From Taibaiella lutea (lineage in GTDB: Bacteria > Bacteroidota > Bacteroidia > Chitinophagales > Chitinophagaceae): 64,000 nt of DNA. The DNA is taken from positions 495,688 to 559,687 of the forward strand of contig NZ_VWSH01000003.1 in NCBI RefSeq assembly GCF_008629695.1, given 5' to 3'. Shown in pieces: positions 1 through 64,000 of the stretch; positions within the stretch are counted from its first letter, which is position 1, and each line of letters opens with the position of its first letter. The translations under genes and the position numbers were made by a program. The notes under the pieces are model-generated. The model was not told the DNA's origin, did no database searches, and worked only from the letters and a program-made list of their open reading frames with translations.

Positions 1-1300
1 TCCGGGCTTCACCTGCATGCCACATAACTGCTTCCAGCAAGCTTCTCGCCCGGCCGTCATGCAGGTAAAAAGGCACTCCGTTTGTCTTTTCAAAAAGGCC
101 TATTCCCCATAATGCAGGTGTGCGCCACTCGTTACCATCGGCAAGAAAATCGGGGCGGCCGTCAGCAAGGTCGGCTCCCAAGTCGTGCAATAGCAAATCA
201 GTATACGGATGAATACGCTGATTACTTAAAGCAGGCAAGCGTATATCAACACCTGTATAAACAGTCGGCGTATGACAACCGGAACAATTCAATTGGTTAA
301 ACAGTTTTTCTCCCTGAACCACGCTGGCATTTGTAACGTCACGACGTGCGGGCACAGCAAGTGTTTGCACATAAAAAACAGTAGCATTCAATAAGCTGTC
401 TGCCAATTCGGGATCGTCATTCAACCCGTCGCTTTGAGCTTGGCCATAACTTGACTCTTTAGGAAATACATAACTTGTAATACCCATATCCTGATGAAAA
501 GCACCCGCAACCTGTACTAATAAACTCGGGTTATTTGCCTTCAATCCAAATTTACCAAGAACACGTTGATGCGTATAAGGGTCATAAACATAATTAGCCC
601 TTCCGCTAATGCCATCCTGATTTGCATCATTTTCATCTGCATTTTTCAGGATAGTAGCATCAGATATTAACGCAAGTAAGCCCATACCAAATACAGGCGG
701 AGCAAGCCTTACAGAAACATAATAGTTTGCCGGCAAAGCGGTATAAGGTGTATTTAAAGTATAGGTCGGTTTACGAAGTGAGACGGTTTCTCCATCCGGG
801 AAAGTAAACGGCAGCTCTGTATAAGAAATCTGAACTTTCGCTTCAGGAGATTTGCCTGTAGTAGCTTTATCCTGCAATTGCACACCATAGCCGGGAATAG
901 AAAGCGGTCCTCCATTTTCGTCAGTACCTGAAATACTGATTCTTGTAAGCAACGAAGATGTGATAGAACCGATAGTCGCCGTACCTTTTCCGTCATTATG
1001 ATGACAACTTACACAAGATACATTATTGTAGACAGGGCCTAAACCACCAAATTTTGGTGCGGGTGCAGAAACAAAGGTCTGCCCAAATAAGGCATCGCCC
1101 AAATCGTGCGTAAAGACATCATAGCCTGTCAGACCGGGAATGGCTGAACCGAATGCCTGTGAGTTGGCAAGAAAAACGGTTGCTGCCCCGCCTGACAACC
1201 TTGAGTCGTATTGCTCTTCAGGAAAGGGCTCCGCCTTTCTGCACAAAGTGCCTGTTACGACGATAACCAATAAAATACAAACTACACTTATCTTTTTCAT
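1..1300 (-). CDS. di-heme oxidoreductase (DHOR, MauG-like), partial
   Basis: The reading frame is open from the ATG at 1300 to the left edge, about 433 codons, so the C-terminus is missing. An N-terminal hydrophobic segment ends near Cys20 (GTLC), a possible but weak lipobox. Two c-type heme motifs are visible: CVSCH at residues 96-100 and CSGCH at 339-343, with the FHQDMG and DLGAD(L)ADGRPDF blocks typical of the DUF1111/DHOR family. Family knowledge: these are periplasmic di-heme proteins related to MauG and cytochrome c peroxidases, often encoded next to imelysin genes. Here the imelysin gene lies 81 bp upstream on the same strand, so a role in periplasmic electron transfer linked to iron or heme handling is inferred. 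Substrate unknown. Confidence 0.9.
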   Translation of the reverse strand, partial: MKKISVVCILLVIVVTGTLCRKAEPFPEEQYDSRLSGGAATVFLANSQAFGSAIPGLTGYDVFTHDLGDALFGQTFVSAPAPKFGGLGPVYNNVSCVSCHHNDGKGTATIGSITSSLLTRISISGTDENGGPLSIPGYGVQLQDKATTGKSPEAKVQISYTELPFTFPDGETVSLRKPTYTLNTPYTALPANYYVSVRLAPPVFGMGLLALISDATILKNADENDANQDGISGRANYVYDPYTHQRVLGKFGLKANNPSLLVQVAGAFHQDMGITSYVFPKESSYGQAQSDGLNDDPELADSLLNATVFYVQTLAVPARRDVTNASVVQGEKLFNQLNCSGCHTPTVYTGVDIRLPALSNQRIHPYTDLLLHDLGADLADGRPDFLADGNEWRTPALWGIGLFEKTNGVPFYLHDGRARSLLEAVMWHAGEAR

Positions 1301-1310
1301 CTTGTTAATC

Positions 1311-1349
1311 AAAAATCCTGAAAGATGCTGCTGATGCACCTTTCAGGAT
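1311..1349 (-). terminator. hairpin terminator between imelysin and DHOR genes
   Basis: Arms ATCCTGAAAG (1315-1324) and CTTTCAGGAT (1340-1349) form a 10-bp stem. Read on the minus strand it is followed by TTTTTG, like an intrinsic terminator. It lies only 10 bp before the DHOR start, so it could set a step-down in expression inside the operon. Confidence 0.6.
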
Positions 1350-1381
1350 AGTATTAAGGAAATACTTTAGACTTTATTCAA

Positions 1382-2488
1382 TTAGTCTTTTACATACTGT
1401 TGGATATACGGCACCAGACTACCTTCCAAAGTTCCTTTCAAAGTAGTCAATGCTGTGATCGTATTCTGCACCTGGCTACGTTGATTATATACAGCTTTTT
1501 CAAAGGTAGTAGTGATACCGTCAAAAGAATTGATGGCAGCATCAAACTGGGATTTGATTGTTTGATCAAGTGTTGCATTATTAGCTTTAACCAAATCACT
1601 CAAACTCTTCCCTGTTGCAGATCCATAGCTGCATAAGTAAGCATTTCTCGCACCTATAATGTTATTTCTGAAATCAATTAAAGAATTATGCGAATACGGA
1701 GATTCTGTAATAGTAGAATCAGCTTCGTTTACTGTTGCACCAAATGGTTCAACCATTTTGCCGTCACCTACTTCGCCAACAATATCAATCAGGCCATTTG
1801 CAATAGCTTCAATAGCATCTTTCTTGCTGGTATAACGGCTTCCCGTAACACCTGGTTGTGACAATTCTGAAGCAAAGAAAGTAACTCCTTTTGTTTTTAA
1901 AGCCGAAACGTTGTTATGGATATCTGTTGCCAAAGCAATCATATAATCCTTTTCTCTTTGAGTAATGGTTGAAGCCTGACGGTTACCATCTGTTCCCCAA
2001 AGCAAATATTCCAACGGGTGAAATCCTCTCAAAGTCATTTCAGCTTCTTTATCAGGGTCGTTGTAGCCTGTTAAAAAGTCTGCAGTAAGCGGGTCAGAGC
2101 CTGCTAATAAATTTTCCATAGCATTATGGTCTGTAGGCCATGTATCCATGTAAGGATCGTAATTATCATCTTCAACAGGCCCGATAAGAAACCCTTCACT
2201 TTGCTCCCAAACCACACGAACGTCTTTCCATGCAGTACGCGCAGCATCAAGGTTGGCTTGTGTTGGCGTAGCAGCCAATGTTGTAACTGCCGTTTGTAAA
2301 CTTGCAGCCTTCGTCTCAAAATCACTGTACAAAGGATTACCGACAGTAGGTCCGAAATCAGAAAGTACTTTCACTTTCAATTCATCGAAAGTCATGTCAG
2401 GTTCTACCTTTTTATCATCTTTACAACTTGTGAATGTTGCTGTAAGTAATGCCAATCCCACAAGTGGCAATAAACTGTATTTTTTCAT
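1382..2488 (-). CDS. imelysin family lipoprotein (IrpA/ICMP-like)
   Basis: 368 aa. The signal peptide ends in a lipobox with Cys22 (TFTSC followed by KDDKK), so it should be a lipoprotein. The imelysin (peptidase M75-like) signature GxHxxE is present as GFHPLE, with His157 and Glu160, followed by YLLWG. Family knowledge: imelysin-like proteins (IrpA, ICMP, EfeO C-domain) are periplasmic or surface iron-regulated proteins of two four-helix bundles; protease activity is doubtful for most. It is second-last in a minus-strand run of barrel, Rieske, imelysin and DHOR genes, 34 bp after the Rieske stop. Inferred role: iron or heme binding at the cell envelope, feeding or fed by the redox neighbours. 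Confidence 0.88.
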   Translation of the reverse strand: MKKYSLLPLVGLALLTATFTSCKDDKKVEPDMTFDELKVKVLSDFGPTVGNPLYSDFETKAASLQTAVTTLAATPTQANLDAARTAWKDVRVVWEQSEGFLIGPVEDDNYDPYMDTWPTDHNAMENLLAGSDPLTADFLTGYNDPDKEAEMTLRGFHPLEYLLWGTDGNRQASTITQREKDYMIALATDIHNNVSALKTKGVTFFASELSQPGVTGSRYTSKKDAIEAIANGLIDIVGEVGDGKMVEPFGATVNEADSTITESPYSHNSLIDFRNNIIGARNAYLCSYGSATGKSLSDLVKANNATLDQTIKSQFDAAINSFDGITTTFEKAVYNQRSQVQNTITALTTLKGTLEGSLVPYIQQYVKD

Positions 2489-2522
2489 ACTTGCTGTTTT
2501 ATATAAATGGATTCAATAAAAT

Positions 2523-2954
2523 TTAAAGTGTAACGATTACATTATCGTTGATAACTGCTGTTTTCAAATGCACCATAGGCTCTGATGCCGGACCTTTCTC
2601 CACTTTCCCGTCTCCCGAAAATTTACTTCCGTGAAGTGTGCAATAATAACCGCCTCCTGCTTTTGTTAAAGGATGACGTGCATGCGTACACATCAAAACC
2701 ATTGCCGAAAATTCACCTGTCTCTTTCTTTTGCAATGCAATATCATAATTGTAATTAGCAACCCTTAATAACTTAAAAGGGTTCGTATCAAACTGGGCCA
2801 ATGGTATCGTAACTTTCCCTTCGTTCGATTCGGTTTTAAAGACACTTAGTCCTGTGCTGGCACAAGATTCCAATAAAGAAGAACCGAAAATCATACTAAT
2901 GCTAAACGCAGCACAAGCTCCACAAGATTGCTTTAAAAAGGTACGTCGTTGCAT
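2523..2954 (-). CDS. Rieske [2Fe-2S] protein with Tat signal, putative lipoprotein
   Basis: 143 aa. The N-terminus has a twin-arginine motif (QRRTFLKQ) and a hydrophobic stretch ending LESC at Cys31, suggesting a Tat-exported lipoprotein. The Rieske ligands are complete: C89-T-H91 and C105-T-L-H108 with the following GS. The domain is small, without the features of a bc1 or dioxygenase subunit, and no cytochrome b gene is nearby. It starts 12 bp after the barrel gene stop and ends 34 bp before the imelysin gene, so co-transcription is likely. Inferred role: one-electron carrier in the periplasm, possibly partnering the di-heme oxidoreductase. It could also serve a separate oxidase; nothing here names the partner. 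Confidence 0.88.
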   Translation of the reverse strand: MQRRTFLKQSCGACAAFSISMIFGSSLLESCASTGLSVFKTESNEGKVTIPLAQFDTNPFKLLRVANYNYDIALQKKETGEFSAMVLMCTHARHPLTKAGGGYYCTLHGSKFSGDGKVEKGPASEPMVHLKTAVINDNVIVTL

Positions 2955-2966
2955 TATTGATATTAT

Positions 2967-4247
2967 TTAGAAAGAATAACCAAAGCCTATGTTCAAAAAT
3001 TGATTTTGTTCAGGATATATTCTCGAAACCGGCGGTGGATTTATCTGTAATGCTTTGTTGAGCGGTCCTGTGCTTGTTAATCTTACATCTGCCTTAATCG
3101 TAATATTCGGGATTGGCATAAAGTTGAGTCCTGCTATCAAATGCGATTGCTTCAACGTGCCGTCATAAATGCCATTCTCCGGGATTTTTGAATTCAAATC
3201 CAGTTTTTCATATCTCACAAAACCTATCAGTTGTTTATTATCAAAAGCTTCTGATTTTATAGTTTCAAAGAAATTATAGCCTAACTCTGCATAAGCGCCA
3301 TACATTGCAGAAGGTGTATTATTGGCATAGGCTCTGTTAATATCTCCTGCATCAGGGTAAGAAATATAAGTTCCTAAAAGCTTTGCTGTAAATCCGGCTT
3401 TTGAATATTGCACATCTGCTTCACCTAAATATAATGGTGCTGCAAACATACCGGATTGAAGTCCGATGCTGTCTGCGGTATAATGACTTGCTCCGATGGT
3501 CCCGCCTGCATAGCCCGAAACCTGAATTTGAAAATCGCCTACAAAAGCCTTTACCGCTGCGGTGAACGCAAGATTATTGGCATTTGCAAAACTACCTTCG
3601 CCTTTTCCTCCGCCAATACCTGTACCATGTGAAAAAGAAGATGCATCCAACCCATTCAGTGCCGCAATACTATAGGCAATCGGCAGAGTGCTCATCTGGC
3701 CATAGAAACCAATACCCATTTCGCTCCATGTGGAAGGTATTACCAACTGTTCTACCAATGGCCTTTCAACGCCATTATAGTTTGTAGGCAGGTGATTTTC
3801 GTTAAGAATACCGATACGGGGAATAAAAAGGCCTGCAACAAAATACTGACGTGGATTTAAGCTGAACTTTAAGTAAGCCTGTTCCATTCCAATCTCGCCT
3901 TTCGGTTTCCCATTTTCCACGCGCGCGTCGGTAACTTCCAGTTCCGAGAAAAAAGCGATGTTATTATTGAACTGATGTCCTACGAATAAAACAACCCTGT
4001 CGAGATTTATTTTAGAACTTTGATATTGAAAATCTCTTTGATAAGAACCCTGGCCGTAACCCGAAATAACAGTTTGGGAATGCCCTGCATTGTTACCTGT
4101 TAACAAATCCTCACCGGTATTGGCAATCAATTGTTGTGCCGGAGTCATGCCAGGTTGAATCCTGGATTTTAAATTAACCGTATCCTGTGCTTCGGAAGTT
4201 ACTCCCAACAACATAATACCTAATCCCAATAATACTTGTCTGAACAT
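2967..4247 (-). CDS. outer-membrane beta-barrel, porin-like
   Basis: 426 aa from the ATG at 4247, chosen because it gives a clean signal peptide (MFRQVLLGLG through TSEAQ); an in-frame ATG at 4352 would add 35 unlikely residues. The mature part has alternating aromatic/polar strands, such as FVAGLFIPRIGI and FLNIGFGYSF, and the last strand ends in Phe as in many outer-membrane barrels. The segment with RVVLFVGHQF and FFSELEV resembles porins seen beside Bacteroidota electron-transfer genes. It leads the cluster with Rieske, imelysin and DHOR genes, so it may be the uptake channel of that system. Specificity cannot be read from sequence. The minus-strand leader holds CCTTTGCCGCC about 25 bp before ATG, a partial -7 box. 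Confidence 0.75.
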   Translation of the reverse strand: MFRQVLLGLGIMLLGVTSEAQDTVNLKSRIQPGMTPAQQLIANTGEDLLTGNNAGHSQTVISGYGQGSYQRDFQYQSSKINLDRVVLFVGHQFNNNIAFFSELEVTDARVENGKPKGEIGMEQAYLKFSLNPRQYFVAGLFIPRIGILNENHLPTNYNGVERPLVEQLVIPSTWSEMGIGFYGQMSTLPIAYSIAALNGLDASSFSHGTGIGGGKGEGSFANANNLAFTAAVKAFVGDFQIQVSGYAGGTIGASHYTADSIGLQSGMFAAPLYLGEADVQYSKAGFTAKLLGTYISYPDAGDINRAYANNTPSAMYGAYAELGYNFFETIKSEAFDNKQLIGFVRYEKLDLNSKIPENGIYDGTLKQSHLIAGLNFMPIPNITIKADVRLTSTGPLNKALQINPPPVSRIYPEQNQFLNIGFGYSF

Positions 4248-4418
4248 GACCTTTTGCAGGTTTAAATAATTTGGCGGCAAAGGACGGCAACATAATAGAT
4301 ATACTTGTTGCAAACAACATAAAATGACACTTTTATGACAATGAAACAGCATTCATTCTTCTTTCCCGATATTTCAAAACAGTGCTTTTGCCGAAATTTC
4401 TACCCCATTTTACCGAAA

Positions 4419-4454
4419 TTTGATTTCGCACAGCCAGCCAAAAGCTACATTTGC
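4419..4454 (+). promoter_or_regulatory. Bacteroidota-type promoter
   Basis: TTTG at 4419-4422 and TACATTTGC at 4446-4454 match the -33 TTTG / -7 TAnnTTTG pattern with a 23-bp gap. The expected transcript would have a leader of about 25 nt before the ATG at 4483. Confidence 0.7.
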
Positions 4455-4482
4455 ATACTCAACCAATAAAAAAACAATCGTT

Positions 4483-5145
4483 ATGACAAAAAGAATTTTA
4501 TTTTCATTAGCCTTGATAATGGGAATTTCGGGAACCCTGTTGGCGCAAGATTTTAAGCAGACATTAGGTACAACAGTCGGTGCATTTTTCGGCACCAAAG
4601 ACCGCACCGAAATGATAAATCAAAGCAATAGATTAGGACTTATTGCCAAAAAGTTTAAGGATGAATGGACTGCTTCGTATTATGCTGCATTATCAAAAAT
4701 TATGTTGAATTACGATGAAAAAGAGGCAGCTAAAAAGGATGCGTATTTAGATGAAGCAGAAAACTTCTTAAACGACGCTGCCGATCTTTCAAATAAAGAA
4801 GATAAAATACAACAATCAGAAATTTATGCGTTGAAAGCAATGCTTGCCAATGCACGCCTGGGCGTAGAGCCAATGAAGCGTTGGCAGAAATATGGTAAAA
4901 TCTTTGAAGAAAATTTAGAGCTTGCAAAAAGCAATAACGCTGATAATCCGCGTATTTATTTCCTGAAAGGTACAAGTGTATTGTTTACGCCTAAAATGTT
5001 TGGTGGTGGCGGAAAAAAAGCAATGGAATATTTCCAGAAAGCCCAACCGCTGTTCGAGAAAGAATCTCATGATGATATTACAAAACCTTTTTGGGGTAAA
5101 GAAAGCAATGAAATGTTTATGAAACAGGCTGAAGCAGATAAATAA
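4483..5145 (+). CDS. exported TPR-like helical protein, unknown function
   Basis: 220 aa from the ATG at 4483, which opens a clear signal peptide ending LLAQ; an upstream in-frame ATG at 4420 lies inside the promoter and is rejected. The rest is helical and rich in Lys, Glu and Ala, with TPR-like pairs (YYAALSKIMLNY, EIYALKAMLANA, PRIYFLKGTSVL) and a Gly-rich GGGGKKAMEYF turn. No catalytic motif is visible. It is a single transcription unit, with its own promoter and a strong terminator, and is divergent from the Rieske/imelysin cluster across a 235-bp region. Probably periplasmic; function not recognised. Confidence 0.7.
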   Translation: MTKRILFSLALIMGISGTLLAQDFKQTLGTTVGAFFGTKDRTEMINQSNRLGLIAKKFKDEWTASYYAALSKIMLNYDEKEAAKKDAYLDEAENFLNDAADLSNKEDKIQQSEIYALKAMLANARLGVEPMKRWQKYGKIFEENLELAKSNNADNPRIYFLKGTSVLFTPKMFGGGGKKAMEYFQKAQPLFEKESHDDITKPFWGKESNEMFMKQAEADK

Positions 5146-5170
5146 TTTTGCTTTTATGTATATTTTTAAA

Positions 5171-5202
5171 AACTACGACACTTGAAGCGTCGTAGTTTTT
5201 TT
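5171..5202 (+). terminator. intrinsic terminator
   Basis: Perfect 9-bp stem AACTACGAC (5171-5179) / GTCGTAGTT (5189-5197) with a 9-nt loop and a T tract, just after the TPR-like gene. Confidence 0.85.
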
Positions 5203-5310
5203 ATGGTAAAAAGATCAAACTTCAATATTCATTGAAATAGTATTTGAGTAAAAAAATCTTATTTTAGCTGCCTTTATCTTTACTTGCGTTATAATATAAG
5301 TATTTATTTC

Positions 5311-5973
5311 ATGAAAAAAATTACATTATTAGCTCTTTTCCTTTTGTCAGTAAGCCTTTCCTTTGCTCAAAAATACAGAGCGACCATTACGACAGCTTAT
5401 GGCAAAATTGAATTATTTCTGTATGATAATACTCCCAAACACAGAGACAATTTTGTAAAACTGGCAAAAGAGCACTTCTTTGATAGTACTTTGTTTCATC
5501 GTGTAATTCCTGAATTTATGATTCAGGGTGGTGATCCGGAGTCAAAGCATGCACCTGCAGGAACACCTTTGGGAAATGGTGATGTAGGTTATAGGGTTCC
5601 GGCAGAAATCAATAATATTGACTTTCATAAGCGTGGCGTTCTGGCTGCGGCACGTGACAATAATCCCGACAAATCATCTTCCGGCTGCCAGTTTTATATT
5701 ACGGTAGGAAAGAAATATACAGATGCAGAGTTGGATAATATTTCAAAAAGAACGGGTCGCATATTTACTAAAGAACAAAGAGAAGTTTATAAAACCACCG
5801 GCGGCACACCTCATCTGGATGGCAATTATACTGTTTACGGAGAAGTTACGAAAGGTATGGATATTGTTGATAAAATTGTGACACAACCTCGTGCTGCAGG
5901 CGATCGCCCTAATACAGATCAGCGGATTTTGAAGATCAGGGTAAAGAAGAAATTCCTGTTTTTTTGGATATAA
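5311..5973 (+). CDS. peptidylprolyl isomerase, cyclophilin type, exported
   Basis: 220 aa from the ATG at 5311, giving the signal peptide MKKITLLALFLLSVSLSFAQ; the in-frame ATG at 5284 is less likely. The cyclophilin signature FHRVIPEFMIQGGDP is intact, including the catalytic Arg, and SSGCQFYITV and GNYTVYGEV follow. A 20-30 residue insertion (KKYTDAELDN to REVYKTTGG) sits between core strands, as in many Bacteroidota members. It catalyses cis-trans isomerisation of X-Pro bonds, here in the periplasm, to help envelope proteins fold. It stands alone: 165 bp separate it from the previous gene and a 183-bp gap follows. Confidence 0.93.
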   Translation: MKKITLLALFLLSVSLSFAQKYRATITTAYGKIELFLYDNTPKHRDNFVKLAKEHFFDSTLFHRVIPEFMIQGGDPESKHAPAGTPLGNGDVGYRVPAEINNIDFHKRGVLAAARDNNPDKSSSGCQFYITVGKKYTDAELDNISKRTGRIFTKEQREVYKTTGGTPHLDGNYTVYGEVTKGMDIVDKIVTQPRAAGDRPNTDQRILKIRVKKKFLFFWI

Positions 5974-6156
5974 ACTAATAAGGAGAAAAGAGTTACAATG
6001 TCTTGCTATTATTAATTACTATAATTTACAATTCAAATACATGAATATGTAGCTGTTCATATAGCGAAAAATTTTCTTTAGGCTTTTAATTTTGTTAACT
6101 TCATCCTCTTTTAAATTCAGGTAGAAGTAAAAGTAAAATTTTGTGTCAAATTCTCA

Positions 6157-6942
6157 ATGTCTGTAAACGCTATTAAAAATTTGCTTGATCAAAAAGTAAA
6201 GGAATATAATCAGACATTTTTTATAGAAAAAGATCCGGTAAGTATTCCGCATCGGTTTCAGCAATTACAGGACATTGAAATAGCAGGTTTTTTTGCGGCG
6301 CTTTTTGCATGGGGCAACCGAACATCGATTATTAACAGTTGTACGCGTTTGCTGAATGCAATGGATAATGCCCCTTTCGACTTTGTAACGAATTATAAAG
6401 AATCAGATCTGAAACCGTTACTGGGCTTTGTACATCGCACATTTAACGCTACAGATTTATTTTGGTTATTACAATTTTTAAAAAGACATTATGCAGAACA
6501 TGTAAGCCTTGAAATAGCTTTTGCACAGTTTTTGCACCCATTGTCCACAGATGTTTCACAGGCGCTCATTGGATTTCATAATTATGTTTTTGCAATACCT
6601 GAAGCACCGGAAAGAACAAAAAAACACATTGCAACACCTGCAAAAAATTCAGCCTGCAAAAGGCTGAATATGTTTTTAAGATGGATGGTAAGGGATGATA
6701 ATGCTTTAATGACGCAACCGGTTGATTTTGGGTTATGGAAACAAATAAAGCCTTCCATGCTGATATGCCCATTGGATGTTCATGTAGGGAATGTAGCGAG
6801 AAGGTTAAGCTTATTGGAAAGGCAGCAAAATGATTGGAAAGCAGCGCAGGAATTAACAGAATACCTAAGGAAATTCGATAAAAATGACCCGGTGAAATAT
6901 GATTTTGCACTGTTCGGATTAGGCGTAATAGAACGTTTTTAG
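6157..6942 (+). CDS. TIGR02757 family protein (DUF2400)
   Basis: 261 aa, close to the usual size of the family. Recognisable blocks are DIEIAGFFAALFAWGNRTSI near residues 41-60, NMFLRWMVRDD near 170 and PLDVHVGNVARRL near 208. The fold is all-helical with a helix-hairpin-helix-like core resembling HhH-GPD DNA glycosylases; the conserved Asp and His in LDVHVG fit that comparison. No biochemical function is established to my knowledge. It is cytoplasmic, with no signal peptide, monocistronic by spacing, and common in Bacteroidota genomes. A nucleic-acid role is inference only. Confidence 0.85.
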   Translation: MSVNAIKNLLDQKVKEYNQTFFIEKDPVSIPHRFQQLQDIEIAGFFAALFAWGNRTSIINSCTRLLNAMDNAPFDFVTNYKESDLKPLLGFVHRTFNATDLFWLLQFLKRHYAEHVSLEIAFAQFLHPLSTDVSQALIGFHNYVFAIPEAPERTKKHIATPAKNSACKRLNMFLRWMVRDDNALMTQPVDFGLWKQIKPSMLICPLDVHVGNVARRLSLLERQQNDWKAAQELTEYLRKFDKNDPVKYDFALFGLGVIERF

Positions 6943-7067
6943 CTAATAATATGATAAAAAACCAAGGTTTAGCCAACTTTAGTATACAATAAATAGTCTT
7001 TTTTGATATATACACTCCCAATGAGTGAATTTTTTATTTTCTTACAAAACAATTTAATTTTTATAAA

Positions 7068-9953
7068 ATGAGCTTAAAATTTTTTACAAAAATTACAACG
7101 CTTGTTATAGTTGTATTTGTTTTTTTTCAACAGAAAGCAAATGCTCAGTTTACAGCATTAAACAATCAGACAGCCCAACAATTGGTTGATGCCCTTACTG
7201 GTTCAGGAGTTATAGTATTGAATCCTACAATGAATTGTCCGGGGCAATCCAATGCAACATTTAAACTGGCTCCGAACGGATCAACCAATTTGGGTATTGA
7301 CAGTGGTATTGCACTTACATCCGGAGATGCATTAGGTTCTTTCGGTCCACAAATAGGTGCAGGCCCCGGTGGTGCCGGTAATGGCCCTGCAGCAGATGCA
7401 GATTTGTCCAATTTGGTATCGCAATCGTTGAATGACTTATGTAAGCTGGAATTTGATTTTGTTCCTGCAGGCGACTCCATCAAGTTTGATTATGTTTTTG
7501 CTTCTACTGAATATCAGTCTTATTCCTGTTCACAGTTCAATGATGTTTTTGGATTTTTTATTAGTGGCCCGTCCTTTCCATCTACGTACAATATGGCCAT
7601 AATCCCAAACACTACTATTCCTATAACAGTTAATACTACTACGGGAGTTCCTGCCAATCCGGGACCTCTATGTACAAACGTTGCTCCGGGCTCACCTTTT
7701 TCACAGTATTATGTAAATAATACAGGTGGTACAAGTATTACCTATCAGGGATTTACTCAGGTTTTTACGGCACAGGCATTGGTATCTCCCTGCGATACTT
7801 ACCATTTGAAATTAGCGATAGCCGATTGTTCTGACGGCTCACTTGACTCAGGCGTATTTTTAAAAGCAGGAAGTCTTAGCTCAACGGCATTATATGTTAA
7901 TACATACGGTGGCGGCGGTCTGGAATTACCATTTACAAATACAGTGCGTGGCTGTCCTCCGGGCGTAGTTCGTGTCAGCCGTCAGGGTGGTAACGTTAAT
8001 CAACCTGTTACTATTCCATTGACTTATTCCGGTACAGCTGTTCCTGGTGTGGATTATACACCGTTACCGGCTTCCATTACCATGGCTCCCGGCGACACTG
8101 TTGTTTCATTAAACGTCGACGGTATTCCTGTTTCGCCGGCTGCCGGACCCAAATCAGTTATTATCTCTATTTTCTCCCCTTATACTTGTAGTAATTCTGC
8201 TCCAATCGTTTTGGCGAGTGATACGATTATGATCTACGATTCTATTTACGTAAGCATCATTAATCCGGACACCGCTATCTGTATTGGAAAACATGTTGAT
8301 GTATTTGCTATTGCAGATTCATTCCTGAATGTAATATGGACACCCGGATCGACTGTTGACAATCCTACACAAAGAAATGTAACTGTCAGCCCGACCGTAC
8401 CCACTAATTATACTATTTCTGTAAACTTACCGGCTGCAGGTACTGCCTGTCCCGCTTCTACCGCACATGTTTTTGTGGATGTAAAGGTACAGCCGCAAGT
8501 GGATTTAGGGCCAGATAAGGTGACTTGCGGATCAAGTGTACAATTGTATGCAAATACTTCGCCATTGAATGACGATGAAACTTTTTCATGGACACCGGTC
8601 ACAGGATTAAGTGACCCGGAAATCAGAAACCCGATATGTACACCACCGGCAACAACAGATTATGCTGTAACCGTAAATCCGGGAGCAGTTGGCTGCGATG
8701 GACACGATACAATAAGGGTGCGTCTTTTACCGGATCATATAACTGTTCTGAATAATGATACTGTTGTCTGTGCAGGAAGCAATATTTCCCTTCGTACAGA
8801 TGGGGATACGGCTTTCAGTTATAACTGGGATCCCGAAATAGATATTGTTAATCCTTTGGCTTCAAATACAGTATTAAATGCGCAAACAAGTGGCTGGTAC
8901 ACGCTTACCGCGTCTTATCCAACCTGTCTGCCTATGCCTGATAGTTTTTACGTGGAAGTACAACCTGTGCCTCAGGTAAATATCGGTCCTGACAGAGTAA
9001 TATGTACTTATGATACTATTCAGATGCAAGGTGCTGTAATGCCGGAAAATTATGCCAATTATACCTATGACTGGACGCCGGGGATAGACCTGACAGATTC
9101 TACTGCAAAAAATCCTGTTTTCAGCGGAGACGGCAATGTTCCGGAAATGTCATTGGTTGTAACAACTCCATTAGGTTGCAGAGGTGCTGATACTATGCAG
9201 ATAGTTGTATTTGCAGGTGATTTCATGGTCGTAAATCCTATAGATACAGGCTCTTGCCAACCGGTGAATATTCAATTAGGTGCCACCGGAGCTAACACTT
9301 ATACATGGTCGCCGGGCTATGGCTTGAGTAATACTGATATTGCTAACCCTGTTGCAACGCCCAACACAAGTACTGACTACAAATTAATAGGTTCCAAAAC
9401 TTATGGCTCTCATGTCTGCTATGATACCCAAATAGTGGCCGTAACAGTGTATCCCAATGCAATTATAACTTTACCTGACAGTGTTCAGATATGGCCGGGC
9501 GAATCTTATCAAATGGATCCGCAAGGCAATGGCTTGTATTATAGCTGGTTCCCGCCATCAGGGTTAAGTGCTTCCAACATTTCAAATCCTGTAGCACAAC
9601 CTGAAGTCAGAACAAGATATTTTGTAACAGCAACCACAGAAGCAGGTTGTATCGTTAAAGATTCAATAGATGTGCTTGTAAATACAGAAACCTTATTGGA
9701 TGCACCAAACGCATTCTCTCCGACTTCAGGTGATTTTAAAATTGTAAAACGAGGCATTGCTACCCTGCAATATTTCAGGATTTACAATCGTTGGGGCAAC
9801 AAGGTTTTTGAAACCACCAATATTGATAAGGGATGGGATGGTACATTCAACGGAGTGGCGCAGCCTCTGGGAGTATATGTATACTCTATTGATGCTACAA
9901 CCAGTACTGGTAAGCCTTTCAGAAAAGACGGCAGTGTCACCTTGCTGAGATAA
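7068..9953 (+). CDS. T9SS type B cargo: choice-of-anchor L adhesin with CHU_C tail
   Basis: 961 aa. The signal peptide ends KANAQ. Residues about 45-260 form a choice-of-anchor L domain (FDYVFASTEYQSY, FNDVFGFFISGP). Residues about 285-390 look Calx-beta-like (GVDYTPLPASITMAPGD). Then come repeated 80-100-aa Ig/PKD-like modules with recurring ...VDLGPDKVTC..., ...VNIGPDRVIC... and WTP...NP...TP cores. The last 80 residues are the gliding-motility-associated C-terminal domain (NAFSP, YFRIYNRWGNKVFET, GWDGTFNG, GVYVYSIDATT), the type B sorting signal. The usual FSPNGDG is altered to FSPTSGD. Expected to be exported by the T9SS and held on the surface as an adhesin or gliding component. The downstream PorP/SprF gene fits, because type B cargo typically needs such a partner. 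Confidence 0.9.
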   Translation: MSLKFFTKITTLVIVVFVFFQQKANAQFTALNNQTAQQLVDALTGSGVIVLNPTMNCPGQSNATFKLAPNGSTNLGIDSGIALTSGDALGSFGPQIGAGPGGAGNGPAADADLSNLVSQSLNDLCKLEFDFVPAGDSIKFDYVFASTEYQSYSCSQFNDVFGFFISGPSFPSTYNMAIIPNTTIPITVNTTTGVPANPGPLCTNVAPGSPFSQYYVNNTGGTSITYQGFTQVFTAQALVSPCDTYHLKLAIADCSDGSLDSGVFLKAGSLSSTALYVNTYGGGGLELPFTNTVRGCPPGVVRVSRQGGNVNQPVTIPLTYSGTAVPGVDYTPLPASITMAPGDTVVSLNVDGIPVSPAAGPKSVIISIFSPYTCSNSAPIVLASDTIMIYDSIYVSIINPDTAICIGKHVDVFAIADSFLNVIWTPGSTVDNPTQRNVTVSPTVPTNYTISVNLPAAGTACPASTAHVFVDVKVQPQVDLGPDKVTCGSSVQLYANTSPLNDDETFSWTPVTGLSDPEIRNPICTPPATTDYAVTVNPGAVGCDGHDTIRVRLLPDHITVLNNDTVVCAGSNISLRTDGDTAFSYNWDPEIDIVNPLASNTVLNAQTSGWYTLTASYPTCLPMPDSFYVEVQPVPQVNIGPDRVICTYDTIQMQGAVMPENYANYTYDWTPGIDLTDSTAKNPVFSGDGNVPEMSLVVTTPLGCRGADTMQIVVFAGDFMVVNPIDTGSCQPVNIQLGATGANTYTWSPGYGLSNTDIANPVATPNTSTDYKLIGSKTYGSHVCYDTQIVAVTVYPNAIITLPDSVQIWPGESYQMDPQGNGLYYSWFPPSGLSASNISNPVAQPEVRTRYFVTATTEAGCIVKDSIDVLVNTETLLDAPNAFSPTSGDFKIVKRGIATLQYFRIYNRWGNKVFETTNIDKGWDGTFNGVAQPLGVYVYSIDATTSTGKPFRKDGSVTLLR

Positions 9954-9958
9954 TAAAA

Positions 9959-10004
9959 GATTCAATAAAAAGCGCGAAAATACTTTCGCGCTTTTTATTG
10001 AATC
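9959..10004. terminator. 21-bp perfect two-way terminator
   Basis: Arms 9959-9979 and 9984-10004 are perfect reverse complements around a 4-nt loop, with core AAAAAGCGCGAAA. A-tract and T-tract flanks make it usable in both directions. It separates the adhesin from the PorP/SprF gene. Confidence 0.9.
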
Positions 10005-10537
10005 TGAATATAGCAAAAGCCCTTCAAGTGATATAACCGAATACCCAACTTTATTTACAAAAACATGGGTCTTATGGTTTTGGACGCGCTATAGCCAATA
10101 AAGCAATTTTGTGAAACGCGATAACTTTCACAGCAAAACAACGTTTCTTATAAAATATTATTTAAATGTTTTAGCATTAAAAGAGATAGAATTCCATTTT
10201 TAATACTAAAAAAACTAAAACTTTAAAGTTTATATTGGCATTCTGAAATACTTGCGTATATTTATCCATTGGCGGTAGCTTTTAAGAAAGCGGATGAAGG
10301 GTGGAACGGGCTTCCGGAGAGATAAAAAAATATAAAAAAGGCAATCTTTTTATTGAAAAAAAGAGGACAATAAATAAAAATAGAAACGAGATGTAACTGA
10401 ATTTGGAAGGTAATAAAAAAAATATTTTGATAATTTTATGGATAATCAATTTTTTTTTGCACTTTTATCTCCCAAAAATTTCTAACAGGAAAATATCTCA
10501 CGGAAATAAATTTGATAAACAGCTTAACAACCTACTT
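10005..10537 (+). other. 533-bp AT-rich intergenic region before PorP/SprF gene
   Basis: No gene seen. Most is A/T-rich. The exception is a G/C-rich island at about 10270-10322 (GGCGGTAGC through GGAACGGGCTTCCGG) that matches no riboswitch I know. A TAAATTTG box at 10507-10514 could be the -7 element, 23 bp before the ATG at 10538. In-frame ATGs upstream of 10538 give no signal peptide and are not used as the start. Confidence 0.5.
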
Positions 10538-11596
10538 ATGAAGTGTAGAATTACGTTTGCCGGCGTCGGCCTTATTGTGGCAGCAATGCTCAACTCAGGA
10601 AACGCTCAAGCTCAAGATGTCCACTTTACACAATTCGATGCTTCCCCGCTTACATTGAACCCTGCTAATACAGGAGCCTTTGGTGGTGACTTCAGAGCAT
10701 CTGCTATATACCGCGATCAATGGCGTAGTGTAACAGGCGGGGACGCCGCTTTTAAAACTATCGGTGTTTCTTTGGACATGCCAATTATCCGTGATATTTC
10801 TGTGGATGATTATTTAGCCGCCGGTCTTCAATTCTATAAAGATCAGGCAGGAGACGGTAATCTTTCCAATACAACCGTAATGCTTTCTTTGGCTTATCAT
10901 AAATTTTTGGGTACAGACGGCAAGAAAGTTTTGACAGTCGGATTACAAGGTGGTTACAGCCATAAAAATATCGACCTTAGTAAATTATATTTTGGTGATG
11001 AATATCTTGAAGGTGCATGGCAACCAGGTACATCTGCAGAATGGGGTTGGTTAACAACCGGTACATCTAATTATTTGATTAATGCAGGTATTAACTATTC
11101 TCAGGCAATAGGCGAAAAATCAAGCTTTGTAATTGGTGTAGGTGCCAACAATCTTAACCAACCGCTTGAAAGTTTCGATAAACGTCAGGCAGCAGCAGAC
11201 GTTGGTTTAGGAATTCGTTATACCGGCCAATTAGGTGCTATTATCGGCATCAACGATAAATTTTCATTAAGACCGGCAGCTTTCGTACAATCACAATCAA
11301 CTGCCATGGAATTAGTGGCAGGAAATGAATTCAACTTAAAAGTTGGCGAAGGTTACGATTTACCAACTGCAACTGCAATTTATGCAGGTATCTGGTACCG
11401 TAATCAGGATGCAATCATGGTAACTGCAGGTATCGAATATCAAGGTTTCCGTATCGGTGTTGGCTATGATTACAACACTTCTGATTTGAAAGCTGCATCT
11501 AATAACAATGGTGGTTTTGAAATCTCCATACGTTACATAAAATCGAGCCCGATTGATTTTGCTAAAAAACTATTATATCCTTGCTCAAGATTCTAA
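10538..11596 (+). CDS. PorP/SprF family T9SS outer-membrane protein
   Basis: 352 aa from the ATG at 10538, chosen because it gives the signal peptide ending NAQAQ immediately before the family start DVHFTQFDASPLTLNPANTG. Further blocks are FRASAIYRDQWRSV, YLAAGLQFYKDQAGDG and the closing NNGGFEISIRYI with a terminal PCSRF. These are typical of the PorP/SprF family of 14-strand-like barrels. Family knowledge: members pair with type B (CHU_C) cargo and help attach it to the cell surface or the T9SS. It lies between the CHU_C adhesin and the PorE-like gene, which supports that role. It may serve the adhesin upstream or other type B cargo, such as the 1067-aa protein at 44775-47978. Confidence 0.93.
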   Translation: MKCRITFAGVGLIVAAMLNSGNAQAQDVHFTQFDASPLTLNPANTGAFGGDFRASAIYRDQWRSVTGGDAAFKTIGVSLDMPIIRDISVDDYLAAGLQFYKDQAGDGNLSNTTVMLSLAYHKFLGTDGKKVLTVGLQGGYSHKNIDLSKLYFGDEYLEGAWQPGTSAEWGWLTTGTSNYLINAGINYSQAIGEKSSFVIGVGANNLNQPLESFDKRQAAADVGLGIRYTGQLGAIIGINDKFSLRPAAFVQSQSTAMELVAGNEFNLKVGEGYDLPTATAIYAGIWYRNQDAIMVTAGIEYQGFRIGVGYDYNTSDLKAASNNNGGFEISIRYIKSSPIDFAKKLLYPCSRF

Positions 11597-11678
11597 CAAT
11601 CGAAATTAAGGCTCTTTTAAAAACTCATATTTTACGACATTCTTGGGTGATAAAATAGAACATTGAAAAAATATATGG

Positions 11679-11718
11679 GAGCCTGCCGAATAATTTTTTA
11701 AAAAATTTTGGCAGGTTC
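11679..11718 (+). terminator. hairpin after PorP/SprF gene
   Basis: GAGCCTGCC (11679-11687) pairs with GGCAGGTTC (11710-11718) with one G-T pair. An inner AATTTTTT/AAAAAATT stem continues it, and TTCTTCGTTTTT follows. It could end transcription or attenuate into the PorE-like gene 70 bp downstream. Confidence 0.65.
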
Positions 11719-11788
11719 TTCGTTTTTAATAAAACTATTTTTACTTTTAGAGCCCAAGTTCTAATTTAACATTAATAATCAACGTTGC

Positions 11789-13957
11789 ATGCACATGAGA
11801 CGCAAATCGTTACTTTTTCTATTCTCAGCTTTTTTATTGACAGCTGTTGTACATGACGAGGCTCTGGCTCAAAAAGATAAATATCGTAATAAAGCGAACG
11901 ACCCTGTAGCCGAATTAGGCTATGAAAAGAAGTTGCGTTGGGCTGACGGCCTTTTCAAATCCGGCAGCTACTACAATGCTTACGATTATTACCTGCAATT
12001 GTTGCAAGAACAACCACGTAATCCGTATTTAAACTATCAAGCCGCAGAGTGCGCCTGGATGATGAGGGATTATATACCTGCAGCAAAATATTATGGGTTT
12101 GTATATTCACTTGCTCCGGCATTATATCCTGAAGCAGTTTACAAAGAAGCTCAGATGTTGAAAATGCAGGGTGAATACAAGCATGCTATTGAAAGATTTC
12201 AAAAATTCATAGTTGATAATCCTAAAACTTTCAAGAAATTGAAAAAACGTGCTCAGGTTGAGATTGACGGTTGTAACATGGCTATGAAGTCATTGACCGA
12301 TCCAATTCCTGCCAACGTTAAAAACTTAGGTCCTAACGTCAACTCTGCATATACAGAATTATCTCCGATGCCATTAGGCGATACTGCATTATTGTTTGCT
12401 ACAATGAAAGCAAATAATGTTCAGGAAGCCAGCAACGAAAACCGTTCTGACTATGTTTCAAGATTCAATATTTCACATAAATTCAAAGGTTTAGACGATC
12501 GTGATACGTTCCAATGGTCTTTACCATTTATGGATGGCAAATTTAATGACGCTAAATTCCATGTTGGTAATGGTTGTTTCAGCCCTGGTGGAGACCGTTT
12601 CTATTTCACACGTTGTCTTGAAAACGAGAAAAATGAAATGACATGCCGTATCTATTGCTCTACATTCGAAAAAGCACAATGGGGCGCTCCGGTATTGTTA
12701 GGCGAAGGTATTAACGAAGGTGATTTCTCTAATACACAACCTTTCATTGCTAAAGTGGGTAAAAAGGAAGTTTTATTCTTCTCTTCCAACCGTGTGTTAC
12801 AAAGCCGTGGTAAATATGACATCTGGTATTCAGTTTATGATCCACGTCAAAAATCTTACCGTCGCCCTCAAAATGCCGGTAAACAAATCAATACAGAAGG
12901 AAACGAAGCATCACCTTATTATGACAGTAAAACCAATAAGTTGTATTTTGCTTCCGATGGCTGGGTAACTATGGGTGGTTATGATATCTTCTGTGCAGAT
13001 GGTGGTCCATCCCGTTATACAAACCTGCATAACTTAGGGTTCCCGATTAACACGTCTGCCGATGAATTGTATTACATCAATGACCCTGTAGGTAAACCAG
13101 ATGCTTATGTTGTAAGTAACCGTATCGGTTCAATAGCATTGAAAAACCCAACTTGTTGCGATGATATCTGGCGCATTCAGTATGAGCCTAAAATCTATGC
13201 TATGGGTAAAGTGTTGAACCAAAAAACACAACAACCTATTCAGGAAGTTGCAGTTAAAATGGTGGATGAAAACGGAAACATCAAAACATTCAACTCAACC
13301 GATGGTCAATTCCAGTTCTCTGTAGCCCGTGGTCATAATTATGTTTTAACAGGAGATAAAGCGAATTTCATCTCTACCCGTGCAACTGTAAGTACAGAAG
13401 CTATCAAGCGTCAGGATCCGGATGATACTGTTTTTGTAACAATTTACATGGACGAGTATAAAATAGATGCCGATTACATCATGCACAACGTGTTTTATGA
13501 TTTTGATAAAGCCAGTTTGCGTCCTGAATCTGCTGCCGAGCTTGAGAAATTGACATCATTGATGAAAGACAATCCATCTTTACAGGTTAAGATATTGTCT
13601 TACACTGACAGCAAAGGAACAGATGCTTACAACAAAAACCTGTCTCAGCAAAGAGCTCAATCCGTAGTTGACTATCTTGTGAGAAATGGTGTTGAACGTA
13701 GTAGATTATCTGCTGAAGGTATGGGTGAAACCAATCCGATTGGAGATAATAAAACAGATGAAGGTCGTCAGCAAAACCGCCGTACTACATTCCGTATTAT
13801 GTCTGATGTTCCGACATTGCGTACTGTTTATGACAGCACAAAACCCGGAACAATCGGAGAACAGGAAAAAAATCTGCAACAAGGAGAAGGAGAAGAAAAT
13901 CCTGAGCCAACAGATTCAGATTCCAACTTCGGAAATCCTGGTAGCCGCGTTAACTAA
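11789..13957 (+). CDS. TPR / beta-propeller / OmpA protein, PorE-like
   Basis: 722 aa. The signal peptide ends DEALAQ (start at 11789 or 11795), with no lipobox. Order of parts: TPR-like helices at about 45-150 (YNAYDYYLQLLQEQP, AKYYGFVYSLAP); PD40/WD40-like beta-propeller blades at about 180-450 (GDRFYFTRC, LFFSSNR, LYFASDG, GGYDIFCADGG); a carboxypeptidase-regulatory-like domain at about 460-540; an OmpA C-terminal peptidoglycan-binding domain at about 565-675 (VFYDFDKASLRPES, QNRRTTFRI); an acidic tail. This is the architecture of PorE of the T9SS, which ties the machinery to peptidoglycan. Bacteroidota carry paralogues beside PorP/SprF genes, so this may be a cargo-specific paralogue rather than the core subunit. 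The lack of a lipid anchor differs from PorE of Porphyromonas. Confidence 0.88.
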   Translation: MHMRRKSLLFLFSAFLLTAVVHDEALAQKDKYRNKANDPVAELGYEKKLRWADGLFKSGSYYNAYDYYLQLLQEQPRNPYLNYQAAECAWMMRDYIPAAKYYGFVYSLAPALYPEAVYKEAQMLKMQGEYKHAIERFQKFIVDNPKTFKKLKKRAQVEIDGCNMAMKSLTDPIPANVKNLGPNVNSAYTELSPMPLGDTALLFATMKANNVQEASNENRSDYVSRFNISHKFKGLDDRDTFQWSLPFMDGKFNDAKFHVGNGCFSPGGDRFYFTRCLENEKNEMTCRIYCSTFEKAQWGAPVLLGEGINEGDFSNTQPFIAKVGKKEVLFFSSNRVLQSRGKYDIWYSVYDPRQKSYRRPQNAGKQINTEGNEASPYYDSKTNKLYFASDGWVTMGGYDIFCADGGPSRYTNLHNLGFPINTSADELYYINDPVGKPDAYVVSNRIGSIALKNPTCCDDIWRIQYEPKIYAMGKVLNQKTQQPIQEVAVKMVDENGNIKTFNSTDGQFQFSVARGHNYVLTGDKANFISTRATVSTEAIKRQDPDDTVFVTIYMDEYKIDADYIMHNVFYDFDKASLRPESAAELEKLTSLMKDNPSLQVKILSYTDSKGTDAYNKNLSQQRAQSVVDYLVRNGVERSRLSAEGMGETNPIGDNKTDEGRQQNRRTTFRIMSDVPTLRTVYDSTKPGTIGEQEKNLQQGEGEENPEPTDSDSNFGNPGSRVN

Positions 13958-13970
13958 TCAACTATTAATA

Positions 13971-14013
13971 GATAAAAATAAAGCCCTGCAAGTTGCAGGG
14001 CTTTATTTTTATC
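13971..14013. terminator. strong two-way terminator
   Basis: Arms GATAAAAATAAAGCCCTG (13971-13988) and its reverse complement (13996-14013) flank a CAAGTTG loop. A-rich and T-rich ends suit both directions. Confidence 0.9.
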
Positions 14014-14098
14014 TATTCCTATACAGATTCAACACCAATGTAGATATGAATAAGTAGTTGTCCTTATTTGAATTTATATTTGCCAATTTTAGCAGTTC

Positions 14099-15190
14099 AT
14101 GAAAATCAATTCTATTCAATACCTGAGAGCAATTGCAGCAATCCTTGTTGTTTACTGTCATGCAATTGATATTCAGAAATTATTTGGCATTTCAGAACAA
14201 CAGCATTTTTATTTCTTACAGAATTTTGGCGCCATCGGAGTTGACATATTCTTTATCATTTCCGGATTCATTATATCCTATGTTTCATTTAACATGGAAG
14301 GAAAAGATGGAGGTGCTTTATTTTTGAAAAAGCGGTTACTTCGTATTAATCCTTCATATTATTTGGTAAGTATACTTGTTTTATTGCTCAATTATTTTTC
14401 AAAAACAAACTATTCCTTCCCAAAAGAGCAAGCCATTAAGACATTTACCATTCTACCCATCTTTGAAACAGGGTATGTATTTACCTATCCGATTATAGTG
14501 GTGGGGTGGACTTTAGCTTTTGAGTGGCTGTTCTACCTTTTTTTTGTGGTACTGATATTTTTAAAGATCAGGAAAAGGGCTATAGCATTGGTTCTTATTA
14601 TCAGTGCATTGACACTGCTCAGTTTTCTTCCCGGCAAAAACATTCAGCTCACATTTATCAGTAATCCTATTCTTTGGGAATTTTGCTTTGGCGTATTGAT
14701 CGCCATGCTCTACAAGTATTGCAATATCGGAAAAGGAATTGCATGGCTGTTTTTAGCAACCGGCATCTTCTGCTATCTTCTGCTAATCTACTTTGGATAT
14801 TCGGGGGTTTCTGAAGCTACTTATATTTTAGCAGGCCGATATACCTGGCTCAGAGTAGGAATATGGGGCATACCAAGTGCAATATTGGTAATTGGTTTTT
14901 TGTATCTGGAAAAGTCAAAAGCCATCTCTTTCAATAATCGTACTATGTTATTTCTGGGCGACGCTTCTTTCGCAATCTATCTGGTGCATCCTCGAAGCCT
15001 TGAATGGCTTTATGATACGATAAAAAAGTTTCCGGCATTACTCCATTTCCTGTCAATGGATGTATTCGTTATCTTGCTGGTTACGTTAAGCACTTTAATT
15101 GGAATAGTATATTATTCTGTGGTCGAAAAACGACTCAATAAATATTTTACCGGATTGCTAAAAAGCAAACAAAACAGCAAGCTGCAATAA
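14099..15190 (+). CDS. acyltransferase 3 family membrane protein
   Basis: 363 aa with about ten hydrophobic segments. It opens with the family signature INSIQYLRAIAAILVVYCHA, with Arg and His positioned as in the OafA/YrhL family, followed by GVDIFFIISGFI. The middle holds VGWTLAFEWLFYLFF and the end shows FAIYLVHP. Family knowledge: these inner-membrane enzymes move acyl groups, often acetyl, onto sugars of surface polysaccharides or other exported molecules. No polysaccharide cluster adjoins, so the acceptor is unknown. TATATTTGC at 14075-14083 is a good -7 box 15 bp before the ATG, and a terminator follows, so it is monocistronic. Confidence 0.9.
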   Translation: MKINSIQYLRAIAAILVVYCHAIDIQKLFGISEQQHFYFLQNFGAIGVDIFFIISGFIISYVSFNMEGKDGGALFLKKRLLRINPSYYLVSILVLLLNYFSKTNYSFPKEQAIKTFTILPIFETGYVFTYPIIVVGWTLAFEWLFYLFFVVLIFLKIRKRAIALVLIISALTLLSFLPGKNIQLTFISNPILWEFCFGVLIAMLYKYCNIGKGIAWLFLATGIFCYLLLIYFGYSGVSEATYILAGRYTWLRVGIWGIPSAILVIGFLYLEKSKAISFNNRTMLFLGDASFAIYLVHPRSLEWLYDTIKKFPALLHFLSMDVFVILLVTLSTLIGIVYYSVVEKRLNKYFTGLLKSKQNSKLQ

Positions 15191-15203
15191 ATTAAAATAA
15201 AGT

Positions 15204-15243
15204 AAAAGCGAAGCTGCAACACTTTGGTTACAGCTTCGCTTTT
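15204..15243. terminator. intrinsic terminator between convergent genes
   Basis: AAAAGCGAAGCTG (15204-15216) pairs perfectly with CAGCTTCGCTTTT (15231-15243) around a 14-nt loop. It serves the acyltransferase and, read in reverse, the GH5 gene. Confidence 0.88.
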
Positions 15244-15303
15244 AAGAGTTATATTCAACTTATCGGGTACAAAATATCTTTTCTGCATAACGATTGCCAT
15301 CTT

Positions 15304-16575
15304 TCAATACATATACCACCCAGTAGATACCGATTGCACAGACTCAATTTCAAATAAATTGAGAGAAAGTCTTTTCAGTGTTACCTCCCTTCCGGTGACA
15401 TCATACACCTTCACTGCTTTAATAGTTTCTGATGATTGAAAGGAAAAAGAGCCATGACCCGGATTAGGATACAACTTCACTTTAGCTGTTGATTCAGCAT
15501 TATTATTTCCGACACCTAAACCTAAAGGAACCCCATTCTGACCATTACAAATAGAATTGGAATTGAGCCCATAGTTTGAATTGTTCACAAGGTCATTACC
15601 AAAAGCAGTAAGATTGGCAAACATGCCTGTACTGCTTGCTTCTCTGGCAGCCGCACAATCCTTATTATAACACCATGCCAGCCATCCGATACCCATTGGA
15701 CAGGCATTAGTAAGCACCCGCTGATAAATACCGGTAATATCAGCATCTCCGCAACTGCCTATATCTTGCTTATTAGCTATTTCACCAAAAACATAACAGG
15801 CGTTACTGGCATTCATTTCATTCATCTTTGCATCTATTTGTGCATTACCAGCCGCATAGGCTGACCAATAAGCATGAACCGAAAAGATAATGTTATGTAA
15901 ATTATCAGCCGATACAATCTGGCTTGCTATGGAAACGATAGAAGAAGAGGAGGTGCCACAATTAGGTGCGTCTATCATAACAGGAACTGTAATGCCTGCT
16001 ACCCGTAATGCCTGAACTGCAGTAATATAGTTGGTTTTAAATGTATTCAAATCCCCACCCCAGTTTTGGTCATTGCCAAATTCGTTGGCTATATTTACAA
16101 TCAATCCTGACTGCCTTGCATTAATCAAATTAACAACGGGGGTACTTGTCCAGAACGGCACTATGGTACTATTGAAAGCGGCCCAGTCATTGCTGCAGGT
16201 AAGGTCATGAATTTCGAGGATAACCTTAAGGTTTTTAGAAAAACAATAGTCAATCATTTCCCCCAGCCTGCCACTTGTAAGATATCCCTGCATAGTACCC
16301 GGAGTAATACCATCGCGCCAATGCTTACCATCTGTATTCCATGGAATACGGATACAATTGGCACCGGTCATAGCATATTGATCAATCAGGGTCTGATAAC
16401 TGGAAGCATTATTTAAGTCCACATTGCCATCATCCATTATAGGATAGTTCATGCCTCTTAAAATAATGGTATTTCCTGTGGCTGTTTTCAGCAATTTTCC
16501 ATCCACATGCATAGGTTGCGCTTGTACGAGGCCTACCAAGGCAAATAATCCGGCAAACAATAGTAGTTTTTTCAT
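15304..16575 (-). CDS. glycoside hydrolase family 5 protein with frameshifted T9SS type A tail
   Basis: 423 aa from the ATG at 16575, giving the signal peptide MKKLLLFAGLFALVGLVQAQ. GH5 TIM-barrel landmarks: GANCIRIPW near 71-79, EIHD near 121, the acid/base Glu165 in NIANE, SVHAYW near 232-237 and the nucleophile Glu265 in FGE. It should hydrolyse a beta-1,4-linked glucan or mannan; the exact substrate is not readable. A type A sorting domain starts near residue 366 (VKLYPNPGHGSFSFQ...VYDVTGREV) but stops at STGWYMY. The next frame continues in register with VLKDGNRYAEKIFCTR to a stop at 15260-15262, the ending expected of such a domain. So a one-base frameshift near 15304-15315 removes the last 16 residues; it may be a real mutation or a sequencing error. 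A disabled sorting signal would leave the enzyme in the periplasm. Confidence 0.85.
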   Translation of the reverse strand: MKKLLLFAGLFALVGLVQAQPMHVDGKLLKTATGNTIILRGMNYPIMDDGNVDLNNASSYQTLIDQYAMTGANCIRIPWNTDGKHWRDGITPGTMQGYLTSGRLGEMIDYCFSKNLKVILEIHDLTCSNDWAAFNSTIVPFWTSTPVVNLINARQSGLIVNIANEFGNDQNWGGDLNTFKTNYITAVQALRVAGITVPVMIDAPNCGTSSSSIVSIASQIVSADNLHNIIFSVHAYWSAYAAGNAQIDAKMNEMNASNACYVFGEIANKQDIGSCGDADITGIYQRVLTNACPMGIGWLAWCYNKDCAAAREASSTGMFANLTAFGNDLVNNSNYGLNSNSICNGQNGVPLGLGVGNNNAESTAKVKLYPNPGHGSFSFQSSETIKAVKVYDVTGREVTLKRLSLNLFEIESVQSVSTGWYMY

Positions 16576-16721
16576 ATCAATTAATTTTAAAAAAATTAAA
16601 TACAAATCGAAGTACTTCATTCTTGATTTGCTTTCATGAGTAAAACTCTATTATTTTTTCAGCCGGGCGAACAGGCAATAAACCAAATACTGTTTTGACT
16701 CAGCCAATTGCAGGAATGCCA

Positions 16722-17462
16722 TCAGATGCGCTGGAAAAGATTCAGGAAATCCTGTTTTTTGTTCCTGCTTACTGCAATGCTTTTACCATCTTTCATGATT
16801 ATTTCTCCACCTTCCCCGCGTATATATTGTTTAATGAATTTCAGATTGACCATGTAAGATTTGTGAGGGCGGAAAAATAAAGGATTATCGAGCAGCACGT
16901 CTTCAAATACGGCAATCGTTTTACTGACCAGATGTTTTGTACCGTCAACCATTATAATATTGGAATAACAGCCGCTGCCTTCTATATAGGTGATATCTTC
17001 CTGCTTTACGAACATAAGCCCTTCCTGTACAGACAATGCTATCGTATCCAGAATTTTGCCTTCAGAGAAACGGTATATCTGGCTTATCTGTTCCCGGGTT
17101 TGCAATAGCTGGTCCTGATGGTATTTTTCCAATACTTCTTTTATTTCTTCCAGAACAACCGGTTTTTGAAGATAATCGAGTGCATTCATCTTTAACGCTT
17201 TTACTGCGTATTGGTCGTAGGCAGTTGTAAAAACCACCTTGAATGGCAACACTTCAAATTGCTGCAATACCTCAAATCCCGAAAGATTAGGCATTTGAAC
17301 ATCAATGAAAACAATATCAGGCTTTAGAATTCTTATCTGTTCTGCAGCTTCTCTGCTATCTTGAATACAGGCTAACAGTTCCACCTCCTTTGCTTGTCGT
17401 AACAAATATTCCATTGTAACAAGACAATGCTTTTCGTCATCAATCACTACTACTTTAATCAT
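16722..17462 (-). CDS. LytTR family response regulator
   Basis: 246 aa. The receiver domain (1-120) shows the acidic pair D8-D9, the phosphoacceptor Asp54 in FIDVQMP, Thr80 and Lys100 in LQKP. The LytTR DNA-binding domain (about 140-246) has TIALSVQEGLMFVKQEDITYIEGSGCYSNI broken into its usual strands and the FFRPHKSYMVNLKFI block. Its start overlaps the end of the kinase gene by 8 bp, so the two are translationally coupled. Targets are unknown; the neighbouring GH5 gene downstream on the same strand is a candidate. Confidence 0.95.
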   Translation of the reverse strand: MIKVVVIDDEKHCLVTMEYLLRQAKEVELLACIQDSREAAEQIRILKPDIVFIDVQMPNLSGFEVLQQFEVLPFKVVFTTAYDQYAVKALKMNALDYLQKPVVLEEIKEVLEKYHQDQLLQTREQISQIYRFSEGKILDTIALSVQEGLMFVKQEDITYIEGSGCYSNIIMVDGTKHLVSKTIAVFEDVLLDNPLFFRPHKSYMVNLKFIKQYIRGEGGEIIMKDGKSIAVSRNKKQDFLNLFQRI

Positions 17463-20355
17463 CGTTATAACTTATTTGAAGTTGAACCATTGTACCAGCC
17501 GGTATATTGCTTTCATCATAAAGGTCAATAATTTTCACACAATTATCCCGGTCATTCATTTTAAGACGTTCCATAGTAATTTCCAGCCCATGTGACTTAT
17601 AGGCTTTGCTCCCGGATTTATGGGTTGCTTTACGACCAACTCCGTCATCCGTAATCGTAACGATAAGCCGGTTTGTGATTTCTTTATCCGGTTCAAAATT
17701 AATTGTAATAAAACCATGCCCGTCTTTTTGGTTGATACCATGCCAGATAGCATTTTCAAGAAAAGGTTGCAATATCAGCGGCGGTATGAATATTGATGCT
17801 GCATCAATGCTGTTGTCAATATTTATACGGTAATCGAATTTATGCTCCATGCGAACGGCTTCTAAATTGAGATAAAGAACGGTTGCATCCAATTCTTCCT
17901 GCAAGCTGATGAATTCCTTACGCGAATTGTCCAGTATCTTTCTCATAAGCCGCGAGAAAGAAGTAAGATAACCGGAGGCCTCTTCCTTTTTATTTTGAAT
18001 AATAAAGCTATTAATCGAATTCAGAGAATTGAACATAAAATGAGGATTCATTTGCGAACGCAACATCCGGTTTTCATTCTCCTTAATTTTTCGCCGGAGA
18101 TTTCCTTTTAAGGTTTCCTGTCTGACAAGGTAACGGTTAATGATCCATGCCAATAAGACTGCAAGCAACATCAGCAAAACATAAAACCATGTAGTTTTAT
18201 AAAACGGCGGTATTATATTGAGCTGAAAAGTCAATGTCTTCGATTGCCAGTTACCTAAATTATCTCCTGCTTCAATGGTAACATTATAGTGCCCGGCTGC
18301 AGGTTTTATAATCTGAAGACGTGGTTCTGAGCCCAGGTAACTCCAGGGCTCATTGTCAAACCGATAACGATAAATTACTTTTTCCTTATTAGTGAAATTG
18401 AGCGCTGAAAAATAAAGTTCTATTTGTGTTATATCTTTTTCTTTTTGACTTAGCTCAGTCGTCAAGGGACTAATAAAATTACCATTGCATTTAACTGCTG
18501 TAAGTTGCAATTGACTTATAAGCGAGGTCTTCAGTACTTTAAGCAAATCTACTTGCTGCACACTTTTTTCGGTAGCTATATAAAGCAAATTGTCTTTCCC
18601 TAAACAAAATCCACCCGTAATATTATTGGATGCAAGTCCGTCAATCTCTGAAATACGAACGGCAGTTCTGGTATTATTATTGAACTGATACAAACCTTCG
18701 GCGCAACCAAACCAAATGTTACCTCTCTGATCTTCTGCAATACCTTGTATATTGTCGTTGGCAATATTATAGGTGCGTGTATTCAGGCTTTGTAATATAT
18801 GTCCGTCGCTAAAAACCCGGTTCCAGCCTCCATGTGCTGAAAAAAGCAAGGATCCGTTTTCTGCAACTGCTATGCGATTGTAATAATCACCAACAAATAA
18901 AGTATCGTTACTTTTTATCTTGCTTATTGATTCAAATCGTTGATTCGATTCATTAAAAAAGGCAATTCCATAATCTTTTGGCGCCCAGGTTGCCAGCCAT
19001 ACTTTACCATGGGCATAACAAATATCATTTACAAAATTATTCTGAAAGAAGCTGCTGTCCTGAATTACATAATTCTTTATTTCTTTAAAAGAAACAAAGT
19101 CATACACTTTTAAACTACCTTTTACCGGAACAACCCATATTTTGTTTTCAGCTTCAATCGCTTTTTTCAATGGAAAATCTGCTGTAATAATTTTCCTCGG
19201 CTTATCCTGCGGACTTAAGCGATAAATACTGTTGGCTGCTGCAATGTATATATTCGTGTCTTTTATGGAAAGTCCATTTATCTGTTTGCCAAAATCATAT
19301 TTTTTCCATGCTCCCTGCCTTGTTTTTTGCAACAATGAACCCTGAACATCTGCCATCCATAAATTACCGGATTTGTCAAACAATATATCAGTTACAGAAG
19401 CATTGCCATTTTCGGGCAGTACAAGCGATTGAACAGCAATATTGTTTTTTTGCAGTTTGATTAAACCATTCTGCGTTGATAGCCAAACAATATTTATCAG
19501 GGAATCATAGTAAACATGGTTTATCTTATTGGTCGATTCAAATAATTTCCTTGTTTTTCCTTCCCGGAGATCGTAAACAAATAATGCCTTATTGCTATAG
19601 TACATCAATTCGTTATTAACCTGATATTCTTTTACAAAAAAACACGAATCATCCATTTTCAGGAAAGGCTTTATGGTATTCGTTTCAGGAAAATATTCGC
19701 AAAGGCTGCTATTCCTGTTAAAACAGAAAATACGTGATTGCTTTTGCAGACATGAAGCAACCGATTCTTTATTCATGGGGATTAAACGGTCTTCCTTGCT
19801 AACCCAATAAAAAGTGCCGGTCGAAGTAGTTATAATCAACCCGTTTTTATAGGGAATATAATCTGCAGCAAGGTTGAGCGATTGATTATCAGGAGCAAGA
19901 AGAAAGCTGCGCCATTTACCGGTGGCAGCAGAAAGATACTTTACCTGATGAAAATCTGTAGCCCAGATATTGCCATACCTGTCTTTATAGATATTCTGAA
20001 AATGGTCGTTATCAGGATTATTGTCTTCAAAACGTACCGCCTGAATAATCTTTTTGGGTGAATAGATATTATCTTTTTCACACAATCCAACGCCCGCCTC
20101 TTCAAAATAAATATGCCTGCCATCTGAAAAGATACTGCTAACGGCATTCTTAACATCATTAGCAGCTACAAACAAATATCCATCGTATAAGCACAGTCCT
20201 CTTTGTGTTGCCACGTACAAAAACCCATCTTTTCTTAAGGTAGCCGATACCACATCCGAAGGCAAGCCGGATGCAAACCGTATGGAATCAGCATGATATA
20301 CGTTTTGTGCGCAACAAAAGAATGGCAAAACCAATAATAAGACTAAACGCAACAT
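17455..20355 (-). CDS. beta-propeller sensor histidine kinase, LytS-like
   Basis: 966 aa. The signal peptide ends CCAQ. A large periplasmic sensor of repeated two-component propeller blades spans residues about 25-610 (GLPSDVVSATLRKDGFLYVATQRGL, GNIWFGCAEGLYQF, NNITGGFC). A Y_Y_Y-type domain lies at about 640-715, with YRYRFDNEPW, and one transmembrane helix at about 720-743. The cytoplasmic kinase has the phosphoacceptor His772 in NPHFMFNSLNSIN, the N-box LENAIWHGI near 865-873 and the G-box DDGVG near 903. This is the PF06580 kinase class that partners LytTR regulators. In Bacteroidota, kinases with such propellers often sense polysaccharide fragments, but hybrid SusCD regulators differ in layout. 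No SusCD genes adjoin, so the ligand is unknown. Confidence 0.93.
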   Translation of the reverse strand: MLRLVLLLVLPFFCCAQNVYHADSIRFASGLPSDVVSATLRKDGFLYVATQRGLCLYDGYLFVAANDVKNAVSSIFSDGRHIYFEEAGVGLCEKDNIYSPKKIIQAVRFEDNNPDNDHFQNIYKDRYGNIWATDFHQVKYLSAATGKWRSFLLAPDNQSLNLAADYIPYKNGLIITTSTGTFYWVSKEDRLIPMNKESVASCLQKQSRIFCFNRNSSLCEYFPETNTIKPFLKMDDSCFFVKEYQVNNELMYYSNKALFVYDLREGKTRKLFESTNKINHVYYDSLINIVWLSTQNGLIKLQKNNIAVQSLVLPENGNASVTDILFDKSGNLWMADVQGSLLQKTRQGAWKKYDFGKQINGLSIKDTNIYIAAANSIYRLSPQDKPRKIITADFPLKKAIEAENKIWVVPVKGSLKVYDFVSFKEIKNYVIQDSSFFQNNFVNDICYAHGKVWLATWAPKDYGIAFFNESNQRFESISKIKSNDTLFVGDYYNRIAVAENGSLLFSAHGGWNRVFSDGHILQSLNTRTYNIANDNIQGIAEDQRGNIWFGCAEGLYQFNNNTRTAVRISEIDGLASNNITGGFCLGKDNLLYIATEKSVQQVDLLKVLKTSLISQLQLTAVKCNGNFISPLTTELSQKEKDITQIELYFSALNFTNKEKVIYRYRFDNEPWSYLGSEPRLQIIKPAAGHYNVTIEAGDNLGNWQSKTLTFQLNIIPPFYKTTWFYVLLMLLAVLLAWIINRYLVRQETLKGNLRRKIKENENRMLRSQMNPHFMFNSLNSINSFIIQNKKEEASGYLTSFSRLMRKILDNSRKEFISLQEELDATVLYLNLEAVRMEHKFDYRINIDNSIDAASIFIPPLILQPFLENAIWHGINQKDGHGFITINFEPDKEITNRLIVTITDDGVGRKATHKSGSKAYKSHGLEITMERLKMNDRDNCVKIIDLYDESNIPAGTMVQLQISYNDD

Positions 20356-20440
20356 TGCTTTTGATTTACGGCATACTTACAAAAACAGGAGGCAAACACA
20401 ACATTAACAAGGTAAGTAAAATAAGGAATATTAACAAAGC

Positions 20441-20473
20441 AGACAGGTTACCGTTAGCACGGGCAACCTGTCT
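20441..20473 (-). terminator. hairpin downstream of the Asn-rich lipoprotein gene
   Basis: AGACAGGTT (20441-20449) pairs with AACCTGTCT (20465-20473), extended by two inner C-G pairs. On the minus strand only a weak T tract (GCTTTGTT) follows, so efficiency is uncertain. Confidence 0.6.
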
Positions 20474-20490
20474 GAAGTCATTGCAATAAG

Positions 20491-21234
20491 TTATAATTCA
20501 AAAGCCGTCTGAACACCCTGCCCAAGATCGGATATATTTGATTGAGTCACCATCTTAATACTGCTGTTTCCCTGCCATCTTGGAACAGCAACGCCTATAG
20601 TGCTTTCATCACTGCTTTTCCATCCTATGTTATTTGACAGCATATAATAAGGCAGGCTGTTACTAAGGCCTAATGCGGGTGAATCGTGGCGCCATACATT
20701 TCCGTTTTCATAATCGAAATACAGATAGACGCCGTCGCCATTATTGCTATAATGGAATATATTGTCTGTTCCGTTGGTACTTGCAAAAGCAGGAGCATCG
20801 GAAGTTTTAAACATTTCCAGATTGCTGTAAACGCCTTCGGAGGAAGTATAGCTTACCATGCTGATATTACCGGAAGCATCTTTTTTTAAGGTAAAAGAAT
20901 AAGTCTGTGAACTGATAGTACAGGTAAATATATTATTGGAAATCGCAGGGCTTTCAATCCCTCTCCTAACTTGCATACCATCTCTGTAACCATTAAAATT
21001 GCCATTGTCCTGAAAGAAGTAAATCACTCTTAAATCGCCATCAGAATTAACGTACACAAAATAATAACTCAACAAGTCATTTAATACTATCGTAGTATTA
21101 TCGTTGTTTCCGTTGTTGTTATTACCATTGTTATTATTACCATTGTTGTTCGGACTAACATTGTCTTTCTTGCAGGAAGATGCTGCGGTAAGTAAACAAA
21201 GTGTAAGCAGAGAAAATGAAATAAGCTTTTTCAT
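20491..21234 (-). CDS. Asn/Gly-linker lipoprotein, unknown function
   Basis: 247 aa from the ATG at 21234, which gives a signal peptide ending in lipobox AASSC. An in-frame ATG at 21342 would add 36 residues without a signal and is rejected. Right after the lipidated Cys comes KKDNVSPNNNG and then a low-complexity NNNNG linker, about residues 28-45, typical of a flexible tether. The body (about 50-247) is beta-rich with repeated FYFDYENG-like and YFVYVNSDGDL strands, perhaps a lipocalin-like or immunoglobulin-like fold. No motif identifies a function. It has its own hairpin after the stop and is divergent from prmA. Confidence 0.7.
   Translation of the reverse strand: MKKLISFSLLTLCLLTAASSCKKDNVSPNNNGNNNNGNNNNGNNDNTTIVLNDLLSYYFVYVNSDGDLRVIYFFQDNGNFNGYRDGMQVRRGIESPAISNNIFTCTISSQTYSFTLKKDASGNISMVSYTSSEGVYSNLEMFKTSDAPAFASTNGTDNIFHYSNNGDGVYLYFDYENGNVWRHDSPALGLSNSLPYYMLSNNIGWKSSDESTIGVAVPRWQGNSSIKMVTQSNISDLGQGVQTAFEL
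21101..21150. repeat. trinucleotide-like repeat coding an Asn/Gly linker
   Basis: Mostly GTT/ATT triplets broken by ACC on the plus strand; on the coding strand these are AAC/AAT codons with spaced GGT/GGA. Such tracts can vary in copy number by slippage in steps that keep frame. Confidence 0.7.
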
Positions 21235-21433
21235 ATTTATTGTTTTTACTGTGATTAATAAATTCTGACCCAAAAGTAGGCTGAGAAATGGCGCTCGAAA
21301 GTGCCTGTAAACCAACGGAGGGTTTGAACAAACCAAATGCAATTGCCGGAGATGATGTGTAAAAAGCTATTTACTATTTTTATTGTCAAAGCCCAATCAG
21401 GAACAGCTCAATTCGGGAGAAATAATATTCCCC

Positions 21434-21442
21434 TACATTTGC
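21434..21442 (+). promoter_or_regulatory. -7 box abutting the prmA start
   Basis: TACATTTGC at 21434-21442 is followed by GCC and the ATG at 21446. Transcription starting about 5-8 nt past the box would begin at or near the ATG, predicting a leaderless mRNA. Confidence 0.65.
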
Positions 21443-21445
21443 GCC

Positions 21446-22264
21446 ATGAATTACACTCAATTAAGCTTCAGCGTGGCTGAACAAGACGCGAAAGACACTT
21501 TAATGGCCATGCTTTCCAATCTTGAATTTGAGGGCTTTGAGGAGACTGCAGAAGGGCTTAACGTGTATATTGAAACACCTTCCCTGGATTTGGATGCAAT
21601 AAATGAAATTTCAACACAGCTAAACATACCCTATACTACGGAACAAATTGCAAAACGCAACTGGAATGAAGAATGGGAAAAGAATTTTGAGCCTGTTATC
21701 ATCAATGGCTTTTGCAGTATAAGAGCTGATTTTCATCCGAAGCCTGATAATGTGGAATACGACATCGTCATCACACCTAAAATGTCTTTCGGAACAGGGC
21801 ATCATGCCACAACAGCTTCCATGATGACTCTCATGAAAGGTCTGGATTTTAAGGGGAAAAATGTCTTTGATTTCGGAACAGGAACGGGCATATTAGCTAT
21901 TCTTGCAGAACAATTGGGTGCAGCATCCGTATTGGGAATTGACAATGACGAATGGTCGATTGAAAATGCTGTTGAAAATTGTGGCAGAAACAAGGCCACT
22001 AAAGTTGATATTCAAATATCGCCGATAGAAAGCATAGAAAAAGCACAACAATTCGATATCATTCTTGCAAATATCAACCGCCATATTTTGTTGGAATACA
22101 TGAACAATATGTTTGCTTTACTAAAAACCGGAGGCACTTTGTTGTTAAGCGGTATTCTGCAGGAAGATATAGCTATTATAACAACATCAGCCGCCAACGC
22201 AGGTTTCAGCTATCAAAAAGAAATGATTGAAAATAATTGGGTGTGTATGCAGTTTGGAAAATAG
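21446..22264 (+). CDS. prmA: ribosomal protein L11 methyltransferase
   Basis: 272 aa from the ATG at 21446; the upstream in-frame ATG at 21383 precedes the promoter box and is rejected. Landmarks are the RNWNEEWEKNFEPV block, the substrate-side PKMSFGTGHHATT loop, SAM motif I VFDFGTGTGILAI and motif IV ILANINRHILLEY. All are diagnostic of PrmA rather than of generic methyltransferases. It trimethylates ribosomal protein L11 with S-adenosylmethionine in the cytoplasm. It is convergent with rnc, 32 bp apart, and divergent from the Asn-rich lipoprotein gene. Confidence 0.95.
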   Translation: MNYTQLSFSVAEQDAKDTLMAMLSNLEFEGFEETAEGLNVYIETPSLDLDAINEISTQLNIPYTTEQIAKRNWNEEWEKNFEPVIINGFCSIRADFHPKPDNVEYDIVITPKMSFGTGHHATTASMMTLMKGLDFKGKNVFDFGTGTGILAILAEQLGAASVLGIDNDEWSIENAVENCGRNKATKVDIQISPIESIEKAQQFDIILANINRHILLEYMNNMFALLKTGGTLLLSGILQEDIAIITTSAANAGFSYQKEMIENNWVCMQFGK

Positions 22265-22296
22265 AGACTGATAATTAGCTCTGCTAAGCAATTTTA

Positions 22297-23022
22297 TTAT
22301 TCCAGACCTTCGCTCTCGATTTTTTCCAAAGCCTTCTGTGCAGCCATTTGACCGGCTTCTTTCTTTGTATAACCTGTTGCAGTAATAAAGCTTTCACCGT
22401 CAACTTCTATGGCAACCTGAAATACTTTACGGCCAGCCTGAATGCTTTCATCCAGAGTTACAAATTCCATTTGCTTCCCTTTACGTTGTGCCCAGGTATA
22501 AAGTCTGTTTTTGAAATTCTTTTCAGTGATTTCCAGTTCATCGATATCAATATGGTTTCCGATGAGTTGTTTAAGTAGAAATTTACGCGTTTTTTCAAAT
22601 CCTGCATCGAGGTAAATCGCTCCTACCAAGGCTTCCAACGCATTTCCAAAAATATGGCTGCGCCTTAGCATCTTGTCGTTTTTGTTGAAACGTACAATTT
22701 TCTGAAGGCCCATCCGCAATGCAATTTCATTCAAAGACATCCTGCTGACTATCTTTGAACGCATTTCGGTAAGGAAGCCTTCATCTTTGGAAGGATATTT
22801 CTTGAAGAGGTATTCCCCGACAATAGAACCGATAAAGGCATCGCCCAAAAATTCCAGCCGCTCGTTATTGCTGCTGGTATTATCGGTTTGAGATCGATGT
22901 GTTATGGCAGAAATATAATATGGCAGGTATCCGGGTTTGTATCCCAAAATATTCTTCAGGGCTTTCTGAAGTTCCTTGTCTTCTTTCGAATAACTGCTAA
23001 AAATATTCCTTGAAATACTCAA
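22297..23022 (-). CDS. rnc: ribonuclease III
   Basis: 241 aa. The RNase III signature NERLEFLGDA lies at residues 53-62, with acidic metal ligands Glu57 and Asp61, and the second acidic site is in GNALEALVGAIYLD near 127-140. A double-stranded RNA-binding domain occupies about 165-237 (TAT-GYTKKEAGQMAAQKALEKI). It cleaves double-stranded RNA in rRNA processing and mRNA turnover. It starts 6 bp after the fabF stop and is the last gene of acpP-fabF-rnc, an order common in Bacteroidota. Confidence 0.96.
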   Translation of the reverse strand: MSISRNIFSSYSKEDKELQKALKNILGYKPGYLPYYISAITHRSQTDNTSSNNERLEFLGDAFIGSIVGEYLFKKYPSKDEGFLTEMRSKIVSRMSLNEIALRMGLQKIVRFNKNDKMLRRSHIFGNALEALVGAIYLDAGFEKTRKFLLKQLIGNHIDIDELEITEKNFKNRLYTWAQRKGKQMEFVTLDESIQAGRKVFQVAIEVDGESFITATGYTKKEAGQMAAQKALEKIESEGLE

Positions 23023-23028
23023 TCTGTT

Positions 23029-24288
23029 CTATGCTTCGTACTTTTTGAAGATAACGGTGGCATTATGTCCGCCAAAACCAAACGTATTACTTACTGCTGC
23101 ATTCACCGTTCTGTGCTGAGCCTTATTCAGGGTCAGGTTTAAACGGGAATCAAAAGCAGGATCAATAGTAGTATGATTAATGGTCGGCGGTATAATATCA
23201 TTTTTTACTGCCAGAATAGTAGCAACCGCTTCAATGGCGCCGGCCGCACCTAAAAGGTGGCCAGTCATTGATTTGGTAGAGCTGATATTCAAATTGAAAG
23301 CATGATCGCCAAAAACTTTTTGGATGGCTGTAATTTCTGCAATGTCGCCTAAGGGTGTAGATGTACCATGTACATTGATATAATCAATGTCTTCAGGTTT
23401 CATCTCTGCATCTTCCAATGCGGCATTCATTACATTAATCACACCTAATCCTTCGGGATGTGGAGCTGTGAGATGATAAGCATCGGCACTCATGCCTCCG
23501 CCAACTATTTCGCAGATAATATTGGCACCTCTTGCTTTTGCATGCTCCAGTTCTTCAAGAACAATGGCTCCCGCACCTTCGCCCAACACAAATCCGTCTC
23601 TGTTTAAATCGAACGGACGGCTGGCTGTTTTCGGATCATCGTTTCTTTCTGAAAGGGCTTTCATAGCGTTGAAACCGCCAATACCTGCTTCTGTAACTAC
23701 GGCTTCTGAACCGCCGGTAATCATTACATCTGCCTTACCTAAACGAATATAGGTAAATGCATCAATCATACCATTGGTAGAAGAAGCGCAAGCGCTTACC
23801 GTAGCAAAATTAGGACCACGGAAACCATATTTCATAGAAATATGACCTGCCGCAATGTCCAGAATCATTTTTGGAATAAAGAAGGGATTAAAACGAGGTG
23901 TACCATCGCCGGCATTGAAATTCTTCATTTCTTCAATGAAGGTAATCATACCGCCGATTCCGGAAGACCAGATAACACCCACACGGTCACCGTTGATGGA
24001 TGGATCATCTAATTTTGCGTGAGCTACGGCTTCGTTAGCCGCTGCCATAGCTATTTGCGAGAAACGATCCAGTCTCTTGGCTTCTTTACGATCCATGTGA
24101 TCTTCCACCTTGAAATCTTTCACCTCGCAGGCAAACCTTGTCTTAAACTTTGCAGCATCAAATTGTTTAATGAAATCGGCGCCCGATACACCATTAATAA
24201 GTCCATTCCAATATTCATCGGCTGTATTACCAATGGGGGTTAGGGCGCCGAGACCCGTTACAACTACTCGTCTTAACGTTACGTTCAT
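23029..24288 (-). CDS. fabF: beta-ketoacyl-ACP synthase II
   Basis: 419 aa. The catalytic triad is intact: Cys167 in VSACASS, His308 in NVHGTST and His344 in GHLLGAAG. The GFGGHNATVIF C-terminal block is present. It performs the condensing step of fatty-acid elongation with malonyl-ACP in the cytoplasm. It is 39 bp downstream of acpP and 6 bp before rnc, forming one operon. Confidence 0.97.
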   Translation of the reverse strand: MNVTLRRVVVTGLGALTPIGNTADEYWNGLINGVSGADFIKQFDAAKFKTRFACEVKDFKVEDHMDRKEAKRLDRFSQIAMAAANEAVAHAKLDDPSINGDRVGVIWSSGIGGMITFIEEMKNFNAGDGTPRFNPFFIPKMILDIAAGHISMKYGFRGPNFATVSACASSTNGMIDAFTYIRLGKADVMITGGSEAVVTEAGIGGFNAMKALSERNDDPKTASRPFDLNRDGFVLGEGAGAIVLEELEHAKARGANIICEIVGGGMSADAYHLTAPHPEGLGVINVMNAALEDAEMKPEDIDYINVHGTSTPLGDIAEITAIQKVFGDHAFNLNISSTKSMTGHLLGAAGAIEAVATILAVKNDIIPPTINHTTIDPAFDSRLNLTLNKAQHRTVNAAVSNTFGFGGHNATVIFKKYEA

Positions 24289-24327
24289 CTAAACTAATTA
24301 GGTTACTGTTTCTTCTTTAATGTAAAT

Positions 24328-24564
24328 TTACTTCACGTGCTCTTCCAAATATGAAATAGCCTGACCTACGCTACCGATGTTTTCAGCTTGATCATCCGGA
24401 ATAGAAATGTTGAATTCTTTTTCGAATTCCATCATCAATTCTACTGTATCCAATGAATCAGCACCAAGATCGTTGGTAAAACTAGCTTCAGGAGTTACTT
24501 CTGATTCGTCAACGCCTAATTTGTCAACGATGATTTTCTTTACGCGATTAGCAATTTCAGACAT
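24328..24564 (-). CDS. acpP: acyl carrier protein
   Basis: 78 aa, acidic, with the 4'-phosphopantetheine attachment Ser37 in [12 protein letters not shown] and the helix II/III pattern of type II ACPs. It carries acyl chains in fatty-acid synthesis and supplies FabF, encoded next. It is the first gene of the acpP-fabF-rnc operon. Confidence 0.98.
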
Positions 24565-24589
24565 AATGTTTGCAATTTAAGTTAATGGT

Positions 24590-24598
24590 GCAAAAATA
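24590..24598 (-). promoter_or_regulatory. -7 box of the acpP operon
   Basis: Minus-strand TATTTTTGC (24598 to 24590) matches TAnnTTTG, 25 bp before the acpP ATG. Confidence 0.6.
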
Positions 24599-24747
24599 TA
24601 CTTTTTAGTAAAACAAAGAAATGTTTTTTGAAGCAAATAAATAAATAAAAATACCTAAGTGTACTGTGTTTCATCAAAAACAGACTTTATTAATTGAAAA
24701 GCCCGCAATATGGTATCCTTTACTTATAAACTAACTTCTTTTTATTT

Positions 24748-24777
24748 AAAATCCGATGAATTTTTCATCCGGATTTT
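24748..24777 (-). terminator. terminator of fumC
   Basis: AAAATCCGATGAA (24748-24760) pairs with TTCATCCGGATTTT (24764-24777) with one bulged base. On the minus strand a T-rich tail follows. Confidence 0.8.
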
Positions 24778-24804
24778 ATTACTATTTAATGGCATGATTA
24801 AAGA

Positions 24805-26199
24805 TTACATCCCTACCATATCTTTTGGAATGACCCAGGCATCAAATTCTTCAGCCGTTAAGTAACCCAAATCAATAGCAGTCTGCTTCAATGTGCTGCC
24901 GTTTTTATGGGCAGTTTGTGCAATTTCTGCTGCTTTATAATAACCTATCTTAGTATTCAACGCGGTAACCAACATCAAAGAGTTGTTTACGTGTGCTTCA
25001 ATGTTCTTTTCAATCGGTTCTATACCAACTGCACATTTATCATTGAAAGATACACAACCGTCACCTATCAAACGTGCACTGTGCAGGAAGTTGTAGATCA
25101 TTACAGGTTTGAAAACGTTCAACTCAAAATGACCATTGGAACCTCCGATACTGATAGCAACATCATTTCCCATAACCTGGGCAGCAATCATAGTCAATGC
25201 TTCGCATTGCGTAGGATTTACTTTACCTGGCATGATGGAAGAACCCGGCTCGTTATCAGGAATGTGAATTTCACCGATTCCGGCACGTGGCCCTGAGCTT
25301 AGCATACGAACATCGTTTGCTATCTTCATCAGGCTTACAGCAACAGTCTTCAATGCGCCATGTGCTTCAACGATTGCATCGTGTGCAGCCAATGACTCAA
25401 ATTTATTCTCAGCAGTAACAAACGGAAGGCCGGTTAGTTCGGCAATCTTTTTTGCAACGGCAACATCATACCCTTTTGGTGTATTAATTCCGGTTCCTAC
25501 CGCAGTTCCACCCAATGCCAATTCGCTCAGATGCGCCAAAGTATTGTTGATGGCTTTCAATCCATGATCCAACTGAGATACGTATCCGCTTATCTCCTGG
25601 CCCAAAGTCAATGGCGTCGCATCCATGAAATGCGTACGGCCGATTTTCACAACGTTCATGTATTGTTTTGCTTTCGCATCCAATGTGTCGCGTAGCTTCT
25701 TGATACCGGGAATAGTCGTTTCCACCAACATTTTATATGCCGCAATATGCATTGCCGTAGGGAAAGTATCGTTGGAAGACTGAGACTTATTTACATCATC
25801 GTTCGGATGAACAAACTTTTCTTTATCTGTCAACTGACCGCCATTGATAACGTGCGCACGGTAAGCAATTACTTCATTGCAATTCATATTGCTTTGCGTA
25901 CCCGAACCTGTTTGCCATACCACTAATGGAAATTGGTCATCTAATTTATGGTCAAGAATTTCGTCGCAAGCCTTTGCTATCAATGCAGATTTCTCCGGAG
26001 CCAAAACACCTAAATCAGTATTCGTCAAAGCCGCTGCTTTTTTCAGATAAGCAAAAGCCTGTATAATTTCCTTCGGCATCTTATTGATGTCTTGGGCTAT
26101 TTTGAAATTATCAATGGAACGTTGTGTTTGTGCGCCATAATAAGCATCTACAGGAACCTGTACTTCTCCCATAGTGTCTTTTTCAATACGAAAGGACAT
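24805..26199 (-). CDS. fumC: class II fumarate hydratase
   Basis: 464 aa, the usual length. The family signature [15 protein letters not shown] (catalytic Ser loop, near residue 315-330) is intact, as are [29 protein letters not shown] and [10 protein letters not shown]. It interconverts fumarate and L-malate in the TCA cycle, without an iron-sulfur cluster. It is monocistronic, with its own -7 box 74 bp upstream and a terminator downstream. The leader between them is filled with TCTAATA-like repeats. Confidence 0.97.
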
Positions 26200-26203
26200 A
26201 AAT

Positions 26204-26238
26204 TAGATTTGAGATGTTAGATATTAGATTTGAGATTT
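26204..26238 (-). repeat. TCTAATA-type repeats in the fumC leader
   Basis: On the minus strand the leader reads CTCAAATCTAATATCTAA, then CATCTCAAATCTAATTT, then ATG: three or four copies of an ATCTAA/TCTAAT word. The argS leader (63543-63571) carries a closely related string in the same place. Confidence 0.65.
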
Positions 26239-26272
26239 TACTTTAACCTGATAAAATCAAAAATTTGACGGC

Positions 26273-26281
26273 GCAAAGGTA
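26273..26281 (-). promoter_or_regulatory. -7 box of fumC
   Basis: Minus-strand TACCTTTGC (26281 to 26273) fits TAnnTTTG. A leader of about 65-70 nt containing the TCTAATA repeats would result. Confidence 0.6.
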
Positions 26282-26297
26282 TAGAAGATTTTATTAG

Positions 26298-27014
26298 CTA
26301 AAAGCAATAAGCCAATTTTATTGCAAAAGGTATATAAATATTTAAATCATGATCGCCTACCCTGTCTTCATTGGGCAGTTCCAGGGAAACAAAAGAGCCT
26401 TTAAAATAAGGCGTGGCAACATTTACATCCCAGACGGGCGACATATTAATAATTCTGAAACCAATTCCGATATTACCTTGAAGCAACAATCGATTCGCAA
26501 GTTTATAGGAGTTGCCGAATATTAATCCAAAGCCAAATGCATCCTTATTGGCCTTTGCCTCTGAAAATTTGTAACAAGTGTTATCAATAAAATGGAAATA
26601 GGAATTTTGCAGTGTCATTTTCTGATTCCTGTAAAAAGCTTCGGCACCAAAAAACAGGCAATTATGCTTTCTGAACATGAAATATTGCCTTATATCTGCA
26701 CGGAGCTTAAAATCGGAATTAATGGTTTTATGATAATCAAAACGTTGATTGTTAAGAGCATAATACAGCGGAAATCCGAAATCGAGGCTTATGCCATATT
26801 TATAATTAGGATAATATTCGAAACCAACGGGAAGCAAGGCTCCATAAGGGTCTAACAAAGAAGAGGGCGTCAATTTAACTGCAATCCTGTTGCTGAAATT
26901 CCAGCTATCTGTATAGTTAGGTTTGCGGTGGTTTTTTGAAAATGGAACCTGCGCATGAGCTGCATTCGCCGAAAGTAAATGAAGGAATATTATTATGGTT
27001 TTGGTTTTCTTCAT
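26298..27014 (-). CDS. outer-membrane beta-barrel-like protein, unknown function
   Basis: 238 aa from the ATG at 27014, which opens a signal peptide ending AAHAQ; the ATG at 27059 lies upstream of a TAAATTTG box (27036 to 27029) and is less likely. The mature part is rich in Tyr, Phe and Asn with amphipathic strands (LLPVGFEYYPNYKYGISLDFGFPLYY, FGFGLIFGNSYKL, GNIGIGFRIINM). It ends in YIPFAIKLAYCF, a beta-signal-like strand. This fits a small 8-12-strand outer-membrane protein. The family is not recognised and no partner adjoins. Confidence 0.65.
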   Translation of the reverse strand: MKKTKTIIIFLHLLSANAAHAQVPFSKNHRKPNYTDSWNFSNRIAVKLTPSSLLDPYGALLPVGFEYYPNYKYGISLDFGFPLYYALNNQRFDYHKTINSDFKLRADIRQYFMFRKHNCLFFGAEAFYRNQKMTLQNSYFHFIDNTCYKFSEAKANKDAFGFGLIFGNSYKLANRLLLQGNIGIGFRIINMSPVWDVNVATPYFKGSFVSLELPNEDRVGDHDLNIYIPFAIKLAYCF

Positions 27015-27123
27015 GGTTATTGGTGCTTCAAATTTAACATTTACTAAAGAAATATTCAAGAAATCTATTTTATAATTTATACTTGCAAAAAGGAGATGCT
27101 GTTATTACAAAATATATAATCCT

Positions 27124-27132
27124 TAACTTTGC
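27124..27132 (+). promoter_or_regulatory. -7 box of dus gene
   Basis: TAACTTTGC at 27124-27132 matches TAnnTTTG, 18 bp before the ATG at 27151. Confidence 0.6.
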
Positions 27133-27150
27133 TGCCATTTTTGATATGTT

Positions 27151-28137
27151 ATGGTGAAGATTGGACCAATAGAATTACCTGATTTCCCGCTGTTGCTTGC
27201 TCCTATGGAGGATGTAAGCGATCCGCCGTTCCGTGCTGTTTGCAAGGAACAAGGCGCCGATATGATGTACACCGAATTTATCTCTACAGAAGGACTGATT
27301 CGCGATGCTATTAAAAGCCGTCAGAAACTGGACATCTTTGATTATGAGCGTCCGATAGGAATTCAGATTTTTGGAGGCGATGAAGAAGCAATGGCATTAT
27401 CGGCAAGAATTGTGGATGCCACGCAACCCGATCTGATTGATATCAACTATGGTTGTCCGGTAAAGAAAGTTGTGTGCAAAGGTGCTGGAGCAGGTATTTT
27501 GAGGGATGTTCCGAAAATGATCAAGCTTACGGAAGCAGTTGTAAAATCTACAAGCTTACCCGTAACCGTAAAGACGCGTCTGGGTTGGGATCATGAAAAC
27601 AGAAATATTGAAGAAGTGGCTGAAAGACTTCAGGATGTCGGTATTCAGGCTTTGTCCATTCATGGGCGCACGCGTGTGCAAATGTATAAAGGTGAGGCAG
27701 ACTGGACTTTAATAGAAAAAGTAAAAAACAATCAGCGCATCAAAATTCCGATTTTCGGTAATGGTGATATTGACACACCGCAGAAAGCATTGGAATACAA
27801 AAACAAGTATGGCGTGGATGGTGTTATGATCGGTCGCGCTGCTATCGGTTATCCATGGATTTTCAGGGAGATTAAGCATTTTGTAAAAACAGGCGAAATG
27901 CTGGCTCCGCCTACTGTTGAAGAACGTATTGATATCTGCACGCGCCACCTTACAAGGTCTGTAGAATGGAAAGGCAGCAAATTAGGTATCCTTGAAATGC
28001 GCAGGCATTATGCTTCTTATCTGAAAGGATTGCCGAATGTAAAAGAATACAGGATGAAACTGGTTAATTCGGATAATCTTGAAGAGCTTTTGGAAATATT
28101 AGAAAATCTTAAAGAAGCACAATTACAATTGATATAA
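27151..28137 (+). CDS. tRNA-dihydrouridine synthase (DusB family)
   Basis: 328 aa. The FMN-barrel landmarks are LAPMEDVSDPPFR at 17-29, the catalytic Cys102 in INYGCPVKKV, TVKTRLGWD near 146, SIHGRTR near 170, IFGNGDI near 206 and GVMIGRAAIGYPWIF near 226. It uses FMN and NADPH to reduce specific uridines of tRNA to dihydrouridine. The blocks match the DusB/NifR3 branch, but DusB and DusA-like paralogues cannot be fully separated by eye. It is monocistronic between its -7 box and a strong terminator. Confidence 0.94.
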   Translation: MVKIGPIELPDFPLLLAPMEDVSDPPFRAVCKEQGADMMYTEFISTEGLIRDAIKSRQKLDIFDYERPIGIQIFGGDEEAMALSARIVDATQPDLIDINYGCPVKKVVCKGAGAGILRDVPKMIKLTEAVVKSTSLPVTVKTRLGWDHENRNIEEVAERLQDVGIQALSIHGRTRVQMYKGEADWTLIEKVKNNQRIKIPIFGNGDIDTPQKALEYKNKYGVDGVMIGRAAIGYPWIFREIKHFVKTGEMLAPPTVEERIDICTRHLTRSVEWKGSKLGILEMRRHYASYLKGLPNVKEYRMKLVNSDNLEELLEILENLKEAQLQLI

Positions 28138-28144
28138 ACGTATT

Positions 28145-28186
28145 ACAAAGAAAATGCGCTACGTCTCTGTAGCGCATTTTCTTTGT
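28145..28186. terminator. 18-bp perfect two-way terminator
   Basis: ACAAAGAAAATGCGCTAC (28145-28162) and its exact reverse complement (28169-28186) flank a 6-nt loop, between the convergent dus and trpS genes. Confidence 0.9.
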
Positions 28187-28213
28187 GGTAAAAGGTTTGA
28201 CAATCTTCTGCAG

Positions 28214-28246
28214 AGATTTGACAACTTTCAAAAAGTTGTCAAATCT
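28214..28246. repeat. 15-bp hairpin with TTGACAAC core
   Basis: AGATTTGACAACTTT (28214-28228) pairs perfectly with 28232-28246 around CAA. It may be a second terminator for trpS. The core TTGACAACTTT resembles the GTCAACTTTT arm of the hairpin at 61693-61739, suggesting a shared intergenic repeat family. Confidence 0.7.
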
Positions 28247-28258
28247 AAATACATGAAA

Positions 28259-29254
28259 TTAATAATAGTTTATCCCGATAGCTTTCCTTGCTGCAGCAAT
28301 TGTTTTAGAAGCGCTTTCCCTCGCCTTCTCCGCACCCTCTTTTAATATCTTTCTCAAAGCATCTTCATCTTTTTGCAATTCGGCAGCATGCTCACGGATA
28401 GGTTTTACAAAATTGCTCATGTCCTCTGCCAGCTGCTTTTTGAAATCGCCGTAACGCACATTACAATTGTTATAATTATCCAGGAAAGTTTGATGAACAT
28501 CCTGCTCAGAAACCAATTGCATTAACTGAAACAGGTTCTTAATATAGTCCGGCATTTCCATGTTCGGTTCCGTAGGGCCACTGTCCGTCTTGGCCTTCAT
28601 GATTTTTTTGCGGATTACCTCATCTTCATCGCTCAGGAAAATTGTTGCGTTGATATTCTCGCTTTTACTCATTTTTCCATTGCCATCCAGGCTCATGATC
28701 TTAACCGTATTTTCATCAAAACGGAACACATGCGGTTCGGTAAACACTTCACCATAACGACTATTGAAACGTTGTGCAAAGTTGCGCGCCATTTCCAGGT
28801 GTTGTTCCTGGTCCTTTCCCACAGGTACTTTGGAGGCGTTGTGAATCAATATATCTGCTGTCATCAATACCGGATAAGTCAACAACCCGGCATTCACATT
28901 ATCAGGACTTAAACGAACTTTATCTTTAAACGTAGGCACTTTCTCCAACTCGCCTTTATAAGCAAGCATGTTCAGCATCAGGTATAGTTCCGGTATTTCC
29001 GGAATATCGCTTTGTGCGTATAATGCAACTTTATCAGGATTCAGGCCGCTGGCAATATTTTCAGCAGCTACGCGAAAAACATTTGCTTTCAGATCTTTAG
29101 GATCAGGATGCGTGGTAAGGGAATGATAATCGGCTACGAAAAAATAGCAGTTATAATCTTCCTGCATCTTTACGTAGTTATGTATAGCGCCAAAATAATT
29201 GCCGAGGTGTAAATATCCGGTAGAGCGGATGCCGCTCACAACTGTTTCTTTCAT
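28259..29254 (-). CDS. trpS: tryptophanyl-tRNA synthetase
   Basis: 331 aa from the ATG at 29254; an in-frame ATG at 29305 lies upstream of the -7 box and is rejected. The class I HIGH motif appears as YLHLGNY near residue 14 and the KMSKS loop as GNGKMSKSEN near 190. PVGKDQEQHLEMARNFAQRFN identifies TrpRS. It charges tRNA-Trp using ATP. It is monocistronic by spacing: the GNAT gene upstream ends 86 bp away. Confidence 0.96.
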   Translation of the reverse strand: MKETVVSGIRSTGYLHLGNYFGAIHNYVKMQEDYNCYFFVADYHSLTTHPDPKDLKANVFRVAAENIASGLNPDKVALYAQSDIPEIPELYLMLNMLAYKGELEKVPTFKDKVRLSPDNVNAGLLTYPVLMTADILIHNASKVPVGKDQEQHLEMARNFAQRFNSRYGEVFTEPHVFRFDENTVKIMSLDGNGKMSKSENINATIFLSDEDEVIRKKIMKAKTDSGPTEPNMEMPDYIKNLFQLMQLVSEQDVHQTFLDNYNNCNVRYGDFKKQLAEDMSNFVKPIREHAAELQKDEDALRKILKEGAEKARESASKTIAAARKAIGINYY

Positions 29255-29260
29255 AGGAAC

Positions 29261-29269
29261 GCAAAGGTA
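29261..29269 (-). promoter_or_regulatory. -7 box close to the trpS start
   Basis: Minus-strand TACCTTTGC (29269 to 29261) is only 6 nt from the ATG at 29254, so the transcript should have almost no leader. Confidence 0.6.
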
Positions 29270-29340
29270 AGGAAAAGGCTGATTAGCCTTAACCTCTGCG
29301 TACAATTTTGAAGGCTGCTTGTACCAATGTCCGCATTTTC

Positions 29341-29868
29341 TTATTGTCCTTTCAGTTCAAGCTTCATCATGATGTCGGTCTGTTCGTCATTGCCTAATCT
29401 GAAGATATGTTTGTCAAATGCTACAAAACCGTTTTTCTTATAAAAAGAAATTGCCCGCAAGTTATTTTCCCAGACACCTAACCAAACGTAATCTGCATTT
29501 TTTTTCCTTGCAACCTGAAGCGCTTTTTCATAAAGCAATTGACCTACTTTCTTTCCATGAAACTCTTTTAAAACATAAATCCGTTCAATTTCAAGCCCAT
29601 TATCATCCTGCAACTCTGTTTGCGATGCTCCGGTGTTCAGCTTTAGGTAACCAATCACCTTACCATTAAGCATAGCAAAGTAAAATGCAGCATCCCGGTT
29701 ATTAAATTCCGCCGTCAGTCTGTCTTTAGAAAGGTCTTCCTCCAGATATTGTTTCATGTCTTCTTCGGTGTTTTCCACCGAAAAAGTTTCGTAAAAAGTC
29801 TGCCTGCTGATTTGTTGTAATTGGTCGATATCGTCTCGGGTTACGCTTTTTATATCAATGTTTTCCAT
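29341..29868 (-). CDS. GNAT family N-acetyltransferase
   Basis: 175 aa. GNAT landmarks: FYFAMLNGKVIGYLKL (motif B region), the acetyl-CoA loop in IERIYVLKEFHGKKVGQLLYEKAL (motif A, Q/RxxGxA-like as HGKKVG) and WLGVWENNLRAISFYKKNGF at the C-terminus. It acetylates an unknown small molecule or protein amine. It ends 86 bp before trpS and lies 28 bp after the VOC gene on the same strand, so the two may be co-transcribed. Confidence 0.92.
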   Translation of the reverse strand: MENIDIKSVTRDDIDQLQQISRQTFYETFSVENTEEDMKQYLEEDLSKDRLTAEFNNRDAAFYFAMLNGKVIGYLKLNTGASQTELQDDNGLEIERIYVLKEFHGKKVGQLLYEKALQVARKKNADYVWLGVWENNLRAISFYKKNGFVAFDKHIFRLGNDEQTDIMMKLELKGQ

Positions 29869-29896
29869 TCCCTGGTGCTATTATTAACAGCTGTCT

Positions 29897-30286
29897 TTAG
29901 CCTTCGTATTTATGAAACTCGGTTATCGTCAGGTAATAACCATCCGGATCTCTGAGTGAAAATTCTTTCTTGGTTGAATTGGTGTTCAAATGGATATCTT
30001 CCTCAACCGCATAACCCAGCCTCATTATATTTTGTCGCATCATGTCCATATTTTCAGTCCTGAAATAAAGAATCAATCCGTTCCCGGGTGTAATGTCCGG
30101 GTTCATCATAGTAGGATGACCATGTGCAGCCCAGCGGTGAAGACAAAGCAATATCTCATTATCTTCCGATACCAGTATATCAAACTCTTTTCCACCATGC
30201 ATGCTCCTGCAACCAAACACAGATTTATACCATTGTGAACTGGCTTCCACATCTTTTACGGCAATAATAGGGTCAAGTCTTGTCAT
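29897..30286 (-). CDS. VOC family (glyoxalase-like) protein
   Basis: 129 aa, one VOC module. It opens LDPIIAVKDVEASSQWYKSVFG and closes EFSLRDPDGYYLTITEF, the two beta-alpha-beta-beta-beta halves. Family members include glyoxalases, dioxygenases and antibiotic-binding proteins; the metal ligand set is incomplete by eye, so activity cannot be assigned. A bleomycin-resistance-like binding role is possible but unproven. Confidence 0.88.
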   Translation of the reverse strand: MTRLDPIIAVKDVEASSQWYKSVFGCRSMHGGKEFDILVSEDNEILLCLHRWAAHGHPTMMNPDITPGNGLILYFRTENMDMMRQNIMRLGYAVEEDIHLNTNSTKKEFSLRDPDGYYLTITEFHKYEG

Positions 30287-30379
30287 GGTATATTCTTTAA
30301 TGCAAATCAGATAAAGGTTGTTCGGTAAAATTCAGGAATGCCTTTGCTGTCAAAAGGTTGAAGTTCAAATTTAAATAAA

Positions 30380-30441
30380 AAAGCTATCCCAAAAGCCCGC
30401 GCCTTCTTTCAACCGAAAGGAAGCAGCGACTTTTAGGATAA
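30380..30441 (-). terminator. terminator of the SDR gene
   Basis: An imperfect long hairpin: TATCC-CAAAAG...CCTTCTTTC on one side, GAAAGGAAG...TTTTAGGATA on the other, loop AACC near 30413. On the minus strand it ends in a TTTTTTATTT tail. Confidence 0.75.
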
Positions 30442-30491
30442 CCCCAATTAAATTCTGTTTTATGTACGAATGCTTAAGTCAGTGCAACAGA

Positions 30492-31241
30492 TTACATACG
30501 TAATCCGCGGCCACCATCTACCAATAATTCTACGCCCGTAATATTAGCAGCAGATTCAGAAGCTAAAAATAACACCGTGTCTGCAATCTCTTCAGGTTTT
30601 CCAAGGCGTTTTATCAGACCATTTTCAGACATACCGGCTTTGAAATTATCAATAACATCATGAGGAAGTGATTTTCCGAAAATAGGTGTATCAATCGGGC
30701 CGGGACTAACAATATTTACCCTGATATTTTTTACTGCCAGCTCATTTGCCGCAATACGGCCAATGGCATTTACAGCAGCTTTTGTAGCTGAATAAGCGCC
30801 TGCATTTGCCAATGCACCTGTAGCCACAACAGAAGAGGTAAGCAATACAGAAGAGCCATTCGCTAAATGCGGAATCAGTTTTTGCAATGTAAAGAACAAG
30901 CCTTTTACATTCGTGTTGAATTGTGAATCAAATTCTTCTTCCGTGGTGTTTTCAATAGATGCAAATTTTGCGATACCTGCATTTAAGTAAAGTACATCTA
31001 CCTGGTTGCCTGCTTCGGCAATGGCGCTTTCCAATGCGGCAATACCTGTTAAATCAGAAGTATCGGAAACAATGGTTTTCAGTTTCGGGTTATTCACCTC
31101 GGCTGCAGCTTTTTGCAGATTGTCAGGGTTTTTACCTGTTATAAGCACATTTGCACCTGCATTGATAAATGCTTTTGCGGTTGCCAATCCAATGCCTGTG
31201 CTTCCGCCTGTAATTACTACGTTTTTGTTTGTGAAATTCAT
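30492..31241 (-). CDS. SDR family oxidoreductase
   Basis: 249 aa, classical short-chain dehydrogenase. The cofactor motif TGGSTGIG is at 11-18, NAG at 87-89, the catalytic Ser near 136 with Tyr150 and Lys154 in YSATK, and PGPIDTPIF near 200. The C-terminal ELLVDGGRGLRM is typical. Residues 35-38 (TGKN) suggest NADP(H) use but this is weak. Upstream are an ArsR gene, a -7 box and two operator-like palindromes, so it is probably ArsR-repressed. Substrate unknown. Confidence 0.93.
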   Translation of the reverse strand: MNFTNKNVVITGGSTGIGLATAKAFINAGANVLITGKNPDNLQKAAAEVNNPKLKTIVSDTSDLTGIAALESAIAEAGNQVDVLYLNAGIAKFASIENTTEEEFDSQFNTNVKGLFFTLQKLIPHLANGSSVLLTSSVVATGALANAGAYSATKAAVNAIGRIAANELAVKNIRVNIVSPGPIDTPIFGKSLPHDVIDNFKAGMSENGLIKRLGKPEEIADTVLFLASESAANITGVELLVDGGRGLRM

Positions 31242-31271
31242 TTTTTAAAGTTTAACCGTTTGAAAGAATCA

Positions 31272-31295
31272 ATACATCTAAATATTTGAATGAGT
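31272..31295. promoter_or_regulatory. operator-like palindrome O2 in the SDR leader
   Basis: A 24-bp imperfect palindrome, left half ATACATCTAAAT, right half ATTTGAATGAGT. It matches the perfect palindrome O1 (31351-31374) at 19 of 24 positions and lies between the SDR -7 box and its ATG. Confidence 0.6.
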
Positions 31296-31329
31296 TTTAA
31301 AAAAAGCATTCGGTTTCTCAGATGCGGAG

Positions 31330-31338
31330 ACAAAGGTA
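31330..31338 (-). promoter_or_regulatory. -7 box of the SDR gene
   Basis: Minus-strand TACCTTTGT (31338 to 31330). The expected -33 position, about 19-20 bp upstream, falls inside O1. Confidence 0.65.
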
Positions 31339-31349
31339 TATCAACTTCC

Positions 31350-31375
31350 TATTCATTTAAACATTTAAATGAATA
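31350..31375. promoter_or_regulatory. operator palindrome O1, likely ArsR site
   Basis: Perfect 12-bp arms TATTCATTTAAA (31350-31361) and TTTAAATGAATA (31364-31375) around CA. It lies 9 bp after the ArsR stop codon and covers the -33 region of the SDR promoter, the usual placing of an ArsR-family operator. Confidence 0.75.
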
Positions 31376-31383
31376 GATTTACT

Positions 31384-31674
31384 CTATTTCAGAAATGAAT
31401 TTAAGTATTGCGCATAATCGGCAAAGACTTCCTTATTAAGCGTATATCTCATGGTGCGGCCTTCCTTCTCGGCAATGAGCAGGTCTGCTTCTACCAACAG
31501 TTTTATATGATGTGAAATGGCCGGTTGTGAGAGCGCCAGCATCTCTACAATATCGCTGCATTGCATACAGGTAGTGTCGTATTTTTTGACTGACTCTATA
31601 ATCTGCAATCGATATGGATCACCCAGCGCCTTCGAAATTTTCTCTATTTTCTTAAAATCCAATAACGTTTTCAT
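31384..31674 (-). CDS. ArsR family winged-helix repressor
   Basis: 96 aa. Typical ArsR/SmtB layout: IEKISKALGDPYRLQIIESV, the recognition helix region LALSQPAISHHIKLLVEADLL and the wing IAEKEGRTMRYTLN. A CMQC pair (TTCMQCSDIVEML, about residues 36-39) lies near where ArsR proteins carry the CxC metal site, but the spacing is CxxC and shifted by one, so metal or redox sensing is possible but unproven. It reads toward the SDR gene 142 bp downstream, with operator palindromes between. The -7 box is 3 nt from its ATG. Confidence 0.92.
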   Translation of the reverse strand: MKTLLDFKKIEKISKALGDPYRLQIIESVKKYDTTCMQCSDIVEMLALSQPAISHHIKLLVEADLLIAEKEGRTMRYTLNKEVFADYAQYLNSFLK

Positions 31675-31677
31675 ACT

Positions 31678-31686
31678 GCAAATATA
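31678..31686 (-). promoter_or_regulatory. -7 box abutting the ArsR start
   Basis: Minus-strand TATATTTGC (31686 to 31678), then AGT, then ATG at 31674. Leaderless transcription is expected. Confidence 0.65.
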
Positions 31687-31861
31687 TTCAAGTTTTTAAA
31701 TTAATTAAAATCTGCGGCTATCTTAAACTCAAATGTGAGGCATTCCTGGCTTTTGTAAAGAGGTTGGACCATTATACCATTAGGTGAAAACCCATTTTAA
31801 CAAATAGGGTTCACGCCTATCTTATTTTGTGTCGTCCTTACAGGAATCTAAATACATTAAC

Positions 31862-31898
31862 ACAGTTAAGCGCAAACCTGCGGTTCGCGCTTAACTGT
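31862..31898. terminator. hairpin after the serine hydrolase gene
   Basis: ACAGTTAAGCGC (31862-31873) pairs perfectly with GCGCTTAACTGT (31887-31898); the inner AACC/GGTT can also pair. No clear T tract follows, so terminator strength is uncertain. The rest of 31687-31861 shows nothing recognisable. Confidence 0.6.
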
Positions 31899-31925
31899 AA
31901 ATATCTGACAGATTTATTGCAAATC

Positions 31926-33248
31926 TTAGTTTCTGGTGAATGTAAACTTACCACCGCCTTGTTTTAAGATCATCTTTTTTTCTGCCGGTAAAAATTCAAG
32001 TTTTATACCTGCCTGTAAAAACTCAAACTTATCCGTCTCCGTGGCATCGAGAGGAAATGCAGATTGTCCTGTAGCCTGTGCTATCAGCTTATTACCGTCT
32101 TTTGTAACAGATATCTTCAATGGCAAATCCGGGCTTGAATATTCGCCGAGGTATTTATCAAGATCAGATGATTGCAGTGCAACGGTATTAAAAGCAGGAA
32201 TCTCATAAGGCATGCCATAATAATCGCTTAAAGCAGCAATCACAATGTCATTGTTATCATACACTCCTCCGTTTGATGTGATGGCAACAGATACTTTATC
32301 GGCCGGAAAATAAGCAACCGCAGAAGAAAAGCCATCAATGCCACCTGTATGCCCAAAGCCTTTTTTGCTATGAAACGGCACCTGGAAAATACCCATTCCA
32401 TACCCGTCTTTTATAGTGGTCATTTGTTGCAGGCTTTCATTACTTATTATTTTATTTGCAAAAAGCGCTTCAATAAAGACTACCAGATCCGAAGGGGTAG
32501 AAAGTACAGAGCCCGCACCCATGGGTATAGACAGGTCTGTTTCGCTTTCCTTGTTCCATTTACCCGTAAAGCTGTAAGAATAAGATTCGTTGTTTTGCAG
32601 ATTGGTTTTGCCGCCGAAATAAGTATGCTTCAGGCCCAATGGCTTAATGATTCGGGCGTTCAATAATTCCTTGTACGGCTTTTTATAAGTCTTCTCCAGT
32701 ATATAGCTCAGCAACACATAATTTGAATTGCTGTAGCTGGCTTTGCTGCCGGGCTCAAAATCGCTTTTGCCTTTGGCTATGATATCTATCATCTGCTGTT
32801 CGGTTTTGGCTTCCGTATTATAAGTCAGGTAGTTTTCGTCATCCGTAAAATTGTGTATGCCGCTCCTGTGGCTCAGAAGATCGCCGATGGTTATCTTTCC
32901 CGCATTTTCAATAGCCGGGAAATACTTGTCTATAGTCTGGCTCAGGCTTAGCTTATGTTCCTCTACCGCCTTAAAAACAAGGCAGCTGGTAAACATTTTT
33001 GAAATAGAGCCTATACGGTATTCCGTTTGGGTCGTAGCCGGTTTGTTAGTTGCAATATCAGCCTTGCCGATAGCTTTTGTATAAAGCAGTTCTCCGTTTG
33101 CAGAGATGGCAATGCTGCCCATGTATTTGTCTTTGTCGGCCAGTACCTGAAACAGGCTGTCCAGCTTTGCGGTATTTACACGTTGGGCAAATATGTTGCA
33201 ACAGAATAGCAATGCCGGTAATAAGATGAGTGTGGTTTTCCTTGTCAT
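31926..33248 (-). CDS. serine hydrolase, class C beta-lactamase/PBP-like fold
   Basis: 440 aa from the ATG at 33248, which gives the signal peptide ending NIFAQ; an ATG at 33272 is less likely. The three active-site elements are present: SxxK as S81-I-S-K84, YSN at 172-174 and HTGG at 300-303 in place of KTG. The last about 85 residues form a small beta domain (YLGEYSSPDLPLKISVTKDGNKLIAQATGQ), common in esterase or peptidase relatives. Family knowledge: such proteins are D-aminopeptidases, esterases or carboxypeptidases more often than true beta-lactamases. Periplasmic; substrate unknown. It is alone between two gaps on the minus strand. Confidence 0.9.
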   Translation of the reverse strand: MTRKTTLILLPALLFCCNIFAQRVNTAKLDSLFQVLADKDKYMGSIAISANGELLYTKAIGKADIATNKPATTQTEYRIGSISKMFTSCLVFKAVEEHKLSLSQTIDKYFPAIENAGKITIGDLLSHRSGIHNFTDDENYLTYNTEAKTEQQMIDIIAKGKSDFEPGSKASYSNSNYVLLSYILEKTYKKPYKELLNARIIKPLGLKHTYFGGKTNLQNNESYSYSFTGKWNKESETDLSIPMGAGSVLSTPSDLVVFIEALFANKIISNESLQQMTTIKDGYGMGIFQVPFHSKKGFGHTGGIDGFSSAVAYFPADKVSVAITSNGGVYDNNDIVIAALSDYYGMPYEIPAFNTVALQSSDLDKYLGEYSSPDLPLKISVTKDGNKLIAQATGQSAFPLDATETDKFEFLQAGIKLEFLPAEKKMILKQGGGKFTFTRN

Positions 33249-33377
33249 GTTTGTGTTGTTTTTATGGTACAAAGAAACTTATTACTCCATAAAAGCGTTG
33301 TACATTTTAGACAAACGGCGTTTATTTTGTGACATAAATATTGGAACAGGCGCCCAAATGATTTGGGCAATGATAGT

Positions 33378-33992
33378 TTACCAATCACCTTCAACCAAAG
33401 TTTGGTTTGTTATTACATCAAACCCAAATAGGCCTTTAGTGATTTCAACATAAACGTTGTTATAGTTCTCAATCTCCGTACCACATGGAAATACAAGTTG
33501 TTTTTCCTGATTCTTATAAATCACATTAACGTACGGATCTCCGCAACTGTGCCTTGATTTTGCCAAGTGACCGGATGAAACAACCGGAAGTTCCTTAACA
33601 ATTTTTATGTGGTCGTTTAAAGTTTGATTCGTCCACATAAACAGAAAAATTACAATGCCCCCAAAAGAGACGATATTAAATAAGAAATGGAAGAACAAGG
33701 GCGAACGTTCCGGTGTGTATGGATTGAAACAATATATATTAAATGTCTTTCTAAAAAGCGGTGTTATTAGTACGCCTGTTAAAACCCAAATACTTAAAAG
33801 GATATAAACAGATATAAAGGTTACTCTGTAGATATTTATTTCCCAGATGGTAAGGAACAAACCTCCCAAAAAAGGCACACCTATAAATAAATTGCTTTTA
33901 AGATTATAGTAAGGATACTTTGCTTTCAGTTCACTCAATGCCTTTTTCCGGTAATTGGCAGGCCTTGCATTAGTATATTTTTTCTTTGCCAT
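33378..33992 (-). CDS. membrane protein, unknown function
   Basis: 204 aa. A basic N-terminus (MAKKKYTNARPANYRKKALSE split around Asn) precedes three hydrophobic helices at about 36-53, 57-78 and 102-122. A hydrophilic C-terminal domain follows with paired Cys (HSCGDPYVNV and VFPCGTEIENY) that could form a disulfide if outside. The family is not recognised. It lies 21 bp after a 149-aa gene on the same strand, in a run of small unknown genes with accessory character. Confidence 0.6.
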   Translation of the reverse strand: MAKKKYTNARPANYRKKALSELKAKYPYYNLKSNLFIGVPFLGGLFLTIWEINIYRVTFISVYILLSIWVLTGVLITPLFRKTFNIYCFNPYTPERSPLFFHFLFNIVSFGGIVIFLFMWTNQTLNDHIKIVKELPVVSSGHLAKSRHSCGDPYVNVIYKNQEKQLVFPCGTEIENYNNVYVEITKGLFGFDVITNQTLVEGDW

Positions 33993-34013
33993 AGCAGCAA
34001 TATTGAGCCAGAT

Positions 34014-34463
34014 TTATTTCTCTTTGCAATATTTCAATTTTAAATGTTGTGTCTTATTAATATTACAACCTAATACAAATGTTCTATAAACCGTCCTTTC
34101 AAGGCCGTAATATGGAATTTCATCCTGAAAGAATTCAATATTTGCGTCTTTGAGAATATTTTCAAGTTCTTGTTTTTCGGCTTTGCTTGTTGTAAATCCG
34201 ATACAATGTGCTTTTGCCCATTTGTCAGCTTTAATTTGATTGAAAGCATATTCAACAATTTCGGGTTCAGATGGAAAATATTTAAGCACAGTCCTTTTCC
34301 CTCGCTCAGTATAATACCAAATAAAAAGACCTCCGGAATTGTCTATGCCACAGCCTTCATAAATTGAATTGCCGTTTATTGAGTAACTTTTAAAGTTGTA
34401 GCAGTTTTCTTTCATCCAACTTTCAAGTTCTTTTTCTGTCGCAGGCACATAACTATTATCCAT
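34014..34463 (-). CDS. small protein, resembles immunity proteins
   Basis: 149 aa, no signal peptide or membrane helix. The stretch GGLFIWYYTERGKRT, VEYAFNQIKADKWAKAHCIGF, FQDEIPYYGL and YRTFVLGCNINK recalls immunity proteins of polymorphic toxin systems (Imm59-like from memory, not searched). Its start overlaps the end of the upstream 34456-34797 gene by 8 bp, so the two are coupled. No toxin gene lies in this window; if the resemblance holds it would be an orphan immunity gene. Otherwise of unknown function. Confidence 0.55.
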   Translation of the reverse strand: MDNSYVPATEKELESWMKENCYNFKSYSINGNSIYEGCGIDNSGGLFIWYYTERGKRTVLKYFPSEPEIVEYAFNQIKADKWAKAHCIGFTTSKAEKQELENILKDANIEFFQDEIPYYGLERTVYRTFVLGCNINKTQHLKLKYCKEK

Positions 34464-34797
34464 TTTGAAGCCGTTTGTAGGTAAACGGTCTCAATTCAAT
34501 TTCATTTTTCAACCGTTCAAATTCATTGTCAAAATATAATCGGAAAAAGTGCTTAACCTCATCCCAATTGTCAAGCTTTGTATGTATCTGTTCGTCCTGG
34601 TTTTCGCCATAAACAAAAAGCAAATCCAAGGTCTTATTAATCTCAAGCACAAATTCTTTTTCCATATGTCCGACCCAGAATGCTCCGTGTTCGTCATCCA
34701 TTTGAATTGTCTCTGCAATGGCAGTCTTTATGTCGTCAAATATTGCATCCTCGACTGAGTCACCCCAGCCTTTTTCAATCCAGATGTTTGTTGCCAT
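34456..34797 (-). CDS. small acidic protein, unknown (immunity-like)
   Basis: 113 aa from the ATG at 34797 (MATNIWIEKGWGD); an in-frame ATG at 34830 adds 11 residues and cannot be excluded. Acidic, with DDIKTAIAETIQMDDEHGAFWVG and NKTLDLLFVYGENQDEQI; no membrane segment. It resembles soluble immunity-type proteins in size and charge but no family is recognised. Coupled by an 8-bp overlap to the 149-aa gene downstream. Confidence 0.55.
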   Translation of the reverse strand: MATNIWIEKGWGDSVEDAIFDDIKTAIAETIQMDDEHGAFWVGHMEKEFVLEINKTLDLLFVYGENQDEQIHTKLDNWDEVKHFFRLYFDNEFERLKNEIELRPFTYKRLQNG

Positions 34798-34865
34798 ACA
34801 TGTTGTTTTAAAATTACTATCAATTGTCATAATGGACGATTTGCTGATATTTTAAAATCGAAACC

Positions 34866-35219
34866 TTATAAACGAGAATTTACAACGTAAAGGTTATAAA
34901 ATTCATTTTCTCCGAATAGTTCATTGTTTTCTTTAAACAAATCTATCCTTAGTTCTTTGTCACCAAATTTGAATTTGTATTTATCCTTAATTGTAAATTT
35001 GCCTATGGATATTTTAAAATAATCATCTCTCATAAAATCCCATTTACTTTCGAAATAATGATAGCTATCATCGCTCCCTTCGTAATAATATCCTTTAAAG
35101 GTTGAAGCGGAATTCATGATAAAAGCTCCTTTTAATTTATCATTCTTTACCTCTTTGTAGTTGTTGCAACTTGTAAGACCAACAAGAACCGCAATTAAAA
35201 CTATAATTAATCCTTTCAT
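34866..35219 (-). CDS. small lipoprotein, unknown function
   Basis: 117 aa. The signal peptide ends in lipobox GLTSC (Cys18), then NNYKEVKND. The remainder is beta-rich, with YYYEGSDDSYHYFESKW and DKYKFKFGDKELRIDL. No family recognised. It sits in the minus-strand run of small accessory genes, 33 bp downstream of the RidA gene stop. Confidence 0.65.
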   Translation of the reverse strand: MKGLIIVLIAVLVGLTSCNNYKEVKNDKLKGAFIMNSASTFKGYYYEGSDDSYHYFESKWDFMRDDYFKISIGKFTIKDKYKFKFGDKELRIDLFKENNELFGENEFYNLYVVNSRL

Positions 35220-35251
35220 AGAAATATGATTTAGACAGACCTCCTTACCCT

Positions 35252-35692
35252 TTATTTCAAATTCAAAACCATATCCAACTGAATAACTGCCCCAAACGGC
35301 AATTGATTTACACCCGTTGCAGTTCTTGCGTGACGGCCGTCTTCGCCAAACAATTCAATCAGCAATTCCGAGGCTCCGTCAAGCACCTGCGGCTGTTTTG
35401 TAAATCCCGCGTCAGAACGAATGAAGCCTTGCAACTTAACCACTCCGGCAATGGTATCCAGTTCAATATTCTTTTTTAAGATTGATAAGATGAGCAACAC
35501 CGTATCTCTTGCTGCTTCCTTTGCTTCCTCAATGGTAACATCTGCCCCAACCATTCCGGTCAGCTCACTTACACGGCCCGATACAAATAAAAGCTCGCCC
35601 ACCCGTTTGCAGTCAAGATACTGCCCCACAGGCGCCTTCGGCATTTTTAGCTGCAGGCCCAGCTTATTTAACTTGTCTTCAATATGGCTCAT
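35252..35692 (-). CDS. RidA/YjgF family protein
   Basis: 146 aa. Landmarks are LLFVSGRV near 34-41, the long helix AKEAARDTVLLILSILKK and the active-site Arg123 in RTATGVNQLPFGAVIQLDMV. Family knowledge: RidA proteins deaminate reactive enamine/imine intermediates, but only those with the full Arg/Glu set do so; here the position after VIQ is not the usual Glu, so the activity may differ. It is 17 bp after the RibD_C gene and probably in one operon with it and the VOC gene. Confidence 0.88.
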   Translation of the reverse strand: MSHIEDKLNKLGLQLKMPKAPVGQYLDCKRVGELLFVSGRVSELTGMVGADVTIEEAKEAARDTVLLILSILKKNIELDTIAGVVKLQGFIRSDAGFTKQPQVLDGASELLIELFGEDGRHARTATGVNQLPFGAVIQLDMVLNLK

Positions 35693-35709
35693 GGCATTGT
35701 ATTATAGCT

Positions 35710-36261
35710 TCATTTCGCGGGCTCGTAATAATGTATCACGGCACCACAGTCAAATGTTTTAGTCTTTAAAAGCTTAAGCTCAACCCTGTCCTCCACATTT
35801 TTAAACAATGGCAAACCCTGTCCTGCAATAACCGGATGAATACAAAGCTGGTATTCATCAATCAGGCCAAGCTGCGTCAAGGCTGTTATTATACTTGGGC
35901 TTCCGGCACAAATATCTTTATCCACCTGCTGCTTAAGCGCTGAAATTTCTTCTTTAAGCAATTCATGTTTCAGAGTTGTATGCTTCCAGTCCACACTTTT
36001 CAGCGTACGGGAAAAAACAACTTTGGGAATATTGCCTATCAGCACCGCAAACTCATCCTCCGCTTTGTTACCCGTAGGCTTTTCCACTATAGCCGGCCAG
36101 TAACTTTCCATCAGCTGATAGGTTATCCTTCCGTACAAAAGAGCGCCCGAATTCTTTAACAGGTCATTGTAATGCTCATGTATTTCATCATCTGCAATTA
36201 CTGCAGTATGGTCGCAAAACCCGTCAAGCGTCATATTGATTGCTGCAATCAGTTTGCCCAT
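35710..36261 (-). CDS. dihydrofolate reductase family protein (RibD C-terminal domain)
   Basis: 183 aa. It opens MGKLIAAINMTLDGFCDH, then GALLYGRITYQLMESYWP, VVFSRTL and DICAGSPSIITALTQLGLIDEYQLCIHPVIAGQG, the NADPH-binding pattern of the RibD_C/DHFR-like family. It lacks the deaminase domain of RibD, so it is a stand-alone reductase of unknown substrate. It sits between VOC and RidA genes with 17-18 bp spacers. Confidence 0.9.
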   Translation of the reverse strand: MGKLIAAINMTLDGFCDHTAVIADDEIHEHYNDLLKNSGALLYGRITYQLMESYWPAIVEKPTGNKAEDEFAVLIGNIPKVVFSRTLKSVDWKHTTLKHELLKEEISALKQQVDKDICAGSPSIITALTQLGLIDEYQLCIHPVIAGQGLPLFKNVEDRVELKLLKTKTFDCGAVIHYYEPAK

Positions 36262-36279
36262 CTTGCTTTGTTTTAATGA

Positions 36280-36744
36280 TTATGCCTTGTCTTTTTTATC
36301 GCCTATTTCTTCTGCCAACCCTACAAGCAGCCCTTCGGCGCCTCTGATATAGCATAACTTGTATGAATTTTCGTACTGCACTATTTCCCCAACCAGTTGC
36401 GCACCTTTTTTAATCAGCCGCTCCACCATTTCCTCAATGTCTTCAACGGTGAACATAGCCCGCAGATAACCCAATGCATTTACAGGCGCAGTGCGGTGGT
36501 CTTCTATAACAGAGGGTTTAATAAACGTTGAAAGCTCCAGGCGGCTATGCCCGTCGGGCGTAACCATCATGGCAACTTCTACGTGCTGATTACCAAGGCC
36601 CGTAACCTTTCCGGCCCATTCTCCCTCTATGGTTCCGCGGCCTTCCAGCGTCAGGCCAATTTCCGAGAAAAACGAAATGGCATCATCCAGCGATTCTACA
36701 ACGATGCCTACGTTGTCCATTCTTAGCAATCTGTTTTTTGTCAT
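36280..36744 (-). CDS. VOC family protein
   Basis: 154 aa. It opens MDNVGIVVESLDDAISFFSEIGL and has the second-half RAMFTVEDIEEMVERLIKKGAQLVGEIVQYENSYKLCYIRGAEGLLVGLAEE split by loops; His and Glu ligand candidates include HVEVAM and RLELS. This is the glyoxalase/bleomycin-resistance fold. Substrate unknown. It is probably the first gene of VOC - RibD_C - RidA; the dispersed palindromic element lies upstream. Confidence 0.88.
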   Translation of the reverse strand: MTKNRLLRMDNVGIVVESLDDAISFFSEIGLTLEGRGTIEGEWAGKVTGLGNQHVEVAMMVTPDGHSRLELSTFIKPSVIEDHRTAPVNALGYLRAMFTVEDIEEMVERLIKKGAQLVGEIVQYENSYKLCYIRGAEGLLVGLAEEIGDKKDKA

Positions 36745-36891
36745 TGGTTTATGTTTTATCTGGTTAAAATTGGCATAAATGAAATGAAGGTTTTGAATCG
36801 GATTAAATAACCGGCATTGTCATTGCTCAACCGCATTGTCATCCTGACGAAGGAAGGACCCCAAATGCTCTTGTCAAATAGCACGCAACAC

Positions 36892-37053
36892 CGTCATCTC
36901 GACCGAAGTAATTTTATGGAATGAAATGGAATAAAATTACGTAGTGGAGAGATCTCCCGGACGTGGAACTAACTCGGCCTTTGGGAGATCTCTCCGCTCC
37001 ATAAAAATCATTTCGCTGTGGCTTCATGATTTTTAACTTCGGTCGAGATGACG
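36892..37053. repeat. dispersed palindromic element, copy A (162 bp)
   Basis: Terminal inverted repeats are 18 bp (36892-36909, starting CGTCATCTCGACCGAAG, and 37036-37053). A second inverted pair GGAGAGATCTCCC (36946-36958) / GGGAGATCTCTCC (36983-36995) lies inside. It has no ORF. Copy B at 49345-49541 shares the ends and interior. It sits between the VOC and XRE genes. Confidence 0.88.
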
Positions 37054-37065
37054 AAAGGGCCTGCA

Positions 37066-37473
37066 CTATTTCCCTTCCATCAGCTTCTCCAACCTTGCCA
37101 TCATTTCATCCTTCTCCTTCAGCATCCTTTCGTATAAAGCGATCTTTTCTTCATGTAGTTTAATGAGTGCATCAATCGGATGAAAAACAGGATAGTGATT
37201 CACTACTGCACCATTATCATTATTGGTAATGGTATTTGCTATAATATTGATTGCCTGTTGTTCATCAAAATTTTGAAAAGCTTCCACAGGTATTTTCAGA
37301 ACGGAGGCTATTTGTTGCAGCAGCGGAGGGTCGATGTTTTCCTTCTGCTCCAGTAAGGAGATTTTCTTTTGGTTCCAGTCTTCGCCCAGGTCATAGGCCA
37401 AAGCTTCCTGTTTAATGCCCAGCATTTCCCTGAAACGTTTCACATTGCGGCCTTCGTGTATTTTGTTGTCCAT
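37066..37473 (-). CDS. XRE-type helix-turn-helix regulator
   Basis: 135 aa from the ATG at 37473 (MDNKIHEGRN); an ATG at 37491 adds six residues. The HTH lies at about 10-60: NVKRFREMLGIKQEALAYDLG and WNQKKISLLEQKENIDPPLLQQIASVLKIPVEAF. The C-terminal 35 residues form a charged coiled coil (ALIKLHEEKIALYERMLKEKDEMMARLEKLM), suggesting dimerisation. It is divergent from the zeta toxin gene across 268 bp and could regulate it or itself. Copy A of the dispersed repeat lies just past its stop. Confidence 0.85.
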   Translation of the reverse strand: MDNKIHEGRNVKRFREMLGIKQEALAYDLGEDWNQKKISLLEQKENIDPPLLQQIASVLKIPVEAFQNFDEQQAINIIANTITNNDNGAVVNHYPVFHPIDALIKLHEEKIALYERMLKEKDEMMARLEKLMEGK

Positions 37474-37728
37474 ATGATACTGTATTTTCAAAACTCAAAT
37501 GTAAGTTTTCCCTGTATAAACAGCTTATATAAAAGTAGGTAAATTATCGGTTTCGATAACTGAAATATCTTGTTTGTCCTGAACCAGCAGCCTGTAGATG
37601 TGTCTGTTAAAGCAAGCAAAGGTTTTCGTACAGGGCTGACTGTATACTTATGCGAGAAAGGCAATACCCAAACCATTGTGCGATATGGAGCAAAAAACGT
37701 CTTCCAAAAACCTAACAATAATAATTTG

Positions 37729-37737
37729 TAAATTTGC
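37729..37737 (+). promoter_or_regulatory. -7 box abutting the zeta toxin start
   Basis: TAAATTTGC at 37729-37737, 4 nt before the ATG at 37742. Predicts a leaderless transcript. Confidence 0.65.
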
Positions 37738-37741
37738 GAAT

Positions 37742-38326
37742 ATGAATGACAAAAAACTTTACGTAATTGCAGGTTGCAACGGAGCGGGTAAAACTACTGC
37801 TTCGTTTACGATTTTACCTGAAATTTTGGATTGTAAAGAATTTGTCAATGCAGACGAAATAGCAAAAGGATTATCTCCTTTTCAACCCGAAAAGGTAGCA
37901 TTTGAAGCGGGGCGAATAATGTTGAACAGAATCAATGAACTGCTTTCCGAGAATCAAAATTTTGCATTTGAAACAACTCTGTCAACCAAGAGTTATAAAA
38001 ACAAAATCATTGAAGCGAAAGAAAAGGGCTATCGGGTAATATTACTATTCTTTTGGCTTCAAAATATTGAATTGGCTAAAGAGCGTGTGAAAGTAAGAGT
38101 TTCCGAAGGTGGACACAATATTGAACCGCAAGTTATTGAAAGAAGATACATCCGAGGAATTAAGAATTTATTCGACATTTATCTTCCGATTGTTAACGGA
38201 GCTTTTATTTTTGACAACTCGGAAGCAAAGCACGAACTTTTAGCTGATAAGCAAATTGATGCTTCGCTAAATATTATAAACGTAGAAAAGTTTGACCTTT
38301 TGAAAAATTATTATGACAACAACTGA
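37742..38326 (+). CDS. zeta toxin family protein (AAA/kinase fold)
   Basis: 194 aa from the ATG at 37742; in-frame ATGs at 37676 and 37685 lie upstream of the -7 box. Walker A GCNGAGKTT is at 11-19; FVNADEIAKGL near 35-45, FAFETTLS near 76-83, RVKVRVSEGGHNIEPQVIERRY near 112-133 and the FDIYLP/FDNS blocks match zeta toxin/UDP-GlcNAc kinase-like proteins. Family knowledge: zeta toxins phosphorylate UDP-N-acetylglucosamine and block wall synthesis; small ones of this type may have other targets. The stop overlaps a 50-aa ORF that may be its partner. Confidence 0.9.
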   Translation: MNDKKLYVIAGCNGAGKTTASFTILPEILDCKEFVNADEIAKGLSPFQPEKVAFEAGRIMLNRINELLSENQNFAFETTLSTKSYKNKIIEAKEKGYRVILLFFWLQNIELAKERVKVRVSEGGHNIEPQVIERRYIRGIKNLFDIYLPIVNGAFIFDNSEAKHELLADKQIDASLNIINVEKFDLLKNYYDNN

Positions 38327-38465
38327 AAAACACATAGAAGAAAAAAACAAAATCCTGAAAGGGCTTGAAAAAGTCTATGAAAAACTTTTAGAATTTAAGA
38401 AATCTAAAAATAGTGAATTGGTTATTCTACGGGACAATAAAATCGTAAAGATTAAACCTGAATAA
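38313..38465 (+). CDS. 50-aa partner of the zeta toxin, possible antitoxin
   Basis: The ATG at 38313 lies inside the last codons of the zeta gene, a 14-bp overlap in another frame; the stop is at 38463-38465. The product is Lys/Glu-rich and helical, MTTTEKHIEEKNKILKGLEK then VYEKLLEFKKSKNS then a strand ELVILRDNKIVKIKPE. The helix-then-strand layout and tight coupling fit a small neutralising partner. Function is inferred from position only. Confidence 0.65.
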   Translation: MTTTEKHIEEKNKILKGLEKVYEKLLEFKKSKNSELVILRDNKIVKIKPE

Positions 38466-38554
38466 AAGCTTTTTTGTTTTAACATAGGGAATAATTTCGA
38501 GAGGTGCATTTGCGCAAACTGGGATTTCAAACGTTATTTTCATCATCGAATAAT

Positions 38555-38782
38555 CTAGTTTGATTTCTGTTGGCTTCTTTTTCCGCTGCTAAGAAGTTCT
38601 TTCCTTCCTATTGCTTCAGGAGATTGTGTAAGAAAAATGAAAATCTTTATGCTGTAAATCAAAAGAATGAAAACAATAATTAACATCAAATATCCGATGA
38701 TGGTATCAGTCATATTTGGATGATTAATAGATTCTTTTACAAGTCTTTCAATTTCGTTCATTTCTTTGTCCATAAATTTCAT
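38555..38782 (-). CDS. small single-pass membrane protein, unknown
   Basis: 75 aa (start at 38782, or the ATG at 38773). One hydrophobic helix at about 28-50 (IIGYLMLIIVFILLIYSIKIF) followed by a basic tail (SSGKRSQQKSN). No family recognised. It is convergent with the 50-aa ORF. Codon use is AT-rich like its neighbours. Confidence 0.45.
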   Translation of the reverse strand: MKFMDKEMNEIERLVKESINHPNMTDTIIGYLMLIIVFILLIYSIKIFIFLTQSPEAIGRKELLSSGKRSQQKSN

Positions 38783-38921
38783 TGTTTAGAAAGCTTATAA
38801 CAAATAAGGAATTTCATGTAAAGCTAATTTTTCCTATTTGCAACAAATTCATCGCTTAGCACAATTACATACTGCAAAGGCTTTACTGCAATATTTGCGA
38901 GAGAGGGTGTATTATAGAATT

Positions 38922-39836
38922 TTATTTAGCCATTTTAGTCCATAGAAAATTAGATAAGATATTAATTACTATTCCTATAATAACTGTAACAAAAACAAAT
39001 CCCAATATTAAATTCCTTCGCTTAATCATTTTATTATGTTTTTCAATGTAGTCTCCCCAGAAAAACAACTTATTTGGAAAATATTTTGCAATAACACTTT
39101 CGATACTATCTGTAAAAAAAAATAACATCATAGATGGGATCATAAACCATACAAGGTACTTTAGTTTTCCTAAAAGTGTATTATTAATATCTCCCTCCAT
39201 CATTCTCACTTTTTCTATTTTGACAATAGAACTTAAAACATCAACATTCTGATGTTGCTGAATTTTCTTTTCTAAATTATTAAGTAATGTCAATAAATTT
39301 TGATTTTTATGCCCTAAGGAGGAAAAGCTGGCGAAAAGTATGATTGATAAAAAGATAAATAATGGAGCAGAAATAAAATGGGAGACTTTTAAGCCAACAA
39401 AATTTGATTTAACAATTTTGTTTATTCGATCATCAAATAAAGAGCTACTAACAAGTGCCCAGTCTCTATTTTCAGATTTTATTTTATACCGAATACTGTT
39501 CAGTTCTTTACTTTTTTCAGAAGATGTATTGGAAAATGTAAGCTTAATTTCTTCATTTGGTATATCACCGATAGCTTCTACAGTTAATGTTACAATTTCA
39601 GATGGTCCAATATTCTCGTAGTTAATAATATATTCTAGACTTGTAGTCTCAATTACCTGACCGTTTGCATTTTCAATTATATAAGTTATTTTTAAATTTT
39701 TATTGCTTTCTGTCTTCTCAAATTGTTCATTAATCACTTCAATTATTCTCCGAAGCTCTTGTTCATTTAATAAGAAACCAGTATCAATACTTTTAGACGA
39801 CTGTGTATAGCTTTTTTCCATTGAATTATTTTTCAA
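38922..39836 (-). CDS. membrane protein with three helices, unknown function
   Basis: 304 aa (start at 39836; the ATG five codons later also fits). The N-terminal 150 residues are soluble and beta-rich (ITYIIENANGQVIETTSLEYI, TLTVEAIGDIPNEEIKLTFS). Then come hydrophobic helices at about 154-170, 228-245 and 277-297, with the coiled-coil-like stretch NLLTLLNNLEKKIQQHQNVDV between the first two. No family recognised. The 43-bp alternating repeat array lies 112-323 bp upstream of its start, so the array may be part of its control region. Strongly AT-rich, which hints at acquired DNA. Confidence 0.6.
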   Translation of the reverse strand: MKNNSMEKSYTQSSKSIDTGFLLNEQELRRIIEVINEQFEKTESNKNLKITYIIENANGQVIETTSLEYIINYENIGPSEIVTLTVEAIGDIPNEEIKLTFSNTSSEKSKELNSIRYKIKSENRDWALVSSSLFDDRINKIVKSNFVGLKVSHFISAPLFIFLSIILFASFSSLGHKNQNLLTLLNNLEKKIQQHQNVDVLSSIVKIEKVRMMEGDINNTLLGKLKYLVWFMIPSMMLFFFTDSIESVIAKYFPNKLFFWGDYIEKHNKMIKRRNLILGFVFVTVIIGIVINILSNFLWTKMAK

Positions 39837-39947
39837 AATTGAAGATTTCTATTATTAACATTCTTATCCTCAAATATACAAATATCATCTTATGAAACAA
39901 CAAAATATGAAAGGTTACTTTTGTTAGCTAATACAATAGAATGATTT

Positions 39948-40159
39948 CCTACTAATTTACGAGGTACTACATCGTCCAGAACGAGGTTAACCTGCTGATT
40001 TACGAACCTATACCTCGTGGTTCACGAGGTAATCCTACTAATTCACGAGGTAACACCTCGTACGGAACGAGGTTAACCTGCTGATTTACGAACCTATACC
40101 TCGTGGTTTACGAGGTAATCCTACTAATTCACGAGGTAACACCTCGTACGGAACGAGGT
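39948..40159. repeat. alternating 43-bp tandem array (five monomers, ABABA)
   Basis: Monomers start at 39948 (A), 39991 (B), 40034 (A), 40077 (B) and 40120 (A, truncated to 40 bp). A and B differ from each other, but same-type copies are nearly identical, giving an 86-bp higher-order unit. ACGAGGT occurs perfectly at 39959, 39981, 40024, 40045, 40067, 40110, 40131 and 40153; its complement ACCTCGT at 40012, 40055, 40098 and 40141. Heptamers pair into palindromes with 3- or 5-nt spacers. Neither 43 nor 86 is a multiple of three, so it is not coding. Confidence 0.92.
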
Positions 40160-40181
40160 GCAGCCGGAAAATACAATGCAC

Positions 40182-40207
40182 AAAAAAACCGGCAAATGCC
40201 GGTTTTC
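40182..40207 (-). terminator. terminator of the 169-aa gene
   Basis: AAAACCGGCA (40185-40194) pairs with TGCCGGTTTT (40197-40206) across AA. On the minus strand it ends in a run of seven T. Confidence 0.85.
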
Positions 40208-40235
40208 AAATGTAAACGCCCCGAATTTATGCTGA

Positions 40236-40745
40236 TTATTGCGGCAATTCGCTGCCTGGCTCACCTGCTTCAAGCTCCGGGTCTTCTTCTTCCATCACCT
40301 TTTTAAAGCGTGCGTTATAATCATCCAGTTCTTTGATGGCTTCGTCCAGATCGCCGTCATATTTGCGCGCACTTTGCAGGCTGTCGCCGAACTTGTCCAC
40401 ATAGCCCATAATATCCTTACCCAGAGCTTTGTCGGTATCATCCAGTGCCTCGCACAATTTTTGAGCGGCTATCCGGTACGCTCTCAACACCTGCAGGTAA
40501 GCTACCCTTTCTTTAAGGTCTTTTGCATTGTCGTTTTTTGCAAGCTTTTCATCATACTGCGTGGCAAGCCTGGAAACGATGTCCACCAGCCCCAGCCTTG
40601 ACGATCCTACCACACGCATTTTCTTGCGCGCATCATTGCTAAGCGATACTTTAAAAGGATCCAGGTTGTTAATCAGCCCATTAATCTGGTTTATTGCATC
40701 TTCTAATTCGTCGGAAGGTGCGAACGATCTTACCATTAAATTCAT
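40236..40745 (-). CDS. helical cytoplasmic protein, unknown function
   Basis: 169 aa (start at 40745 or the ATG three codons on). Predicted all-helical: DELEDAINQINGLINNL, GLVDIVSRLATQYDEKLAK, ERVAYLQVLRAYRIAAQKLCEAL split by short loops, then an acidic tail EEEDPELEAGEPGSELPQ. No signal or membrane segment and no motif recognised. It has its own terminator. G+C is higher than in its left-hand neighbours. Confidence 0.6.
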   Translation of the reverse strand: MNLMVRSFAPSDELEDAINQINGLINNLDPFKVSLSNDARKKMRVVGSSRLGLVDIVSRLATQYDEKLAKNDNAKDLKERVAYLQVLRAYRIAAQKLCEALDDTDKALGKDIMGYVDKFGDSLQSARKYDGDLDEAIKELDDYNARFKKVMEEEDPELEAGEPGSELPQ

Positions 40746-41001
40746 AATAGTGAATTTTAAAGTTTATAAAAATATGTATAACCTTATATGTGCAATAATC
40801 GTGCCAAACTCATGGCAGAAAAGAAAAAAATTTAAAATTTCTTCAGTTATTTAATGTGAACGATAAAAATGTAACATGATAAATCGCAGACAATACAAAG
40901 AACACACGCAAAGGCAGCAGAGAAGCAGGATTCCTCATTTTGACTTTGCTGTTCTTTGCGCAAAACGTTGCGGCCTCTGTGGTAAAAGTTCATTACGCAA
41001 A
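40746..41001. repeat. intergenic region with degenerate inverted repeat
   Basis: No gene seen. CGCAAAGGCAGCA (40907-40919) and TGCTGTTCTTTGCG (40947-40960) form an imperfect inverted pair. The words CTTTGCG and GCGGCCTCTGTGG recall intergenic repeat families common in Bacteroidota. Confidence 0.5.
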
Positions 41002-41034
41002 AAGCCGGGCTACCCATTACGGATAACCCGGCTT
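41002..41034 (-). terminator. terminator of the 1232-aa cargo gene
   Basis: AAGCCGGG (41002-41009) pairs with CCCGGCTT (41027-41034), with further inner pairs. On the minus strand the stem is followed by TTTTT. Confidence 0.85.
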
Positions 41035-41051
41035 AGATAAGAAACAAATGC

Positions 41052-44000
41052 TTAGTTCTTTATAACTTTTCCTTTAAAGGAACCTTCATGGTTACTGTAT
41101 TTTATAATATAGATGCCGTTGCTCAGGCCGCTCATGTCTATCTCCGCTGTGTTGGAGCTCATTGCTACGGTTTTTACAACTTTACCTACAATATCGGTTA
41201 CCTGTATGGCGGCATCGGCGTCCACATTGCCATCAACAACTATTTTCAGTAGCTTGTTTACAGGGTTAGGATACAGGCTCACAGACATATTGCTGCCTTC
41301 ATTTGAGCGAAGCTCTACGACTGTTGAAACAGATGATTTGCCATTGGCATCCACCATGTTTAAACGGTAGAAATTCTTACCCTTTAACGGGTTAGCATCC
41401 GTATAGTCATAGTTTCCTCCGTTGTTTCTGTCGGCAGCTATTATACTCAGCTTGCTGAACTGTTTACCATCGGCCGAGCGTTGCAGCTCGAAATGGCTGA
41501 ATCCTTTTTCGTCAGCGGTTTTCCAGTTCAGCAGGTTTATTGCGCCTTTGCTTTGACCGGTAAAGCTGATAAGCTCTAACGGCAACGGAGCACTACCCGG
41601 CATAATAAAGAAGTTTGAAAAGCCTTGTGTATTTACCTGTATATAGTTAACCCCGCTTACCGGCTGCTCGCTGCCTGTTTGCAAAAGGGCCGTATTGGTG
41701 CCGGGTGTATAAACAAAATCCGGCGCACATGTATTGCCTGAAACTTTGGTAATGTTAAGGTTCCCTAATGTTGACCCAAGGTTCGCCAATTCAGCATCCG
41801 TAAAGAAAAACTGTACATCGGTGGAACCGGAAGTGCCCGTGGCCCTGATAAGGTAATTCCTGTTAAGGTAAGGTGTGCCGTCAAAATCTGTCCTTGCCAT
41901 ACCTGTTTTGATGGTAGTGGCAGGCCTGAATGAAGCGGCAGAACCGGATAGCGGGCGAATGTTGGCAATCAGTTTGCCGTCATTGTCCACCAGCGACATC
42001 CATCCATGATAAGCAGTATTAGGATTTGTGATAAACTGGCCGTTCATACAATCGCCTGCAGTTGTAGCAAGCATAGATGCATTCATTTCATCCACCGTCA
42101 CGCAATAGGTACCAAAAGGATCGGAAGGGTTGAACATATCGAAAAGGTAATCTACATTGATGTAATAAGTAGTGCCGGCAGTAAGGTTTGTGGCATAAAA
42201 CATGGAACGTTTGTCCGATACTACCCCATTCTGATCATCGCAGGCAATGATGCTGAATGTGCTGTAATCTGAGGGATCCAATGCGCTGAACAATGCCATT
42301 CTCGAATCTCCCATCGTTCCCCCGCCATCGCAGGAAACTTTTACCATGCCGGATGACGGTGCTACAAATTTATACCACATACCCGCATACCCGGTCGGGG
42401 CAAAATCTTCCTTGCAGGAAGGATATGGTTCGCCGCTGCTTTGCGTAGCATTTGTGTTATTGTACGGGGCACCGGTGCAGCCGGCATTTAAGGTTAAGGT
42501 AATGGCGCCGCTTGCTTCATCATTAACAGGAGGCAGCGGCCCCAGGCAAATCGTAAAATCAGCACCGGCTCCGGCATCAAATGTATAGACGCGCACTTTA
42601 TATTGCTGGCCTACGGTAAGGCCTGTAACATTCAGCGAAGTGCCGAAACCTGTTGTCAGAAACGTTAAATTACCACATGCACCGCTATATACTGCCATCT
42701 CCATATCTGTTGCCGGTGTGATACCGGACAAAGATATACGGTGGCCTGTATCTGTGGCCGTGAAGGTGTACCATACATCATCATCGGTTCCCGGGGCATT
42801 CTGATCGGGAGAAGTCGTTTCATTGGAATGCGTGGCAGACAAGGTAGTTCCTGTCTTCGTAATGTTGCAAAAAGAGTTGGCATTTGCAGTCAATGTTTCT
42901 GCAGTTGCACATTCGTCATTAGCCGGAGGCGGCGGAGGCGGTCCCACGCAAATATTAAAACCTGTCGCATCGCCGCTACTTACATATGTGAATACCCGGA
43001 TTTTATAGATAGCATTTGGGGTAAGTCCTGTCAGATCCATGATCAGCTCTGATGCGCCCCATTGCGATTCCGCCTCCTGTACGTTAACAAGGGAACCGCA
43101 AACACCGCTATATACTGCCATTACCATACCTGAGCTGGTATAACCTGATAACGTGATCCTGTTAGTGGTGCCGGTTGCTGTAAACTGGTACCATACATCA
43201 TCATCTGTGCTGGCATTGTAACTTGCATTTACCGGAGGTGTTTCATTGGAATGAGTAGCCTGGTCAGTAGTGCCCATTGTTGTATTGGCGCAACCGGGCA
43301 TAGTATTCATAGTCAGTGTTGCCGCAGCGGAACACTCATCGTTTGCAGGCGGCGGTGGTGTTGTTCCTATACATAACTCATAGGAAGCATAAACGCCCGG
43401 GTCGGAAAATGATGTGTAAACCCTTAATTTGTAAACATTCCCTATAGTTAGCCCTGTTGCTTCCATTAATTCATAATAATCCGCGGTATCTGACTTTATA
43501 AAAGTCAGTGCATTGCAGGTGCCGCTGTACAATGACATTACCATGCCGTAAGGGCCGGATTCATGTGTAAGCGATATCATATGTGACGTAGCTGTGGCAG
43601 TAAACTCATACCAGATATCATCGTTGATCCCCATAGGATAAGACGCACCGCCGGCCGGCTGTGCTGACTGTGTAGCTCCCAGGGTATTTGCTGTCATTAC
43701 GCTATTACAATTCAGGTCGCTGTCAACTGTCACCACTGTGGCATTGGCGCATTCATCATTCGCAGGTGGGGCTTGTACAGTAGTGAAGGCTGTAAAAACA
43801 GACCAGTTGCTGATATCCGTGCCGCCGCAACGGGAGCGCACCCATACATAATAAGTTGTAGAATTGGCAAGGCCGTTTAAGCCAATGGGAGAAGCCGTAA
43901 CATTTCCCGAAGGAACGGTAGCGCCATCGGGTGCAGTATTAACCGTACTGTAATAATAATCATAACTGACAGGTGTGGTTGCAGGCGCCGTGAAACTGAT

Positions 44001-44699
44001 ATTGGCAGTCGTTCCGGTAATTGCAGAAGCTGTCAACGCAGAAGGCGGAGCACAGGAAGGTGGTGTCAGCCCACCAAACATGATATCCGGGCGTTTGTTA
44101 TTGAGTACCAGCGTTTGGGTAGTTGGCGGCGCATTCACCGTTTGTAATGATCCGTGCGTATTCGATCCTGCAGGAGTATATCCAAACGTTGGAACCGCAG
44201 TGGCAAACGGATTCAGTCCTCCGTTGCCATAATTGGATTCTACCAATACAGCCAGGTTTTGACCGGAGTTTATGGTAAAATCAATAATGTCTATAGTGTT
44301 CCAGCCTGAAACTATAGCAGGAGATGTAGCGTCGAATACTAAAGTGGCACCTGAGATGGTGTTGCTCCAGGTGTCGCTTGTTACGCTGCCTGTGTTTCCT
44401 ACTTCTTTTAAATATATTTTTAGCGGCGTAGTGACATTTGTATTTAACATATTGTTCCATCCAAGTGTGGTAATGGTGCCTCCTGTTGTAAGTGTATTCA
44501 GCTCAGATGCAGTATAAATGGTAATATCCCTTGAATGCCCGTATGTAAGATCTATAGGGTAGTAATCGTCATCAACACCTGTTCCGATGGTGATTTGTGC
44601 ATTGCTGCTTAAGCCCAGGCCCGCAAACAGGAGCGTTAGTAAGAGCTTGGCTATTGTATGCGGGAACAGCCTCTGTTTCATTGTTTTTGTTCTTATCAT
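41052..44699 (-). CDS. T9SS type A cargo with FN3 and repeated PPANDEC modules
   Basis: About 1215 aa from the ATG at 44699; the ATG at 44681 begins the core signal peptide (MKQRLFPHTIAKLLLTLLFA...SSNAQ) and is equally plausible. A fibronectin type III domain (ALTASAITGTTANISFTAP...YYVWVRSRCGG) follows an N-terminal beta domain. Then come four modules of about 120-140 aa, three of them opening PPANDEC, each with DD(V/I)WY(Q/E/T)FTAT and an AVYSG(V/A)CG block, like bacterial pre-peptidase C-terminal domains. The C-terminus has a PLELISFTGQ region and a type A sorting signal with SLYPNPVNKLLKI, IYIIKYSN and a basic KGKVIKN end. Expected to be a secreted, surface-attached binding protein. No catalytic domain is seen. 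Confidence 0.88.
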   Translation of the reverse strand: MIRTKTMKQRLFPHTIAKLLLTLLFAGLGLSSNAQITIGTGVDDDYYPIDLTYGHSRDITIYTASELNTLTTGGTITTLGWNNMLNTNVTTPLKIYLKEVGNTGSVTSDTWSNTISGATLVFDATSPAIVSGWNTIDIIDFTINSGQNLAVLVESNYGNGGLNPFATAVPTFGYTPAGSNTHGSLQTVNAPPTTQTLVLNNKRPDIMFGGLTPPSCAPPSALTASAITGTTANISFTAPATTPVSYDYYYSTVNTAPDGATVPSGNVTASPIGLNGLANSTTYYVWVRSRCGGTDISNWSVFTAFTTVQAPPANDECANATVVTVDSDLNCNSVMTANTLGATQSAQPAGGASYPMGINDDIWYEFTATATSHMISLTHESGPYGMVMSLYSGTCNALTFIKSDTADYYELMEATGLTIGNVYKLRVYTSFSDPGVYASYELCIGTTPPPPANDECSAAATLTMNTMPGCANTTMGTTDQATHSNETPPVNASYNASTDDDVWYQFTATGTTNRITLSGYTSSGMVMAVYSGVCGSLVNVQEAESQWGASELIMDLTGLTPNAIYKIRVFTYVSSGDATGFNICVGPPPPPPANDECATAETLTANANSFCNITKTGTTLSATHSNETTSPDQNAPGTDDDVWYTFTATDTGHRISLSGITPATDMEMAVYSGACGNLTFLTTGFGTSLNVTGLTVGQQYKVRVYTFDAGAGADFTICLGPLPPVNDEASGAITLTLNAGCTGAPYNNTNATQSSGEPYPSCKEDFAPTGYAGMWYKFVAPSSGMVKVSCDGGGTMGDSRMALFSALDPSDYSTFSIIACDDQNGVVSDKRSMFYATNLTAGTTYYINVDYLFDMFNPSDPFGTYCVTVDEMNASMLATTAGDCMNGQFITNPNTAYHGWMSLVDNDGKLIANIRPLSGSAASFRPATTIKTGMARTDFDGTPYLNRNYLIRATGTSGSTDVQFFFTDAELANLGSTLGNLNITKVSGNTCAPDFVYTPGTNTALLQTGSEQPVSGVNYIQVNTQGFSNFFIMPGSAPLPLELISFTGQSKGAINLLNWKTADEKGFSHFELQRSADGKQFSKLSIIAADRNNGGNYDYTDANPLKGKNFYRLNMVDANGKSSVSTVVELRSNEGSNMSVSLYPNPVNKLLKIVVDGNVDADAAIQVTDIVGKVVKTVAMSSNTAEIDMSGLSNGIYIIKYSNHEGSFKGKVIKN

Positions 44700-44774
44700 A
44701 TTTATGCAATTTAAAATTCGCCTACTCTTTTTCGGTTTTTCGGTATCCACCGTTAATATTTTATAGAGCTATTG

Positions 44775-47700
44775 TTAGCGGATCAATGTGATATCTCCCT
44801 TCAATTCATACCTTACATCTTCTATTGTAACGGTGGCATAATAGTAATAAACACCGCCATCGCAGGGCCTGCCATTAAATGTTCCGTTCCACCCTTCATT
44901 CTTTATCGTATTGAATACCTTTTCTCCGTATCTGTTGTATATGGAAAAAGCTATAATAAAAAACCTCTCGTCATTGGTATTCAGATTGAATACATCATTC
45001 AACCCGTCACCATTAGGACTGAAGGCATTGGGTGCCCCGAAATGGGCTATCGTTACTTTCGCCGAATCGCGACTGATGCAGGTATGGTCTTCCGCATTGA
45101 TATAATACCAAGTAGTCTTTTTTGGAGTTGCAACAGGTGTAAGCGAGGTCGTTGAGTTGAGTGTAGGATTGGCATCCCAGTGAATATCGGCACCAATGCT
45201 CTCCGAGCCATCCAGCATAGCGGATTCCTTTTTTCCCAAAATGATAATCTGGTCCGGCCCTGCTTCTGCAAAAACGCTGTACTTGCCGATGTGCACGCTT
45301 TTTGTGTGTTTACATTTATGGCTGTCGGTTATGTTTACCGTAAGGTTTGTTTCCCCGTTATTGGTTACCCTCACCATAGAAGCCGTGGGGTTGTCAACAA
45401 GTGCTGCCGGCATCCAGGCATAAGTTGCCCCTCCCTGTACCGTTACCTCCACGGGGCCTGCGTTACAGGCTACTGTATCCTGCGGATACACCGTTACCAC
45501 TTCAGGCTCCAGTACCGAAACTGTTATGGAATCCCTGACCGTGCTGAAGTCACAACCATCAACAGGTGTTGCCTCCAGTATCACATTATAAACACCGGGA
45601 GCAGCATAGGTATATGCGGGATTGAGGTTCAATGTTTCATTTGGGCTGCCGTCACCAAAGCTTAAGGTAAAATCTGCGGGATCTGAAAGTGTTCCGTTAA
45701 ACTGAAAAGCATCTCCTATACATAAAAAGCTATCGGGAAGTGCAGCAAGACTGATCTCCAGGGTGTCACGTAGCATTTCCATGTCCACCACGGTAGATGC
45801 AGCATCCCAGGCGCCTCCGTTTTGCGAAGAAGGACTCCAGGCACCTGCTGTTCCCATTCCTGCACGGAAGCACTGGTTTACGTAAAGCCTTCCTTCGGGA
45901 TCAATATCCTGGGTTCCGCCATGCCAATGAGAAGTCTGGCCGCCACCGGGCAATGTGCCGAAACCTAACCAGCTTGCAAATACCAGCTGAAAATCTTTAT
46001 TCAGCTCCATCAGGTAGTAACCATTCGTATTGTTTGTTGCTCCGCCGGCAAGTGTATTTGGCGTAAATGGCACCCCGTAAGGCGGAGAGGTGCCAACATT
46101 GGGATCGGTACATGTATAATACATATAGAAATGCCCGCAGTTGCTGCGTTCAAAAGCATAGCGGTCACTTATTAGATTGGGAGGCAGGTTTGTCTGAACC
46201 AATGCCGCAGAAAGGTCTGAGTTCATCTTTGCCAAAAAGGTAAAACTCCATACAGGATCGTTTTCGGAATATACTCCGGGAGAAGGGGTTACAAGATCAT
46301 TGGCGCCTGTTTGTCCCAAAGCATAAATATTGCCATCCGGATCTACATCAAGCCCGCTTACTACAGTGTGAAGGCAACTTGAAGCTTCCAAAGTAGTGAG
46401 GTCTGCATCAAATTTTGAAATGGTGCCATATCTTTCATAAGTTGTATTTGGCTGCTGAAAGGCATTGGCAGTAGTAGGATAGTTGGCATTGTTGGTGGAC
46501 CAGCCGCCTATCAGTATTTCACCTGTATATTCGTTGAGGCGCAATACGAGTGGTTCATATTTGCCCGAAGGACTGTGGCCGATATAGGTACCGGCAAGTA
46601 ATTGTGTTTGCTCCCTGTTCAGCTTTAATACAAAGCTGCCATACCTTCCTGTATTGTTTGGCTTAAAGGCATTGGCCGGCATTGCAAAAGGAAGTTTGTT
46701 GGGAGGAGGGGTGTTGCCACCGCATTTCCCATAAATATAAAATTCATTGTCATTGGCCCAAACCACATCCTGAATCAGGTCATCGCCTGATTTTGATCCA
46801 TAATAGGAGCCCGACAGGAGCATAGCGCCATCATTACTAAGCACAGCCGCCACGCCATCATTACCCCGTTGCAGGGTTTGCAGGCAACCCGCAGTGGTGG
46901 GAAAATCCGAACTGGAAGTATAGCCCACAATAACTGCCTGGCCCAATTTGTTTACAGACACGGAAGTAGGTTCTTCGGCTCCTGCGCCACCTACATAGCT
47001 GGAGTACATCAGGCCTGAACCGTCAGGAGTATAGACATTCATCGCTATATCCATATCGCCGGCAAAAGCAGTCTGAAAGGCGCCAAGCGTAGCAGGCCAC
47101 TGATTATTGAATGCAGTTACCAAAGCATACATATTGCCATTTGGGCCGTAAGATGATCCCTGTGCATTGACCTCATCAGTTGCACCGCTGAAGGTCTGGT
47201 ATTCTACTATGGGATCTATTACCAATTCCCGTGCCTGATCATAACCTTGGGAGAACGCAAATGAAACTACTCCATTATCTATTTCAAAATGTGACGGAAC
47301 CGTAACCTTTTCACCGCCTATTATCTGGAATGAGTAAGGAGCGTGTTCCACCACATCACCCAGGCTGGTCTTTATAACCAGGTTTCCGTTTCCTGCAATG
47401 CTTAAGTCGGCGCCTGTATAACGCATCTGAATGGATTCCGGACTGGCATGTGGTGCTACAATAAATTCATATTTAACATTATTATCCTTATTAGACTGAT
47501 AGCTCAGGTCAATACCGGGATATATCTGCCGGTATCTGAGTCCTCCAAATACATTCACATGTCCTTTCCATCTGTTCCGGTCGTTCCCAAGGAAATAATT
47601 ATGATAATAAGGAGATGCGTTTTCACCTGTTATTTCAGTTGTGACAGCATTCAAAAACGTTATTCTGTAGGCATGGTTGTTTACCATACCGGCATTGTGC

Positions 47701-47978
47701 GCTGAAGTCTCGTTCTCTCCTGTTTCATCTTTCCAAAGGGAAGCAGGGGTAATGACAGCCGGTTGTTTATGATGTCTGTCCTCTACCTGACTGTAATCAG
47801 AGAGTAAAAAGGTCATTGCATTTTTTTCAAAAAAAACGGTATAGCCTGAGCGAATCGTAGCCTTGAAAGCAAAGGGAGCATTCCACTGGTCTTTATTGGG
47901 AATAAATTGTATAGGGCTGCCTGATGCCACAGAAGCAAAAAGCAAGAGAAGCAAGATTGTTTTAAGTATAAGTTTCAT
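44775..47978 (-). CDS. T9SS type B cargo: DUF7948/SBBP-like protein with PKD and CHU_C
   Basis: 1067 aa. The signal peptide ends ASGSP. The N-terminal module FIPNKDQWNAPFAFKATIRSG resembles the domain that opens many SBBP-repeat proteins. A beta-propeller-like central part has repeated TTAGCLQTLQRGN-, TTANAFQQPNTTY- and DVDPDGNIYALGQTG-type blades, residues about 250-720. A PKD domain lies at about 735-815 (FGDGSPNETLNLNPAYTYAAPGVYNV). The CHU_C tail covers the last 85 residues (NAFSPNGDGLNDVFN, FSIYNRYGEKVFNT, GWNGTFNGRPCDGGVYYYY). The stop is 75 bp before the start of the type A cargo gene, so the two are probably one operon. Likely a surface adhesin; the nearest PorP/SprF partner in view is at 10538-11596. 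Confidence 0.88.
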   Translation of the reverse strand: MKLILKTILLLLLFASVASGSPIQFIPNKDQWNAPFAFKATIRSGYTVFFEKNAMTFLLSDYSQVEDRHHKQPAVITPASLWKDETGENETSAHNAGMVNNHAYRITFLNAVTTEITGENASPYYHNYFLGNDRNRWKGHVNVFGGLRYRQIYPGIDLSYQSNKDNNVKYEFIVAPHASPESIQMRYTGADLSIAGNGNLVIKTSLGDVVEHAPYSFQIIGGEKVTVPSHFEIDNGVVSFAFSQGYDQARELVIDPIVEYQTFSGATDEVNAQGSSYGPNGNMYALVTAFNNQWPATLGAFQTAFAGDMDIAMNVYTPDGSGLMYSSYVGGAGAEEPTSVSVNKLGQAVIVGYTSSSDFPTTAGCLQTLQRGNDGVAAVLSNDGAMLLSGSYYGSKSGDDLIQDVVWANDNEFYIYGKCGGNTPPPNKLPFAMPANAFKPNNTGRYGSFVLKLNREQTQLLAGTYIGHSPSGKYEPLVLRLNEYTGEILIGGWSTNNANYPTTANAFQQPNTTYERYGTISKFDADLTTLEASSCLHTVVSGLDVDPDGNIYALGQTGANDLVTPSPGVYSENDPVWSFTFLAKMNSDLSAALVQTNLPPNLISDRYAFERSNCGHFYMYYTCTDPNVGTSPPYGVPFTPNTLAGGATNNTNGYYLMELNKDFQLVFASWLGFGTLPGGGQTSHWHGGTQDIDPEGRLYVNQCFRAGMGTAGAWSPSSQNGGAWDAASTVVDMEMLRDTLEISLAALPDSFLCIGDAFQFNGTLSDPADFTLSFGDGSPNETLNLNPAYTYAAPGVYNVILEATPVDGCDFSTVRDSITVSVLEPEVVTVYPQDTVACNAGPVEVTVQGGATYAWMPAALVDNPTASMVRVTNNGETNLTVNITDSHKCKHTKSVHIGKYSVFAEAGPDQIIILGKKESAMLDGSESIGADIHWDANPTLNSTTSLTPVATPKKTTWYYINAEDHTCISRDSAKVTIAHFGAPNAFSPNGDGLNDVFNLNTNDERFFIIAFSIYNRYGEKVFNTIKNEGWNGTFNGRPCDGGVYYYYATVTIEDVRYELKGDITLIR

Positions 47979-48501
47979 TTTTTTATTCTTGGTGATTATT
48001 AAAAAAGTAATAAATACAGACAGTATTAATTATTTAAACGTTGGAAACGACTCTAAATCGATTTATTTAGTTGATATATGCCAATGTATTGCATTAAAAA
48101 ATTTAATAGGAAATTATTTTTTATGCTTAATTTGATTTTTTGTCTTGATTTTGGTTACTAAGGCATTAGTTGTTTATAACAATACATCAATAATCGTGCC
48201 AAAATATTTTAAGGAGGCTGCAATACAAGGTTTAAATTATGTCAGGTGTGTATAAAACCTTGCTGTAATGCATTTTTAACGGGATCAGAATCGTCAATTT
48301 TTTTATAGAGCGTTCAATGACCATAACAGAGGTTGTATTAACTATGGAATAGAAAGGAATTTTATATATAATAATAGCAAATACACTAAAGCTGATTCCT
48401 TTTTAATTGTTCTTCCAAACTCAAAAAAATATTTTCTCTTGCTTGTCCAATTCTCTTTCTTCCGGTTGTTATATGTTTTTAATCTCTAAAAGAACCGAAA
48501 T
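47979..48501. other. 523-bp AT-rich intergenic region
   Basis: Between a minus-strand cargo gene and the plus-strand CMD gene. No coding frame, RNA gene or clear hairpin is seen; both promoters of this divergent pair should lie here. Confidence 0.5.
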
Positions 48502-48963
48502 ATGACACAAAGAATTAAAGTAATGGAAAGCGGCGCGGATGCGATGGCAGCTATGTACCCGATTGGTAAGTATCTTGCAAAATCGTCTGTGGAACCTGCC
48601 TTGCTCGACCTGGTTTATTTCAGGGTATCGCAAATAAACGGCTGTGCTTTCTGCCTCGACATGCATGCCAAAGATTTACGCTCGATGGGTGAATCGGAAC
48701 AAAGGTTGTACCTGCTGAATGCATGGCGCGAAGCACCTTTCTACAGCAAAAGGGAAAAAGCGGCACTGGCCTGGGCAGAAGCACTGACTATCATTAAAGA
48801 CGGCCAGGTGCCCGAGGCGGTTTATGAAGAAGCACGCAGCCGCTTTTCCGAAAAAGAATTGATAGACCTTACCCTGGGCGTCATGACTATTAATAGCTAT
48901 AACCGTCTTAACATTGCATTCGGTGCAGATGTGGGCAGTTACCAACCGGGACAATTCGCATAA
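48502..48963 (+). CDS. carboxymuconolactone decarboxylase family (AhpD-like) protein
   Basis: 153 aa. The AhpD-like active site is present in INGCAFCLDMHAKDL, with Cys48, Cys51 and His55, after VYFRVSQ. This CxxC-xxx-H core is shared by alkylhydroperoxidase AhpD and related thiol peroxidases. It is first in the run CMD - YciI - ECF42 sigma factor, a stress-response association seen across bacteria. Likely role: thiol-based removal of peroxides or a related redox reaction. Confidence 0.92.
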   Translation: MTQRIKVMESGADAMAAMYPIGKYLAKSSVEPALLDLVYFRVSQINGCAFCLDMHAKDLRSMGESEQRLYLLNAWREAPFYSKREKAALAWAEALTIIKDGQVPEAVYEEARSRFSEKELIDLTLGVMTINSYNRLNIAFGADVGSYQPGQFA

Positions 48964-48989
48964 TTTTTCAATCTTAAAAACTATAAACA

Positions 48990-49331
48990 ATGAAAGAGTT
49001 CTTATTTATTTACCGCAGGGATGTAAACAATATTCCAAAAGGCTCGCCCGAAGAAATGCAGGCCGAAACAAAAAAATGGATAGACTGGATTGGCGGCATC
49101 GCTGCTCAAAACAAACTGGTGGACAGAGGTAACCGTTTGCAACATGACGGCAAGGTGCTGAAAAGTACGACCATGATTACTGATGGCCCTTATGCAGAAA
49201 CCAAAGAATCGGTAGGTGGTTATTCCATCGTAAAGGCAGACACTATTGAGGAAGCCTGCGAAATGGCCAAAGGTTGCCCGGGTCTTGCCAATGGTGGCAG
49301 CGTAGAGGTAAGGGAAATCAATCCGATGTAA
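48990..49331 (+). CDS. YciI/DGPF domain protein
   Basis: 113 aa. It opens KEFLFIYRRD and ends with the family pattern TTMITDGPYAETKESVGGYSIVKADTIEEACEMAKGCPGLANGGSVEVREI broken by loops, including the DGP(Y/F) signature. Family knowledge: DGPF proteins are encoded beside ECF42 sigma factors, as here, and are thought to act in the same response. It is 26 bp after the CMD gene. Confidence 0.92.
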   Translation: MKEFLFIYRRDVNNIPKGSPEEMQAETKKWIDWIGGIAAQNKLVDRGNRLQHDGKVLKSTTMITDGPYAETKESVGGYSIVKADTIEEACEMAKGCPGLANGGSVEVREINPM

Positions 49332-49344
49332 TTTTAAGCATTAC

Positions 49345-49541
49345 CGTCATCTCGACCGCAGTATTTTTTGAAGCGGCAGCACCGTCATCTCCACTAAGTA
49401 ATTTTATTCCATTTCATTCCATAAAATTACTTAGTGGAGAGATCTCCAGGACGTGGAGCTAACTCGGCCTTTGGGATATCTCTCCACTCCATAAAAATCA
49501 CTTGCTGTCGCTGTATGATTTTTATTCCGGTCGAGATGACG
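49345..49541. repeat. dispersed palindromic element, copy B (197 bp)
   Basis: Ends CGTCATCTCGACCG (49345-49358) and CGGTCGAGATGACG (49528-49541) are inverted. The interior shares GGAGAGATCTCC, ACTCGGCCTTTGGGA and CTCCATAAAAATCA with copy A. An extra inverted pair CACTAAGTAATTTTAT / ATAAAATTACTTAGTG flanks a core that is in the opposite orientation in copy A. It splits the YciI and sigma genes. Confidence 0.88.
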
Positions 49542-49620
49542 GTATTGTTTTGCTTCTTAGTCTAAAGAACGAACTTTGGAGCTCAATGCTAAGTGAAAAG
49601 ATGTTTCGACCTTGCTTTTT

Positions 49621-50853
49621 ATGAACGAAGAAAAATTAATCCCGCATTTGTTCCGCACGGAGTACCGCAAAATTGTAACGGTGCTTTGTAATACTTTCGG
49701 TATGCAGCACATCGAAACGGCGGAAGACATTGCAAGCGATACTTTTCTGCAGGCATCGGAAACATGGGGCATAAAAGGCTTGCCGGAAAACCCCGCGGCA
49801 TGGCTATATACCGTTGCAAAAAACAAGGCAAAGAATTACCTGAAACGTGATAAAATCTTATCGGAAAAAATCATTCCGCAAATAAAATACAATACTTCCC
49901 AGACGGATGAACCCGAAATTGACTGGAGCGATGAAAATATTCATGACAGCCAGTTGAAAATGATGTTCGCCGTCTGCCACCCTTCCATAGCAAGGGAAGC
50001 ACAGGTAGCGCTGGCTTTGCGCATCCTTTGCGGTTTCGGTATCGACGAAATTGCATCTGCATTTCTTACCAATAAAGAAACCATCAATAAAAGACTGTTC
50101 AGGGCAAAAGAAAAACTGCGTTCGGAAAATATATCGGCAGAGTTGCCATTGCCTAATGAAATCAACAATAGGCTTGATGCGGTATCAAGCACTTTATACC
50201 TGCTGTACAACGAGGGTTATTATACTTCGCAAAACGAGCACATCTTAAGAAGGGAACTTTGCAGTGAAGCCATGCGCCTTACTTTTTTATTAACAGAAAA
50301 TGAACGCACCAATCTTCCGCAGGTGAATGCTTTGCTTGCATTAATGAGTTTTCATGCCTCCCGCTTCGATGCCAGGATAAATGAAAAAGGCGAATTGATT
50401 TTATACGATGATCAGGATGAAACACTCTGGGATAAAGAGCTGATAAAACAAGGGGAATATTTCCTGCGACAGGCATCACAGGGAAACAGGTTAACGCGTT
50501 ACCATCTTGAAGCAGCTATTGCCCACTGGCATACCTGCAAAGAGGACACCAAAGAAAAATGGGAGAGCATTCTGCAATTGTACAATGAACTGTTGATACT
50601 GGAATATTCACCCATTGTTGCACTGAACAGAACCTATGCTTTATCTAAAGCCAACAGCATTGAAGAAGCTATAACAGAGGCAGAAAAACTGAATCTTTCA
50701 CAAAATCATTTGTATCATGCGCTGCTTGGTGAATTATATAAACACACCAATAAAGACAAAGCTGCATTGCATTTCGAATCGGCCTTGCAACTTGCCAAAA
50801 CAGCGGAAGATAAACAGCTTATTCAAAGGAAGATAGCGGCGTTGGGTTGTTGA
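49621..50853 (+). CDS. ECF42-type RNA polymerase sigma factor with TPR-like extension
   Basis: 410 aa from the ATG at 49621 (MNEEKL); an ATG at 49612 also exists. Sigma region 2 (about 10-80: AEDIASDTFLQASETWGIKG, NPAAWLYTVAKNKAKNYLKRD) and region 4 (about 120-165: ALRILCGFGIDEIASAFLTNKETINKRLFRAKEKL) are clear. A long C-terminal extension of about 240 aa with TPR-like helices (YHALLGELYKHTNKDKAALHFESAL) follows, as usual for ECF42. Family knowledge: this group is linked to DGPF proteins and has no classical anti-sigma factor; the C-terminal part is needed for activity. The genomic setting matches. Confidence 0.93.
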   Translation: MNEEKLIPHLFRTEYRKIVTVLCNTFGMQHIETAEDIASDTFLQASETWGIKGLPENPAAWLYTVAKNKAKNYLKRDKILSEKIIPQIKYNTSQTDEPEIDWSDENIHDSQLKMMFAVCHPSIAREAQVALALRILCGFGIDEIASAFLTNKETINKRLFRAKEKLRSENISAELPLPNEINNRLDAVSSTLYLLYNEGYYTSQNEHILRRELCSEAMRLTFLLTENERTNLPQVNALLALMSFHASRFDARINEKGELILYDDQDETLWDKELIKQGEYFLRQASQGNRLTRYHLEAAIAHWHTCKEDTKEKWESILQLYNELLILEYSPIVALNRTYALSKANSIEEAITEAEKLNLSQNHLYHALLGELYKHTNKDKAALHFESALQLAKTAEDKQLIQRKIAALGC

Positions 50854-50866
50854 TAAAACTATACCG

Positions 50867-52924
50867 TCACCCAAACACTTCCTCTTCCTTCCTGTCCTCT
50901 CTGGGCGGATAAATAAAATCAACAGGATATTTGCGTACATATTTCCAGACCAGTCGCGCTACTGTGGAAAGGCTGCTGAAAGGAACATTACGCGAACGCA
51001 TAGCGACATAAAAAGCCAGACCGAAGCTCACCAGAAAGTTGAAGAATCCGATACCTATAATACCAAGTGTGGTCAATATCCATTGATTGCGGCTGAGTGC
51101 ATTGTTGATGCTTTCCACGCCAAAACCATAATAGGCCGTGGAAATGGTAACATGCCTTGTATCGAAAGGAATGCCGAAGAACTTACCTATCAACGTAGAA
51201 TACCCCAACATAAAACCCAAAGCAATATAACCGACCACGCCACCAAGGCTGTGCACAAAAAAGTTTGCAATCTTATCGAGGTTTGCAGCGCTGAATGTCC
51301 TACGCAAACCATCGTGTTGCTTAAGCCGTTCTTTAAGATGTGTATAGATGGCTTTATTATCCATATAGCCGGATATAATACCACTTATGAATAAACAAAC
51401 GCCTGTCAGTGCACCATAATACAAGGCAAGGCTTGTCACCGGATTTTGGTCGTTGATGGCATGGTTCACTTCCTCGCCCACCATCAACGGCATGTCCATA
51501 ATGCTGCGCCAGGCAAAGGATATGAGGTAAGACATAGGAAACACTACAATCAGGTTGCCTGCAAAACAAACAAACTGCGTACGCCACACTTTTGCAAAAG
51601 AAATGGCAAACCCTTTCAGCGATACCCCACCCTTACGGCCGTCCAGCGAACCTGCAAGCGCAGCAGCCGTCATCGCGGGTTGCTTGGTGGCAAGCGTTGC
51701 TCCTGCCAGGTAAATGATGATGAATGCAATGGCATAGTTGAGGCTATAAAGGAAATATTGCCAGAAGTCTGCGATATGGTTCTTTTGCAACAATACCTTG
51801 ATGAATGCAGCAAAAGAAATAATGACACCACAACCTGCGGCAGAAAAAAATAAAGCTTTGTATTCCGCCCTGGAAGTGGTTATCAGATGTTCGCCCGAAG
51901 CGCTCTTATGTTCGGTAATCTGATAAGCAAGCATGCCCGAATTTTTCTTGTACAAATCGGCAATGCTGTTTTGCTTATTGAGGCTTTCAACAACGGTCTT
52001 GAAAAAAGATACCGAATTGATAAGCGCATGTTGCGGCAATGCTTCCGGCGCCAGAAAACGGATAATTATGAAAATCCTTTTCAACAATTGGCTGCAACGC
52101 AGTAATATATAGGATTGACCAAGACTGGTACCGTTCTTGTCCGTACCGGCCCTGATATTGGCAATCACTTTTTCACATTCGTTCAAAATCTTTATCGCAT
52201 CCTCTGCGCTCGATTGCACAAAGGCTGTTTGCTGATTTTTGGATTGAAGCAAATGGACAAGTGTCTGCACCTTTTTATTCTGTTCCAAAAAAGGATTGAT
52301 GTCTTGTTTGAGCAACTTCAACGGATTAGAAATTTCGGATTCGAGCCCGAGGTAAGAAACTCTGAAAGAAAGTTCCGTCAAGGTGTTGGTAAGCGAATGA
52401 ACCAGGCCGGTATCTTCTTTTATTAAACTACCTGCGGCAATCTTAAAAAATTCAATCCACAAATTATCCGGAATGCTCCTGACCCATATATAATCTTTCT
52501 TTTTGGAGAATGCACGTTCCAGTAAATGACTTAAACTGCGCTTATCTACCACCGGCGGCAAAATGCTGTGCCGTATCTGCCGGAAAAGTTCTGAGAAAAA
52601 AGTGCCACTTTCAAAAATACCGATACTTGTAAAAATGCTCTGGCTATCGTGCGTACGAAACAGTTCTGCAAACATTTTCTGAAATTGCTCCTCCAGTTGC
52701 TTATCATGAGCGAGCTGTTCCAGTAACTGCTGCATAAGGATTTCAGAAGAAATATTTTTCTTTGGCCTTAGTGCTGCAATTAATTCCACAAAGAGCATGT
52801 TATACAAATTCTTATCTGCATTCGTCTTAATCATTTCCATTATCTGGAAAAGATTCTTCCCTTTGTCTTTCTTGTTGTAAAAAACCATATTCCTGTAAAA
52901 ATACTTAACCCTGCTAAAAATCAT
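50867..52924 (-). CDS. PF10136-like membrane protein ('site-specific recombinase' family)
   Basis: 685 aa (start at 52924; the ATG at 52888 is an option). The N-terminal 340 residues are helical and soluble, with ERAFSKKKDYIWVRSIPDNLW. The C-terminal half has six or more hydrophobic helices (SYLISFAWRSIMDMP, VGYIALGFMLGYSTLIGKFFGIPFDTRHVT, ILTTLGIIGIGFFNFLVSFGLAFYVA). This pattern is the 'SpecificRecomb' family, whose name comes from an early genetic report. No integrase or resolvase motif is present, so a membrane role is far likelier than recombination. Convergent with the sigma gene, 13 bp apart. Confidence 0.78.
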   Translation of the reverse strand: MIFSRVKYFYRNMVFYNKKDKGKNLFQIMEMIKTNADKNLYNMLFVELIAALRPKKNISSEILMQQLLEQLAHDKQLEEQFQKMFAELFRTHDSQSIFTSIGIFESGTFFSELFRQIRHSILPPVVDKRSLSHLLERAFSKKKDYIWVRSIPDNLWIEFFKIAAGSLIKEDTGLVHSLTNTLTELSFRVSYLGLESEISNPLKLLKQDINPFLEQNKKVQTLVHLLQSKNQQTAFVQSSAEDAIKILNECEKVIANIRAGTDKNGTSLGQSYILLRCSQLLKRIFIIIRFLAPEALPQHALINSVSFFKTVVESLNKQNSIADLYKKNSGMLAYQITEHKSASGEHLITTSRAEYKALFFSAAGCGVIISFAAFIKVLLQKNHIADFWQYFLYSLNYAIAFIIIYLAGATLATKQPAMTAAALAGSLDGRKGGVSLKGFAISFAKVWRTQFVCFAGNLIVVFPMSYLISFAWRSIMDMPLMVGEEVNHAINDQNPVTSLALYYGALTGVCLFISGIISGYMDNKAIYTHLKERLKQHDGLRRTFSAANLDKIANFFVHSLGGVVGYIALGFMLGYSTLIGKFFGIPFDTRHVTISTAYYGFGVESINNALSRNQWILTTLGIIGIGFFNFLVSFGLAFYVAMRSRNVPFSSLSTVARLVWKYVRKYPVDFIYPPREDRKEEEVFG

Positions 52925-52986
52925 CGATTTTTAATCCGGAGCAAGCAAACAACATTCGCTATTTTTAATGAACAAATGGAAAATCA

Positions 52987-53283
52987 ATGAACGAACAAAA
53001 ATCACCGCATATACTCAATGCCTCTTCCAATCTGTTAGGATTATGTTTCGTAGTACTTACTTCCCTCAAAATAATGAAGCTTACGAATGGCACTGTTATT
53101 GATGAAATCACGGCGGGAACAACCATTTTATTTATGTCAAGTTGTATCCTGTCGTTCATGTCTATCCGGAACAGTTTCAATAAGGGAGATACGCTGGAAA
53201 AGATTGCAGATATTATTTTTCTGACGGGTTTGGGAACCCTGTTTGTTACAATTTTATTATTTTCCTTTAATGTAATTGTCTGA
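52987..53283 (+). CDS. small three-helix membrane protein, unknown
   Basis: 98 aa. Hydrophobic helices at about 13-30 (SNLLGLCFVVLTSLKIM), 43-62 (GTTILFMSSCILSFMSI) and 75-96 (IADIIFLTGLGTLFVTILLF). No family recognised. Divergent from the PF10136 gene, 62 bp apart. Confidence 0.65.
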   Translation: MNEQKSPHILNASSNLLGLCFVVLTSLKIMKLTNGTVIDEITAGTTILFMSSCILSFMSIRNSFNKGDTLEKIADIIFLTGLGTLFVTILLFSFNVIV

Positions 53284-53421
53284 AAATACAGGCATAGAAA
53301 GACTCGATGCTTATTATATCCGATTATAATATTGGTTTGGAGCCATTATCGTAAATTCGCATTCCTAAACGAAGCATCCAACGAAATGCATTCCATCGGG
53401 ATTTGCAAAGGAATTTAACCT

Positions 53422-56250
53422 ATGTCCGAAAATATCGAAATATATGGCGCGCGTGTTCACAATCTTAAGAACATCGATGTCCATATTCCAAAAAATAAAT
53501 TAGTAGTTATTACAGGCCTGAGCGGCAGCGGCAAATCATCGTTAGCTTTCGACACTATATATGCCGAAGGCCAACGGCGTTACATGGAAAGCTTTTCGGC
53601 CTATGCCCGCCAGTTTATGGGTGACCTTGAAAGGCCTGATGTAGATAAGATTACAGGTCTGTCTCCTGTTATTTCCATCGAACAAAAAACCACGAACCGA
53701 AATCCGCGTTCTACAGTCGGCACGGTTACAGAGGTGTACGATTTCATGCGTCTGCTATTCGCAAGAATAGGCATTGCTTACAGCTATGAAAGCGGTAAAG
53801 TGATGCAGCGCTTTTCAGAGGAAGAGATATCACATCATATCCGCGAAAACCTTGCAGGCAAAAAAATTATTTTGCTTGCGCCGGTCATCAGGGGGCGGAA
53901 GGGCCATTACCGGGAATTGTTTGAGCAACTGCGTAAACAAGGTTATGTGCGGGTTCGCATCGACGGAAAGATTGAAGAGCTTAAGGAGAAAATGCAACTG
54001 GACCGTTACAAAATCCATGATATTGAATTGGTAATCGACAGGCTTGAGGTGAACGATGCAGATTTGGTGCGCATGAATCAAAGCCTTCAAAAAGCTTTGC
54101 AGTTAGGTAAGGGCCTCCTTTTTGTACAGGACCATGAAAGTGATAAGATTCATCAGTACAGTAAACATTTGATGGATGCCGAAAGCGGCATTTCCTATGA
54201 AGACCCTTCACCCAATACATTCTCCTTTAACTCTCCGTATGGCGCCTGTCCGGCCTGTAAAGGTTTGGGAGTGGTGCACAGAATTAGCATGGAGGAAGTT
54301 TTGCCTGATAAAACCAAAACTATTGCGCAGGGCGGTATTGTGCCATTAGGTGAAAAACGCGAAGCGGGCAGCTGGCAACAGGCAGAAGCTTTTGCCAAAA
54401 AAAATAAAATCAGCCTGACAAAAGCTATAAGTGATATTCCTGAAAATCAGATGAATTTATTGCTTTACGGCAATGAAGAGGGCGTTCTGACTTACCAGCC
54501 GGATGAAGACAGCCAATATTCTTATCTGGCAGATGGCGGCGAATTTGAGGGTATATTGAACCGGATGATGCGTTGGTTTGATGATGCGACTTCCGACTAT
54601 GTACGTGACTGGGCGGAGAAGTTTATGGTGCTGGATGATTGTCCGGAATGTGGTGGCGCAAGGTTGAAAAAAGAAAGCCTCTGGTTTAAGGTTGCAGACA
54701 AAAACATTGCGGAATACGCACGTCTTTCTCTGGCCGATTTGTTTGAATCGTTTAAGGATATTGAAAAGAAATTAAACAAGAAACAACAAACCATAGCAAA
54801 AGATATTTTGGTGGAAATACGGGACAGGCTTGGCTTTTTGCTGGAAGTGGGCTTGCATTACCTTTCTTTAAATCGCCCTTCCAGAACATTGAGCGGCGGC
54901 GAAAGTCAACGTATCAGGCTTGCTACACAGATTGGTTCGCAATTGGTGGGCATTACTTATATATTGGATGAACCTTCCATCGGTTTGCATCAAAGAGATA
55001 ATCACCGGTTGATTAATGCCTTGAAAAACCTGCGTGATGGCGGCAATTCTGTATTGGTGGTAGAACACGATAAAGATATTATGCTGGCAGCGGATTATCT
55101 GATAGATATGGGTCCTGCAGCGGGTTTCCACGGCGGCAAGATAGTTTCAGAAGGAACGCCCAAAGAGGTTCTGGCAAGTAACAGCGTAACGGCCCGTTAC
55201 TTAAATAATAAAGACCGCATTGAAATTCCAAAAGAAAGAAGAAAGGGAAATGGCAAGAAACTGACGCTGAAAGGCGCGACCGGCAATAACCTGAAAAATG
55301 TAACGGTATCTATTCCTTTAGGAACTTTTACTTGTATAACGGGGGTTTCAGGCAGTGGGAAAAGTACCTTGATTAATGAAACGTTGTACCCGATATTAAG
55401 CAATCATGCTTTCCCGGCAAGCAAGATGCAACCCATGCCTTACAAGAAAATAGAAGGACTGGAGCATGTGGACAAAGTAATTGAAATAGACCAAAGTCCT
55501 ATCGGGCGTACACCCCGCAGTAATCCTGCCACTTATTGCGGTTTCTTTACCGACATCCGCCAGTTGATGGCGCAGGTGCCCGAAGCCAAAATCAGGGGTT
55601 ATAATGCAGGTCGTTTTTCCTTTAATGTAAAAGGCGGAAGATGTGAGGTTTGCCAGGGTGGCGGCCAGCGTGTGATTGAAATGAATTTCCTGCCGGATGT
55701 GTATGTGAATTGTGAAAAATGCAATGGAAGGAGATACAACAGGGAAACGCTGGAAATTCGTTATAAAGGCAAATCTATTTCCGATATCCTGAATATGACG
55801 GTGGAAGAAGCAACTGAGTTCTTCATAAATATACCTTCCCTGCATCGGAAAATAAAGACATTGAATGATGTCGGCTTAGGTTATATTACTTTAGGTCAGA
55901 GTGCCGTAACCCTTAGTGGCGGCGAAGCACAACGCGTAAAGCTTGCAACGGAACTTTCCAAGAAAGATACCGGACAAACCATTTATATCCTCGATGAACC
56001 TACAACGGGGTTACATTTTGAGGATATCAAACACCTGCTTGCGGTAATTGACCGGTTGGTGGAAAGAGGCAATACGGTTCTGGTAATTGAACATAACCTG
56101 GATATGGTAAAGGTGGCGGATTATGTGATTGATATTGGTCCTGAAGGCGGTAATGGCGGCGGAACGGTTATGTGTACCGGCACACCGGAAGATATCGCTA
56201 AATGTGAAGGAAGCCACACCGGCGAATACCTGAAACTGGAATTAGCATAA
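53422..56250 (+). CDS. uvrA: excinuclease ABC subunit A
   Basis: 942 aa, full length. Two ABC ATPase halves: Walker [10 protein letters not shown] near 32-40 and GVSGSGKST near 645; signatures [12 protein letters not shown] and [12 protein letters not shown]; Walker [11 protein letters not shown] and [10 protein letters not shown]. Zinc-finger Cys sets appear at CPACKGLG and [29 protein letters not shown] (split by residues). It recognises damaged DNA and loads UvrB in nucleotide excision repair. A TAAATTCGC box at 53352-53360 is a possible -7 element. Confidence 0.97.
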
Positions 56251-56317
56251 AATTAATTGACAGGAGGTTTCCGAATGATTTTTATATTTATTAGATTTAT
56301 CTTCAAAATCTAAAAAT

Positions 56318-56695
56318 ATGAGAATCGTAAAAATTATTGTTTGCATCTTATTCGGGGCCATGTTTGTGTTTGCCGGCACTAACAAACTGTTCAACTATAT
56401 GCCGCCGCCAAAAGATATGCCGCCGGAACAAATGGAAATGTTCAGTGCTATGGTTAAATTAAGATGGCTGATACCTTTGTTGGGAGTTACTGAAACATTA
56501 GGAGGCATTTTGTTTGCCATTCCCAAGACGAGAGCATTTGGGGCTGTTTTTATTTTCCCGATTATGGTAGGCATTTTGCTGCACCATCTTGTTAACCTGC
56601 CTCCTGCGAATCTGGTTATGCCCGCCATTTTAATGCTTATCAATCTTTGGATGATTGGCGATAACTGGAATAAGTATAAACCAATGATAAACTAA
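56318..56695 (+). CDS. DoxX-like membrane protein
   Basis: 125 aa, four hydrophobic helices (IVCILFGAMFVFAGTNKL, WLIPLLGVTETLGGILFAI, AFGAVFIFPIMVGILLHHLV, LVMPAILMLINLWMIGD). The FAGTNKLF start and the GVTETLGGI loop fit the DoxX superfamily. Role in Bacteroidota is unknown; some DoxX proteins join thiol-stress complexes. It ends before a strong terminator and lies 67 bp after uvrA. Confidence 0.75.
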   Translation: MRIVKIIVCILFGAMFVFAGTNKLFNYMPPPKDMPPEQMEMFSAMVKLRWLIPLLGVTETLGGILFAIPKTRAFGAVFIFPIMVGILLHHLVNLPPANLVMPAILMLINLWMIGDNWNKYKPMIN

Positions 56696-56704
56696 TTTTA
56701 CTTT

Positions 56705-56747
56705 AAAATAGAAATGGCGCGGTTTTTAGCCGCGCCATTTCTATTTT
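56705..56747. terminator. 18-bp two-way terminator
   Basis: AAAATAGAAATGGCGCGG (56705-56722) and its exact reverse complement (56730-56747) flank a 7-nt loop, between the convergent DoxX and phosphatase genes. Confidence 0.92.
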
Positions 56748-56761
56748 GCTTATAGGAAGCA

Positions 56762-58405
56762 TTATTTCTTTATTTCTTCAATCACCTTACCTATACAAGC
56801 ATTTGGTACCTGAATATGTAACAATGCAGCCAGTGTTGCAGCAATATCTGTCATATAAGTTGTCTTGAATGTTTCGCCTTTAGGAATACCCCATCCGTAC
56901 CAAAGTAAGGGTATGTGTGCATCGTAAGGATTCCAGCTGCCATGCGTAGTGCCGGTAACAGTACTGTTGTCGCCACTACCGTGACCACTATACCATCCAG
57001 GATTTAAGATAATCTGAATGACACCGCAACGATTAGCATAATATCCGTTAGTTACCATACTTTGCAAAGGTTCCGGAGTTACATTTCCGCCCGTATTTTC
57101 CAAGTCCAAAACAGCAGTTACACCATCCTGTACCTTAAACCAGTTCATAATATCTTCTTTAATCGTCTGCCTGTCCAACTTGGAAGTATTGATAATATTA
57201 TCGTTCAGATATACCTGATAATTCATCAGTGATTTTACAATTCCGGAATTGCCGTAACGACTTTGCAAAAATTGATTCAGCTTTTCCACAGCACCTTCGA
57301 GGGGAATAGCTTTTGCCGGAATGCGATTATCATTCAAAAAAGCCGGATTATGCGCAGCACCATGATCGGCGGAAAGGAATACGGTATAAGCACCTTTACC
57401 GACTGTTTTGTCTAAATAAGCAAAAAAAGTTGCCAGTTCTTTATCCAGACGCAGATAAGTATCTTCTATTTCAATAGAGTTCGGTCCATATTGATGCCCG
57501 ATATAATCAGTGCTTGAAAAGCTGACAGCAAGGAAGTCACAATTTTTATGTCTGCCCATTTGTTCTCCGTCTATGCAGGCTTGTGCCATCATACGCGTAA
57601 GGGTATTTCCCATTGGTGTAGCCCGGACAGCTCCGGCATAAGTTGCACCTGCTGTTATATGTTGAAATACAGGAGCCTGCTCGCCACGGGTTACTCCTTC
57701 ATAGGCAGAATTGTCTGCAGTGCTTTCGGTATAGGTATGAATATCATACAAGGTATTCCAGTTCTGCTTTAAGAGACTGTCCGTTACCTTACGCGCATTA
57801 AATTGTTGCAGCCATTGAGGTAAGCTATTTTCGTAAAAGCTGCTTGTGATAAAACTGCCGCTTTCATCATCAAACCAATAAGCAGCATTGGCTGAATGGC
57901 CCGCCGGTAAAATAGAACCCCGATCTTTTAAGGCAATACCAATTGTTTTGGATTGAAAGTTGGTAGCCAGCCGAAGCTCATCGGTAATGGTTGTCGCCAG
58001 CATATTACGGGGACTCATCAATCCGGCTTTACCTCCGCCTACACTGATTACAGTAGTATCTTCAGCGCAATACCATTCTTTTCCTGTACGGTTATCTATC
58101 CATTCATTAGCTACAATACCGTGAAAAGCAGGAACAGACCCCGTATAAATACAAGTATGTCCCGGACCGGTAAAGGTGGGAAGATAAGGTATCATTGTGT
58201 TCTGACAGTTAAATCCCTCGTTCATCATGCGCTTAAAACCATCATTACCGTACTTGTCATAAAAACGGTAGAGATAATCCCATCGCATCTGGTCAATCAC
58301 AATACCTACGACCAGCTTGGGCCTTGCGGGAGTTGAGGGTTGAGCCTTTGCCTGATTTATAAATAAGATGCAGCAGCATAACGACAATAATTGTTTCAAA
58401 TTCAT
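56762..58405 (-). CDS. PafA-type alkaline phosphatase superfamily protein
   Basis: 547 aa. The signal peptide ends QAKAQ. The active-site Thr79 is in PTFTGPGHT, Asn100 in IVAN, and the Lys160/Arg162 pair in LKDRGSILPAGH; these match the Thr, Asn, Lys-x-Arg set of PafA. Metal ligands are in IVIDQMRWDY, SSTDYIGHQYGP, LSADHGAAHNP and the late GHGSGD. Family knowledge: PafA is a periplasmic, phosphate-insensitive monoesterase that frees phosphate from organic esters. The Lys-x-Arg pair favours a monoesterase over a diesterase relative. Monocistronic. Confidence 0.9.
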   Translation of the reverse strand: MNLKQLLSLCCCILFINQAKAQPSTPARPKLVVGIVIDQMRWDYLYRFYDKYGNDGFKRMMNEGFNCQNTMIPYLPTFTGPGHTCIYTGSVPAFHGIVANEWIDNRTGKEWYCAEDTTVISVGGGKAGLMSPRNMLATTITDELRLATNFQSKTIGIALKDRGSILPAGHSANAAYWFDDESGSFITSSFYENSLPQWLQQFNARKVTDSLLKQNWNTLYDIHTYTESTADNSAYEGVTRGEQAPVFQHITAGATYAGAVRATPMGNTLTRMMAQACIDGEQMGRHKNCDFLAVSFSSTDYIGHQYGPNSIEIEDTYLRLDKELATFFAYLDKTVGKGAYTVFLSADHGAAHNPAFLNDNRIPAKAIPLEGAVEKLNQFLQSRYGNSGIVKSLMNYQVYLNDNIINTSKLDRQTIKEDIMNWFKVQDGVTAVLDLENTGGNVTPEPLQSMVTNGYYANRCGVIQIILNPGWYSGHGSGDNSTVTGTTHGSWNPYDAHIPLLWYGWGIPKGETFKTTYMTDIAATLAALLHIQVPNACIGKVIEEIKK

Positions 58406-58543
58406 CAGAAGAAAATTGAGTTTAATGGAAATCTGTCTGCAAAGGAAAATAATTAATGTTACGTTTCTGTTGCCAATTTCAATTATCGATACATATTTAT
58501 GAATTTCAAATTAACGAAGCCACATTGGCAGTTTAATTTTTTG

Positions 58544-58551
58544 TAACTTCG
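58544..58551 (+). promoter_or_regulatory. possible -7 box of the DUF433/DUF5615 pair
   Basis: TAACTTCG, a TAnnTTTG variant with one change, 22 bp before the ATG at 58574. Confidence 0.4.
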
Positions 58552-58573
58552 AGACAGTTTAAATGAGCAAATT

Positions 58574-58804
58574 ATGTTATACGGACAAGTGAGTATCGAC
58601 TCTGAAATTATGAACGGAACGCCTGTATTTGCCGGAACCAGGGTTCCTATTCAAAATCTTTTTGATTATATAGAAGGAGGAGAAGACTTGAACGAATTTT
58701 TAGATGACTTTCCATCTGTATCAAAAGAAACGGCGGTGGCTATTTTAGAAATGGCAAAACAAACATTGACAACTGAAAAAGTTTTAAATGAAAATTTTAC
58801 TTGA
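58574..58804 (+). CDS. DUF433 family antitoxin
   Basis: 76 aa. It shows the DUF433 pattern: SIDSEIMNGTPVFAGTRVPIQNLFDYIEGG then LNEFLDDFPSVSKETAVAILEMA, a winged-helix-like fold. Family knowledge: DUF433 proteins are the antitoxin-like partners of DUF5615 PIN-like toxins. Its 3' end overlaps the DUF5615 gene by 17 bp, giving translational coupling. Likely autoregulatory. Confidence 0.92.
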   Translation: MLYGQVSIDSEIMNGTPVFAGTRVPIQNLFDYIEGGEDLNEFLDDFPSVSKETAVAILEMAKQTLTTEKVLNENFT

Positions 58805-59111
58805 CGAAAGTTTACCAAGAAAACTTAAAAATGATTTTGGTACTGAACACGAAATATGGACCGTAAAAGATAAAGGTTGGTCAGGTCAAAAGAATGGCAC
58901 GCTTTTAAAACTTATGATAGACAACGGATTTGAAATATTTGTTACCGTTGACCGCAATTTACCTTATCAGCAGTTCCTTCATCGATTACCAATAACAATA
59001 TTTGTACTTTGTGCCAAAGACAACCGACGCGAAACGTTGGCCAAGCTCGTGCCAAAATTATATGAACATCTGACTTCCGGTAAACTGCAAAATGTAATTG
59101 AGATTTCGTAA
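58788..59111 (+). CDS. DUF5615 PIN-like toxin
   Basis: 107 aa. It opens MKILLDESLPRKL and has DKGWSGQKNGTLLKLMIDNGFEIFVTVDRNL, the acidic positions of a PIN-like nuclease core (Asp6, Glu7 and the Asp in VTVDRNL). Family knowledge: DUF5615 proteins are predicted ribonuclease toxins paired with DUF433. Proof of toxicity is lacking for most members. Overlaps its partner by 17 bp. Confidence 0.9.
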   Translation: MKILLDESLPRKLKNDFGTEHEIWTVKDKGWSGQKNGTLLKLMIDNGFEIFVTVDRNLPYQQFLHRLPITIFVLCAKDNRRETLAKLVPKLYEHLTSGKLQNVIEIS

Positions 59112-59211
59112 AGTCATCACAACATTTAAATCGCAAGGTAAATTCATCTTTTTGTCTATTTTCAGACTAAAATCACGTATTGTAAATTAATCAACTAAGA
59201 CAACCCGCCAA

Positions 59212-59243
59212 TTTGGGAAGATAGCTGCTAAAGATTACCTTTG
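59212..59243 (+). promoter_or_regulatory. promoter of the E1 fusion gene
   Basis: TTTG at 59212-59215 and TACCTTTGT at 59235-59243 with a 19-bp gap, a full -33/-7 match. ATG at 59274. Confidence 0.75.
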
Positions 59244-59273
59244 TCCATCATTGGTATATCAATTTAATGACGC

Positions 59274-61676
59274 ATGAAAACTACTCAGGATAAATCTGCT
59301 GCAAACGGGAAACTATCTTTCGACGAATTCAAAGTTGAAGTATTAAAAGATTACGAATTAGCTGTAACAAGCCGTGAAGCCAGTTTGATAGGACGTAAAG
59401 AGGTTTTGACGGGAAAAGCTAAGTTTGGCATCTTTGGTGACGGTAAGGAATTAGGACAAATTGCTTTGGCTAAAAACTTTAAGCCTGGCGATTTTCGTTC
59501 GGGTTATTACCGCGACCAGACTTTGATGTTTGCAACAGGAATGAGTAATGTAGAGCAATTTTTCTCTCAGTTGTATGCCAATCCTGATACAAAAGAAGAA
59601 CCTGCTTCTGCCGGCCGTATGATGAATGGCCACTATGGTACACGTACATTAGATGAAAACGGCGATTGGAAAGATTTGATGGCACAGCCCAATTCTACTT
59701 CCGATATTTCTCCTACTGCGGGCCAGATGGTTCGTGCATTGGGCGTGGCTTATGCTTCCAAAATGTATCGTAAATCAGAAAGCCTTAAAACAGGTTTTGA
59801 AAAATTTTCCAATAACGGCAATGAAGTAAGTTTCTGTACCATTGGTGATGCTTCTACAAGTGAAGGTCATTTTTGGGAAACCTTAAATGCTGCGGGTGTT
59901 CTGCAGGTTCCATTGGCGGTTTGTGTCTGGGATGATGGTTACGGTATCTCCGTTCCGCGTACTTATCAGACTACCAAAGGTTCTATTTCAGAGTCTGTTT
60001 CCGGACTTCAATATGATGAAAAGTTAGGTAGTGGTGTTGAAATTTACAGGGTTAAAGGTTGGGATTATGCAGCCTTGGTAGAAACTTTTCAAAAAGGTAT
60101 TGCCCGTGTACGCGAACACCATATCCCTGCTTTATTCCACATACAGGAAGTAACACAACCGCAAGGCCACAGTACTTCCGGCTCTCATGAAAGATATAAA
60201 AGCAAAGAGCGTCTGGAATGGGAAAAAGAAATGGATTGCGTGAAGAAATTACGTGAATTCATCCTTGAAAATGCCATTGCCAATGAAGACGAACTGGCTG
60301 CTATTGAAGAGCAATCAAAAGATAAAGCACGTGCTGCAAAACAAAGTGCCTGGGATAAATTCTTAGCGCCGATTAAGCAACAAATTCAACAGATTTCGAA
60401 CTTAGGACAACAAGTTGTATTTGAAGGTGGTCCGAACGCACAGGTTATAGCAAGCTGGATTCAGGAGTTAGCTGCCATTAAAGAACCGATTCGTAAGGAT
60501 GTGCTACGTACTGCTCAAAGAATATTGAAAGCAAACCCCGGCAATAGCCAGGCGATTCGTAACCTCAGCAATTATTACGACTTGCTAAAAGCGGAAGCGG
60601 CAGATAAATTCAATTCGCATTTGCATTCTCAGTCATCGCAAGCAGTAAGCAATATTAATGTTGTTCCTGCTCAGTATTCCGATGCAAGCTCATCATTGAA
60701 TGGTTTCGAAATTCTTAATAAATTCTTTGACAATACATTTGCTACAAACCCTGCTGTATTTGCTTTTGGAGAAGATGTTGGTAAAATCGGCGATGTAAAT
60801 CAGGGCTTCGCAGGCCTGCAGGAGAAATACGGAGATGTGCGCATTACAGATACCGGTATCCGAGAAGCAACTATTGTAGGACAAGGTCTGGGTATGGCTT
60901 TGAGAGGTTTACGCCCGATAACGGAGATTCAATATTTAGATTACTTACTATACGGTTTACAGACTTTAAGCGATGATGTTGCAACTTTGCAATACCGCAC
61001 CAAAGGCGGACAAAAATGTCCGTTGATTATCCGTACCCGCGGACACAGACTGGAAGGCATCTGGCATAGCGGTTCGCCAATGGGTATGATAATCAATGCA
61101 CTCAGGGGCATTCATATTTGTGTGCCACGCGGCATGGTACAAGCAGCAGGTATGTACAATACTTTATTGCAAAGCGATGAACCTGCTATCGTAATTGAAT
61201 GCCTGAACGGTTACCGCCTGAAAGAAAAGATGCCGGATAACTTATTCAACTTCACCATTCCATTTGGTATTCCTGAAATATTGCAGGAAGGTGAAGATGT
61301 TACTATTGTTTCTTACGGTTCTACATTGCGTGTGATACAGGAAGCTATGGACTTATATCTGACGCCGCAAGGTATCAGTTGTGAGTTAATAGATGTTCAG
61401 ACTTTACTGCCTTTCGATACTACGCATCAGATTGTTGAATCGTTAAAGAAAACCAACCGCATCATTTTCATTGACGAAGATGTACCTGGAGGCGCTTCTG
61501 CATTTATGTTCCAGCAGGTAATGGAATTGCAGGGCGGTTATAAATATTTAGATGTTGCACCACGCACAATTGCTGCCAAAGCCCATCGTCCTGCTTATGC
61601 TACTGATGGTGATTATTTCTCCAAGCCAAATGCAGAAGATATTGCTGCGGTAATTGAAGAAATGATGGCGGAGTAA
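59274..61676 (+). CDS. 2-oxoacid dehydrogenase E1, fused alpha and beta subunits
   Basis: 800 aa. The E1-alpha half (about 20-350) has FRSGYYRDQTLMFATGM, the TPP/Mg motif GDASTSEGHFWETLNAAG from residue 191 and DDGYGISVPR. A helical linker spans about 350-470. The E1-beta half (about 475-800) has FAFGEDVGKIGDVNQGF, TDTGIREATIVGQGLGMALRGLRPI and FIDEDVPGGASAFM. It decarboxylates a 2-oxoacid with thiamine diphosphate and passes the acyl group to an E2 lipoyl domain; branched-chain oxoacids or pyruvate are both possible. Such fusions are common in Bacteroidota. No E2 or E3 gene is in view. Confidence 0.9.
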   Translation: MKTTQDKSAANGKLSFDEFKVEVLKDYELAVTSREASLIGRKEVLTGKAKFGIFGDGKELGQIALAKNFKPGDFRSGYYRDQTLMFATGMSNVEQFFSQLYANPDTKEEPASAGRMMNGHYGTRTLDENGDWKDLMAQPNSTSDISPTAGQMVRALGVAYASKMYRKSESLKTGFEKFSNNGNEVSFCTIGDASTSEGHFWETLNAAGVLQVPLAVCVWDDGYGISVPRTYQTTKGSISESVSGLQYDEKLGSGVEIYRVKGWDYAALVETFQKGIARVREHHIPALFHIQEVTQPQGHSTSGSHERYKSKERLEWEKEMDCVKKLREFILENAIANEDELAAIEEQSKDKARAAKQSAWDKFLAPIKQQIQQISNLGQQVVFEGGPNAQVIASWIQELAAIKEPIRKDVLRTAQRILKANPGNSQAIRNLSNYYDLLKAEAADKFNSHLHSQSSQAVSNINVVPAQYSDASSSLNGFEILNKFFDNTFATNPAVFAFGEDVGKIGDVNQGFAGLQEKYGDVRITDTGIREATIVGQGLGMALRGLRPITEIQYLDYLLYGLQTLSDDVATLQYRTKGGQKCPLIIRTRGHRLEGIWHSGSPMGMIINALRGIHICVPRGMVQAAGMYNTLLQSDEPAIVIECLNGYRLKEKMPDNLFNFTIPFGIPEILQEGEDVTIVSYGSTLRVIQEAMDLYLTPQGISCELIDVQTLLPFDTTHQIVESLKKTNRIIFIDEDVPGGASAFMFQQVMELQGGYKYLDVAPRTIAAKAHRPAYATDGDYFSKPNAEDIAAVIEEMMAE

Positions 61677-61692
61677 TATTTGGTCTGATAAT

Positions 61693-61739
61693 AATTAAAA
61701 AGAGAGTCAACTTTTAAAAAGTTGACTCTCTTTTTAATT
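61693..61739. terminator. 23-bp perfect two-way terminator
   Basis: Arms 61693-61715 and 61717-61739 are perfect reverse complements around a single A, with core GAGAGTCAACTTTT. The DUF2752 stop codon (61734-61736) lies inside the right arm. Confidence 0.92.
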
Positions 61740-62036
61740 TCCTAAATGCGTCATTTTAACTCCGTAGCTTATAAGAATAACTATAGTTGTAATGATATAG
61801 CCATATTTTACGTAAGCAGCGCCGTTTTTCAACCTAAACGTAATATGAATTGAGACTATTAACAAAGTACAGAGCACTAAAAGTAATGCAGGATATAAAT
61901 GAAAACTCTCCTTGAAATTACCTTTAAGCAGGGCTATGAAAGACCTTTGTATGCCACATCCCGGGCAATCGAAACTGGTTACATGCTTAAAAGGACATGT
62001 CAGCATGTGATGTTCCAGCCAGTTAATTATTGCCAT
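61734..62036 (-). CDS. DUF2752 membrane protein
   Basis: 100 aa. It has the family motif FDCPGCGIQRSFIALLKGNF near residues 22-41 and helices LYPALLLVLCTLLIVSIHI and YIITTIVILISYGV. Function unknown. It is 25 bp after the CCC-motif gene on the same strand, the usual pairing of these families in Bacteroidota. Its stop lies inside the terminator hairpin. Confidence 0.92.
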   Translation of the reverse strand: MAIINWLEHHMLTCPFKHVTSFDCPGCGIQRSFIALLKGNFKESFHLYPALLLVLCTLLIVSIHITFRLKNGAAYVKYGYIITTIVILISYGVKMTHLGN

Positions 62037-62061
62037 AAATCTAAAGTTCAGGCATTAAAAT

Positions 62062-62415
62062 TTAATGAAAGCTTTTCCACGGCATCGTTGAAATCATCGT
62101 TCCCATCATAATAAAATAAATAATCATAATAAGAACGCCAACAGCAGCAAGGCTTAAGCCGATAATGGCACAAACTCTACCGGCATTCAGATTTTTATAT
62201 GAGCCTTCCGTATATAAATCCGGGTTATTCAGATAAGTTCGTTTTGCTGAAGAAGCGAGCACTAATGCAATAATACTGCAGGTTAATCCCGGCACTACAT
62301 AACAGAAACAACCAACTAAAGAAATGATGCCCAGAACTAAAACAGCAGTAGCATTAGGCAATTCCTGCCTTGGCGTGTTAAATATCTGGCCTGATGGTTG
62401 TGTAGAGTTTTCCAT
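62062..62415 (-). CDS. CCC-motif membrane protein (DUF4190-like)
   Basis: 117 aa. A short polar start leads into NATAVLVLGIISLVGCFCYVVPGLTCSIIALVLA, with Cys-rich turns that name the family, and a second hydrophobic hairpin GRVCAIIGLSLAAVGVLIMIIYFIMMG. Between them is a polar loop with YLNNPDLYTEGSYKNLNAG. Function unknown; paired with DUF2752. Confidence 0.9.
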   Translation of the reverse strand: MENSTQPSGQIFNTPRQELPNATAVLVLGIISLVGCFCYVVPGLTCSIIALVLASSAKRTYLNNPDLYTEGSYKNLNAGRVCAIIGLSLAAVGVLIMIIYFIMMGTMISTMPWKSFH

Positions 62416-62519
62416 GAATATTTACTTTTAAAAATTGTGCTTAAAACTATGTGAAAATTTCGAATCGGTAGCAGGAATCAAACAAAATATTTCTGAAGGA
62501 TAACTTTGTCAGGCGTAAT

Positions 62520-62548
62520 TTTGTGTTTCATATAAGCTGTACTTTTGT
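62520..62548 (+). promoter_or_regulatory. promoter of thyA
   Basis: TTTG at 62520-62523 and TACTTTTGT at 62540-62548 (gap 16 bp), 18 bp before the ATG at 62567. Confidence 0.6.
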
Positions 62549-62566
62549 AATTCCATACTCTTTATA

Positions 62567-63361
62567 ATGCAACAATACCTCCGACTGCTCCAACATATAT
62601 TAGACACCGGCAACGAAAAAAGCGACCGTACCGGAACGGGAACTATCAGCGTTTTCGGGTATCAGATGCGTTTTGATTTACAAAAAGGATTCCCTTTGGT
62701 AACCACTAAAAAGTTACATTTAAAATCGATTATCCATGAATTGCTTTGGTTTTTAAAGGGAGAAACAAACATCGCTTACCTGAAAGAACACAATGTAAAA
62801 ATATGGGACGAATGGGCGGATGAAAATGGTGATTTAGGTCCGGTATATGGAAAACAATGGCGTAGTTGGGAAGGTGCGGACGGACAGGTTTATGACCAGA
62901 TTAAAGATGTATTGCATCAAATAAAAACAAACCCCGACAGCCGCCGTATGATTGTCAATGCATGGAATGTGGCAGATTTACCAAAGATGGCTTTAAGTCC
63001 CTGTCATGCATTGTTTCAATTTTATGTTGCTGACGGAAAATTAAGTTGCCAATTGTATCAACGGAGCGCAGATGTTTTTCTCGGTGTGCCTTTCAATATT
63101 GCTTCCTATGCTTTGCTGACTATGATGATGGCACAGGTTTGCGGATTGCAATACGGTGATTTCATTCATACTTTTGGTGATGTGCATTTGTACAGCAACC
63201 ATATTGAACAGGCAAAATTGCAGTTGACACGTGAACCATTTGCATTGCCAACCATGAAATTAAATCCTGCAATAAAAGATTTATTTGATTTTACGATTGA
63301 TGATTTTACATTGGAAAATTATGAATCTCACCCGCATATTAAGGCTCCAGTAGCTGTTTAG
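62567..63361 (+). CDS. thyA: thymidylate synthase
   Basis: 264 aa, the same length as the E. coli enzyme. The nucleophile Cys146 is in [19 protein letters not shown] near 21-26, [14 protein letters not shown] near 122-135 and [20 protein letters not shown] are intact. It methylates dUMP to dTMP using methylene-tetrahydrofolate. dfrA often follows thyA but is absent here; argS is next. Confidence 0.98.
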
Positions 63362-63385
63362 AGGTTGTCTTTAGAAAAAATATTC

Positions 63386-63446
63386 CCCGCAGACTTCGCA
63401 GATGTATGCAGATTTTTAATCTGTGAAAATCAGTGGAATCTGCGGG
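63386..63446. repeat. intergenic inverted repeat with CGCAGA words
   Basis: CCCGCAGA (63386-63393) and TCTGCGGG (63439-63446) form the outer arms; CAGATT/AATCTG at 63409-63424 forms an inner hairpin. The layout resembles intergenic repeats common in this phylum and may also act as the thyA terminator. Confidence 0.65.
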
Positions 63447-63481
63447 CTTCTTTATAGACAAATCCAATTCTACAACATTCG

Positions 63482-63490
63482 TATCTTTGC
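63482..63490 (+). promoter_or_regulatory. -7 box of argS
   Basis: TATCTTTGC matches TAnnTTTG. A leader of about 75-80 nt to the ATG at 63572 would contain the TCTAATA repeats. Confidence 0.6.
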
Positions 63491-63542
63491 CACCTTAAAT
63501 TATTAATTGAATTCAGATGTAATGTCCGATATTTTATCTGAT

Positions 63543-63571
63543 GTATAATGTCTAACGTCTAATATCTAATC
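63543..63571 (+). repeat. TCTAATA-type repeats in the argS leader
   Basis: Plus-strand words TGTATAATGTCTAACG and TCTAATATCTAATC run up to the ATG at 63572. They match the leader repeats of fumC (26204-26238) in sequence, direction and position before the start codon. Confidence 0.6.
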
Positions 63572-64000
63572 ATGCTATCCATAGTATCTCAAATAAAAAT
63601 TGCTGCAGCACAGGCCTTGAATCATTTGTTTCCAGAAGCAAATGTTACTGATGAAGTTATTACTGTAAATGAAACCAAACCTGAATTTACAGGCGATTAT
63701 ACGGTTGTTCTTTTTCCTTTTGTAAAATCATTGCGACAAAATCCGGCTGTTTTAGGCAAAGCTTTGGGAGACTATCTGATACAGAACAATCCGATTTTTA
63801 CCGCACATTCAACCGTTGCAGGCTTTTTGAATCTGACCATTTCTGATAATTATTTTGCTTCATTTCTGAACGAAAATTATAGTGTAAAAGACTTTGGCAG
63901 AAAAGAAAGCAATGGTAAAAAAGTGATGATTGAGTATGCATCACCTAATACCAACAAACCGATTCACTTTGGACATTTAAGAAATAATTTCCTTGGCTGG
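63572..64000 (+). CDS. argS: arginyl-tRNA synthetase, N-terminal part
   Basis: 143 codons to the right edge; the rest is outside the window. The N-terminal tRNA-binding (Add-1-like) domain covers about 1-100 with FTGDYTVVLFPFVK and AGFLNLTISDNYF. The class I catalytic start YASPNTNKPIHFGHLRNN follows, with HFGH as the HIGH motif. It charges tRNA-Arg. The frame is open to the last base. Confidence 0.95.
   Translation, partial: MLSIVSQIKIAAAQALNHLFPEANVTDEVITVNETKPEFTGDYTVVLFPFVKSLRQNPAVLGKALGDYLIQNNPIFTAHSTVAGFLNLTISDNYFASFLNENYSVKDFGRKESNGKKVMIEYASPNTNKPIHFGHLRNNFLGW

Follow-up and report, generated by a model that had tools for sequence, protein, structure and literature searches.

In partition sites and operator arrays, dyad sites spaced by two helical turns stand in phase next to the gene for a small binding protein. 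Genes are also paired with repeats in the RAYT/REP systems where, in the part of the published account that we draw on (PMC2817692), a gene has its own adjoining palindromic repeats as well as cognate intergenic copies, and a genome holds several such gene/repeat pairs. Another group, the intergenic repeats of the heptamer TAACTGA, is described in its abstract (PMC4679880) as patchily distributed over Beggiatoaceae, Cyanobacteria and some Bacteroidetes.

Here we analysed a stretch of 64,000 nucleotides from Taibaiella lutea (the window), in which a tandem array stands behind a gene for a 169-aa protein. This array is real, is not a product of chance or specific to its locus, and is an entry point to a gene-array system. 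Our main reading, to which we give a probability of roughly 45%, is that the array serves the adjoining 169-aa protein as a cognate target site made up of multiple units, with gene, terminator-like hairpin and phased array forming one module.

The tandem array and its surroundings

The array covers positions 39947..40159 of the window, has no assigned strand and consists of five 43-bp monomers in the order ABABA, which amount to ten imperfect 19-bp palindromes. Self-comparison of 39947-40159, on which TRF was also run, gave an identity of 0.94 at a lag of 86 bp versus 0.65 at 43 bp, in agreement with the first-pass annotation, which had described monomers that recur almost unchanged every 86 bp; same-type monomers are alike at 35-42 of 43 positions and A and B at 27-28. 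At lags of 21 and 22 bp the identity is 0.42 and 0.45. The heptamer counts and the spacing of 43 and 21-22 bp given in that annotation were likewise reproduced: the + strand holds eight copies of ACGAGGT, at steps of 22, 43, 21, 22, 43, 21 and 22 bp, and four of ACCTCGT, at steps of 43, 43 and 43 bp, with the variant ACGAACC at 40002 and 40088. Opposed heptamers form palindromes with 5-nt (ACCTCGT-N5-ACGAGGT) and 3-nt (ACGAGGT-N3-ACCTCGT) centres, as had been noted. On both strands of the whole 64-kb window the heptamer occurs 14 times, 12 of them inside the array, compared with 3.1 expected from shuffles.

In the orientation of the 169-aa gene, the palindrome unit reads ACCTCGT-N5-ACGAGGT, and the 2-3 bp between units produce the steps of 21 and 22 bp; the smaller natural unit of the array is thus the 19-bp imperfect palindrome plus 2-3 nt. 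The satellite-like higher order proposed for the array is real, but its period is not fixed, since sister arrays at other loci repeat every 65 bp (three units) or 43 bp (two units), and the ABABA order is probably one product of multi-unit tandem duplication. Structure prediction of both strands, which had been suggested as a check, gave strong RNA folds for each (z about -7), because the units are palindromic. Rfam had no match in the array, and its six weak matches elsewhere in 39000-41000 were all below the gathering score.

The gene for the 169-aa protein, which represents in this window the array-linked family described below, lies on the minus strand at 40236..40745, with its 3' end facing the array from a distance of 77 bp, and encodes an acidic product (pI 4.7). 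Between its stop codon and the array, at 40182..40206 on the same strand, is a hairpin followed by a T run that we read as terminator-like from sequence and fold; a scan for the terminator consensus did not flag it. The opposite side of the array is occupied by another minus-strand gene, at 38922..39836, for a predicted 304-aa membrane protein; this gene was not found next to the other arrays examined. The suggestion that the array binds protein fits its phased, dyad-symmetric units. As a locus-specific operator of the 304-aa gene, however, it can be dismissed, because related arrays stand beside unrelated genes and because it is the family of the 169-aa gene, on the array's other flank, whose members recur as neighbours across the phylum.

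At 37676-38326, some 1.6 kb past the array, the window also encodes a P-loop protein that resembles zeta-toxin kinases (Pfam PF06414). Near it, the product of a small gene at 37066-37491 has no Pfam match but looks like a helix-turn-helix protein; the two are a possible toxin-antitoxin pair.

Related arrays in T. lutea and other genomes

BLAST searches of the T. lutea genome (4.27 Mb, 5 contigs) with the window array recovered sister arrays at C3:327317-327577, with a 65-bp higher order, and at C2:608705-608963, with a 43-bp higher order. A degenerate one lies at about C1:576.04-576.22 kb. The array is not unique, but its family occupies only four places in the genome. Among 59 genomes searched, T. 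lutea included, the one other match was in Taibaiella soli (Chitinophagaceae), and the unit pattern was present in the same two of 394 genomes of the taxonomic family. A class-wide search for the exact palindrome matched 10 of 295 genomes, T. lutea with 13 sites and the other nine with one or two each; the matching loci L020-L029 each hold a single palindrome and no array. An empty site for array L139 was not seen, the adjacent gene being different in those congeners with a readable flank.

To place these arrays among the tandem repeats of the genome, we surveyed non-coding tandem arrays of at least 90 bp in 40 stretches of 20 kb (800 kb). Periods of 20-23 bp or multiples thereof accounted for 18 of 20 arrays, which fall into several unrelated sequence families; the limits of this class were fixed after the first arrays had been viewed, and the 18 include one array based on 7 bp (L167:13957), one of 41 bp (L203:10818) and three with a multiple period only (L167:17478, L204 and L207). 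One such array, 7-bp based, was found in 300 kb of three congeners, none in 346 kb (19 stretches) of other relatives, one of which (G033) later proved to have a family member, and the T. soli sample of 100 kb contained one. A further 400 kb, drawn at random from ten other gene-positive genomes, yielded three arrays of the class and two others, so the abundance in T. lutea is not typical. A coding origin was ruled out for many arrays by periods such as 43, 65, 85 and 106 bp together with stop codons; several exact 21-bp arrays have an open frame, but a short one.

Solo arrays of T. lutea lie between ordinary genes in every orientation, and most gene-linked arrays have look-alikes among them. 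The window array matches L139 and L140, the array of L146 resembles L140, that of L256 resembles L211, that of L218 resembles L164 and L178, and that of L319 resembles L214:5867, while the array of L288 matches L207 only weakly. No family gene was found for six array groups of the genome (L203/L214, L160/L201, L174/L202, L165, L171 and L167/L204). At two loci, L203:2407-3153 and L201:6974-7687, we observed helical-looking proteins of about 240 aa whose genes are preceded, at distances of 144 and 274 bp, by a 21-bp array; the two are mutually dissimilar by phmmer, and they may be the partners of array families that have no gene of the 169-aa type. In addition, arrays with units of 7 bp (such as ATAGTGA and CAACTGT), or of 14 bp as 2 x 7, occur at L167:13957-14104, L182:12387-12613 and L144:8803-8830, and repeats of this heptamer type may form a separate class in the genomes concerned.

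The protein family and the arrays behind its genes

An initial search with the 169-aa protein returned two paralogues in T. lutea, 62% and 33% identical, the latter with an array of different sequence (65-bp higher order) 95 bp past its stop codon. Three T. soli arrays had been found by their sequence, and one of them (L143) lies directly behind a homologue; the 18-kb stretches with L142 and L144 contain no family gene. A further T. soli homologue, a chance find, sits beside the sole such array of the random T. soli stretches (L195). A five-member profile then located 22 places in 15 of 394 genomes of the taxonomic family, and a 20-member profile found members in 30 of 395 genomes of a phylum sample, T. 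lutea being counted in both. The latter profile yielded 7 members in T. lutea and 12 in T. soli, the largest number of paralogues per genome, and none in three congeners.

Members are about 160 aa long and were predicted to be all helical, by two models of two sequences at a poor pLDDT of 55. Their median pI is 5.3, with 68 of 94 below 6 and 15 of 94 above 8. No family in Pfam, NCBIfam, PHROGs or PADLOC was matched convincingly or by more than one member, the best match being that of a single member to NCBIfam TraP (E 0.0003). The PDB offered no convincing match (best E 0.095), and no known DNA-binding domain was found. Searches of plasmids and phages, with one T. soli query each, and of IMG/VR found no relative of the family.

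We quantified the linkage of gene and array in 95 distinct members from 43 genomes, leaving out one weak place (G468) that failed the profile, by testing the 600 bp before and the 600 bp after the gene for self-similarity at all lags between 10 and 50 (z>=6). The 3' flanks, which were of full length in 86 of the 95 members and shortened by contig ends in the others, passed in 54 of 95 cases, with best lags of 21 (25 flanks), 42 (10), 22 (9), 43 (6), 44 (2) and 45 bp (1); the remaining flank, at lag 10, is an N run. At any lag, 5 of 95 5' flanks passed, two through N runs and the others at 16, 22 and 43 bp. When the scan was restricted to lags of 20-23 and 41-45, the 3' side retained 53 of 95 (step of 5) or 51 of 95 (step of 15) and the 5' side 2 of 95. 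When all genes were scanned in the same way, hits followed 19 of 614 in T. lutea and 5 of 122 in T. soli, where three of the stretches had been selected because they held arrays. The congeners had 2 hits behind 234 genes and the other relatives none behind 235, and none of 170 shuffled flanks passed. Within T. lutea, six of the seven members have an array on their 3' side, the exception being the intact member L320, which has no clear array (z 3.1). Overall, 42-44 of 95 members have no clear 3' array; some of these are at contig ends or broken, and others are intact. The congeners combine the absence of family members with one array of this kind in 300 kb.

The anatomy of the arrays was examined in 61 cases with z>=5 from 28 genomes. 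They start a median of 97 bp past the stop codon and, over the 600 bp read, have a median length of 6.7 units. By a rule of our own, a terminator-like hairpin lies between stop codon and array in 40 of 58 cases, compared with 13 of 58 in a reversed-sequence control. Dyad symmetry was significant in 37 of 61 arrays, that of the window among them, and not in the other 24 (60 column permutations each, p<=0.05); within T. lutea only the window array passes this test, and those of L146, L256, L218, L288 and L319 fail. Words such as GAGGT, CACCT and TCGGAG, chosen from a ranked list and uncorrected, occur in more arrays than expected, and an AGGT/ACCT core, chosen after the data had been seen, is present at least four times in 23 of 61 arrays from 16 genomes, versus 3.9 expected. 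Similarity between arrays follows similarity between the adjoining proteins (Mantel r 0.32, 0 of 2000 permutations), including between genomes at less than 45% protein identity (r 0.20, 0 of 2000), a divergence at which neutral DNA is presumably saturated.

Interpretation and comparison with described systems

Recognition at the level of DNA is supported by the two-turn phasing, by the symmetry of many arrays, by the common core and by the co-variation of protein and array, from which we infer that the protein may recognise its array. In such a module the protein, probably dimeric or in a larger helical assembly and possibly together with a partner, would bind the array units, which with a spacing of two helical turns would share one face of the DNA, and would assemble cooperatively on its own array and on solo copies. 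New copies of the array would arise at other sites and lengthen as single units or groups of several were duplicated in tandem, giving rise to the 43-, 65- and 86-bp higher orders, and the solo arrays would serve as further target sites of the protein. The cellular role of the assembly might be chromosome organisation or merely its own spread. Several observations pull in the other direction. An acidic family is unusual for a direct DNA binder and, like the lack of a known DNA-binding domain, counts against recognition, which is weakened further by the poor structure models, by the members without arrays and by the non-symmetric arrays, among them five of the six gene-linked ones in T. lutea. 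Linked inheritance could yield part of the correlation between protein and array. The array families of T. lutea that have no family gene, and the low abundance of arrays in other gene-positive genomes, also count against the module.

Among the alternatives, the strongest, although we consider it unlikely, is a REP/BIME-like dispersed repeat, which would be non-autonomous, have its source in the array next to the gene, be copied with the help of the protein or an unseen enzyme and have no cellular role. The logic agrees with that of RAYT/REP as far as the cited account describes it (PMC2817692), and would suit the clear solo look-alikes at unrelated sites of five of the six gene-linked arrays in T. 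lutea (the sixth, L288, being weak), the patchy distribution of the family (15 of 394 and 30 of 395 genomes) and the end flank AAATCGGTTA that two sister arrays have in common. No Y1 transposase or other enzyme domain was detected in 20 members scanned, however, and the 12 Y1 matches in T. lutea and four relatives are accompanied by other hairpins, 0 of 12 having the 19-bp motif in their flanks; the window family is also confined to its four places, and no insertion with an empty site was seen.

A clearly less probable alternative holds that the array is transcribed and processed to guide or effector RNAs, hairpins of about 21 or 43 nt that the adjoining protein would bind, in the manner of TIGR-Tas stem-loop arrays. 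The position of the array beside a gene for a small helical protein, the palindromic units with their folds at z about -7 on both strands and a weak covariation of arms within arrays (24 arrays, Stouffer 4.3, uncorrected for the relatedness of units) are consistent with such RNAs. Whole units repeat in the arrays that we laid out, with no variable spacers, and a terminator-like hairpin separates gene from array in 40 of 58 cases, both of which argue against this alternative, as do the absence of AT skew, the weak GC skew, the lack of a Nop domain and the mostly acidic character of the protein. Promoters directed into the arrays showed no excess either (2 of 58 versus 4.4 expected; 6 of 57 versus 4.0), as judged by the -7 motif of Bacteroidota. 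Least probable by far, and disfavoured, is an ordinary minisatellite shaped by slippage and unequal exchange, with incidental symmetry and period and a chance neighbour. Tandem duplication does predict the higher-order periods that differ between loci, but a minisatellite sits poorly with a 21-22 bp period class that extends over unrelated sequences (18 of 20 arrays), with one-sided linkage to a single protein family in arrays at z>=5 from 28 genomes, and with dyad symmetry and a common core.

Extended beyond this locus, the module reading would describe a hitherto undescribed two-part system of Bacteroidota, to which we assign slightly less than an even chance: rapidly diversifying, mostly acidic helical proteins with cognate 21-22 bp arrays behind terminators and further cognate arrays across the chromosome. 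The distinct array alphabets of the paralogues would then constitute either parallel, insulated networks that mark or organise loci, or a new class of selfish repeat. If the protein does recognise the adjoining array, a protein and a DNA (or RNA) repeat would be matched sequence-specifically in a new way, and naturally occurring pairs of differing specificity could be compared. It could explain why this chromosome has many 21-bp satellites and the sampled congeners almost none, and would offer a bacterial model for the joint evolution of satellite-like arrays and partner proteins. A search of titles and the beginnings of abstracts, which covered few subscription journals, found no description of this gene-array pairing.

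Of the described systems, the TAACTGA repeats share with these arrays their abundance as intergenic tandem repeats and a patchy distribution that includes Bacteroidetes (PMC4679880, abstract). They differ in their 7-bp unit, in having one sequence and in lying mostly near start codons in the type genome, and the abstract names no partner gene alongside them (PMC4679880).

A search across GTDB for ACCT-N11-AGGT pairs (76 stretches) returned comparable arrays in MAGs of Verrucomicrobia, Spirochaetaceae, Planctomycetaceae and Myxococcales. We do not claim these as the same system, because the search pattern imposed their geometry and the family profile found no member in those loci. Within this material, long ACCTTTT-N5-AAAAGGT arrays with 2-3 nt between units, a geometry shared with the window array but again imposed by the pattern, occur at several sites per MAG, namely L055, L056, L088, L106 and L110 of Verrucomicrobia UBA3783, L063, L080 and L114 of Spirochaetaceae Pc512_bin84, and L062 and L074 of Planctomycetaceae; in UBA3783, end motifs such as GGCAGTTCAAAAAGG and GGCATTCTAATGCGG are common to several of these arrays.

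The trait of binding-site arrays, dyad units in helical phase, characterises the window array and 37 of the 61 arrays overall, at a period of 21-22 bp. Unlike partition and operator arrays, the present ones are chromosomal, with several paralogous pairs per genome and a mostly acidic family that has no known DNA-binding domain, and no ParA-like match was found among the window proteins scanned.

As in TIGR-Tas, to the extent of the account cited (PMC12045711), a repeat or stem-loop array adjoins the gene of a partner protein and its sequence varies by locus. In contrast to that account, there is no Nop match here (E<=0.01, 20 members), there are no variable spacers, and a terminator-like hairpin precedes the array in many cases (PMC12045711). 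Membership in TIGR-Tas thus fails on both the Nop-domain protein and the variable spacers.

Membership in RAYT/REP fails as well, since no Y1_Tnp match was obtained in 20 members and the Y1 genes of T. lutea, three congeners and T. soli are accompanied by other hairpins. In T. lutea itself, L136 and L138 hold divergent Y1-transposase-like genes with open frames of 184 and 157 aa, the second below the Pfam cut-off, near which lie hairpins such as GGTTGGTGTC..CACCAACC and TGGTGGGTGTC..CACCCACCA; these loci may constitute a REP-like system of their own in this genome.

The arrays also differ from RAYT/REP in forming long tandem series of 21-22 bp units on the 3' side (51 of 95, versus 2 of 95 on the 5' side) and not on both flanks, and in the few copies of the window family. 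Palindromic, regularly spaced repeats with cognate copies, the trait of REP-type elements, are found in the window family, while palindromy is non-significant in the five other gene-linked arrays of T. lutea. In common with RAYT/REP-BIME, as far as the source describes them, these systems have adjoining repeats, cognate copies elsewhere and several differing gene/repeat pairs per genome, a repeat sequence that tracks the protein sequence, and regularly spaced clusters (PMC2817692).

Taken together, we read these comparisons as pointing to a gene-array system that is absent from the databases and literature searched, with a module logic like that of RAYT/REP without its transposase. The family fails the tests for RAYT and TIGR-Tas on their defining proteins, and it therefore resembles such gene-repeat pairs without being a member of either.
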